Source of the DNA: Veillonellales bacterium
Lineage (GTDB): Bacteria; Bacillota; Negativicutes; JAAYSF01
Direction of reading: 5' to 3'
Length of the DNA stretch: 34,051 bases
Assembly: GCA_039680175.1 (NCBI GenBank)
Contig: JBDKTO010000024.1
Coordinates: forward strand, 1-34,051
Of the stretch, positions 1 through 34,051 are shown piece after piece. The position numbers and the translations under genes are program-made. Positions within the stretch are counted from its first letter, which is position 1. Each line of letters starts with the position of its first letter. The notes beneath the pieces are model-generated. The model was not told the DNA's origin. It worked only from the letters and a program-made list of their open reading frames with translations, and searched no databases.

Positions 1-751
1 TGCCGTCAATGACTTTTTGAATGGCCGTCTGGATTTCCTGCAGGATCTTATTAATATTCTCCGTAGCATCGGCGCTGCTTTGAGCCAGCTTCTGCATTTC
101 CTGGGCCACCACGGCAAAGCCGCGGCCATGAATCCCGGCCCGGGCCGCTTCAATGGATGCATTCAAACTTAACAGCTTCGTTTGGGTGGCAATTCCCCGG
201 CTCATATCCAAAATTTTGCCGGTATCCTTGACCTTCTGGGCCGACTCCTGAGACACTTTGACCACACTGTCCGTGGTCGCCGCCAATTCCTGAGAAGACG
301 CCGATATTTCCTCCACAGCCGCCGCAGCCTGATGCACATTGCCGGAAACCTGCTGAACGGTTTTTTCCACCACCGCTTTCTGGCTCTCCTCGTGCACCCG
401 GGCCGCCACTACCGACGCCGCTACTTGTGCCAATGGCTTAACAATTTCAATCTTTCCGGCTATGCCAAAGCTGCCGATTCTTGTGCCGTCATCGGCAGCG
501 ATAAGGCAGTTGTAGCCTTCCTTGACATTCGGATTTTGCGCCGCCTCTTCGGCTGTAACCGCATACTCGTCGGCTTGCCCCGTCACGATTTTCTTCGCGC
601 CGCTGTGGACCTTGCCGATGCGATCCTTGCTGATATTATCCGCAATAAATACGCCATTTTCATTGCAAACACTCATTTGAAAGCCGGTTTTGCCGGATAC
701 AAACCGTACTAATTCACTGGCCAATTCGCTGCTAATTTTATAACCAGCCAC
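1..751 (-). CDS. Soluble methyl-accepting chemotaxis protein with sugar-diacid-recognition-like sensor (3' end off window)
   Basis: 250 codons are visible and the C-terminus lies beyond base 1. The start is GTG at 751, with AGGAGG at 759-764 and a 7-nt spacer. Residues 1-110 ([17 protein letters not shown]..., with [15 protein letters not shown]) resemble the CdaR-type putative sugar diacid recognition domain. Residues 125-250 are the start of an MCP signalling domain, including [20 protein letters not shown] at 196-215, the family's conserved hairpin tip region (the tip normally has E-A-A-R-A-G). There is no signal peptide or membrane segment, so the receptor is probably cytoplasmic and would report an intracellular ligand to CheA/CheW. 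The MCP assignment is certain; the sensor domain call is from sequence resemblance. The ligand is unknown. Confidence 0.9.
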
Positions 752-886
752 TCGTACACCTCCTTTTAATAATCGGAAACTCATTCCGCTTCTGACATAT
801 TCTGCTTTAATTAATTCCACTATTCTTCCTTAAAATCCTGCCCTGCTCTAAAAAAACTGCATATTCCTGCTGCTACAAACGCCGCA

Positions 887-924
887 GCGCCGTCTGCTTT
901 ATCTTTCGATAAATCAGACGGCGC
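887..924. other. Long stem-loop between spoIID-like gene and chemoreceptor
   Basis: GCGCCGTCTG at 887-896 pairs perfectly with CAGACGGCGC at 915-924. Inside it a second stem (TTTATC/GATAAA) closes a 4-nt loop, with one mismatch between the two stems. Neither strand has a U-run directly after it; the nearest minus-strand T7 is about 40 nt further on (849-856 region). It lies 3' of the SpoIID-like gene and within the possible 5' leader of the chemoreceptor. It could be a terminator without a U-tract or a leader structure. No known riboswitch consensus was recognised in 752-999. Confidence 0.5.
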
Positions 925-999
925 CTCTCCGGATAAGGCGTCCTGACGACCGCCCCTCCAATATTACTATATGAGGTTTAAAACAAAATATATACTGCT

Positions 1000-2028
1000 T
1001 TATTCCCATAGCTGCTGAATATTGCTGCCAACATAGTAATGTCTTACAATATCAGCGGCCGACCATCCCTGCTGAGCGAAGCTGTAGGCACCCCACTGAC
1101 ACAAGCCGACTCCATTACCCCAGCCCAACCCTTTGAAAGTAAATTCCCGGCCGTCATAGGTCATCTCGGTAATTAACGTGGAGCGGAGGCGGTCAAAACC
1201 CAGCTGTTTGCGAAACTCAGCACCATATATCTTTTTATCCCCGGCGCCAATATAGAGAATTCGGCCGGAAGGCCCCCTTCCCAAAATGGAAATATCAGCC
1301 GGGTTACCATGATAGCCTACGGCAGAAGCCACTTCCGTTCCGGAAATCTTGGCTGTCCAGCTTTGTTCATTTGCCGGAGCATATTGGAAGCAGTTATCGG
1401 TTACCGGCTGAAAGTAAGGCGCCGGAGCCGAAATTTCCCGGGGAAAGCCTTCTTCTTTCGTGGCGGCGATCTGTCCATTGCAGGAACTGTAAATGGCATT
1501 GACCAAACTGCCGGCATACAGTAAAACTTGTCCCCTTGTCTGCTTCACTGCCTTCCTGACATTATCATTCACTTTCTGGGGAGCATATGCCTGCAATTCC
1601 TCCTTTGATGTACTGACATCAGCGTTATGCAGCCGTTTAATCGTTCCGGCTTCGATAGCATGAACCGTCAGCGTCCGGGAGGCGATAGCCTGAGCCGCAA
1701 GCGCTTCCACCGGCCAATCCGGCTCCATCTCCTTGGCGACAACCCCTTCCAGATATTTTTCCAAAGGCATACTCTCCACCGCACCGGACTCTGTCAGATA
1801 AACCTTAACGACCGGCTCGCTCTTATACTTTGCCAAATTCAACGGCACTGCTCCCGGTATTGGCGCAATCTGTGCCGGCTGGCTGGGAGCAGGAGCCGGT
1901 TCCTGCTGAGCCGGTTCCTGAGGTGCCGGCTTTGAGGCGGGAGGACGCAGTAGTGCATACGCTCCCGTAAAAGCTATTATGGCAATTGCTGCCAGGACTG
2001 CGATATTGAAGTTCCGGTTCTTGTGCAT
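1000..2028 (-). CDS. spoIID: SpoIID/LytB-domain protein (peptidoglycan lytic transglycosylase family)
   Basis: 342 residues. The N-terminus has a basic start (MHKNRN) and one membrane segment at about residues 8-27 (IAVLAAIAIIAFTGAYALL), followed by a Pro/Ala/Gln-rich linker at 30-60. The SpoIID domain begins near residue 85 with LEKYLEGVVAKEMEPDWPVE, then ALAAQAIASRT, the family core that carries the catalytic Glu in Bacillus SpoIID. The C-terminal GWGNGVGLCQWGAYSFAQQG is the other family hallmark. In sporulating Firmicutes SpoIID works with SpoIIP and SpoIIM to thin septal peptidoglycan during engulfment. The length fits. Neighbours are not sporulation genes, so a LytB-like paralogue is possible. 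ATG 2028 has GGTGGGAG upstream at 2032-2039. Confidence 0.87.
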   Translation of the reverse strand: MHKNRNFNIAVLAAIAIIAFTGAYALLRPPASKPAPQEPAQQEPAPAPSQPAQIAPIPGAVPLNLAKYKSEPVVKVYLTESGAVESMPLEKYLEGVVAKEMEPDWPVEALAAQAIASRTLTVHAIEAGTIKRLHNADVSTSKEELQAYAPQKVNDNVRKAVKQTRGQVLLYAGSLVNAIYSSCNGQIAATKEEGFPREISAPAPYFQPVTDNCFQYAPANEQSWTAKISGTEVASAVGYHGNPADISILGRGPSGRILYIGAGDKKIYGAEFRKQLGFDRLRSTLITEMTYDGREFTFKGLGWGNGVGLCQWGAYSFAQQGWSAADIVRHYYVGSNIQQLWE

Positions 2029-2045
2029 TCACTCCCACCTCATTG

Positions 2046-2076
2046 ATAGTATGGAAGTATCTTGCAGTATTTATGC
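2046..2076 (-). promoter_or_regulatory. Candidate sigma-E-like promoter of the spoIID-like gene
   Basis: On the minus strand, GCATAAAT (2069-2076) is followed after 15 nt by CATACTAT (2046-2053). This resembles the sporulation sigma-E elements (-35 GHATANNT, -10 CATACAHT), with one mismatch in the -10 and a spacer that seems slightly long. Bacillus spoIID is transcribed by sigma-E, which makes the match more credible. The predicted start would leave only a very short leader, touching the ribosome-binding site. Confidence 0.3.
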
Positions 2077-2094
2077 AGGGAAATAGTTCATGGC

Positions 2095-2188
2095 GCTCAT
2101 AGCTCATAGCTCATAGCTCATAGCTCATAGCTCATAGCTCATAGCTCATAGCTCATAGCTCATAGCTCATAGCTCATAGCTCATAGCT
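2095..2188. repeat. Heptanucleotide tandem repeat (AGCTCAT)n, about 13.4 copies
   Basis: Twelve exact head-to-tail copies of AGCTCAT run from 2101 to 2184, with partial units on both sides (GCTCAT at 2095-2100, AGCT at 2185-2188). No mismatch was seen. The array lies between the larA terminator and the spoIID-like promoter region, and its last AGCT forms the outer base of the terminator hairpin. Arrays this perfect are prone to slipped-strand length change. The same heptamer recurs at 18730-18747. Confidence 0.97.
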
Positions 2189-2235
2189 AAAAAACAACAG
2201 GCGCCCGGCTTAGCGGGCGCCTGTTGTTTTTTAGC
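2186..2235. terminator. Bidirectional intrinsic terminator, perfect 22-bp stem
   Basis: The 22-nt arm at 2186-2207 and its exact complement at 2214-2235 enclose a 6-nt loop. The core is GC-rich (GGCGCCCG/CGGGCGCC) and flanked by A6 on the left and T6 on the right, so it can terminate in either direction. It sits 8 bp after the larA stop codon. Confidence 0.93.
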
Positions 2236-2243
2236 TAATTTGA

Positions 2244-3518
2244 CTATTTAACGATAACCGAAACTCCGTCGGGAACAACGGTAACGGTGGCATCTTTACC
2301 GACAATCTCTTCTGCCAGTTTCATGGCCTCCGGTAAAGTATTCACCGCTTTCATATGCATGTCCTGAATCATCTGATGATCGCACTGATCGGTAACAATA
2401 ATAATTGTATAGTGAAGCTGAAGTCGTGCCAGAATCTGCGCTTCCCATTGATCCGGCAGAGTATCCTGAGGTTCAATGGCCAGAATCTTATCCATGACTT
2501 CCTGAGCGCTCTTGGCTTTGGCAAACCATTCGTAGAAGTCTTTACCGCCGTGCCCGTCGTTGCAGGCGGAACAGATAATAATAACGCCGCCGTCCTTACA
2601 GGTAGCTTCGGCAGCCGTCATGCCTTTTACCGACTGGTAAATGTTCTGGTCAAGAGGATAGCCGCCGTTGGAGGTAATGGCGATATCGGCAGGTATTGCC
2701 TTTACATTTGCCAGTTCACCGGCAAATTTCGTACCTTCCGCATGAGCTTTTTCCAGATCACCGGCAAACGCTTTAATAATTTTCTTATCGGCATCGATGA
2801 TTACATTGACGATAAATTTAAGTTTAGCGGTTTTTGCCGCATGGAGCATATCAATGTGAATCGGATTGCCTTCCAGATTGCCGGTTCTGGCTTTATCACT
2901 GGCAATAAACCGGGAATTATGATTGGCAAGTACGGTAACTTTGCTGACAACACCCGGCAAAACACTTTTGCGTCCGCCGGAGAAACCGGCAAAGAAATGA
3001 GGTTCGATAAATCCTTCCGAAACCAGTAAATCGGCTTCTACTGCCAGCTTGTTGATTATGATATCGCCGCCGGAAGGAAGTTTACCGATATTGACCATAG
3101 AATCCGGGTCAAAGGCATTATGAACAACAATTTTCTCTTCCGCCATTATTTTTTCGCCAAACTTGCCCAACAGTTCTTCTTTCGTGGTCGGACGATGAAA
3201 GCCGGTAGCGATTAGAATGGTAATATCGGCATCGGGATTCCCGCTGCGAATTTCTGCCAAAATGACCGGCATGATAATTTTGCTGGGAACGGGACGGGTA
3301 TGGTCACTGGATATAATGACAATTTTGTTTTTCCCTTTTGCCAAATCCCGCAGCCGGGAAGAACCGATCGGATTTTCCAATGCCCGCCTCACTAATTCCG
3401 GTTCGCCGGCTTCCGGCTTATAATGATGCGCTTTTGATTCAAGCACCCCCAGCAACCTCGCATCAGGTACTTCGGCATTGATAAAAGTCCTGCTATAAGG
3501 AATTTTTACAGTTGCCAT
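2244..3518 (-). CDS. larA: LarA-family nickel-pincer lactate racemase
   Basis: 424 residues from ATG 3518, chosen because AGGAGG lies 6 nt upstream (3525-3530); a longer reading frame to 3533 has no such site. With this start the active-site residues fall at exactly the numbers reported for Lactiplantibacillus LarA: Asp72 and Arg75 (SSDHTRP), His108 (ATGFHRP), His174 (EPHFFAGF), Lys184 (GGRKSVLPGV; the residue that binds the nickel pincer nucleotide), His200 (LANH), Gln295 and Lys298 (QSVKG). The enzyme interconverts D- and L-lactate. It needs LarB, LarC and LarE to make its cofactor; none is in this window. An L-lactate permease lies about 20 kb away. Other LarA homologues racemise different 2-hydroxyacids, so the substrate is inferred. 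Confidence 0.9.
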   Translation of the reverse strand: MATVKIPYSRTFINAEVPDARLLGVLESKAHHYKPEAGEPELVRRALENPIGSSRLRDLAKGKNKIVIISSDHTRPVPSKIIMPVILAEIRSGNPDADITILIATGFHRPTTKEELLGKFGEKIMAEEKIVVHNAFDPDSMVNIGKLPSGGDIIINKLAVEADLLVSEGFIEPHFFAGFSGGRKSVLPGVVSKVTVLANHNSRFIASDKARTGNLEGNPIHIDMLHAAKTAKLKFIVNVIIDADKKIIKAFAGDLEKAHAEGTKFAGELANVKAIPADIAITSNGGYPLDQNIYQSVKGMTAAEATCKDGGVIIICSACNDGHGGKDFYEWFAKAKSAQEVMDKILAIEPQDTLPDQWEAQILARLQLHYTIIIVTDQCDHQMIQDMHMKAVNTLPEAMKLAEEIVGKDATVTVVPDGVSVIVK

Positions 3519-3597
3519 AATCAGCCTCCTCAAACTATTCTCATTTTATTATTTTAGACAATAAGACATATAATTCCTTCTCGCTAAAATATTTTTT

Positions 3598-4500
3598 CTA
3601 CCTCGCGTTGTTTTTAGTTACAACAAATTTTTCGATCAGCTTAACCGGATGATACGACATTTTCGACCTTCGCAAACCGGGAAGCCCTATATCTTCTTCC
3701 CGGTTGATATAAATCATATTCTGCCAGTTATGACGGCAAAACTCCTGATTGATTACCGAAAAAATCCCCTTGATTTCCGGATTGCCTTTTTCCACATGAA
3801 TCACTGCCATATCCCCGGTAATCGGCTCGCCAAAGGTAAATGCCTCTACTCTGTCATCAATGCGGATCACGCCGCCCTGAAATGCCAGTGCGTCCATATT
3901 GGTCAAAGCCCGGCCAATTGCCTGCTTTTCAAAAGTCGCATCCACAGCGCGCCGTCTTTTTTCCCACCAGTCGATCTCGGTAGCCATGCATTGTTCGGCC
4001 AGATCCGCCGTAAGGGGCAGATACTCGTACTGGCTGTAGCTTTTTTTAAACTGATTGACATGGTTCTTTTTGCCATGATATTTACGGCCCTTTAGTTCCG
4101 TTAAGGCCGGAAGACTGTATACATAATCGGAATCGTCCCGATCAAAGGTGAACTCGAAGCAGCCGGGCTTGGCCGCCTCCAGCAAATCAACCATGAATTT
4201 CTCGACGCCCCGCATTACAAAGGATATATTCTTCCCGGCGAAGCAGGCCAATATATTGTCCAGCGCCGCCGGCACTTTGTCGTCAGTACAAAAAGGCGGC
4301 AGAAAAAAAGTCTCCTCTTCCCAAGTGGCCTTCACATATAAAACATCCTCTTCCAGCGCCCATTCAATATGGTAAGATGGCTGCCACATAAACAAATTTG
4401 TAAAATTATAGTGGGAGTTCTCATAACGTCTCCGTTGAAAACATTTGTCGAATACCGGTTTATCGGTTAATTGAATTTCCTGGAACTTGATATAAACCAC
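3598..4500 (-). CDS. DUF2156 (phosphatidylglycerol lysyltransferase C-terminal-like) protein
   Basis: 300 residues with no membrane segments. The opening (FQEIQLTDKPVFDKCFQRRR, then NSHYNFTNLFMWQPSYHIEW) and a central Y-HGKKNHVNQFKKSY stretch match the DUF2156 family, which has a double GNAT fold related to the catalytic half of MprF lysyl-phosphatidylglycerol synthases. Here there is no transmembrane flippase half. The true substrate is unknown; related proteins may aminoacylate lipids or transfer acyl groups. The only usable start is GTG 4500, since a stop codon lies just upstream in frame, and the Shine-Dalgarno-like AGGGA abuts it without a spacer. It is followed by larA after 79 bp with no terminator between, so co-transcription is possible. 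Confidence 0.78.
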   Translation of the reverse strand: MVYIKFQEIQLTDKPVFDKCFQRRRYENSHYNFTNLFMWQPSYHIEWALEEDVLYVKATWEEETFFLPPFCTDDKVPAALDNILACFAGKNISFVMRGVEKFMVDLLEAAKPGCFEFTFDRDDSDYVYSLPALTELKGRKYHGKKNHVNQFKKSYSQYEYLPLTADLAEQCMATEIDWWEKRRRAVDATFEKQAIGRALTNMDALAFQGGVIRIDDRVEAFTFGEPITGDMAVIHVEKGNPEIKGIFSVINQEFCRHNWQNMIYINREEDIGLPGLRRSKMSYHPVKLIEKFVVTKNNAR

Positions 4501-4508
4501 TCCCTAAG

Positions 4509-4528
4509 CCGGTAAATAATCTTACCGG
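4509..4528 (-). promoter_or_regulatory. Hairpin just upstream of the DUF2156 ribosome-binding site
   Basis: CCGGTAA at 4509-4515 pairs with TTACCGG at 4522-4528 around a 6-nt loop, ending only 4 nt before the AGGGA at 4501-4505. Two overlapping TATAAT hexamers on the minus strand (4562-4567, 4569-4574) mark a likely promoter upstream, but no well-spaced -35 was found. The hairpin may influence ribosome access. Confidence 0.4.
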
Positions 4529-4609
4529 TCTGTGTTTGCTAACTATTTTTACTAACTATTCATTATATATTATATCATTCCTGACAAATTTTCTCCTCTG
4601 CTCTGTCGC

Positions 4610-6520
4610 TTATGACAACGGTTTCCCCTGACCGGCAATCGCCTCCGCCAGTTCATTTAAAACCGTCCAGCGATCCAGCAGTTCCGCCAGCCGGCTTTCC
4701 AGCTGTTCCCGAGCCGCCGCCAGTTCCTGCAGCAGTGCAAAATCACTGCCGGCAGTATTCATCTTGCTGTTAACAGCCTGCAGCTCCGCTTCAACCCCGG
4801 CGATTATTGTTTCAATCTCGTCGTACTCCTTCTGTTCCTTGAAAGTAAATTTCAGCTGCCGCTGCCGGCTCCTTTCACTGCGGCCGGCAGCTTTACCCTT
4901 CTCCGGCTTCTTCTCGATATTTTCATTTGTCTGCCGTTCTTCCAAATAATCGGAATAGCCGCCGATATACTGTTTAATTTCTCCTGCATCAAAAGTAAAT
5001 AATTTGTCAACTACCCGGTCGAGAAAATAACGGTCATGGGATACGGCAATCACCGCGCCGGAAAAATCATCCAGATAATCTTCCAGAACGGTCAGCGTCT
5101 GAATATCCAGATCATTGGTCGGTTCATCCAGGAACAAAACATTAGGTGCAGTCATCAAAATTCGCAGCAAATACAAGCGCCGCTTTTCGCCGCCGGAGCA
5201 TTTGGCAATGGGCAGCCACTGCAGCTGAGGCGGAAATAAAAACCGTTCCAGCATCTGGGACGCGCTGATCATCTGCCCGTCCGCCGCCGGCAAATAGTTC
5301 CCCGCTTCCCGGACATAATCAATCACCCGCAGACCTTCATCCATTTCGCTATTTTCTTGAGTAAAATAGCCAATCTTAACCGTTTGACCAATTGAGACGG
5401 CACCTTGATCCGGGGTCAAAAGGCCGGCCAGAATATTCAGCAGCGTCGATTTACCGCTGCCATTGGCGCCAACAATCCCTACCCGATCATGGCGGAGAAG
5501 AATATAGCTGAAATCATGGATCAGCTCCTTTTTACCATAAGATTTGGTAATATGACGCAGTTCAATCACATCACGTCCTAACCGGGTGCTGACAGCCGCT
5601 AATTCCAGATTATCCTGATTCAAATCCGGTTTGGCGGCCTGCAATTTTTCAAATCGTTCAATCCGTGCCTTTTGTTTAGTGCTGCGAGCCTTCGCACCCC
5701 GCTGAATCCAGACGAGTTCTGTTCGCAGCAAATTCTGCCGTTTGCGCTCTGCCGCCTGCTGTAATTCCTCCCGTTCCACTCTCATCTGCAAAAACTTGCT
5801 GTAATTGCCGTCATAGCTATACAACCGGCCTTTATCCAGTTCCAGTATCCGATTGGCCGCCCGGTCCAAAAAATAGCGGTCATGAGTCACCATCAGCAGA
5901 GCGCCCTGACGCTGTTGCAAATACTGCTCCAGCCAGGCTACGGTGTCATTATCAATATGATTCGTTGGTTCGTCGAGAATCAGCAGCTCAGTCGGCGCAA
6001 TCAGCGCACCGGCCAGAGCAATCCGTTTGCGCTGGCCGCCGGATAAGTCCCCGACCCGGGCGGAAAAATCAGTAACCCCCAGCTTTGTCAGCACCGTCTT
6101 GGCTTCACTTTCCAGCTGCCAGCCGTTGACAGCGTCCATTTGCTGGCTCAGCCGGATTAGAGCGGTTTCCCGTTCCGCATCGTCAGGCCGGCAGACGGCC
6201 TCGGCCAAAGCCTTCTCGTAATCCCGCAGCACTGTCATCACCGGTGAAACTCCCCTAAAAACCTGCTCCAGCACCGTGGCCGCGAGGCTGAACTCCGGAT
6301 TTTGCGGCAAATACTCTACTCTCACCCCGCTGCCCTTGATAACTTGTCCGGCATCAGCCGTCTCCAGACCGGCGATGATTTTCAACAAAGTCGATTTGCC
6401 GACGCCATTGACTCCGATCACACCGATTTTATCTCCTTCATCAATACCGAAGGTCAGCTTCTGAAATAAAGTTCTCTCCCCGTAGGCTTTGGTGATATCT
6501 TCAATGGAAAGTAAATTCAT
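4610..6520 (-). CDS. uup: ABC-F family ATPase, Uup-like
   Basis: 636 residues with two ABC modules and no membrane domain. First module: Walker A GVNGVGKST (36-44), signature LSGGQ (159-163), Walker B LLILDEPTN (179-187). The inter-domain linker with basic helices spans about 245-300. Second module: Walker A GANGSGKST (351-359), signature CSGGE (441-445), Walker B VLFLDEPTN (461-469). A charged C-terminal extension at 540-636 (KKPEKGKAAGRSERSRQRQ, then a heptad-rich coiled coil) is the Uup-type DNA-binding-like tail. ABC-F proteins act on ribosomes or, for Uup, on branched DNA intermediates and translation. ATG 6520 has AAGGG about 9 nt upstream. A minus-strand TATAAT (6571-6576) is a possible -10. 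Confidence 0.9.
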   Translation of the reverse strand: MNLLSIEDITKAYGERTLFQKLTFGIDEGDKIGVIGVNGVGKSTLLKIIAGLETADAGQVIKGSGVRVEYLPQNPEFSLAATVLEQVFRGVSPVMTVLRDYEKALAEAVCRPDDAERETALIRLSQQMDAVNGWQLESEAKTVLTKLGVTDFSARVGDLSGGQRKRIALAGALIAPTELLILDEPTNHIDNDTVAWLEQYLQQRQGALLMVTHDRYFLDRAANRILELDKGRLYSYDGNYSKFLQMRVEREELQQAAERKRQNLLRTELVWIQRGAKARSTKQKARIERFEKLQAAKPDLNQDNLELAAVSTRLGRDVIELRHITKSYGKKELIHDFSYILLRHDRVGIVGANGSGKSTLLNILAGLLTPDQGAVSIGQTVKIGYFTQENSEMDEGLRVIDYVREAGNYLPAADGQMISASQMLERFLFPPQLQWLPIAKCSGGEKRRLYLLRILMTAPNVLFLDEPTNDLDIQTLTVLEDYLDDFSGAVIAVSHDRYFLDRVVDKLFTFDAGEIKQYIGGYSDYLEERQTNENIEKKPEKGKAAGRSERSRQRQLKFTFKEQKEYDEIETIIAGVEAELQAVNSKMNTAGSDFALLQELAAAREQLESRLAELLDRWTVLNELAEAIAGQGKPLS

Positions 6521-6758
6521 TTTCTAATCCCTTCTATATTGATAAGTTTGCTGTCACTCCGTCTATCCTTATTATAACCTGTCGTAAGCCGTTTTGAAAA
6601 TTTTTGACGAAATGCCCGTTTTTATGGCAGGATTTTTTAACATATCATGGTATTTTAATTAAAGATAGGGTATTGCTGTCAAGCACTACCCTCCTCTAAA
6701 TATTTCGCAATTTTCAAAGCTGTCAGTGATTTACCGACTTAACGGAGGTTATTGATTT

Positions 6759-8276
6759 ATGAAAAAAAGTTTCGAACCCAGTCTACAATCTATCCAGCCA
6801 CCTGCCCTGCCAGTCAATACCCTCTCCTTTTCCGCCGGGGCTGCCGCTATGGAAAACATCGCCCTGCCGGATCTGATTCCCCTAAAAGAACTGCAGCACC
6901 TGCAGGATGTTTACGCCGAAACTGCAGGAATCGCTTCCATCATCACCGCTGTGAACGGCCAGCCCATCACCCGTCCCAGCAATTTTTCCAAGGTCTGTAC
7001 TATGGTCAGGAGCACCGAAATCGGCGCCCGGAACTGCATGCACTCGGGTAAAATATTAGGCGCTAAAGCCCGCAGTCTGCAGAAACCAACTTATCATCAA
7101 TGCCTGAGCTGCGGTTTCATCGATGCCAGCGCCCCCATTACTGTCGCCGGTCATCATCTTGCCAACTGGATTATCGGTCAAATTAACCCGGCCAAGGTAA
7201 ATAAGCAGCAAATCCGGGAATATGCGGTAAAACTCAGTCTTAACCCGGACACTTTGGCCGCAGCATTGGAAGAAATGTCCAGCATGCCGCTGGAGCAATT
7301 CGAAAAAAACTTACAGCTGCTTTGGCTGCTGGCCAAAAAGCTATCCACATTGGCCTTTAATAATTGGCTGCTATCCCGAGATAATATAATGCTTTCTCAG
7401 GCAGAAAAAGAAATTATGAAACTAAACCAAAATTTGGAGACCAGGGTGCGGGAAGCGGAAGCCGCCAATGCCGAACTGGAAAAAACCTTGGCTAGGCTGC
7501 AGGAAACCCAAACCCAGCTGATCCAGCATGAAAGGCTGGCGTCTCTGGGCGGGCTGGTAGCCGGTATCGCCCATGAGATCAATACGCCGGTGGGGACCGG
7601 CGTTACGGCTGCTTCCTATTTGGAGCAGGAAACCCGGGCGACAGCAAAACTGTTCGACAGCGGCAAACTAAAAAAATCAGATTTGGCAAACTATCTGGCT
7701 AAATCCATGGATGCCGCTCAGATTCTGCTGCTGAATCTAAGACGCGCCTCCGAGCTCATTCTAAGCTTTAAACGGGTGGCCGTCGATCAGTCCAGTGCCT
7801 CCCGCCAGCTTTTTAATATTAAAGACTGCATTGACGCAGTGATTTTAAGTTTGCGGCCCAATCTTAAAAAAGTGAGCCATCGGATTATCGTCAATTGCAG
7901 TGATCCTCTCTATGTCGACAGCTATCCCGGTGCCTTCTCCCAAATTTTTACCAATCTGATTATGAATTCTCTGATTCATGCCTTTCCCCAAAAACAGCAA
8001 GGCACAATCACTATTGATATTATGCTGCAGAAGAATGAATTGTGCCTGCAATACGCTGATGACGGTCAGGGCATCCCGCAGCAGCATCAAGAAAAAATAT
8101 TCGAGCCCTTTTTCACCACCCGCCGGGGCCAGGGTGGTACAGGCCTGGGACTGCATATTATCTATAATATTGTGACCCAGCAGTTAAAAGGTGAGATCCA
8201 CTGTCAAAGTGGTGTCAACCAAGGAACCTGCTTCCGTATTACATTACCGATAGAAAACGGGGGTACTCTGCAATGA
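6759..8276 (+). CDS. Cytoplasmic sensor histidine kinase with PocR ligand-binding domain
   Basis: 505 residues. GGAGG at 6744-6748 sits 10 nt before ATG 6759. Residues 38-200 form a PocR-type sensory domain: KVCTMVRSTEIGARNC, then YHQCLSCGFIDASAPI and HLANWIIGQ, with Cys at 80, 93, 115 and 118. A coiled coil (211-256) leads to the dimerisation/phosphoacceptor helix ERLASLGGLVAGIAHEINTP with His272. The ATPase domain shows N399/N403 (NLIMNSLIHAF), DDGQGIP (434-440), FEPFFTT (448-454) and GGTGLGLHII (459-468). There is no membrane segment. PocR domains are known from propanediol-type regulators and are thought to bind small hydrocarbon derivatives. The stop codon overlaps the next start (ATGA), so the pair is one two-component system. 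Confidence 0.92.
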   Translation: MKKSFEPSLQSIQPPALPVNTLSFSAGAAAMENIALPDLIPLKELQHLQDVYAETAGIASIITAVNGQPITRPSNFSKVCTMVRSTEIGARNCMHSGKILGAKARSLQKPTYHQCLSCGFIDASAPITVAGHHLANWIIGQINPAKVNKQQIREYAVKLSLNPDTLAAALEEMSSMPLEQFEKNLQLLWLLAKKLSTLAFNNWLLSRDNIMLSQAEKEIMKLNQNLETRVREAEAANAELEKTLARLQETQTQLIQHERLASLGGLVAGIAHEINTPVGTGVTAASYLEQETRATAKLFDSGKLKKSDLANYLAKSMDAAQILLLNLRRASELILSFKRVAVDQSSASRQLFNIKDCIDAVILSLRPNLKKVSHRIIVNCSDPLYVDSYPGAFSQIFTNLIMNSLIHAFPQKQQGTITIDIMLQKNELCLQYADDGQGIPQQHQEKIFEPFFTTRRGQGGTGLGLHIIYNIVTQQLKGEIHCQSGVNQGTCFRITLPIENGGTLQ

Positions 8277-9856
8277 GCTGTAAAAAAAGCTCCGGCAAAC
8301 TGGTTGAACCGGAAGACAATACCATTCTTTGGGCAGAAGAATCTTCCGGCGAAGAAGAAGAAATAGAATCAGCCGGCAAAGAAAAATGGAAAATCATGAT
8401 TATCGACGACGATGAAACAGTTCACAGTGTGACAAAACTGGCACTGCAAAATTTTTCTTTTGAGAACAGGGGGCTGGAATTTATCAGCGGTTATTCCGGC
8501 TTCCAGGCTAAAGCCTTAATGAAGAAGCACCCGGATACCGCCATTTTACTGCTGGATGTGGTGATGGAAAATGATGATGCCGGCTTAGCCGTAGTCCGCT
8601 GCATCCGCAATGAGCTGAAAAATCCTTTTGTGCGGATCATTTTGCGAACCGGCCAGCCCGGTCAGGCCCCGGAAGAACAGGTGGTCATGAAATATGATAT
8701 CAACGATTACAAAGAGAAAACGGAATTAACCGCCCGCAAATTATTCACTACCGTAGTCGCGGCCCTCAGAACGTATCGTGACCTGATTACCATTGACGCC
8801 AACCGGGAAGGTCTGAAAAAAATCATCGAAGCTTCGGCTTCCATGTTTAAAATCCAGTCCCTGAGTAAATTTGTCTCCGGCGTATTGCTGCAATTAATTT
8901 CTTTACTGGGACTGCATAAAAATTCCCTCTATTGCAATACCTCCGGACTGGCAGCCACAAAAAACGACGGCCAGTTTATCATTTTGGCAGCTACCGGCGA
9001 TTTCGAGATTTATCTGCAAAAAAACATTACGACGGTACTGCCTTCCGCCATCAGGGAAGAACTCACCCAGGTAATGAGTTCCAAACAGAGCATGTTCTTC
9101 GGCAACCGGTATATCGGCTACCATCACAGCCATGCCGACTCGGAAAACATTATCTATTTAGAAGGATTCGAAGCTCTGGATCCTCTTTCCCAGGATTTAA
9201 TTACCGTTTTCTTTAATAATGTGTCCACCGCCTTTGATAACCTGTATCTGAATAATGAACTGGCCAACAACCAAACCGAACTTTTTTTTACCCTGGGAGA
9301 AATGGCGGAAACCCGTTCCCGGGAAACGGGCTTTCATATCAAACGGGTAGCCCAGTATTGCAGGCTCTTTGCCGAAAAATACGGGCTGAGTGAAGAAGAA
9401 ACAAACATGCTGCTGCTGGCCTCTTCCATGCATGACATTGGCAAGCTGGCCATTGAGGATCATATCTTAAAAAAGCCCGGCCGGCTGACAGACGAAGAAT
9501 ACGCCAAAATGAAAGAACATGCGCTGGCCGGTTATCAAATTTTGACATCCTCCAGCCGTCCTTTGCTGCAAACCGCTGCCTTAATCGCCTTGCAGCATCA
9601 TGAAAAATACGACGGCAGCGGCTATCCCCAAGGGCTTCGCGGCGATGCCATCCATATTTACGGTCGCATTACCGCTATCGCCGATGTTTTCGACGCCTTA
9701 AGCAGCGACCGGGTGTATCGCTCCGCCTGGGATTTAGAGCAAGTATATGATTACATTCGCTCCCAAAGCGGCAAACACTTCGATCCCCGGCTGGTGGCAA
9801 TATTTTTTCAAAACCGGGAGGAATTTCTTACTATCCGGGATCATTCCCCGGAGTAA
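8273..9856 (+). CDS. Response regulator with DUF3369-like region and HD-GYP c-di-GMP phosphodiesterase domain
   Basis: 527 residues, overlapping the kinase stop by 4 nt. After an acidic N-terminal extension (1-38), the receiver has Asp45/Asp46 (IIDDDE), phosphoacceptor Asp95 (LLLDVVM), Thr126 and the NDYKEKTEL lysine region at 144-152. Residues 170-340 look like the DUF3369 family (RDLITIDANREGLKKIIEAS, then SLSKFVSGVLLQL), a GAF-like module usual between receiver and HD-GYP. The HD-GYP domain has HDIGK (387-391), HHEKYDGSGYP (442-452) and IADVFDALSSDRVYR (469-483). All signature residues are present, so it should hydrolyse cyclic di-GMP. The DUF3369 label is from pattern recall; the receiver and HD-GYP calls are secure. 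Confidence 0.93.
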   Translation: MSCKKSSGKLVEPEDNTILWAEESSGEEEEIESAGKEKWKIMIIDDDETVHSVTKLALQNFSFENRGLEFISGYSGFQAKALMKKHPDTAILLLDVVMENDDAGLAVVRCIRNELKNPFVRIILRTGQPGQAPEEQVVMKYDINDYKEKTELTARKLFTTVVAALRTYRDLITIDANREGLKKIIEASASMFKIQSLSKFVSGVLLQLISLLGLHKNSLYCNTSGLAATKNDGQFIILAATGDFEIYLQKNITTVLPSAIREELTQVMSSKQSMFFGNRYIGYHHSHADSENIIYLEGFEALDPLSQDLITVFFNNVSTAFDNLYLNNELANNQTELFFTLGEMAETRSRETGFHIKRVAQYCRLFAEKYGLSEEETNMLLLASSMHDIGKLAIEDHILKKPGRLTDEEYAKMKEHALAGYQILTSSSRPLLQTAALIALQHHEKYDGSGYPQGLRGDAIHIYGRITAIADVFDALSSDRVYRSAWDLEQVYDYIRSQSGKHFDPRLVAIFFQNREEFLTIRDHSPE

Positions 9857-9895
9857 ATCAAATGAACCTCCGGCGCTGCCGGAGGTTCATTTGAT
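9857..9895. terminator. Hairpin between convergent genes
   Basis: An 18-nt arm at 9857-9874 pairs perfectly with 9878-9895 around a 3-nt loop; the core is AACCTCCGGC/GCCGGAGGTT. There is no long U-run, only short T-rich stretches. It lies right after the HD-GYP gene and 20 bp beyond the stop of the converging symporter gene, so it probably terminates both. Confidence 0.75.
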
Positions 9896-9914
9896 GTTGC
9901 GGTTTTACAACCGG

Positions 9915-11294
9915 CTAAATTTTCAATACACCGATCGCATTAAGGAACACAACGACCAACAGCAAGGGAGTTACGTAACGGATAATAAAATAAAACAAAG
10001 GCATTATACCGCTGATATTGAGGGTCCCATGATTGGATAGCTCCCGTTCCAAGTCTTCCCGCTTAATACCGTAGCCAATGAGCAAAGAAATCAACAACCC
10101 GCCAACCGGCAGCAGGATGTTGGACGAAAGGTAGTCAAACCAGTCAAAAAATCCTCTGCCTAAGAAGGTGCAGCTGCCCAAAATGCTTCCCTTGTCGGCT
10201 GACAAGGTAGCCAGAACCCCGATAACCGCAATGAAAATAGCACTGCTAATAGCCGCTTTCTTCCGGGACAGCCCCCATTCCTCGGAAAAATAGGCTACGG
10301 GCACTTCCACCAGCGACAACATTGCCGTAGTAGCAGCAATCGAGGTTAAGAAGAAAAAAGCAACCAGTAATATATTTCCTAAAGGCATCTGGGAAAATAC
10401 CAAAGGAATCGTCATAAACAGCAGTCCCGGACCGGCACCCGGCTCCATGCCAAAAGAAAATACGGTCGGAAAAATTGCAATACCGGCAAGCAAAGATACT
10501 ACCGTATCCGATAAAGCCACTTTTGCCCCGGTGGCAAAGAGATTATTGTCAGCGGTAAAATAACTGCCGTAAGTTATCATTGTCCCCATTCCCAGGGACA
10601 GCTTGAAAAATGCCAGACCCAAAGCGGTAAGTATTGCCACTGCCGACAATTTGGTAAAATCAACCTGAAATAAGAAGTTTACACCTTCACCGGCGCCCGG
10701 CAGCGTCAAGGCCCGGATATCGCAAATTACAATTAAAATAAACAATAAAGGCATCAGTGTCGTGGTTATTTTTTCAATTCCCCGTTTAACTCCGGCAGCC
10801 AAAATGGCCGCAACCACCGTCATGACGATAACCTGCCAAAGAATTGGCGACATCGGTCCGATAATTACGTCACCAAACTGGCTTTTGGCAGTTTCCATGG
10901 TAATGCCGACAAAGTCGCCTTGCAGCGCTTTAAATAAATAAAAATACACCCAGCCGGCTACGCAGCTGTAAAAGAACATAATCAGATAAGACGCCGCCAC
11001 ACCCATTGTACCGATATGCTTCCAGGCGCTGCCCGGTTTTAATTGTTTTAAAGCGCCAATGGCATTTTTCCTGGTTGTTCGGCCGATATAAAATTCGCTT
11101 AACATAACCGGCAAGCCCACAAACAAAATACACAGCAGGTATACCAGCAAAAATGCTCCGCCGCCATACTCGCCGGTTAGATAAGGGAACTTCCAAATAT
11201 TACCTAATCCTACAGCGGATCCCAGCGTAGCAAAAAACACGGCTAACCCGGAAGAAAATCCTTCCCGTTTCTTTGGTTCCATTTCCAAATACAT
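9915..11294 (-). CDS. NSS-family sodium-dependent symporter
   Basis: About 459 residues with some 11-12 hydrophobic segments. The N-terminal FSSGLAVFFATLGSAVGLGN followed by IWKFPYL is the hallmark sodium/substrate site of the neurotransmitter:sodium symporter family (LeuT, MhsT, TnaT). Most bacterial members import amino acids with sodium. The substrate cannot be told from sequence. The start is uncertain: AGGAG at 11298-11302 abuts ATG 11297, is 3 nt from ATG 11294, and 9 nt from TTG 11288; the family needs only a short N-terminus. The gene follows FGAM synthase after about 20 bp and could be read through from it. Confidence 0.9.
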   Translation of the reverse strand: MYLEMEPKKREGFSSGLAVFFATLGSAVGLGNIWKFPYLTGEYGGGAFLLVYLLCILFVGLPVMLSEFYIGRTTRKNAIGALKQLKPGSAWKHIGTMGVAASYLIMFFYSCVAGWVYFYLFKALQGDFVGITMETAKSQFGDVIIGPMSPILWQVIVMTVVAAILAAGVKRGIEKITTTLMPLLFILIVICDIRALTLPGAGEGVNFLFQVDFTKLSAVAILTALGLAFFKLSLGMGTMITYGSYFTADNNLFATGAKVALSDTVVSLLAGIAIFPTVFSFGMEPGAGPGLLFMTIPLVFSQMPLGNILLVAFFFLTSIAATTAMLSLVEVPVAYFSEEWGLSRKKAAISSAIFIAVIGVLATLSADKGSILGSCTFLGRGFFDWFDYLSSNILLPVGGLLISLLIGYGIKREDLERELSNHGTLNISGIMPLFYFIIRYVTPLLLVVVFLNAIGVLKI

Positions 11295-11317
11295 CATCTC
11301 CTATACTGTTACCGCTA

Positions 11318-14300
11318 TTACTGAAAATATCTGACCCCGGCGGTGAATATTCGCTGATCCTTGCTGCCGGGAATGTTTTTCGCCACATGCAGGCCGATCC
11401 GTTCCGAATGCCCCATCTTGCCCAGCACCCGGCCATCCGGACTGGTGATTCCTTCAATCGCCGCCATGGATCCGTTGGAATTAAACCGGACATCGTTGCT
11501 GGGGCGCCCTGTCAAATCCACATACTGAGTGGCAATTTGTCCGTTCTCTGCCAAAGCAGCGATCACTTCCGGCTCTGCGACAAACCGTCCTTCGCCATGG
11601 GAAAGAGCGACAGTATGAATATCGCCGACTGCTGCCTGATTAAACCAGGGAGAAAGATTGGACACGATCCGGGTCTGTGCCATACAGGATACATGCCGGC
11701 CTATCTTATTATAGGTTAAGGTAGGAGATGCCGCTGTCAAATCAACGATTTCGCCATAGGGTACCAACCCCAGCTTAATCAGTGCCTGAAACCCATTGCA
11801 AATGCCCAGCATCAAGCCGTCCCGCCGCTGTAACAACCGGTGAACGGCTTCCTTGATTTTAGGATTGCGGAACATCGTGGCAATGAATTTACCGGACCCG
11901 TCCGGTTCATCCCCGGCACTAAAACCACCCGGCAGCATAACAATCTGTGCTGTTTCGATGCCCCGGGCAATAGCGTCAATCGACTCTTCCACGGCTGCTG
12001 CCGATCCATTCCGGACAATCAGCGTTTCCACTGTTCCACCCGCCTGCTCAAACGCCCGGGCGGAATCATATTCGCAATTTGTGCCCGGAAACACAGGAAT
12101 AAAGACACGGGGCTTCACCGCCGTTACCGCCGGGGTTCCTGATTTAGAGCGGTAATAAGACTGTACTTCCGGATGTTCAACCACCTTTTCCGTCTGCGTC
12201 GGAAATACTTTTTCCAGCGGCTGTTCCCAGGCGCAGAAAGCCCGGTGCAAATCAATAAAACAGTCATTAATTTCAATAACCGGCTGCTGCTGAGTATGTC
12301 CCAGCAAAACATACTTTATATCGCCAAACAAAGCGGGAACATCATCGTTGCCAGGAATTTCCAGCAATAGCGAACCGTAATCCGCTGTAAACAACCGCTC
12401 CGCTTCTACCGTCCGGCAGGCTTTCATCCCCAACCGGTTGCCAAAGGCCATTTTGCTGATGGCTGCGGCAATACCGCCTGTTTTTACCGTCGCCGCCGAC
12501 AGCACCTTCCCGGCTGCTGTCAGAGCTGTCACAGCAGCATAATTCTGCCTGAGCATAGCAAAATCAGGCAATTCATTTTCATCCCGGCTAAGAGGCACCA
12601 GTACCACCTGACTGCCGGCCTGTTTGAATTCCGGTGATTGTATCACAGCGGCATCTGCCACCGCCACTGCAAAAGCCACCAACGTAGGCGGTACATCCCG
12701 ATCCATAAAAGTACCTGACATGCTGTCCTTGCCGCCGATGGCAGGAATCCCCAGCTGCTGCTCCGCATAGAAGGCTCCCAGCAAGGCGCTGAAGGGTTGT
12801 CCCCATTTGACTTCATCTTGTCCCAGCTTGCCGAAGTATTCTTGCAGCGTAAGCCGGATGTGCCGATAATCGCCGCCCATAGCTACCAGTTTGGCTGCGG
12901 CTTCAACGATGGCATAAACAGCACCGTGAAAAGGGCTCCATTTGGCAAGCTGAGGATTATAGCCATAGGTCATGATCGTCGCCGTACTGGTTTCCCCTTT
13001 GAGCAGCGGAATTTTGGCGGCCATTCCTTCTGCCGGAGTCGCCTGGTATTGGCCGCCGAAAGGCAGCAAAACCGTCCCGGCGCCAATAGTGCTGTCGAAC
13101 CGTTCCACCAAGCCTTTTTGGCTGCAGACATTCAAATCCTGCAAATTGGTCAGCCAGGCTTGGGTCAAATCCGGTAGAACCTGTTTGACTGCCGGAGTAA
13201 AGCTATGAAAAAAATTCCGATTTTCAGCCGGCGCTGTTACTTTTACCTTGGTAACCTGCTGCACTCCGTTAGTATTGAGAAAATCGCGGCTTAAATCCAC
13301 AATGCTTTTCCCCCGCCAGAGCATTTTCAGCCGATGATCGTCTGTCACCGTGGCTACCAGAGTGGCTTCCAGATTTTCCTCATCGGCATAACGAATAAAC
13401 GCCGCGGTGTTTTCCCTGGCAATAACCACCGACATCCGCTCCTGGGATTCGGAAATGGCCAGTTCGGTACCATCCAAGCCTTCATATTTTTTCGGTACGG
13501 CGTCCAAATCAATCACCAGGCTGTCGGTTAATTCCCCGATAGACACCGATACACCGCCGGCGCCAAAATCATTGCAGCGTTTAATCATGGTACTGACCTT
13601 AGGATTGCGGAACAAACGCTGCAGCTTCCGTTCTGTCGGCGGATTGCCTTTCTGCACTTCAGCCCCGCAGGTGGCTAACGAATCGGCGGTATGTTCTTTG
13701 GAGGAGCCGGTAGCCCCACCGCAGCCGTCCCGTCCCGTACGGCCGCCCAGCAAGATAATCGCATCCCCGGGAAGGGGAGTCGCTCTGACCACATTTCGCC
13801 GCGGCACCGCCGCAATGACAGCGCCGATTTCCATGCGTTTCGCCACAAAATCCTCGTCATACACTTCCGCCACCTGCCCGGTCGCCAGGCCGATTTGATT
13901 GCCATAAGAACTATAGCCGGCAGCAGCACCCAGGGTAATCTTTCGCTGAGGCAGCTTGCCCGGCAAAGTTGCCTCGATCGGCGTACGGGGATCGGCACTG
14001 CCGGTTATCCGCATAGCCTGATAAACATAGGATCTGCCGGACAAGGGGTCGCGAATGGCCCCGCCCAGACAGGTTGCCGCCCCGCCGAAAGGCTCAATTT
14101 CCGTAGGATGGTTATGAGTTTCGTTTTTAAACATAACCAGCCAGTCTTCTAATTTTCCGTCTATCGCCACCGGAACCACAATACTGCAGGCGTTGATTTC
14201 CTCCGATTCATCCAAATCCGGCAGCTGCCCCTTCCGGCGTAATTCTTTCATCGCCAGCACTGCGATATCCATCAGGCAGATATCCTTCGGTTTGGCGCCA

Positions 14301-15097
14301 TACACCTGGTCGCGGGATTCGCAATACCGCCGGTAGGCCTCTTCCGCCGGCGACGTAAACCGGCCCGGTTCGATATCAACATTTTCAATTTTTGTAAAAA
14401 AAGTAGTATGACGGCAATGATCTGACCAATAGGTATCAATGACCCGAATTTCGGTAATAGTAGGATCCCGCCGCTCCGTATCCCGAAAATAGGCCTGACA
14501 GAACTCCAAATCGGCAAAACTCATAGCCAGTCCCATACCGTCTAGCAATTGCTGCAGTTCTGCTGCCGTTTTGCCGATAAAGCCGTCTAAAACAGCCACA
14601 TCCGCCGGAATCACCGCTGCCGATTCCAGCGTATCCGGCTTGTCCAGGGATGATTCCCGGGCTTCGACCGGATTGATGCAGTATGCCTTAATTTTTGCCA
14701 ATTGGCCGTCATCAATTGGACCTCTAAGCACAATCACTTTCGCCGATAAAATAACCGGCCGTTCTTTTTGCGTCAGGATCTGAACACACTGCGCCGCCGA
14801 ATCGGCCCGCTGATCATACTGCCCCGGTAAATATTCGACGGCAAATACCGTTTCATCCGGCGCTGCCGTCATTTTTTCATCATAGACCGTATCTACCGCA
14901 GGTTCAGAAAAAATAATGCTGCGGGATTGCCGATACTCCGCCTCGGTAATCCCGGCAATGTCATAGCGGTGAATCACTCTCACCGCCTGTAAGCCGGTAA
15001 TCCCCAAGTTTTCTTTTAAGTCATTATATAAGCCGCGAGCTTCTCCGTCAAATCCGGGGCGCTTTTCCACAAAGATCCTTCTAACTTCCTGCCTCAT
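11318..15097 (-). CDS. purL: Phosphoribosylformylglycinamidine synthase, single-chain PurL-PurQ type
   Basis: 1259 residues. It converts FGAR, ATP and glutamine to FGAM in purine synthesis. The N-terminal PurS-like part (1-150) is followed by the synthase domains, with DTYWSDHCRHTTF near 225 and FKNETHNHPTEIEPFGGAAT near 330, both PurL signatures. The C-terminal class I glutaminase (about 990-1259) has FPGTNCEYDSARAF, the nucleophile Cys1100 in GICNGFQAL, and the His1230/Glu1232 pair in MGHSER. The length fits the clostridial long form, slightly shorter than proteobacterial PurL (about 1295). It stands apart from other pur genes here and starts 27 bp after speD, suggesting a speD-purL transcript. 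ATG 15097 is preceded by AAGGAGGCTGAAGC. Confidence 0.96.
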   Translation of the reverse strand: MRQEVRRIFVEKRPGFDGEARGLYNDLKENLGITGLQAVRVIHRYDIAGITEAEYRQSRSIIFSEPAVDTVYDEKMTAAPDETVFAVEYLPGQYDQRADSAAQCVQILTQKERPVILSAKVIVLRGPIDDGQLAKIKAYCINPVEARESSLDKPDTLESAAVIPADVAVLDGFIGKTAAELQQLLDGMGLAMSFADLEFCQAYFRDTERRDPTITEIRVIDTYWSDHCRHTTFFTKIENVDIEPGRFTSPAEEAYRRYCESRDQVYGAKPKDICLMDIAVLAMKELRRKGQLPDLDESEEINACSIVVPVAIDGKLEDWLVMFKNETHNHPTEIEPFGGAATCLGGAIRDPLSGRSYVYQAMRITGSADPRTPIEATLPGKLPQRKITLGAAAGYSSYGNQIGLATGQVAEVYDEDFVAKRMEIGAVIAAVPRRNVVRATPLPGDAIILLGGRTGRDGCGGATGSSKEHTADSLATCGAEVQKGNPPTERKLQRLFRNPKVSTMIKRCNDFGAGGVSVSIGELTDSLVIDLDAVPKKYEGLDGTELAISESQERMSVVIARENTAAFIRYADEENLEATLVATVTDDHRLKMLWRGKSIVDLSRDFLNTNGVQQVTKVKVTAPAENRNFFHSFTPAVKQVLPDLTQAWLTNLQDLNVCSQKGLVERFDSTIGAGTVLLPFGGQYQATPAEGMAAKIPLLKGETSTATIMTYGYNPQLAKWSPFHGAVYAIVEAAAKLVAMGGDYRHIRLTLQEYFGKLGQDEVKWGQPFSALLGAFYAEQQLGIPAIGGKDSMSGTFMDRDVPPTLVAFAVAVADAAVIQSPEFKQAGSQVVLVPLSRDENELPDFAMLRQNYAAVTALTAAGKVLSAATVKTGGIAAAISKMAFGNRLGMKACRTVEAERLFTADYGSLLLEIPGNDDVPALFGDIKYVLLGHTQQQPVIEINDCFIDLHRAFCAWEQPLEKVFPTQTEKVVEHPEVQSYYRSKSGTPAVTAVKPRVFIPVFPGTNCEYDSARAFEQAGGTVETLIVRNGSAAAVEESIDAIARGIETAQIVMLPGGFSAGDEPDGSGKFIATMFRNPKIKEAVHRLLQRRDGLMLGICNGFQALIKLGLVPYGEIVDLTAASPTLTYNKIGRHVSCMAQTRIVSNLSPWFNQAAVGDIHTVALSHGEGRFVAEPEVIAALAENGQIATQYVDLTGRPSNDVRFNSNGSMAAIEGITSPDGRVLGKMGHSERIGLHVAKNIPGSKDQRIFTAGVRYFQ

Positions 15098-15124
15098 GCT
15101 TCAGCCTCCTTAAGTCTGGGTACG

Positions 15125-15937
15125 TTATACTTTGGGAATATTCCGTCCGGCAAAAATTTCAGCCATTTCCTTCTTTAACCGCTGCTTGATTTTCTTTTTT
15201 TCACCGGGCAGCAGTTCCTTTTTAGCGGTACCGAACAAATAATTGTCCAAATCGAATTCTTTCAAAATCATCTTTGTATGAAAAATATTTTCCTGATAAA
15301 CATTCACATCAATCATCTGATACAATTCGTGAGTTTCCGGCGCGATATAATTCTGGATAGAATTGATCTTGTGATCGATATAGAACTTCTTGCCTTTCAC
15401 ATCTCTGGTAAAGCCACGAACCCGGTAATCAATAATAACAATATCCGCGCTAAAACTGTTAATCAAGTAATTCAGCGCCTTCAGCGGTGAAATAGCACCG
15501 CAGGTGGATACATCAATATCGGCCCGGAAGGTGCTGATTCCTTTATCCGGATGGCTTTCCGGATAAGTATGTACCGTAATGTGACTTTTATCCAAATGAG
15601 CGACGACAGCATCGGACTGTGGTTCATTAGAAACCTCCGCCCCTGTGGCTTTAGTATCCGCCACTGACTCCTCTGAAATCAGCATCGTCACACTGGCCCC
15701 CTGGGGATCATAATCCTGTTTGGCAATATTCAGGATATTAGCGCCGATAATATGAGCCACTTCTTCCAAAATACCGGTCAGCCGGTCGGCATTGTATTCC
15801 TCATCAATATATTCGATATAATCTTGACGGTGCTGCGGGCTTTTAGCATAGCAAATATCATACATATTAAAGCTGAGGGTTTTGGTTAAATTATTGAAAC
15901 CATATAGTTTGAGCTTCTTAATTGACTTAATTTCCAT
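15125..15937 (-). CDS. speD: S-adenosylmethionine decarboxylase proenzyme, E. coli type
   Basis: 270 residues, close to the 264 of E. coli SpeD. The protein self-cleaves before Ser118 in [20 protein letters not shown], turning that serine into the pyruvoyl cofactor. Other strongly conserved stretches are [36 protein letters not shown] and [16 protein letters not shown]. Decarboxylated SAM feeds spermidine or other polyamine synthesis. This long class differs from the short (about 125-residue) type common in Bacillus and Clostridium. No speE is adjacent. The start ATG 15937 has AAGGAG about 7 nt upstream. A minus-strand TATAAT (15973-15978) is a candidate -10 without a good -35. Confidence 0.97.
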
Positions 15938-16063
15938 CTGACTCTCCTTGCTCCTGTACGTTTTTGACCACCATTATAAATATACTACAATATCGGGATG
16001 ATATTCTACCGTCAGCAGCATTGATCTGCAAAAAATATGTCGAAAAGCACAGGATATTTCAAT

Positions 16064-16100
16064 AAAAAAACGCCAAACCGCCTAGGCGGTGCAATGGCGC
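16064..16100 (-). terminator. Intrinsic terminator of the cheY-cheX-like operon
   Basis: On the minus strand, GCGCCATTGCACCGCC pairs with GGCGGTTTGGCG through a perfect CCGCC/GGCGG inner stem and a CGCCA-side outer stem separated by a small internal loop, followed by T7. It lies about 35 bp after the stop of the CheX-like gene. Confidence 0.85.
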
Positions 16101-16133
16101 TTCTTATTTCGTAAACAAAGCAGTAAATTTCTT

Positions 16134-17021
16134 CTACAATTTACCAGCCGCTAAAATCAAGTTCAATTTACCGAAGGACAGGCGAATGGAAATCCGGTAC
16201 CCCTTTCGCAAAGAAAGCTTCTCTTCCCGTAAAATCTGCTGTGGCTGCAAATCCAAATCGACTCCTTGGTCAGAAGCATTAACACAAAAAATTCCATTGA
16301 TCACATTTAAAAATTCGGCGACACTATCAAGCGCCAAATCATCCAGCACCATAAGCTCCTCACCGCTATAGCGGCGCGCTATTCCCAGCAGGGTAGCTTC
16401 ATCTGCCGTCAACCCGGTAAAGAGTTCCATCTCACCGTAAACCGCCTGGGATACCAGCCGATCAAGAACCACGCTGTCCAGCGCATCGGCATTCATCAGC
16501 AAGGGATCCTCATTTAAAAAGCGTATGATATTACGCAGCAGCAGTGCCACATATTTATGATAAACTTCCCCCATGGCCCCGGCGAAAAAAAAGTCCAGCA
16601 ACGCCTGGCTGATATCATTATAATCTGACACTTGCAGCGATTGCCACTGTTGAGCGGCAAGCCCGCTCTGTTCCTTGAATTTTATCAGCACTTGCTCCAG
16701 CTCACTTAAGTTAAGGTACCCTAAATCAACAATAGCCTGACTCAATGTCAGCTGCCGGCGCTGCTGAACTTCCAGCAATTCTTCCATCTGCTTCAAGGTT
16801 AAATAGCCCTGTTCAATCGCCAGCTCGCCAAACCGTTTATCCTTTGTTCGCTGCAAATCATGCACTTGTTCCACCTGACTGGCCGTCATAATTCCTGCAT
16901 TCACAGCCAGCACACCCAGCTTCAACCGCACGGCCCGTTCATGCGTCAGCACTTCCGTCAGTTGTTCTGCCGTTAAAATCCCCTGGTTAAACAAATATTG
17001 ACCGAAATATTGATTAAACAT
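16134..17021 (-). CDS. Protein with four MshEN-like motifs and a CheX-like C-terminal domain
   Basis: 295 residues, no membrane segment. The N-terminal 115 residues hold four copies of a 24-residue motif at 5-28, 34-57, 63-86 and 92-115, joined by 5-residue linkers, giving an exact 29-residue period. The pattern fits xLGxxLxxxGxxxxxxLxxxLxxQ of MshEN c-di-GMP-binding domains; copies 2 and 3 are best, starting KLG and RFG and ending LQ and VQ. Copy 4 has lost the first glycine. The C-terminal part (about 130-295) resembles CheX/CheC-type phosphatase domains, with Glu236 and Asn239 (AEFLNVING) in the expected ExxN arrangement. It follows cheY by 48 bp, with GGAGG 6 nt before ATG 17021. A c-di-GMP-controlled CheY phosphatase or output partner is inferred. 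Confidence 0.72.
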   Translation of the reverse strand: MFNQYFGQYLFNQGILTAEQLTEVLTHERAVRLKLGVLAVNAGIMTASQVEQVHDLQRTKDKRFGELAIEQGYLTLKQMEELLEVQQRRQLTLSQAIVDLGYLNLSELEQVLIKFKEQSGLAAQQWQSLQVSDYNDISQALLDFFFAGAMGEVYHKYVALLLRNIIRFLNEDPLLMNADALDSVVLDRLVSQAVYGEMELFTGLTADEATLLGIARRYSGEELMVLDDLALDSVAEFLNVINGIFCVNASDQGVDLDLQPQQILREEKLSLRKGYRISIRLSFGKLNLILAAGKL

Positions 17022-17069
17022 GTTCGACCTCCACCCTAATGTTAACTTACCATTTACCAGCAGTCCGGT

Positions 17070-17438
17070 TTATTGATCCAGTGATGCAATAACTTTCGCA
17101 ATTTGTTCTGACTTATAAGGCTTTTGGATGAAGTCGTATGCCCCATTTTTTAAGGCTTGGATCAATTTAGCGGATGTACCGGTAGAAGACAGCATGACCA
17201 CCTTGGCAGCAGCATCATATTCCCTGATATTCTTTAAGGCCTCCAAGCCATCTGCTTCCGGCATAATAATATCCATAAAGACAATTTTCGGCCGGCACTG
17301 TTTATAAACATTTACCGCCTCAATCCCATTGGCCGCCTCAAAAACCTCACAGTCCATACCCACTAACATGTCTTTTAGTTTTTTTCGTACCAACATGGAA
17401 TCATCACAAATCAATACTGTATTTTTTTTAGCTTCCAT
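17070..17438 (-). CDS. CheY-like single-domain response regulator
   Basis: 122 residues, only a receiver. Acidic pocket Asp12/Asp13 (LICDDS), phosphoacceptor Asp56 (FMDIIMPEADG), Ser84-Thr86 (MLSSTG) and Lys106 (FIQKPY) are all present. The SSTG and the FIQKP form is typical of CheY proteins paired with CheX/CheC in Firmicutes and spirochaetes. It is first in a two-gene operon with the MshEN/CheX-like protein, divergent from an HD-GYP gene. AAGGAG lies about 13 nt before ATG 17438. Whether it binds the flagellar motor or another target cannot be seen. Confidence 0.92.
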   Translation of the reverse strand: MEAKKNTVLICDDSMLVRKKLKDMLVGMDCEVFEAANGIEAVNVYKQCRPKIVFMDIIMPEADGLEALKNIREYDAAAKVVMLSSTGTSAKLIQALKNGAYDFIQKPYKSEQIAKVIASLDQ

Positions 17439-17495
17439 TTAATTCCGCCGTCTCCTTCCAAACCCTTCGGTCCATTTTTTCGCTAAATTACATTC

Positions 17496-17537
17496 TTTGA
17501 CAAGTTCGACACATTATTCTAAAATCCTCTTGTCAAA
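17496..17537. promoter_or_regulatory. Inverted repeat in the cheY / HD-GYP divergent intergenic region
   Basis: TTTGACAAG (17496-17504) and CTTGTCAAA (17529-17537) are exact inverted copies 24 nt apart. Each contains TTGACA facing inward, so they may be face-to-face -35 elements or an operator controlling both divergent genes. No well-spaced -10 was found for either arm; the HD-GYP promoter proposed here lies just downstream. Confidence 0.4.
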
Positions 17538-17559
17538 AAATCCAAAAATGTAAAGGAAA

Positions 17560-17588
17560 TTAACAAATAAGCGCGAATTTTATATAAT
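17560..17588 (+). promoter_or_regulatory. Sigma-A promoter of the HD-GYP gene
   Basis: TTAACA (17560-17565), a 17-nt spacer, then TATAAT (17583-17588). The gene starts at 17627 with CGGAGG upstream, giving a leader of about 30 nt. Confidence 0.75.
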
Positions 17589-17626
17589 GAAGTTGATATT
17601 CCGATAACGACTTTCCGGAGGATACC

Positions 17627-18748
17627 ATGCAGCGAATTTCCATATCTCATCTAAAACCCGGCATGACGCTGAGCCGCAATATATTCAGTGCCGACGGTCT
17701 GCTACTGCTCAATGTCGGCATCAAACTCACCCGGAACTATATTAGCCGTCTAAAGAAGCTGGGCATTGCCTCGGTGTATGTCGACAATCCCTTACTGACT
17801 GATATCGAAGCACCCGAAATCATTCAGGAAGAAACAAGGGTAAAGGCCATCGCCACAGTAAAGCAATCCTTTAGCAAACTCCAAACCGTATGTCGAATTG
17901 ATATTGGCGAACTCCAGCAAGTGGCTAACCGGATTGTGGATGAAGCCATTCAAAACCGCCATACCATGGTGCACCTGACCGATATTCGCACTCATGACGA
18001 TTATACCTTCGGTCATTCAGTGAATGTCTGTGTACTGGCAGTTGTTACCGGCCTGCACCTTGGTTATCATACCGATCAGCTCCGAACCCTGGCTCTCGGC
18101 GCCATGCTCCATGATGTTGGAAAATTGTCCGTACCGTTGGAAATCTTAAATAAACCGGGCCGGTTAACCGAGGACGAAATGTCAATCATGAAACAGCATT
18201 CCGGCTATGGCTTTTCCATCTTGCAGCAGCAAACTGATTCGATTCCGCTACTGGCTGCCCATATCGCTTTTCAACACCATGAAAAATTTAACGGCACCGG
18301 TTATCCCCGCTGTCTGCAAGGTGACGATATTCATGAATTTGCCCGTATTGTGGCTATTGCCGACGTATATGACGCCCTCACTGCCGATCGTCCTTATCGT
18401 AAATGCCTGCCCCCTCACCAAGCGTATGAATGGATTATGGTTTTAACCGGTCAGCATTTCGACCCTTACATCTTGTCCGTCTTTCTCAGTCATATCGCCG
18501 CTTATCCCGTTGGCACTTTTGTCCGATTAACCAGTGGTGAAATCGGCATCGTAACTAAAGTTTTACCTAAACTTTCCACAAGGCCCCAGCTCCGCATACT
18601 CACTGATTCATCCGGTCAATTTTTGTCCCAGCCGGCAGAACTGAATATGCTGGAGCATTTAACTTTATTTATCGACAAAGTGCTGACCGATAAGGAAGTC
18701 TATGCTTTGCAATCCCAAATTTCCGGAGACATAGCTCATAGCTCATAA
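17627..18748 (+). CDS. HD-GYP domain protein (probable cyclic di-GMP phosphodiesterase)
   Basis: 373 residues. The N-terminal region (ISISHLKPGMTLSRNIFSAD, 4-23, then LTRNYISRLKKLGIASVYVD) is the short domain often found before HD-GYP in Firmicutes. The catalytic domain has H130 (FGHSVNVC), HDVGK (162-166), H191, HHEKFNGTGYP (217-227) and IADVYDALTADRPYR (244-258). Asn replaces the usual Asp in HHExxDGxGYP, a substitution seen in other Firmicute members. Residues 294-345 form a beta-rich, KOW-like C-terminal module (VGTFVRLTSGEIGIVTKVLP). The final codons IAHSS and stop are encoded by the heptamer repeat at 18730-18747. The gene is divergent from the cheY/CheX-like pair. Confidence 0.92.
   Translation: MQRISISHLKPGMTLSRNIFSADGLLLLNVGIKLTRNYISRLKKLGIASVYVDNPLLTDIEAPEIIQEETRVKAIATVKQSFSKLQTVCRIDIGELQQVANRIVDEAIQNRHTMVHLTDIRTHDDYTFGHSVNVCVLAVVTGLHLGYHTDQLRTLALGAMLHDVGKLSVPLEILNKPGRLTEDEMSIMKQHSGYGFSILQQQTDSIPLLAAHIAFQHHEKFNGTGYPRCLQGDDIHEFARIVAIADVYDALTADRPYRKCLPPHQAYEWIMVLTGQHFDPYILSVFLSHIAAYPVGTFVRLTSGEIGIVTKVLPKLSTRPQLRILTDSSGQFLSQPAELNMLEHLTLFIDKVLTDKEVYALQSQISGDIAHSS
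18730..18747. repeat. Second copy of the heptamer repeat, 2.6 units, overlapping a gene's 3' end
   Basis: CATAGCT occurs twice followed by CATA (18730-18747), the same unit and orientation as the array at 2095-2188. It encodes the last residues and the stop codon (TAA at 18746-18748) of the HD-GYP gene and runs straight into the A-rich arm of a terminator, just as the first array does. Confidence 0.9.
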
Positions 18749-18749
18749 A

Positions 18750-18781
18750 AAAAACGCTTGAGATTAATCTCAAGCGTTTTT
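18750..18781. terminator. Bidirectional intrinsic terminator, 32-bp perfect palindrome
   Basis: AAAAACGCTTGAGATT at 18750-18765 is followed directly by its reverse complement to 18781. The A5 and T5 ends give a U-run in both directions. It separates the HD-GYP gene (plus) from glnK (minus), ending 4 bp before the glnK stop. Confidence 0.93.
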
Positions 18782-18785
18782 ACTA

Positions 18786-19157
18786 TTATTTTGCCTCCTC
18801 TTTCGGATCGATGATAGCGATATCGCCTTCTTCGCCGGTCCGGATTCGAACCGCATTTTCGATGGGATAAACAAATATTTTTCCGTCGCCGACTTTCCCG
18901 GTGCGAAGTACCCGTTTAGCCGTTTCAATCACTTTCTCTACCGGTATTTCGCAGACTACCGTTTCCACCTTTATCCCCGGAAGCAGGTTGATGGTGTATT
19001 CCCGGCCGCGATAGACTTCGGTATGCCCTTTCGTTAAGCCGCAGCCAAACACCTGACTTACCGTCATACCGGCGACACCAATTTCATTTAACGCTTCTTT
19101 CAGTTCTTCCAGCTTCCCCGGCCGGGTAATAATTTCGATTTTAGTAATCTTACGCAT
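18786..19157 (-). CDS. glnK: PII nitrogen-regulatory protein, GlnK/GlnB type
   Basis: 123 residues, slightly longer than the usual 112. Signature MTVSQVFGCGLTKGHTEVYRG (31-51) leads into the T-loop YRGREYTINLLPGIK, where Tyr54 corresponds to the modified Tyr51 of E. coli PII. KVGDGKIFVYPIENAVRIRTGE (about 92-113) is the second PII signature. PII binds ATP/ADP and 2-oxoglutarate and blocks the Amt channel when nitrogen is plentiful. It follows amt by 34 bp, the reverse of the usual glnK-amt order. ATG 19157 has GGGAGG 7 nt upstream. The extra C-terminal tail (DIAIIDPKEEAK) is unremarkable. Confidence 0.95.
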   Translation of the reverse strand: MRKITKIEIITRPGKLEELKEALNEIGVAGMTVSQVFGCGLTKGHTEVYRGREYTINLLPGIKVETVVCEIPVEKVIETAKRVLRTGKVGDGKIFVYPIENAVRIRTGEEGDIAIIDPKEEAK

Positions 19158-19191
19158 GATTTAACCTCCCACACCGATTATGAAATGTATT

Positions 19192-20610
19192 TCAAACGAT
19201 CCGCGGTTCGGTAACCGTCGTTTCATCCGGAGCAATCAAGGCATGACCAACAGGAGAACCGGTAACCAAATCCTGATATGCATAACCGCGTTCACCGTGT
19301 TCGCTCAAGTCGAGACCGGTGGACTCATCCGCTTCGTCGGCCCGTACTTTCATAAACAAGCTTAATCCTTTGATGATTATGAAGGTCATCACTGCGGCAA
19401 AAATCCAGCTGGCCGCTACAGCAATCAATTGGGTCGTTAACTGTTCCGGATTACCGAAGAACAAACCGTCGCCGCCGGCCGGATTAACTGCTTTCGAAGC
19501 AAACAATCCTGTTGCGATAGCACCCCAGGTACCACCAATACCGTGAACACCAAAAGCATCCAGCGAGTCATCATAGCCAAATTTTTGTTTCATAACCGCT
19601 ACCGCAGTATAGCAGATCACGCCGGCCAATAAACCGATAATCACGGAAGGCACCGTGCTGACAAAGCCGGAAGCGGGAGTAATGGCTACCAAGCCGGCAA
19701 CACAGCCGCTGGCGGCACCAAGCACAGTTGGTTTACCGTTATGGAGCCATTCGGTAAATACCCAGGAAACAGCAGCTGCGGCTGCGGCCGTATTCGTTAC
19801 TACAAAGGCACTGGCGGCTAATCCATTTGCTCCCAAAGCACTACCGGCATTAAAGCCGAACCAGCCAAACCACAACAGCGCCGCCCCTAAAACCGTCATC
19901 GGTAAATGATGCGGCAGCATCGGGCGGCTGCCGTAACCACTGCGCTTGCCCAGCATAATGCAGGCAACCAAGCCGGAAACCCCTGACAACATATGAACCA
20001 CAGTACCACCGGCGAAGTCTAAAGCTCCTAAATCACGAAGCCAGCCGCCAACACCCCAAATCCAATGAGCGAAAGGATCATAAACTACAGTTACCCAAAC
20101 TAAGGTAAAGGCTACAAAAGCCGGAAAACGCATTCTTTCAGCAAAAGAACCGGTAATCAGTGCCGGAGTAATTACGGCGAACATCGCCTGGAATATCATA
20201 AATGCCAAATGCGGAATAGTTGCGGCATAGTCAGCGTTTGCTTCCTGTCCCACTCCGTTTAGTCCCAGCCAATCCAGTCCACCGATAAAATGATTCACAT
20301 CAGGACCAAAAGCCAGAGTATAACCCCAAAGTACCCATTGAACGGAAATAAGTGCTACAATAAAAAAGCTTTGCATAATCGTGCTTAAAGCATTTTTGGT
20401 ACGAACCATACCACCATAAAAGAAAGCCAGACCCGGAGTCATAATCATAACCAAAGCGGCGCTGACAAGAACAAATGCAGTATCACCGGAATCAATTTTT
20501 ACCGCTTCTGCCACAGCTGCTTCTGCCGTTCCATCATCAGCAAAGGCGAGCGGTGCTGCCAACAGCATCAGCATCAAACATAATCCCAAGACGGCCCATC
20601 GTTTTTTCAT
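19192..20610 (-). CDS. amt: Ammonium transporter, Amt/MEP/Rh family
   Basis: 472 residues from ATG 20610, preceded by GGAAGGGA; an upstream TTG-started reading frame to 20688 lacks a site and would hide the signal peptide. Residues 1-24 are a signal peptide (KKRWAVLGLCLMLMLLAAP, then AFA before DD). About 11 membrane segments follow. Recognisable elements are ALVMIMTPGLAFFYGGMVR, DFAGGTVVHMLSGVSGLV with the first pore His, and FGVHGIGGTWG with the second. The protein conducts ammonium/ammonia into the cell and is gated by GlnK, encoded next in the same operon. A strong promoter and a structured 280-nt leader precede it. Confidence 0.95.
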   Translation of the reverse strand: MKKRWAVLGLCLMLMLLAAPLAFADDGTAEAAVAEAVKIDSGDTAFVLVSAALVMIMTPGLAFFYGGMVRTKNALSTIMQSFFIVALISVQWVLWGYTLAFGPDVNHFIGGLDWLGLNGVGQEANADYAATIPHLAFMIFQAMFAVITPALITGSFAERMRFPAFVAFTLVWVTVVYDPFAHWIWGVGGWLRDLGALDFAGGTVVHMLSGVSGLVACIMLGKRSGYGSRPMLPHHLPMTVLGAALLWFGWFGFNAGSALGANGLAASAFVVTNTAAAAAAVSWVFTEWLHNGKPTVLGAASGCVAGLVAITPASGFVSTVPSVIIGLLAGVICYTAVAVMKQKFGYDDSLDAFGVHGIGGTWGAIATGLFASKAVNPAGGDGLFFGNPEQLTTQLIAVAASWIFAAVMTFIIIKGLSLFMKVRADEADESTGLDLSEHGERGYAYQDLVTGSPVGHALIAPDETTVTEPRIV

Positions 20611-20773
20611 CTCAATCCCTTCCTTTTCTTGCTTAATTTTGGTTGCGGTGCTTTGTGAATCACTCCCAGGCAAAGGCAGTGAATGCAAGGCAACCCCGGT
20701 CCTTTGGAAAAAATAAAAATAATTTCTGTTTCCCCACCTGACAGATAGTGACTCACCTCCTTATGTTGGGCTA

Positions 20774-20817
20774 AATAAAAACAGCGTCCCTCAAATGCAA
20801 TCACATTTGCAAGACGC
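20774..20817 (-). promoter_or_regulatory. Second terminator-like hairpin in the amt leader
   Basis: On the minus strand GCGTC (20813-20817) pairs with GACGC (20784-20788) and CAAATG with CATTTG (20804-20809 / 20792-20797), with a small internal loop and a 6-nt apical loop. TGTTTTTATTT follows, as in an intrinsic terminator. Its 3' arm contains CATTTGAG, exactly complementary to eight bases (CTCAAATG) in the loop of the preceding hairpin, so the two structures can compete. Confidence 0.6.
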
Positions 20818-20835
20818 CATTGTCTGCTTAGACGT

Positions 20836-20867
20836 AAAAAGCCTCTGCTTCATTTGAGCAAAGGCTT
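20836..20867 (-). promoter_or_regulatory. First terminator-like hairpin in the amt leader
   Basis: On the minus strand AAGCCTTTGCT and AGCAGAGGCTT form an 11-bp stem (one G-U pair) around a 7-nt loop, followed by TTTTT. It starts only about 25 nt after the predicted transcription start, so it is well placed to terminate transcription early. Confidence 0.65.
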
Positions 20868-20875
20868 CATTGCCT
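20862..20875 (-). promoter_or_regulatory. Alternative hexaloop hairpin (possible ANTAR-protein target) in the amt leader
   Basis: AGGC and GCCT enclose the hexaloop AATGAA on the minus strand (20862-20875). ANTAR antiterminator proteins recognise hairpins with a six-base loop having A at position 1 and G at position 4, which this loop satisfies. Its 3' arm is the base of the 5' arm of the first terminator-like hairpin, so the two are mutually exclusive. ANTAR targets normally have two such hairpins; only one clear copy is visible, though the same AATGAAGC recurs 16 nt downstream. No ANTAR gene is in the window. Confidence 0.35.
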
Positions 20876-20897
20876 AATCAATATTTAATATGTATTC

Positions 20898-20926
20898 AGT
20901 ATAGCGATGATTTTTCTCCCTGTCAA
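20898..20926 (-). promoter_or_regulatory. Consensus sigma-A promoter of amt-glnK
   Basis: TTGACA (20921-20926) and TATACT (20898-20903) are separated by exactly 17 nt on the minus strand. The predicted start near 20891 gives a leader of about 280 nt before the amt ATG. Confidence 0.85.
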
Positions 20927-20963
20927 TAGTAATTTTCAATCTGAAAATTTTGACTTTCACCTC

Positions 20964-20992
20964 TTGCCTGAGGCTGATAAATGTGATATTCT
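20964..20992 (+). promoter_or_regulatory. Probable sigma-A promoter of the T-box operon
   Basis: TTGCCT (20964-20969), 17 nt, then TATTCT (20987-20992) on the plus strand, about 30 nt before T-box stem I. It is divergent from the amt promoter. Confidence 0.5.
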
Positions 20993-21021
20993 AATCATAA
21001 ATCATCTCAATACTTTGGCAA

Positions 21022-21248
21022 TGACAGGGATAGTATATGGTTACTTCTCTTGGCAGAGAGCCGGATAGGGTGAAAACCGGCAAGAGAACCGCTATAGAAT
21101 GCCCCCCTGGAGCTGCAACGCCGAAAGCCTTAACCCGGCTGTAGGTGCTGCCGCCACTCCGGCGTTAGCGGGGAAAAGCGAGCCAATTGGCTAATTTGGG
21201 TGGTACCGCGGGAATCAATCCCGTCCTTTTACAGGACGGGATTTTTTT
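21022..21248 (+). promoter_or_regulatory. T-box riboswitch upstream of the lrp-aminotransferase operon
   Basis: Diagnostic parts are all present: stem I with the AGTA (21031-21035 region) and GAA strands of the specifier loop, an AGAGAG bulge, the distal GGTGAAAACC loop near 21069-21078, and the T-box sequence TTTGGGTGGTACCGCG at 21195-21210. The terminator stem is CCCGTCC/GGACGGG (21220-21226 / 21234-21240) followed by T7. Uncharged tRNA binding would stabilise the antiterminator and permit expression. The triplet directly after GAA reads UGC (Cys), but the UGGU bulge pairs with a tRNA ending in A73, unlike typical tRNA-Cys; AUG (Met) or GCC (Ala) in shifted register are alternatives. Confidence 0.95.
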
Positions 21249-21279
21249 GTTTTATTTTACATTACAAGGAGGCTATTGA

Positions 21280-21759
21280 ATGCGTGAATTATTAGAATTA
21301 CTCGAGCAAAACCCTTCCCTCCCGGTAAAAGAACTGGCAGTCATGCTGGGAAAACCGGTAGAAGAAGTAACGACTACTATTAAGCAGTTAGAAGCAGAAA
21401 ACATTATCGTAAAATATCATACCATTATTAACTGGGACAAAGCCGGTGTCGACAAAGTCACCGCGGTCATTGAAGTCAAAATCACGCCCCAGCGGGAAGT
21501 GGGCTTTAATGCAATTGCCGAATCCATCTATCATTATCCGGAAGTCCGCAGCCTGTATTTAATGTCCGGCGCCTATGATCTGCTGGCGATCATCGAAGGC
21601 TCGACACTAAAAGAAGTGGCCCATTTCGTCGCCACCAGACTGGCAACGATTGAAGGAGTGATTAGCACCACTACTCACTTCATGCTAAAAAAGTTCAAAG
21701 AAGAAGGCATTATCCTCAATAATCCGGAACAAGATCGCCGATTGGTGGTGTCGCCATGA
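21280..21759 (+). CDS. Lrp/AsnC-family transcriptional regulator
   Basis: 159 residues. The N-terminal winged helix-turn-helix (MRELLELLEQNPSLPVKELA, then VEEVTTTIKQLEAENIIVKY) is followed by a RAM/AsnC ligand-binding domain (VTAVIEVKITPQREVGFNAI, YLMSGAYDLLAIIEG). Family members sense amino acids and form octamers or dimers on DNA. It lies 31 bp after the T-box terminator, with AGGAGG before ATG 21280, and overlaps the aminotransferase start by 4 nt (ATGA). So the operon is controlled by tRNA charging through the T-box and probably by this protein too. Confidence 0.93.
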   Translation: MRELLELLEQNPSLPVKELAVMLGKPVEEVTTTIKQLEAENIIVKYHTIINWDKAGVDKVTAVIEVKITPQREVGFNAIAESIYHYPEVRSLYLMSGAYDLLAIIEGSTLKEVAHFVATRLATIEGVISTTTHFMLKKFKEEGIILNNPEQDRRLVVSP

Positions 21760-22943
21760 ACTGGTCTGCACGCATATCCCCGGTCGTCAACTCCATTCCT
21801 CCCTCGGGTATCCGGCGTTTTTTTGATATCGCCGCCGAAATGAAGGGTGTAATCTCCTTGGGAGTAGGCGAACCTGATTTCGTTACTCCCTGGCATATCC
21901 GAGAAAGCTGTGTCCACGGATTGCACTGCGGTTATACCGCTTATACCTCGAATTTCGGCCTGCTGGAACTGCGGGAAGAAATCGCCCGGCTTATTGCCGC
22001 AAAACATAAGGTATCCTATGATCCCCGCAAAGAGGTTTTAGTAAGCGTCGGCGTCAGCGAGGCCTTGGATTTAGCCATGCGGGCTATTCTCAGCCCCGGA
22101 GATGAAGTGTTGATCCCCGAACCCTGCTACGTCTCCTATAAAGCCTGTGCAACCCTGGCAGGTGGCAACCCGGTTCCGGTGCCAACCTATATGGAAAATG
22201 AATTCCGGGTTAAAGTCGCCGACCTGGAAAAATTAGTAACCTCTCGCACAAAAGCCATTATCTTAGGCTATCCCAACAATCCCACCGGCGCCATTATGCC
22301 CCGCAGCGAACTGGAAAAGATCGCCCGTTTTGTGGAAAAACATGATTTAATTGCCGTATCGGATGAAATTTACGGTGATCTTACCTACGAAGGCAGCCAC
22401 ATTTGTTTTTCCAGTCTGCCGGGCATGCGGGACCGCACCATCCTGCTCAATGGATTTTCCAAAGCTTATGCCATGACCGGCTGGCGTATCGGTTATGCCC
22501 TGTCCAATCCTGACTTCATTGCCGCTATGACGAAAATCCACCAATATACTATGCTGTGCGCGCCTGTTACCGCTCAGGTCGCAGCGATTGAAGCATTGCG
22601 CCATGGCGAAAAAAGCATGCAAAAAATGGTTACCGAATACAATAACCGCCGCCGCCTGATGGTGGAGGGATTCCGCAGTATTGGACTGCCTTGTTTCGAA
22701 CCAAAAGGAGCCTTCTATATCTTCCCTTCCATCAAGCATACCGGCCTTTCCTCATTGGAATTCGCCGAACAATTGCTGCGGACTGAAAAGATAGCGCTAG
22801 TCCCCGGCGATGCCTTCGGCACCAGCGGTGAAGGCTTTGTCCGCTGTTCCTACGCTACTTCCGCCGACAAATTGGCCGAGGCCCTGGAACGTATCCACCG
22901 CTTTATCGAAAAACTAAATCAACCAAAACAACAAATTGTTTAA
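21756..22943 (+). CDS. Class I/II PLP-dependent aminotransferase
   Basis: 395 residues, fold type I. PLP contacts: SLGVGEPDF (34-42), Tyr60, YPNNPTG (172-178), Asp203 and Tyr206 (VSDEIYGDLTY), and the Schiff-base lysine Lys236 in GFSKAYAMTGWRIGY; Arg near the C-terminus (FVRCSYATS) binds the substrate carboxylate. Sequence style is like the AspC/PatA branch (aspartate, aromatic or N-acetyl-diaminopimelate aminotransferases). The substrate is not certain, but T-box control suggests synthesis of the amino acid matching the tRNA. Start overlaps the lrp stop. Confidence 0.92.
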   Translation: MNWSARISPVVNSIPPSGIRRFFDIAAEMKGVISLGVGEPDFVTPWHIRESCVHGLHCGYTAYTSNFGLLELREEIARLIAAKHKVSYDPRKEVLVSVGVSEALDLAMRAILSPGDEVLIPEPCYVSYKACATLAGGNPVPVPTYMENEFRVKVADLEKLVTSRTKAIILGYPNNPTGAIMPRSELEKIARFVEKHDLIAVSDEIYGDLTYEGSHICFSSLPGMRDRTILLNGFSKAYAMTGWRIGYALSNPDFIAAMTKIHQYTMLCAPVTAQVAAIEALRHGEKSMQKMVTEYNNRRRLMVEGFRSIGLPCFEPKGAFYIFPSIKHTGLSSLEFAEQLLRTEKIALVPGDAFGTSGEGFVRCSYATSADKLAEALERIHRFIEKLNQPKQQIV

Positions 22944-22948
22944 AATCC

Positions 22949-22984
22949 AAAAGCCCTTCTGCTAAAGCAGAAGGGCTTTTACTG
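22949..22984 (+). terminator. Intrinsic terminator after the aminotransferase
   Basis: AAAAGCCCTTCTGCT (22949-22963) and AGCAGAAGGGCTTTT (22966-22980) are exact inverted copies; four central bases form the practical loop. A and T runs on both sides make it usable by the converging zinc-ribbon gene as well. Confidence 0.92.
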
Positions 22985-22990
22985 TTTAAA

Positions 22991-23287
22991 TTAATAACGG
23001 TTGTTATGTTTGCTGAAGCAGTCGCGGCAATAAACAGGACGGTCACCGCTTGGACGGAAAGGAACCTGAGTCGTTACACCACAATCTGCGCATACAGCTT
23101 CATGCATTTCCCGCTGGGGACGAGCACCGCCACGGCCGCCATTGTTTTGTTTACGGGCTGCACGGCATTCAGGACAGCGGCCAGGTTCATTGGTGAACCC
23201 TTTTTCAGCGTAAAATTCTTGTTCGGAAGCAGAAAAAATAAAATCCACGCCACAATCACGACAGGTCAAAGTTTTGTCTTCAAACAT
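22991..23287 (-). CDS. Small double zinc-ribbon protein
   Basis: 98 residues from ATG 23287, with AGGAGG at 23297-23302 and a 9-nt spacer; an upstream extension to 23395 has no site. Two treble-Cys pairs: CRDC (9-12) with CPEC (38-41) enclosing FIFSASEQEFYAEKGFTNEP, a stretch typical of the probable zinc-ribbon family found in many Firmicutes, and CADC (66-69) with CRDC (87-90). A Gly/Arg-rich linker (47-58) joins them. Function is unknown; such proteins may bind nucleic acid or ribosomes. A promoter is proposed at 23422-23450, giving a leader of about 130 nt. Confidence 0.85.
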   Translation of the reverse strand: MFEDKTLTCRDCGVDFIFSASEQEFYAEKGFTNEPGRCPECRAARKQNNGGRGGARPQREMHEAVCADCGVTTQVPFRPSGDRPVYCRDCFSKHNNRY

Positions 23288-23421
23288 AAGATAAATCCTC
23301 CTCGATTTGATTTGCCCAAAATAGTTTAGGGATTTACCTTTATTGACCTCCCTTACCGGAAAACAGATTAAGAAGGATAAACGACATAACCACACTAGAC
23401 CTATTTAATTGGGCTAGTCTT

Positions 23422-23450
23422 ATGATACTATCCTCTAATCAAAAAGTAAA
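23422..23450 (-). promoter_or_regulatory. Probable sigma-A promoter of the zinc-ribbon gene
   Basis: TTTACT (23445-23450) and TATCAT (23422-23427) are 17 nt apart on the minus strand, within the AT-rich gap behind the lactate permease terminator. Confidence 0.5.
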
Positions 23451-23480
23451 GCAAATTTGTAAAAATAATATCAAAATAAT

Positions 23481-23507
23481 ACAGCGCCCACTTTTTGTGG
23501 GCGCTGT
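23481..23507 (-). terminator. Intrinsic terminator of the lactate permease gene
   Basis: ACAGCGCCCAC (23481-23491) and GTGGGCGCTGT (23497-23507) form an 11-bp stem with a T5/A5 loop. On the minus strand it is followed by a T-rich stretch (ATTATTTTG). It lies 19 bp after the permease stop. Confidence 0.85.
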
Positions 23508-23525
23508 AAGGACAAACATAGCTTT

Positions 23526-25154
23526 TTACGGCACCAAGCCGGTAAATACGAAAGCATACAGCCAGACAATGATGCCCAGTAATATGGCATAAGGAATCGC
23601 AAATTTAATGGTTTGACGCATGATCAAACCTTCTTTGCCCATCAGTCCCACAGCGGTAGCGGCAATAACGATGCTCTGCGGTGAAATCATCTTCCCAGCC
23701 GTAGCACCAACGTTGCCGCCGGTTGCCATCAGGATATCGGAAAGTCCCAGACCTTGGGCAGTCAATTTTTCCAAATTACCGAACAAAGCGTTAGACGAGG
23801 TAGCACTGCCGGTAATAAATACGCCCAAAGCACCGATCAGTGGACTGAGGAACGGCATGACCTGCTGGTTCACCGTCTCCACCAGACTTTGTGCCATAAC
23901 AGCAATCATTGATTTTTGGGCCGCTCCCGTGGCAGTTGCCCAAACTACGGCTTTCGTCTTGGGATCAATAATTGGCATGGCCATATTCATCACTTCGGAA
24001 ATGGACAAGATGCAGGCAACAGTAATAAAAGCCGGCATCATCTGTTTTACCGTAACACCAAACTGTTTCGTAAATTCGGAAAAACGAATTCCCATGAACT
24101 GGAAGGCAACTATCCCGGCAATCAACACAATCGTACCAGGACTTTGCAGCCAGGAGAACGCATACAGTTTCCCCGGGTTATAAATTTGGAATTTTACCAT
24201 CAAGGCGCTAAACCCTGGAGCCTTGCCGGAAATAATCGGCGCCGTTGACGGCAAATTAACACCAAGGATGAAGATTGTCAACAGGATATACGGCAGCCAA
24301 GATAGTCCCATTTCTTTGAAATCGATGTTTTTCGGTCCCATTCCATCGGGTGCGGTTTCACCCGGGAACACCCATACGGTTTCTGTTTTTAGGTTATACA
24401 GATAGATTGACAATGCGGCTAAACAAGCCAACGCACCTAAAATAGTAGCCAGGGTGGAATCAATAGTATTACAAATAACGAACTGGACAACAGAAAAACT
24501 GAGACCGGTAATCAAAATTCCCGGTATAATACCCTTCATTCCTTTAACACCGGACATGACGTAGACACTGGCAAATGTCATAATAAATGCCATGATCGGC
24601 ATAATACGTCCGCCCATTTGCGACAGCTTTACGAAATCAAGGCCGGTGGTAAGAGCCAGAGTATTCGTTGGAATTGACAGAGAACCGAAAGGCACTGGTC
24701 CGGTATTAGCTACCAGGCAGACCAGAGCGGCCATCATCGGGTCGTAGCCCAAACCGACCAAGATACTGGCCGGAATAGCAACCGGCGAACCAAAGCCGCA
24801 GATACCTTCCAAAAATGCGCTGAAACCATAACCAATCAAAAGAGCCTGAGCCCGACGGTCGCTGGTCAGCGAAGACATGCAATTCTGCAGTTTGTCCATC
24901 CAGCCGGTAGCCTTCAAAACATTATAAATAACAATTGCCCCAAAGGGAATATACATGATCGGGAATATACCGGTTATGGCACCCTGCACAGCAGCCAGCA
25001 AAGTTGCCTGCGCCGGAAATCCGAAATAAAATATTGCAACTAAAACGGTCACTACCCAAGCAACAGGCGCAACCTTAACTGCCGGCTTCATCAGAATCGG
25101 CAGACCGATCAGCATAACTATTATCGGTAATGAAGCAATTAAAGCGTCCAACAT
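23526..25154 (-). CDS. lctP: L-lactate permease, LctP/LldP family
   Basis: 542 residues, about 12-14 membrane segments. Family signatures include GYGFSAFLEGICGFGSPVAI (about 109-128), LVANTGPVPFGSLSIPTNTL (about 147-166) and the late GNVGATAGKMISPQSIVIA. The protein imports L-lactate (often also D-lactate or glycolate) with protons. No lactate dehydrogenase or lutABC genes are adjacent; a LarA racemase is 20 kb away. The start ATG 25154 is preceded by AAGGGGGG only 3-4 nt upstream. A long, AT-rich leader region lies upstream. Confidence 0.94.
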   Translation of the reverse strand: MLDALIASLPIIVMLIGLPILMKPAVKVAPVAWVVTVLVAIFYFGFPAQATLLAAVQGAITGIFPIMYIPFGAIVIYNVLKATGWMDKLQNCMSSLTSDRRAQALLIGYGFSAFLEGICGFGSPVAIPASILVGLGYDPMMAALVCLVANTGPVPFGSLSIPTNTLALTTGLDFVKLSQMGGRIMPIMAFIMTFASVYVMSGVKGMKGIIPGILITGLSFSVVQFVICNTIDSTLATILGALACLAALSIYLYNLKTETVWVFPGETAPDGMGPKNIDFKEMGLSWLPYILLTIFILGVNLPSTAPIISGKAPGFSALMVKFQIYNPGKLYAFSWLQSPGTIVLIAGIVAFQFMGIRFSEFTKQFGVTVKQMMPAFITVACILSISEVMNMAMPIIDPKTKAVVWATATGAAQKSMIAVMAQSLVETVNQQVMPFLSPLIGALGVFITGSATSSNALFGNLEKLTAQGLGLSDILMATGGNVGATAGKMISPQSIVIAATAVGLMGKEGLIMRQTIKFAIPYAILLGIIVWLYAFVFTGLVP

Positions 25155-25489
25155 TTTCCCCCCTTATTTATTTGAACAATCAAATCAAATTAGACTTGCT
25201 TACCTTCCCCCCCTTTTTTACAGCAATTTCCGCACACAAGGTCGGCTTCTTCTTTTTATTTTCTCTTTATTTTTATTGAGCCTTTCCTTATGCCCTCTGC
25301 TTATGATTTCATCACAGAACCCATATTGTAGAATTCTCCGAAATTTCTAAATATCCTTTCATTTTTTTATTTTATTTTTACATTTTGGCTAAAAAAAGAC
25401 TTTTAGTCTTTGCCGGAAACCTTTGTCGCATATTATCGGCAGAAGCGGGTTCCTGCTTTTAAATGGCTCCCGCCTTGCGCACTTGCCGT
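25155..25489. other. 335-bp intergenic region upstream of lctP
   Basis: No reading frame of note. It is very pyrimidine-rich on the plus strand, with C6 (25158-25163, the permease ribosome-binding site) and C7 (25207-25213). ATTTGA at 25170-25175 and TCAAAT at 25180-25185 (repeated at 25185-25190) form an inverted repeat just upstream of the lctP start that could be an operator. A minus-strand TACAAT near 25330 is a weak possible -10. The yitT terminator lies at the right end. Confidence 0.5.
25391..25411 (-). terminator. Intrinsic terminator of the yitT-like gene
   Basis: AAAGACT and AGTCTTT (25395-25401 / 25405-25411) pair around a 3-nt loop; on the minus strand T7 follows. It lies about 80 bp after the stop. 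Confidence 0.7.
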
Positions 25490-26341
25490 CTAAAGACTCT
25501 TTGTTCCCGGCAGGGTAAAACCACGGCCTAATACTTCCACCGCATCGTGAACAATCATAAAAGCCTGGGGATCGGAAACCTGTACCAGTTCTTTAATCTT
25601 AGCAATCTGCGTAAGACTGACAACAACGAATACTACCTGTTTATTTTGACGGGTGAAAGCCCCTTCTCCTTTTAAAAGCGTGGCTCCCCGGCCCACCTCT
25701 TTTAAAATGGCTTTTACAATTTCCTCTGATTTATAGGAAACAATAAAAATAGTTTTCTTATTGTTGAAACCTTCAACAACCTTATCCGTAATACTGGCAC
25801 CGACAAACATCGCAATTAAAGTCAAAACCGCTAAACTAAAACCAAACAAAGCCGCGGCAACCAGCATAATCACACAATTAAAACCAAACCCGACAATTCC
25901 TACATTCAATGAATAATATTTTTTGATGATACCGGCAACGATATCCAAGCCGCCGCCGCTGCCATTCACGCGAAAAATCAGCCCGCTGCCGATACCGCTG
26001 AGAACTCCCCCTGTCAATGCGGCAAGCAGAGAATCACTCAACAGACTGGTATTTGACAAAAACCGGGTCCCATCCACCGCCAAGGAAAAGCAGATCGTCC
26101 CATAAATTGTTATTATCGTATAGTCTCTGCCCAGCAACCGGTAGGCAGCATAAAGCAGGGGGATATTCATGAGAAATATTTGCAGTCCAATTGGTAATTT
26201 GAATAAATAATAAAAAATGATTGCGATGCCGCTGACCCCGCCGCTTAATAAATGGTGGGGCACAAGAAAGAGATTTATCGAACACCCACTGATCAGGCAT
26301 CCCAGGCCGACAACCAAATACTGCACTATTTTTTGACGCAT
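25490..26341 (-). CDS. YitT-family membrane protein with C-terminal DUF2179 domain
   Basis: 283 residues from ATG 26341, which has AGGAGG at 26348-26353 and a 6-nt spacer; the longer frame to 26359 reads through the ribosome-binding site. Five or six membrane segments occupy residues 1-180, with PHHLLSGGVSGIAIIFYYLF and RVNGSGGGLDIVAGIIKKYY, both characteristic of the YitT family. The soluble C-terminus (about 195-275: NNKKTIFIVSYKSEEIVKAI, then RGATLLKGEGAFT) is DUF2179, a PII-like fold suggested to be regulatory. The transported substrate is unknown. The gene is divergent from dapL. Confidence 0.9.
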   Translation of the reverse strand: MRQKIVQYLVVGLGCLISGCSINLFLVPHHLLSGGVSGIAIIFYYLFKLPIGLQIFLMNIPLLYAAYRLLGRDYTIITIYGTICFSLAVDGTRFLSNTSLLSDSLLAALTGGVLSGIGSGLIFRVNGSGGGLDIVAGIIKKYYSLNVGIVGFGFNCVIMLVAAALFGFSLAVLTLIAMFVGASITDKVVEGFNNKKTIFIVSYKSEEIVKAILKEVGRGATLLKGEGAFTRQNKQVVFVVVSLTQIAKIKELVQVSDPQAFMIVHDAVEVLGRGFTLPGTKSL

Positions 26342-26393
26342 ATCATACCTCCTGACCAATTCCTTTTCTATTTTTTCTATACGGCAATTGCTG

Positions 26394-26422
26394 TTGTTTC
26401 TCCTCTCGATTCGTTGTATAAT
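26394..26422 (+). promoter_or_regulatory. Sigma-A promoter of dapL
   Basis: TTGTTT (26394-26399), 17 nt, TATAAT (26417-26422), about 44 nt before the dapL start. Confidence 0.7.
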
Positions 26423-26465
26423 TATTTTCTAGTAACGAAGTAATTTGAAGGGAGTTTTATATCCT

Positions 26466-27698
26466 ATGGCTCTACTGAACGAAAACTACTTGAAACTTCC
26501 GGGAAGCTATTTATTTGCCGAAATAGCGCGGCGGGTAACCAAGTTTAAACAGGATAATCCCGCGGCCAATATCATCCGCCTGGGAATCGGCGATGTAACC
26601 CGGCCGCTGCCCCCTGCCGTCATTGACGGACTGCATGCTGCAGTGGATGAAATGGCTAAAGAAGAAACGTTTCGCGGCTACGGTCCGGAACAGGGTTATC
26701 AATTTCTGATTGAAAAAATCATTGCCACCGATTATCTGCCCCGGGGCATTCAACTGGAAACAGATGAAATTTTTGTCAGCGACGGTTCCAAAAGCGATGT
26801 GGGAAATATTCAGGAAATTTTCAGTGTTACTAATAAAGTAGCCATTACCGACCCGGTATATCCGGTTTATTTGGATACCAATGTGATGGCCGGCCGAACC
26901 GGTGAATTGGCAAATGGCAAGTTTGGCAATGTCACCTATCTGGTATGTAATGGGGAAAATCAGTTTAAACCGGCATTACCAAGAGAAAAAGTCGACATGA
27001 TTTATCTTTGTGTTCCCAATAACCCAACCGGCACGACCTTAACCAGAACGGATTTAAAAAAATGGGTGGATTACGCCAGAGAAAATGAGGCCGTTATTCT
27101 CTATGACGCCGCCTACGAATCGTATATCCGGGAAGCGTCTGTTCCCCACAGTATCTATGAAATCGAAGGAGCCAAAGAAGTCGCCATTGAATTCCGCTCT
27201 TTTTCCAAAAACGCCGGCTTCACCGGCACCCGCTGCGCTTTTACCGTAGTGCCCAAAACGGTTCTGGCCGCTACCGCCAAAGGCGACAAGCATCCCCTTA
27301 ATAAATTATGGAACCGCCGTCAAACCACTAAATTCAACGGCGTTCCTTACATTGTCCAAAGAGGCGCGGAGGCGGTTTATTCGCCGGAAGGCCAGCAGCA
27401 GATTAAAGCTCTGGTGGATTATTACATGACAAACGCCAAAATCATCCGCGAAGGACTGGTCAGTATCGGTCTGCAGGTATTCGGCGGCGTCAATGCCCCT
27501 TACATTTGGCTGAAAACGCCGAACAATATGGATTCCTGGTCCTTCTTCGATAAACTGCTGACCGATGTCCACATCGTCGGCACTCCCGGCACCGGCTTCG
27601 GCCCCGCCGGCGAAGGCTACTTCCGTCTGACTGCTTTTGGCAACCGGGAGAATACAGAAGAAGCCGTTGACAGAATTAAGCACAAATTAAGCATTTAA
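26466..27698 (+). CDS. dapL: LL-diaminopimelate aminotransferase
   Basis: 410 residues from ATG 26466, with GAAGGGAG 11-12 nt upstream. DapL converts tetrahydrodipicolinate directly to LL-diaminopimelate using glutamate, bypassing the acylated intermediates of the lysine and peptidoglycan route. Characteristic stretches are [65 protein letters not shown] and the Schiff-base Lys248 in [17 protein letters not shown]. The length equals that of known DapL enzymes. It is a single-gene transcript with its own promoter and terminator. Distribution of DapL includes Negativicutes and some clostridia, which fits the proposed host. Confidence 0.96.
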
Positions 27699-27707
27699 AA
27701 AATACCG

Positions 27708-27740
27708 AAGGTCTGATTCCAAAGGAACCAGGCCTTTTCT
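27708..27740. terminator. Terminator between dapL and the small membrane-protein gene
   Basis: AAGGTCTGATTCC (27708-27720) pairs with GGAACCAGGCCTT (27724-27736), with one G-U pair and one mismatch, around an AAA loop; TTTTCTT follows. On the minus strand a T6 run follows too, so it can serve both genes. Confidence 0.8.
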
Positions 27741-27744
27741 TATG

Positions 27745-27885
27745 CTATGGATGGACTGTCGCCGAACTGATAACAATCATAATCACAAAGAATAACAACG
27801 TACAGATAACCGCGAAAGCGACTCCGCCTAAGAGAATCCTTACTCTGGGCTGTTTGTCCGGCGGTGTCCGTTTTGACTTGGCCAT
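27745..27885 (-). CDS. 46-residue single-span membrane peptide, unknown function
   Basis: ATG 27885 is preceded by GAGGGGGAA about 6 nt upstream, and TAG is at 27745-27747. The peptide begins MAKSKRTPPDKQPRVRILLG, a basic N-terminal tail, followed by one hydrophobic helix (roughly residues 18-41, containing GVAFAVICTLLFFVIMIVIS) and a short SSATVHP end. The positive-inside pattern suggests N-in, C-out topology. It starts 39 bp after the ptb stop with no terminator between, so it may be the last gene of the buk-ptb transcript. No known family was recognised. Confidence 0.65.
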   Translation of the reverse strand: MAKSKRTPPDKQPRVRILLGGVAFAVICTLLFFVIMIVISSATVHP

Positions 27886-27924
27886 CGAAATTCCCCCTCA
27901 TTGTTACTAAAACAAGCTTCCCTA

Positions 27925-28830
27925 TTATTCTCCCTGGACCGCCATAACAGCCAAGGCAATGGAATACAGCTTATCCCTGGCGGAATCGGCACGGGATGTC
28001 AGGATAATCGGGGCCTTGGCGCCGGCGATAACCCCGGCAATCGCTCCTCTGGCAAAATAGGTAGCAGCCTTATACAAAATATTGCCGGACACCAATTCCG
28101 GCACCAGAAGAATATCCGCCTGTCCGGCTACCGGGCTGTTGATTCCTTTATGACGAGCCGCTTCAAGACTGACAGCATTATCAAAAGCCAGGGGGCCGTC
28201 AACAACACAACCTTTGATCTGACCCCGTTCCGCCATTTTAGCCAGAATCGCCCCGTCGACGCAAGCCGGCATACCGCTGTTAACTACTTCCACTGCCGCC
28301 AGGCAGGCGACTCTGGGACAAGGAATTCCCAAGGAATGGGCCACTTTTACAGCATTCTGCAGAATCTGGACTTTTTGCGGCAAATCAGGTGCCACGTTCA
28401 TTGCCGCATCCGTCAGCAGTATCAGCCGGTCAAACCCGGGAATCTCCATGACCGCCACATGAGAAATGACATTTCTGCCAACCCGCAGCCCCACTTCTTT
28501 ATTCAGCCCTGCCCGCATCATATCGGCGGTAGAAATCAACCCCTTCATGACAATCTGGGCTTTACCGGCGCTGACCAGCTCCACTGCTTTTAAAGCGGCA
28601 GCCCTGGGATTCGGCTCGTCAATAATAGTAAAGGACCCCGTGTCAATTCCCCTGCGAGAGGCGATTGCTGTGATCTTCTCCTGATTGCCGACCAGAATAG
28701 CCTGAGCAATGCCGTTTTGCTGAGCTTCGCTGATCGCTGCCAGCACATGATCATCTTCCGCCGCGGCTACGGCAATTTTGCAAGCCGGAACAGCGCGGGC
28801 GGCTGTTAAAACATCCTGAAAACTTTTCAT
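27925..28830 (-). CDS. ptb: Phosphate butyryltransferase (phosphotransbutyrylase)
   Basis: 301 residues, the usual length for Ptb, shorter than most phosphotransacetylases. It exchanges CoA for phosphate on butyryl-CoA (or branched-chain acyl-CoA). Family features are DVLTAARAVPACKIAVAAAE, IVMKGLISTADMMRAGLNKE, RVGRNVISHVAVMEIPGFDR, LTDAAMNVAPDL and RGAIAGVIAGAKAPIILTSR with the closing SRADSARDKLYSIALA. With butyrate kinase nearby it would make ATP while releasing butyrate or work in the reverse direction to activate acids. The GNAT gene lies 18 bp upstream on the same strand. ATG 28830 has AGAGGGGATGC upstream. Confidence 0.93.
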   Translation of the reverse strand: MKSFQDVLTAARAVPACKIAVAAAEDDHVLAAISEAQQNGIAQAILVGNQEKITAIASRRGIDTGSFTIIDEPNPRAAALKAVELVSAGKAQIVMKGLISTADMMRAGLNKEVGLRVGRNVISHVAVMEIPGFDRLILLTDAAMNVAPDLPQKVQILQNAVKVAHSLGIPCPRVACLAAVEVVNSGMPACVDGAILAKMAERGQIKGCVVDGPLAFDNAVSLEAARHKGINSPVAGQADILLVPELVSGNILYKAATYFARGAIAGVIAGAKAPIILTSRADSARDKLYSIALAVMAVQGE

Positions 28831-28848
28831 TGCATCCCCTCTTCCCTG

Positions 28849-29436
28849 TTATATATCGCTAACCAATAACAAAGCGCCCTTGGTATGAGGTATGAGCGGC
28901 TGCTCTTCAATCGCCACCGGCTGCACCGGACGAAAGCCGTTTTGCCGGTATACCCTGAGAGCCGTTTCATTATCCGCCAATACCAGCAGACTAAGCTGGT
29001 AATACCCTTGCTGCCGCGCCTTTTCTTTGGTCAGGTCAATCAAGCGGCTGCCTATCCCCTGATTGCGAAACCGGGGACTGACAAAAATAGCACTGAGATA
29101 ATAGCTGTCTTCCACCCGGGAATTATAAAAATTATATAATACCGCCAGCCGTTCCGGCGGAAAAAATTCTTTCATTGCCGAATCGACCCCATGGCAGCTG
29201 GCCGGATAGGAACTAACCAATCCCGCCACCTTTCCGCTGCATTCGGCAACAGTAATACTTTTATAGGAATCATACCGCTTCCCGTCAGCCAATGACTGGG
29301 CAACCAGCTGTTCCGTGGAAAAACACGGCATCAAATTTTCGTATAAAAAGTCTAATATTCCGCCGGCAGTGGCGTTAATCCCGCGAGCCAATTCCAAGCA
29401 CTCTTCCTGCCGGGCCTCACGATAGATCACTTCCAT
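28849..29436 (-). CDS. GNAT-family N-acetyltransferase
   Basis: 195 residues from ATG 29436, chosen for AGGAGG at 29444-29449 with a 7-nt spacer; the frame extends to 29472 but without a better site. The acetyl-CoA-binding motif A is in LSAIFVSPRFRNQGIGSRLI (about 119-138; RNQGIG fits R/Q-x-x-G-x-G/A), and NETALRVYRQNGFRPV is motif B. The first half (ILDFLYENLMPCFSTEQLVA) is less conserved and may bind substrate. The acceptor is unknown. It sits between buk and ptb. Confidence 0.88.
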   Translation of the reverse strand: MEVIYREARQEECLELARGINATAGGILDFLYENLMPCFSTEQLVAQSLADGKRYDSYKSITVAECSGKVAGLVSSYPASCHGVDSAMKEFFPPERLAVLYNFYNSRVEDSYYLSAIFVSPRFRNQGIGSRLIDLTKEKARQQGYYQLSLLVLADNETALRVYRQNGFRPVQPVAIEEQPLIPHTKGALLLVSDI

Positions 29437-29502
29437 ATCGCTCCCTCCTTCACCAGCATTCTTATTCATCAAACAGGTAAAATCTTCCGTCCGCTATGAA
29501 AA

Positions 29503-29533
29503 TACTCCGCCATACTTTTTGTACAGCGGAATA
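29503..29533 (-). terminator. Terminator-like hairpin just after butyrate kinase
   Basis: A 13-bp stem (29503-29515 with 29521-29533, three G-U pairs on the minus strand) closes an A5 loop and is followed by TTTTC. It starts 6 nt after the buk stop, so it could reduce read-through into the GNAT and ptb genes. Confidence 0.6.
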
Positions 29534-29538
29534 CCGTC

Positions 29539-30621
29539 TCAGCAATAAACCTGCGCCCTTTCTTCATTGCGAAGCACCCGCAGCGCTCCCAAAGCCAGCG
29601 CTTCCAACTCTTCCTCACCGGGGATCACCATAATCGGCGCAATAAACTGAACCCGGGCTTTTATATCGGATACGATACGGGAAGAATAAGCGATCCCCCC
29701 GGTCAGGATGATTTGATCCACCGCCCCGGTCAATACCGCCGCCATCGACCCGATTTCCTTGGCGACCTGATAAACCAGCGCCGCCAGTACCAGTTCCGCT
29801 TGTTTCTCACCCTGCCCGGCCAGTTTCTCTACTTCCCGGATATTCTTCGTCCCAATATAGGCATAAATTCCACCCTGGCCGGCTAGTTTATCCTCTAATT
29901 CATCACAAGTGTATTTACCGGAATAGCAAAGTTTCACTAATTGTTTGGCCGGCAGCCCGCCACAGCGATCCGGCGAAAGCGGCCCTTCGTCCATAGCATT
30001 ATTCACATCGATCATCCGGCCATGCTGGTGGGCGGAAACCGAAATACCGGTTCCCAAATGAGCCACGATAAAATTAACCTCCTGATAGCTTCTGCCGATT
30101 ACCCCGGCCGCCTTGCGGGCAACGGCTTTCATATTCAGGGCATGGGACAAGCTGACCCGTTCCAAATCCGGCAAGCCGGATATACGTGCCACCGGTTCCA
30201 GTTCGTCAACAGAAACCGGATCGACAACAAAAGCCGGTATCTGTAAATGCTGTGCCAAAGCATAGGCCATAATTGCCCCTAAATTAGCAACATGCTCTCC
30301 CCACTCCGCCTTTCTTAAATCCTGCAGCATCAGCTGATTCACCCTATAGGTTCCGCCCTTCAACGGTTTCAGCAACCCGCCCCGTCCCACAACGGCTTTA
30401 AATACGCTTAGCGCAATGCCCCGTTCCTGCAGCGCCGCTAAAATAAAATCCAGGCGATACTGGCACTGATCAATGAGCCGCTCAAATTTTTCTGTTTCAG
30501 CGGCCGCATGTTCTTCTATTTGTTTAAATACTAATTCTTCTCCGCTATAGACTGCAAACTTCGTGGACGTCGTTCCCGGATTGATTACCAGTATTTCTTC
30601 TTTATTATCCGATTGTTTCAT
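29539..30621 (-). CDS. buk: Butyrate kinase
   Basis: 360 residues from ATG 30621, with AGGAGG at 30628-30633 and a 6-nt spacer. It belongs to the acetate/butyrate kinase (ASKHA) fold: phosphate-1 loop INPGTTSTKFAVY near the start, GRGGLLKPLKGGTYRVN, FIVAHLGTGISVSAHQHGRM, PDRCGGLPAKQLVKL and QIILTGGIAYSSRI. Reaction: butyryl phosphate + ADP to butyrate + ATP; some relatives prefer branched-chain acids. Together with Ptb it forms the Ptb-Buk route, although a GNAT gene and a terminator-like hairpin separate them. Gene order buk-GNAT-ptb differs from the adjacent ptb-buk of Clostridium. Confidence 0.94.
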   Translation of the reverse strand: MKQSDNKEEILVINPGTTSTKFAVYSGEELVFKQIEEHAAAETEKFERLIDQCQYRLDFILAALQERGIALSVFKAVVGRGGLLKPLKGGTYRVNQLMLQDLRKAEWGEHVANLGAIMAYALAQHLQIPAFVVDPVSVDELEPVARISGLPDLERVSLSHALNMKAVARKAAGVIGRSYQEVNFIVAHLGTGISVSAHQHGRMIDVNNAMDEGPLSPDRCGGLPAKQLVKLCYSGKYTCDELEDKLAGQGGIYAYIGTKNIREVEKLAGQGEKQAELVLAALVYQVAKEIGSMAAVLTGAVDQIILTGGIAYSSRIVSDIKARVQFIAPIMVIPGEEELEALALGALRVLRNEERAQVYC

Positions 30622-30728
30622 ATTATACCTCCTCCAATGACCGAGCACTGCTCCTTATCAGCTTATATGGCAGTTGGTAGTCTAGTATGTAACTTCCGGC
30701 TTGCTTGCCCCTCCAAGGCGAAAATGCC

Positions 30729-31472
30729 TTACAGCTTGGCGGCAATATACGACGATAAGCGATTCTCGGCCTGTTTTATTTCCGGCGTATCCGGCAGGCA
30801 TGTCAAAATCTGTTCTACGTAATTTTTATCCATAATATGCCGCAGCGTCCAAGAATAATTTACATCATAAATCCAGGATAATCGTACCAGCTTCCGGTCG
30901 TCGACCGTTCTTACATCCGTAAAATTACATTGGCGACCCTGCAAAAAGTCACGCAAAATCGCCGGAGAAACTCCATCGCCGACCGGCGGCATCAAATAGG
31001 CCGACAATACCCGAAACACATCCAATTTGTCCGCATCCCGGATAATCTTGGCAAACAGCCGCTGCCCGGCGGCAGCCCGGGGAGGAATTTCTATCTTATT
31101 ATGGCAGCCAATGGCAAAATTAAAATACTGCCGCTCCTTAAGTGATAAACCATTGAGCAGAGTAAGGCCGGCAATTTCCTTCAATCCCAAGGCGGCGTGA
31201 TCCTCTGACTGACTATCCACAAAAGTACGATACACCGAATATTGCTTAAACCGCCCGACATCATGGAATAAACCAATTAGTTCCGCTAATTGCTGTTCCG
31301 GGGCATCCAGTCCCAATTGCCGGGACAAATCCCGGCTGTTTTCCACCACCTGCCGGGTATGCTGTTCTTTCAGCAAGATATGTTCTTGCACATCCGGATC
31401 GGCGGAATAAAAAGAATGAACATATTCAGTAAACCACTTCTGTAGTTCTGCAATTTCTGCCTGTTTCAACAA
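30729..31472 (-). CDS. HD-domain metal-dependent phosphohydrolase
   Basis: 247 residues if the start is TTG 31472, supported by GAGGTG at 31481-31486 with an 8-nt spacer. A GTG at 31502, which overlaps the upstream stop codon, lacks a ribosome-binding site. Metal ligands of the HD superfamily are His38 (KEQHTRQVVENS), His70-Asp71 (GLFHDVGRFKQY), a later His in EDHAALGL and GCHNK, and Asp in IIRDADKLDVFRVL. The protein is soluble. The substrate is unknown; HD proteins hydrolyse nucleotides or phosphate esters. It is not HD-GYP. It follows the oxidoreductase without a gap. Confidence 0.82.
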   Translation of the reverse strand: MLKQAEIAELQKWFTEYVHSFYSADPDVQEHILLKEQHTRQVVENSRDLSRQLGLDAPEQQLAELIGLFHDVGRFKQYSVYRTFVDSQSEDHAALGLKEIAGLTLLNGLSLKERQYFNFAIGCHNKIEIPPRAAAGQRLFAKIIRDADKLDVFRVLSAYLMPPVGDGVSPAILRDFLQGRQCNFTDVRTVDDRKLVRLSWIYDVNYSWTLRHIMDKNYVEQILTCLPDTPEIKQAENRLSSYIAAKL

Positions 31473-31501
31473 AAACTTTTCACCTCGGTTGGAAATTACC
31501 A

Positions 31502-32899
31502 CTATTTCAGGTTCTTACTGCGTAACCGTTCGCCAACAATGCGGGCCACATGAACACCGCTGGCGCTGGCCTGGGATAATCCACGGGTAATGCCGGCCCC
31601 GTCGCCAATGGCAAACATGTTGGGAATCTCCGTCTCCAATTGACCGGTTAACTTTAAGCGGGAACTATAAAATTTAACTTCCACGCCATAAAGCAGCGTA
31701 TCATCGTTAGTCAGACCCGGTGCTATATTATTCAAAGCATAAATCATTTCGATAATATTATCCAAATGCCGCTTTGACAACACTAAGCTTAAATCACCGG
31801 GAGTCGCCTGGAGGGTAGGCTTGGTAAAACTTTTCGCCAGCCGATGTTCATTGGTTCGCCGTCCTTTGATTAAATCACCGAAACGCTGCAGCAGAACGCC
31901 GCCCCCCAGCATATTGGAAAAAGAAGCGATTCGTTTGCCATATTGATGGGGTTCATTAAAGGGTTCGGTAAATTTATTACTCACCAATAAGGCAAAGTTT
32001 GTATTCTTACTTTGCAGCTTTTCATCCCGGAAGCTATGCCCGTTGACGGTTATAATCCCGTCGGTATTCTCTGCAACCACATAACCCTTGGGATTCATGC
32101 AAAACGTTCGTACTAAATCCCCGTATTGCTTGGTACGATACACCAGCTTGGCTTCATAGACCTCATCGGTAATATGCTGAAAAACCTCGGCGGGAATTTC
32201 AACTCGCACACCCACGTCAACCTGATTGTTAAACAGCGGCAGCCCCAGTTCCCTGCATTGGCCGGCAAACCATTCCGAACCGGACCGACCGGGAGCTGCA
32301 ATCAGGTAGCTGCAGGTAATCGGCTTGGACTCACCTTTTACCTCCAGCTGAAATTCAGCGCCGTGGGGCCGAATCCGTTCAACCGTGGAATCAAACAAAA
32401 AGGTGATTTTATCTTTTAAAAACTCGTAAATTTGCTCCATAATCTTTAAATTATTTTCCGTCCCCAGATGCCGGACTTTGGCCTGCAGCAAATGGATATC
32501 ATAAGCCAGAGCCTGTTTGCCGATAGTGCAGTTTTTTGTGGTGAAATATTCAGCCGGGGCACCGTATTGGCAGTTGATTTCATCTACATAATCAATCAGC
32601 TCTTCCACTGTTTTTTTCGGCAGATATTCATTTAACCAGCCGCCAAATTCAGTCGTAAAATTATATTTCCCATCGGAAAAAGCCCCGGCGCCGCCAAAGC
32701 CGCGCATAATGCTGCAAGGCTTGCAGTTCAGGCAGTGGTCTGCCTTTTTCTCGCCAATCGGGCACTTTCGCCGATAAATGTCATGACCGGTTTCAAGCAT
32801 AACTACCCTGGCGCCGCAGCCACCGGCAATCAATTCATAGGCTGTAAAAATCCCGGCAGGTCCCCCGCCGATGATCGCCACATCATATTCACTAGCCAC
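31502..32899 (-). CDS. FAD-dependent oxidoreductase (COG2509-like, uncharacterised)
   Basis: 465 residues from GTG 32899, with AAGGGG 9 nt upstream; the frame continues to 32971 but this start places the dinucleotide fold at the N-terminus as usual. Residues 5-16 (YDVAIIGGGPAG) bind FAD. Then comes a cysteine cluster: C46, C56, C59 and C62 in CPIGEKKADHCLNCKPC, followed by GFGGAGAFSDGK (67-78), the signature of this family. The C-terminal MFAIGDGAGITRGLSQA supplies the second flavin contact. The reaction is unknown. It follows the lipid kinase by 44 bp. Confidence 0.85.
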   Translation of the reverse strand: MASEYDVAIIGGGPAGIFTAYELIAGGCGARVVMLETGHDIYRRKCPIGEKKADHCLNCKPCSIMRGFGGAGAFSDGKYNFTTEFGGWLNEYLPKKTVEELIDYVDEINCQYGAPAEYFTTKNCTIGKQALAYDIHLLQAKVRHLGTENNLKIMEQIYEFLKDKITFLFDSTVERIRPHGAEFQLEVKGESKPITCSYLIAAPGRSGSEWFAGQCRELGLPLFNNQVDVGVRVEIPAEVFQHITDEVYEAKLVYRTKQYGDLVRTFCMNPKGYVVAENTDGIITVNGHSFRDEKLQSKNTNFALLVSNKFTEPFNEPHQYGKRIASFSNMLGGGVLLQRFGDLIKGRRTNEHRLAKSFTKPTLQATPGDLSLVLSKRHLDNIIEMIYALNNIAPGLTNDDTLLYGVEVKFYSSRLKLTGQLETEIPNMFAIGDGAGITRGLSQASASGVHVARIVGERLRSKNLK

Positions 32900-32943
32900 T
32901 TTGCAAAACCCCTTTTCATTAAAATGCTCTAATACTTTGATGA

Positions 32944-33843
32944 TTATTTCGCAGCATTGCTCCTGCTGCAAAACACCCGGATACGGTGCGACACTGCCAT
33001 TATCTTCAATGGTAATTTAGGTCCCAGTTCTCCGTCTAAATCGCTGTCCAAATCTTCCGGGGATTCAATGGTAATCTCTCTTGCCTGAATATAAGTAACA
33101 TTTTTTTGATTCAGATGATTGCCTGTCAGCAGGCAAATAAACAGCCGCATTAATTCCGGCAGCCGGCAACGGTTCACAATGAGCAGATCCAGCTTGCCAT
33201 CATCAATGGCAGCATTAGGTACAAGATTGGGAAAACTCCCTACCACGCCACTGTTCATTACCAGAAACAAAAATACATCATCTTCCAACACCTGCCCGTC
33301 GGCAGTAATTTTCATCGGCAGCGCCCGGAAGCTGGGCAGCTCTTCAATGCCTTTTAGATAATAAGCCACTTTTCCCAGGGTATTTTTCAATAAGGTGTCC
33401 GCCGTATGAGCCACGCCGGTTAAAAGCCCGGCACTGGCGACATTAATAAAGTATTTATTATTCACCATGCCGATATCTACGTCCCGCACCTCACCCCTGG
33501 CTATCACTTCTGCACACTGCTTTAAATCCCGGCTCAGTTTCAAATAAGTTGCAAAATCATTACTCGTTCCACTGGGAATAATCCCCACCGGAACATCAAT
33601 AGAAAGTTCCAGCATAGCATTCATTACTTCGTGTACCGTTCCGTCGCCGCCGGAAATAATAATCCCGTCGGCGCTAATTTCCTTCGCTAACAAAACCAAA
33701 CTGTTCGTATCCTCCTTACGCTCGGTACGCACGGGCGTAACCAAACAGCCCCGACGCTGAAACTGCTGCACGACCTCATCCAGCTTATATTTAAAATAAG
33801 CGTCGCCTGACAGGGGATTATAAACCAATAAAAACTGCTTCAT
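32944..33843 (-). CDS. Diacylglycerol/lipid kinase, YegS/BmrU family
   Basis: 299 residues, soluble, of the DAGK catalytic fold. VYNPLSGDAYFKYKL near the N-terminus and the nucleotide-binding SGGDGTVHEVMNAM (Gly65-Thr69) are hallmarks, followed by VGIIPSGTSNDFATYL and the C-terminal DGELGPKLPLKI. Family members phosphorylate diacylglycerol or other lipids using ATP; the lipid here is not known. ATG 33843 has GGGAG about 9 nt upstream. A minus-strand TATAAT at 33891-33896 is the likely -10, without a clear -35. This gene is the first of the long minus-strand group running to about 27.7 kb. Confidence 0.92.
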   Translation of the reverse strand: MKQFLLVYNPLSGDAYFKYKLDEVVQQFQRRGCLVTPVRTERKEDTNSLVLLAKEISADGIIISGGDGTVHEVMNAMLELSIDVPVGIIPSGTSNDFATYLKLSRDLKQCAEVIARGEVRDVDIGMVNNKYFINVASAGLLTGVAHTADTLLKNTLGKVAYYLKGIEELPSFRALPMKITADGQVLEDDVFLFLVMNSGVVGSFPNLVPNAAIDDGKLDLLIVNRCRLPELMRLFICLLTGNHLNQKNVTYIQAREITIESPEDLDSDLDGELGPKLPLKIMAVSHRIRVFCSRSNAAK

Positions 33844-33957
33844 AAAATTGCACTCCCGCTTCTTTCATCATTACTATAACTCCAACTCTTATTATATATG
33901 AAAAAGATTGATTTGTGCCAGGTCCCGTTATTCGTCATTATTGTTCCACTTATAAAA

Positions 33958-34003
33958 CAAACGACGCCACTGCAGAAGCAAACGCTTGCAGTAACGTCGT
34001 TTG
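33958..34003 (-). terminator. Terminator for a gene entering from the right edge
   Basis: CAAACGACG (33958-33966) pairs with CGTCGTTTG (33995-34003); inside, CTGCA...AGC pairs with GCT...TGCAG with a short bulge. On the minus strand TTTTATAA follows, whereas the plus strand has no U-run. Confidence 0.7.
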
Positions 34004-34017
34004 GCGGGCGGATTTAG

Positions 34018-34051
34018 TTATAAACAAGTAGAAGAATCATCATCAAAACCG
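34018..34051 (-). CDS. Possible 3' end of a minus-strand gene cut by the window
   Basis: One minus-strand frame reads GFDDDSSTCL and then TAA at 34018-34020, just 15 bp before a minus-strand terminator. The terminator implies a gene ends here, but ten residues are too few to identify it. Confidence 0.35.
   Translation of the reverse strand, partial: GFDDDSSTCL

Follow-up and report, generated by a model that had tools for sequence, protein, structure and literature searches.

An MshEN-repeat/CheX fusion and its CheY partner in Bacillota: a candidate c-di-GMP-gated phosphatase module

Genes of the locus and their conserved pairing

Within the 34,051 nucleotides analysed from a Veillonellales bacterium (contig JBDKTO010000024.1, hereafter the window), a gene for a stand-alone CheY and one for a fusion of MshEN-type repeats with a CheX domain lie in one operon, from which an HD-GYP phosphodiesterase gene diverges (Table 1). 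The original prediction had placed all three ORFs and the 188-bp region shared by the divergent transcription units correctly, and the assignments of the CheY and HD-GYP genes are, judged from their domain matches and motifs, ordinary and secure. Both strands of the shared region carry sigma-70-like sites (17497-17525 and 17560-17588 on the plus strand, 17503-17474 on the minus strand), all of which are consensus matches only. Neither the window nor 14 related loci yielded an Rfam element, such as a c-di-GMP riboswitch, beside the module. Elsewhere in the window, a T-box leader (21012-21231, plus strand, 114.5 bits) lies immediately 5' of genes for an Lrp/AsnC-type regulator and an aminotransferase, and a second c-di-GMP-type phosphodiesterase is encoded at 6759-9856 (plus strand), where a sensor histidine kinase gene overlaps that of a REC-DUF3369-HD-GYP response regulator.

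Table 1. Features of the module and its surroundings (positions refer to the window)
Feature	Position	Strand	Details
MshEN-repeat/CheX fusion gene	16134..17021	-	295-aa ORF
CheX domain	16137..16586	-	about residues 146-295
Catalytic ExxN motif, E236 to N239	16305..16316	-	conservation in relatives
Four 24-residue MshEN-type motifs	16677..17009	-	residues 5-28, 34-57, 63-86, 92-115; period 29
Central motif pair 2+3, predicted c-di-GMP site	16764..16922	-	residues 34-86
Stand-alone CheY gene	17070..17438	-	122 aa; 48 bp upstream of fusion gene; Response_reg E=5.6e-27
Divergent promoter region	17439..17626		188 bp; between CheY gene and HD-GYP gene
HD-GYP phosphodiesterase gene	17627..18748	+	373 aa; motifs HDVGK, HHEKFNGTGYP; HD_5 E=1e-30

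Relatives of the fusion protein occur as strong matches in 25 of 59 other genomes of the class (Negativicutes) and also in Clostridia and Bacilli. CheY is the direct neighbour of the fusion gene in 27 of 29 class loci (the window included), in 78 of 80 GTDB loci from Negativicutes, Clostridia and Bacilli and for 17 of the 18 matches in a phylum sample, the three locus sets overlapping one another; in some of the phylum-sample loci the order is reversed and CheY lies downstream. Since adjacency persists while gene order changes, the two genes seem to form a functional pair; the conserved unit is MshEN-CheX plus CheY. A shared operon had been proposed for the window, and the link is in fact far stronger than claimed, adjacency being near-universal in Bacillota. 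Genomes with two modules have two different CheYs, and each of these most resembles the CheYs that accompany its counterpart module in other genomes. Among 93 aligned partner CheYs, 92-93 retain the active-site residues (acidic pair D12 and D13, phospho-Asp D56, Ser/Thr switch S84 and K106).

Clustering of 866 ORFs around the relatives' loci revealed no further general neighbour beyond cheY. Lineage-specific genes do lie directly upstream, namely MCP plus STAS (5 loci), a HAMP-Hpt-HATPase kinase (6 loci) and, in the Pelosinus group, HD-GYP, their domains being assigned by a Pfam run on one representative per group; that signalling genes take this position in some lineages counts for reading the fusion protein and CheY as a signalling pair.

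MshEN-type repeats and a predicted c-di-GMP site

Four 24-residue motifs at a strict 29-residue period had been read in the fusion protein, and this repeat structure is confirmed: a lag of 29 is the self-similarity peak of residues 1-116 (score 104; runner-up lag 58 with 64), a value reached in 0 of 5000 shuffles, and NCBIfam NF053729, a 53-residue c-di-GMP motif related to MshE, matches the whole protein with E=1.1e-15 and 57.2 bits at a cut-off of 38 bits. By motif pair, the score is 38.0 bits for 1+2, 35.0 for 2+3 and 30.4 for 3+4, the last two each falling under the cut-off when taken alone. In contrast, the Pfam MshEN model PF05157 had no match to the fusion protein in the profile search, so that the proposed similarity to MshEN is upheld by one profile and left without an echo in the other. 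In the MshEN ATPase of the window genome, PF05157 takes in the residues immediately following the 53-residue motif, which is why we regard the second MshEN subdomain as undetected in the fusion protein; residues 120-145 of the latter are short and helical in the model. On profile evidence, then, this is a protein with repeats of the ligand-binding type and without a detectable second MshEN subdomain.

The full-length protein was modelled from an alignment of 19 relatives (mean pLDDT 85.6; with a pTM of 0.60 the inter-domain arrangement is not well fixed) and residues 1-124 separately from 66 relatives (pLDDT 88.8, pTM 0.79), each as a single chain, and structures were compared by Foldseek and VIA-align. 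Eight helices, or four helical hairpins, are predicted for the repeat region. Residues 32-89, the central motif pair, superpose on c-di-GMP-bound MshE of Vibrio cholerae (5htl) with Z 11.8 and rmsd 1.4 Å over 58 residues at 33% identity and, again as a predicted model, on GSPII-B of Thermus PilF with Z 11.0, and the model of residues 1-124 reproduces both matches; helical bundles may attain Z-scores like these merely from their common arrangement, and we credit the match beyond such generic likeness because the profile of relatives aligns residues 30-100 with MshE 5-76 in equal motif register. Structural resemblance to MshEN, as the original prediction would have it, is thus seen in the predicted central pair. 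A second bundle made of motifs 1 and 4 is hinted at by a match to PilF GSPII-A (Z 5.3, 63 residues across 1-124), though too faintly for us to propose one.

With MshE, whose MshEN domain is of the GspE/PilB N-terminal type, the fusion protein shares the 24-residue motif, the 5-residue spacer, the two-motif four-helix bundle and K/R, G and Q contacts in the same register, whereas it differs in its number of motifs (four, against two in MshE), in the H54 and F64 of its first guanine pocket, in having no second subdomain that could be detected and in being fused to CheX rather than to an ATPase. PilF, albeit similar in its GSPII-B bundle, is a pilus ATPase whose GSPII domain has both subdomains.

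According to the text of Wang et al. 2016 (PMC5013675), the contacts to each guanine in MshE are an Arg, a Gln, the backbone at a Gly and hydrophobic residues, three in number and drawn from both motifs, and any single change among the conserved hydrophobic residues lowers affinity more than 10-fold. In place of the Arg, Lys or Leu is tolerated, and PilF GSPII-B can bind very tightly with a Lys as the first residue of motif I (PMC11731258). The equivalent positions of the fusion protein are K34, L35, G36, V50, H54 and Q57 in motif 2 and R63, F64, G65, M79, L83 and Q86 in motif 3. When mapped, these make a canonical second guanine site (R63, L35, M79, L83, G65, Q86); the first keeps K34, V50, G36 and Q57 and has H54 replacing L29 and F64 replacing L39 of MshE. 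V50 and M79 are conservative replacements, and K34, L35, G36, Q57, R63, G65, L83 and Q86 fit the R/K/L, L, G, L, L, Q contacts. Every one of the 96 full-length relatives has F64, and 84% have H54.

Both central motifs keep the pattern [KRL]-x-G...Q in 87 of the 96 full-length relatives, while none (0/96) has it in motif 1 or 4, and the ligand-contact Gly and Gln of motifs 2 and 3 are kept at 94-96%. Because the ligand residues are kept in motifs 2 and 3 and absent from 1 and 4, the best reading of these residues is a single predicted c-di-GMP site per chain, with a subfamily-specific first pocket. Most ligand-contact positions are hence kept in the two central repeats, with two Leu replaced; all four motifs of the original prediction are present, but they are not equivalent, motifs 1 and 4 being without such contacts.

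Several relatives, including Megamonas and other Selenomonadales loci, have lost the central Gly/Gln of the ligand site, or most repeats, and kept CheX and the CheY neighbour (L056, L057, L059, L173, L137-L140). An explanation by genomes without diguanylate cyclases is ruled out by 13-27 GGDEF matches in the genomes of these relatives where counted. That CheX and CheY are retained amid abundant GGDEF genes suggests that some loci can do without the proposed gating.

The CheX domain and the likely output of CheY

In the model, the CheX fold is unambiguous: the predicted domain matches T. maritima CheX (1squ) with Z 18.9 over 145 residues and the CheX of a CheX-CheY complex (3hzh) with Z 17.2, and Pfam CheX (PF13690) scores 27.2 bits, barely over its cut-off of 27. 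CheX-type enzymes insert an acidic residue and an Asn into CheY-P (PMC3035606), and by alignment E236 (in 100/100 relatives) and N239 (in 99/100) correspond to this pair. The anticipated CheX-like C-terminal domain with Glu236 and Asn239 accordingly agrees with the 1squ match, PF13690 and the residue positions alike, and the modelled fold is not one unrelated to CheX. The lone exception at N239 is a paralogue (L058:6492-7301, minus strand) with ExxS, degenerate repeats and no CheY neighbour, which has a decayed look and is probably inactive as a phosphatase. CheX of T. maritima and Borrelia (3hzh, with CheY) shares the fold and the ExxN catalytic pair but is stand-alone, whereas here CheX sits behind an MshEN-type sensor and comes with a dedicated CheY gene. 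Other CheX arrangements were seen in passing: the window genome has, off the window, a CheX-like domain match adjoining a GGDEF gene (G000:C98:5731-7300), and at another locus (L061:567-1881, plus strand) a REC-CheX fusion gene overlaps a gene for a stand-alone CheX, some 3 kb upstream of the module.

As for the wider setting, GGDEF genes are present in 25 of 25 class genomes with the module, and the window genome has 18 GGDEF matches, nine CheW-domain matches, FliM and further CheX/CheC-type domains. Across the class, the module occurs in 24 of 38 genomes with FliM versus 1 of 21 without (p=7e-6), an association that gives p=0.20 once collapsed to families; the single FliM-less genome among the 25 with the module is an 84% complete assembly. 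In the phylum sample, 17 of the 18 genomes that have the module also have FliM, as do 307 of the 380 that lack it (p=0.22); in one 99% complete genome, the module stands without any FliM match. Since the family-level and phylum-wide tests are not significant, the flagellar link is only suggestive, and the output of CheY is probably, yet not certainly, the flagellar switch.

Proposed gating, competing explanations and meaning

What the analysis shows is the architecture, the folds as predictions, the fixed pairing of the genes and the conservation seen at both active sites. The reading we prefer, at a probability of roughly 55%, is that c-di-GMP at motifs 2 and 3 alters dephosphorylation of the partner CheY-P by the CheX domain, which would make fusion protein and CheY a signalling pair. 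A kinase would phosphorylate the stand-alone CheY and the CheX domain would strip the phosphate, with E236 and N239 reaching into the active site of CheY; motifs 2 and 3 would form one MshEN four-helix bundle for one c-di-GMP per chain, flanked by motifs 1 and 4 as scaffold. Bound ligand would then change CheX activity or its access to CheY-P, the lifetime of which would be set by c-di-GMP. Ligand identity, gating, gating direction and the flagellar-switch output are all four what we infer, and as far as sequence goes, the departure of the H54/F64 pocket from MshE and the undetected second subdomain count against this reading, as do the relatives that have lost the site and the weakness of the flagellar link across the phylum.

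The altered first pocket (H54, F64) would also suit repeats that no longer bind a nucleotide and instead act as a protein-binding scaffold placing the CheX phosphatase at, for example, a pilus ATPase, the flagellar pole or a receptor array, as would the motifs 1 and 4, which are without ligand positions in all relatives yet conserved in sequence, and those relatives that still have CheX and CheY without a ligand site. A pure scaffold, however, has no need of the Gly/Gln contacts that are kept specifically in motifs 2 and 3, nor does it sit well with GGDEF genes in every class genome that has the module, and to our minds this scenario is unlikely. Alternatively, c-di-GMP might govern place or partner (localisation, oligomer state, CheY-P sequestration) rather than catalytic rate. 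Allosteric coupling does not follow from architecture and pairing by themselves and the loosely fixed domain arrangement leaves room for such a role, but a sensor fused directly to an enzyme usually means rate control and no localisation signal was noticed, and so we regard this option as rather doubtful. It strikes us as very improbable that the asymmetric pocket is the sign of a receptor subfamily adjusted to some other cyclic dinucleotide (e.g. 3',3'-cGAMP) or to another range of binding; if true, a CheY phosphatase spread across Bacillota would respond to a ligand that is not ordinary c-di-GMP.

The original prediction also drew in the divergent HD-GYP enzyme, which in a three-gene circuit would locally lower c-di-GMP for the fusion receptor. 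The upstream region common to both transcription units in the window speaks for such a circuit, as does an HD-GYP gene preceding cheY in the Pelosinus group. The latter, however, is a different gene, co-directional and restricted to this group, and that of the window was not found beside the module at 28 other class loci. With HD-GYP missing beside the module in nearly all other loci, and with 18 GGDEF matches in the genome and a second HD-GYP regulator in the window, we give very little credence to a local circuit. Since HD-GYP occurs in the window and, separately, in the Pelosinus group, the association arose at least twice, and this is mild support for a c-di-GMP theme, not for a conserved circuit of three genes. 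By its distribution, the divergent HD-GYP gene is a lineage-specific neighbour outside the conserved module, and the notion of a three-gene module is not supported.

Nor is MshEN-CheX new as a combination: Wang et al. 2016 (PMC5013675) mention the association, with the same domains as here, in one sentence citing a supplementary table and figure; the main text of that paper offers neither a partner CheY nor a distribution, an analysis of the pocket or a function for it. No characterised MshEN-CheX protein or functional study was found in a literature search with most subscription papers beyond its reach, and the near-obligate CheY partner, Bacillota-wide spread, central-pair site and altered first pocket appear to be undescribed so far.

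The pair is compact, with two genes for 417 aa in all, and can be tested directly with purified proteins; it is widespread in Bacillota, with culturable species of Cytobacillus, Ureibacillus, Clostridium, Sporomusa and Pelosinus among its carriers. The routes by which c-di-GMP is known to reach motility run mostly via the motor, transcription or receptors. A CheY-P phosphatase with a c-di-GMP-reading sensor half would, on our preferred reading, act on the phosphoryl signal itself, which would suggest a direct link between the 'settle down' messenger c-di-GMP and motility-type signalling.
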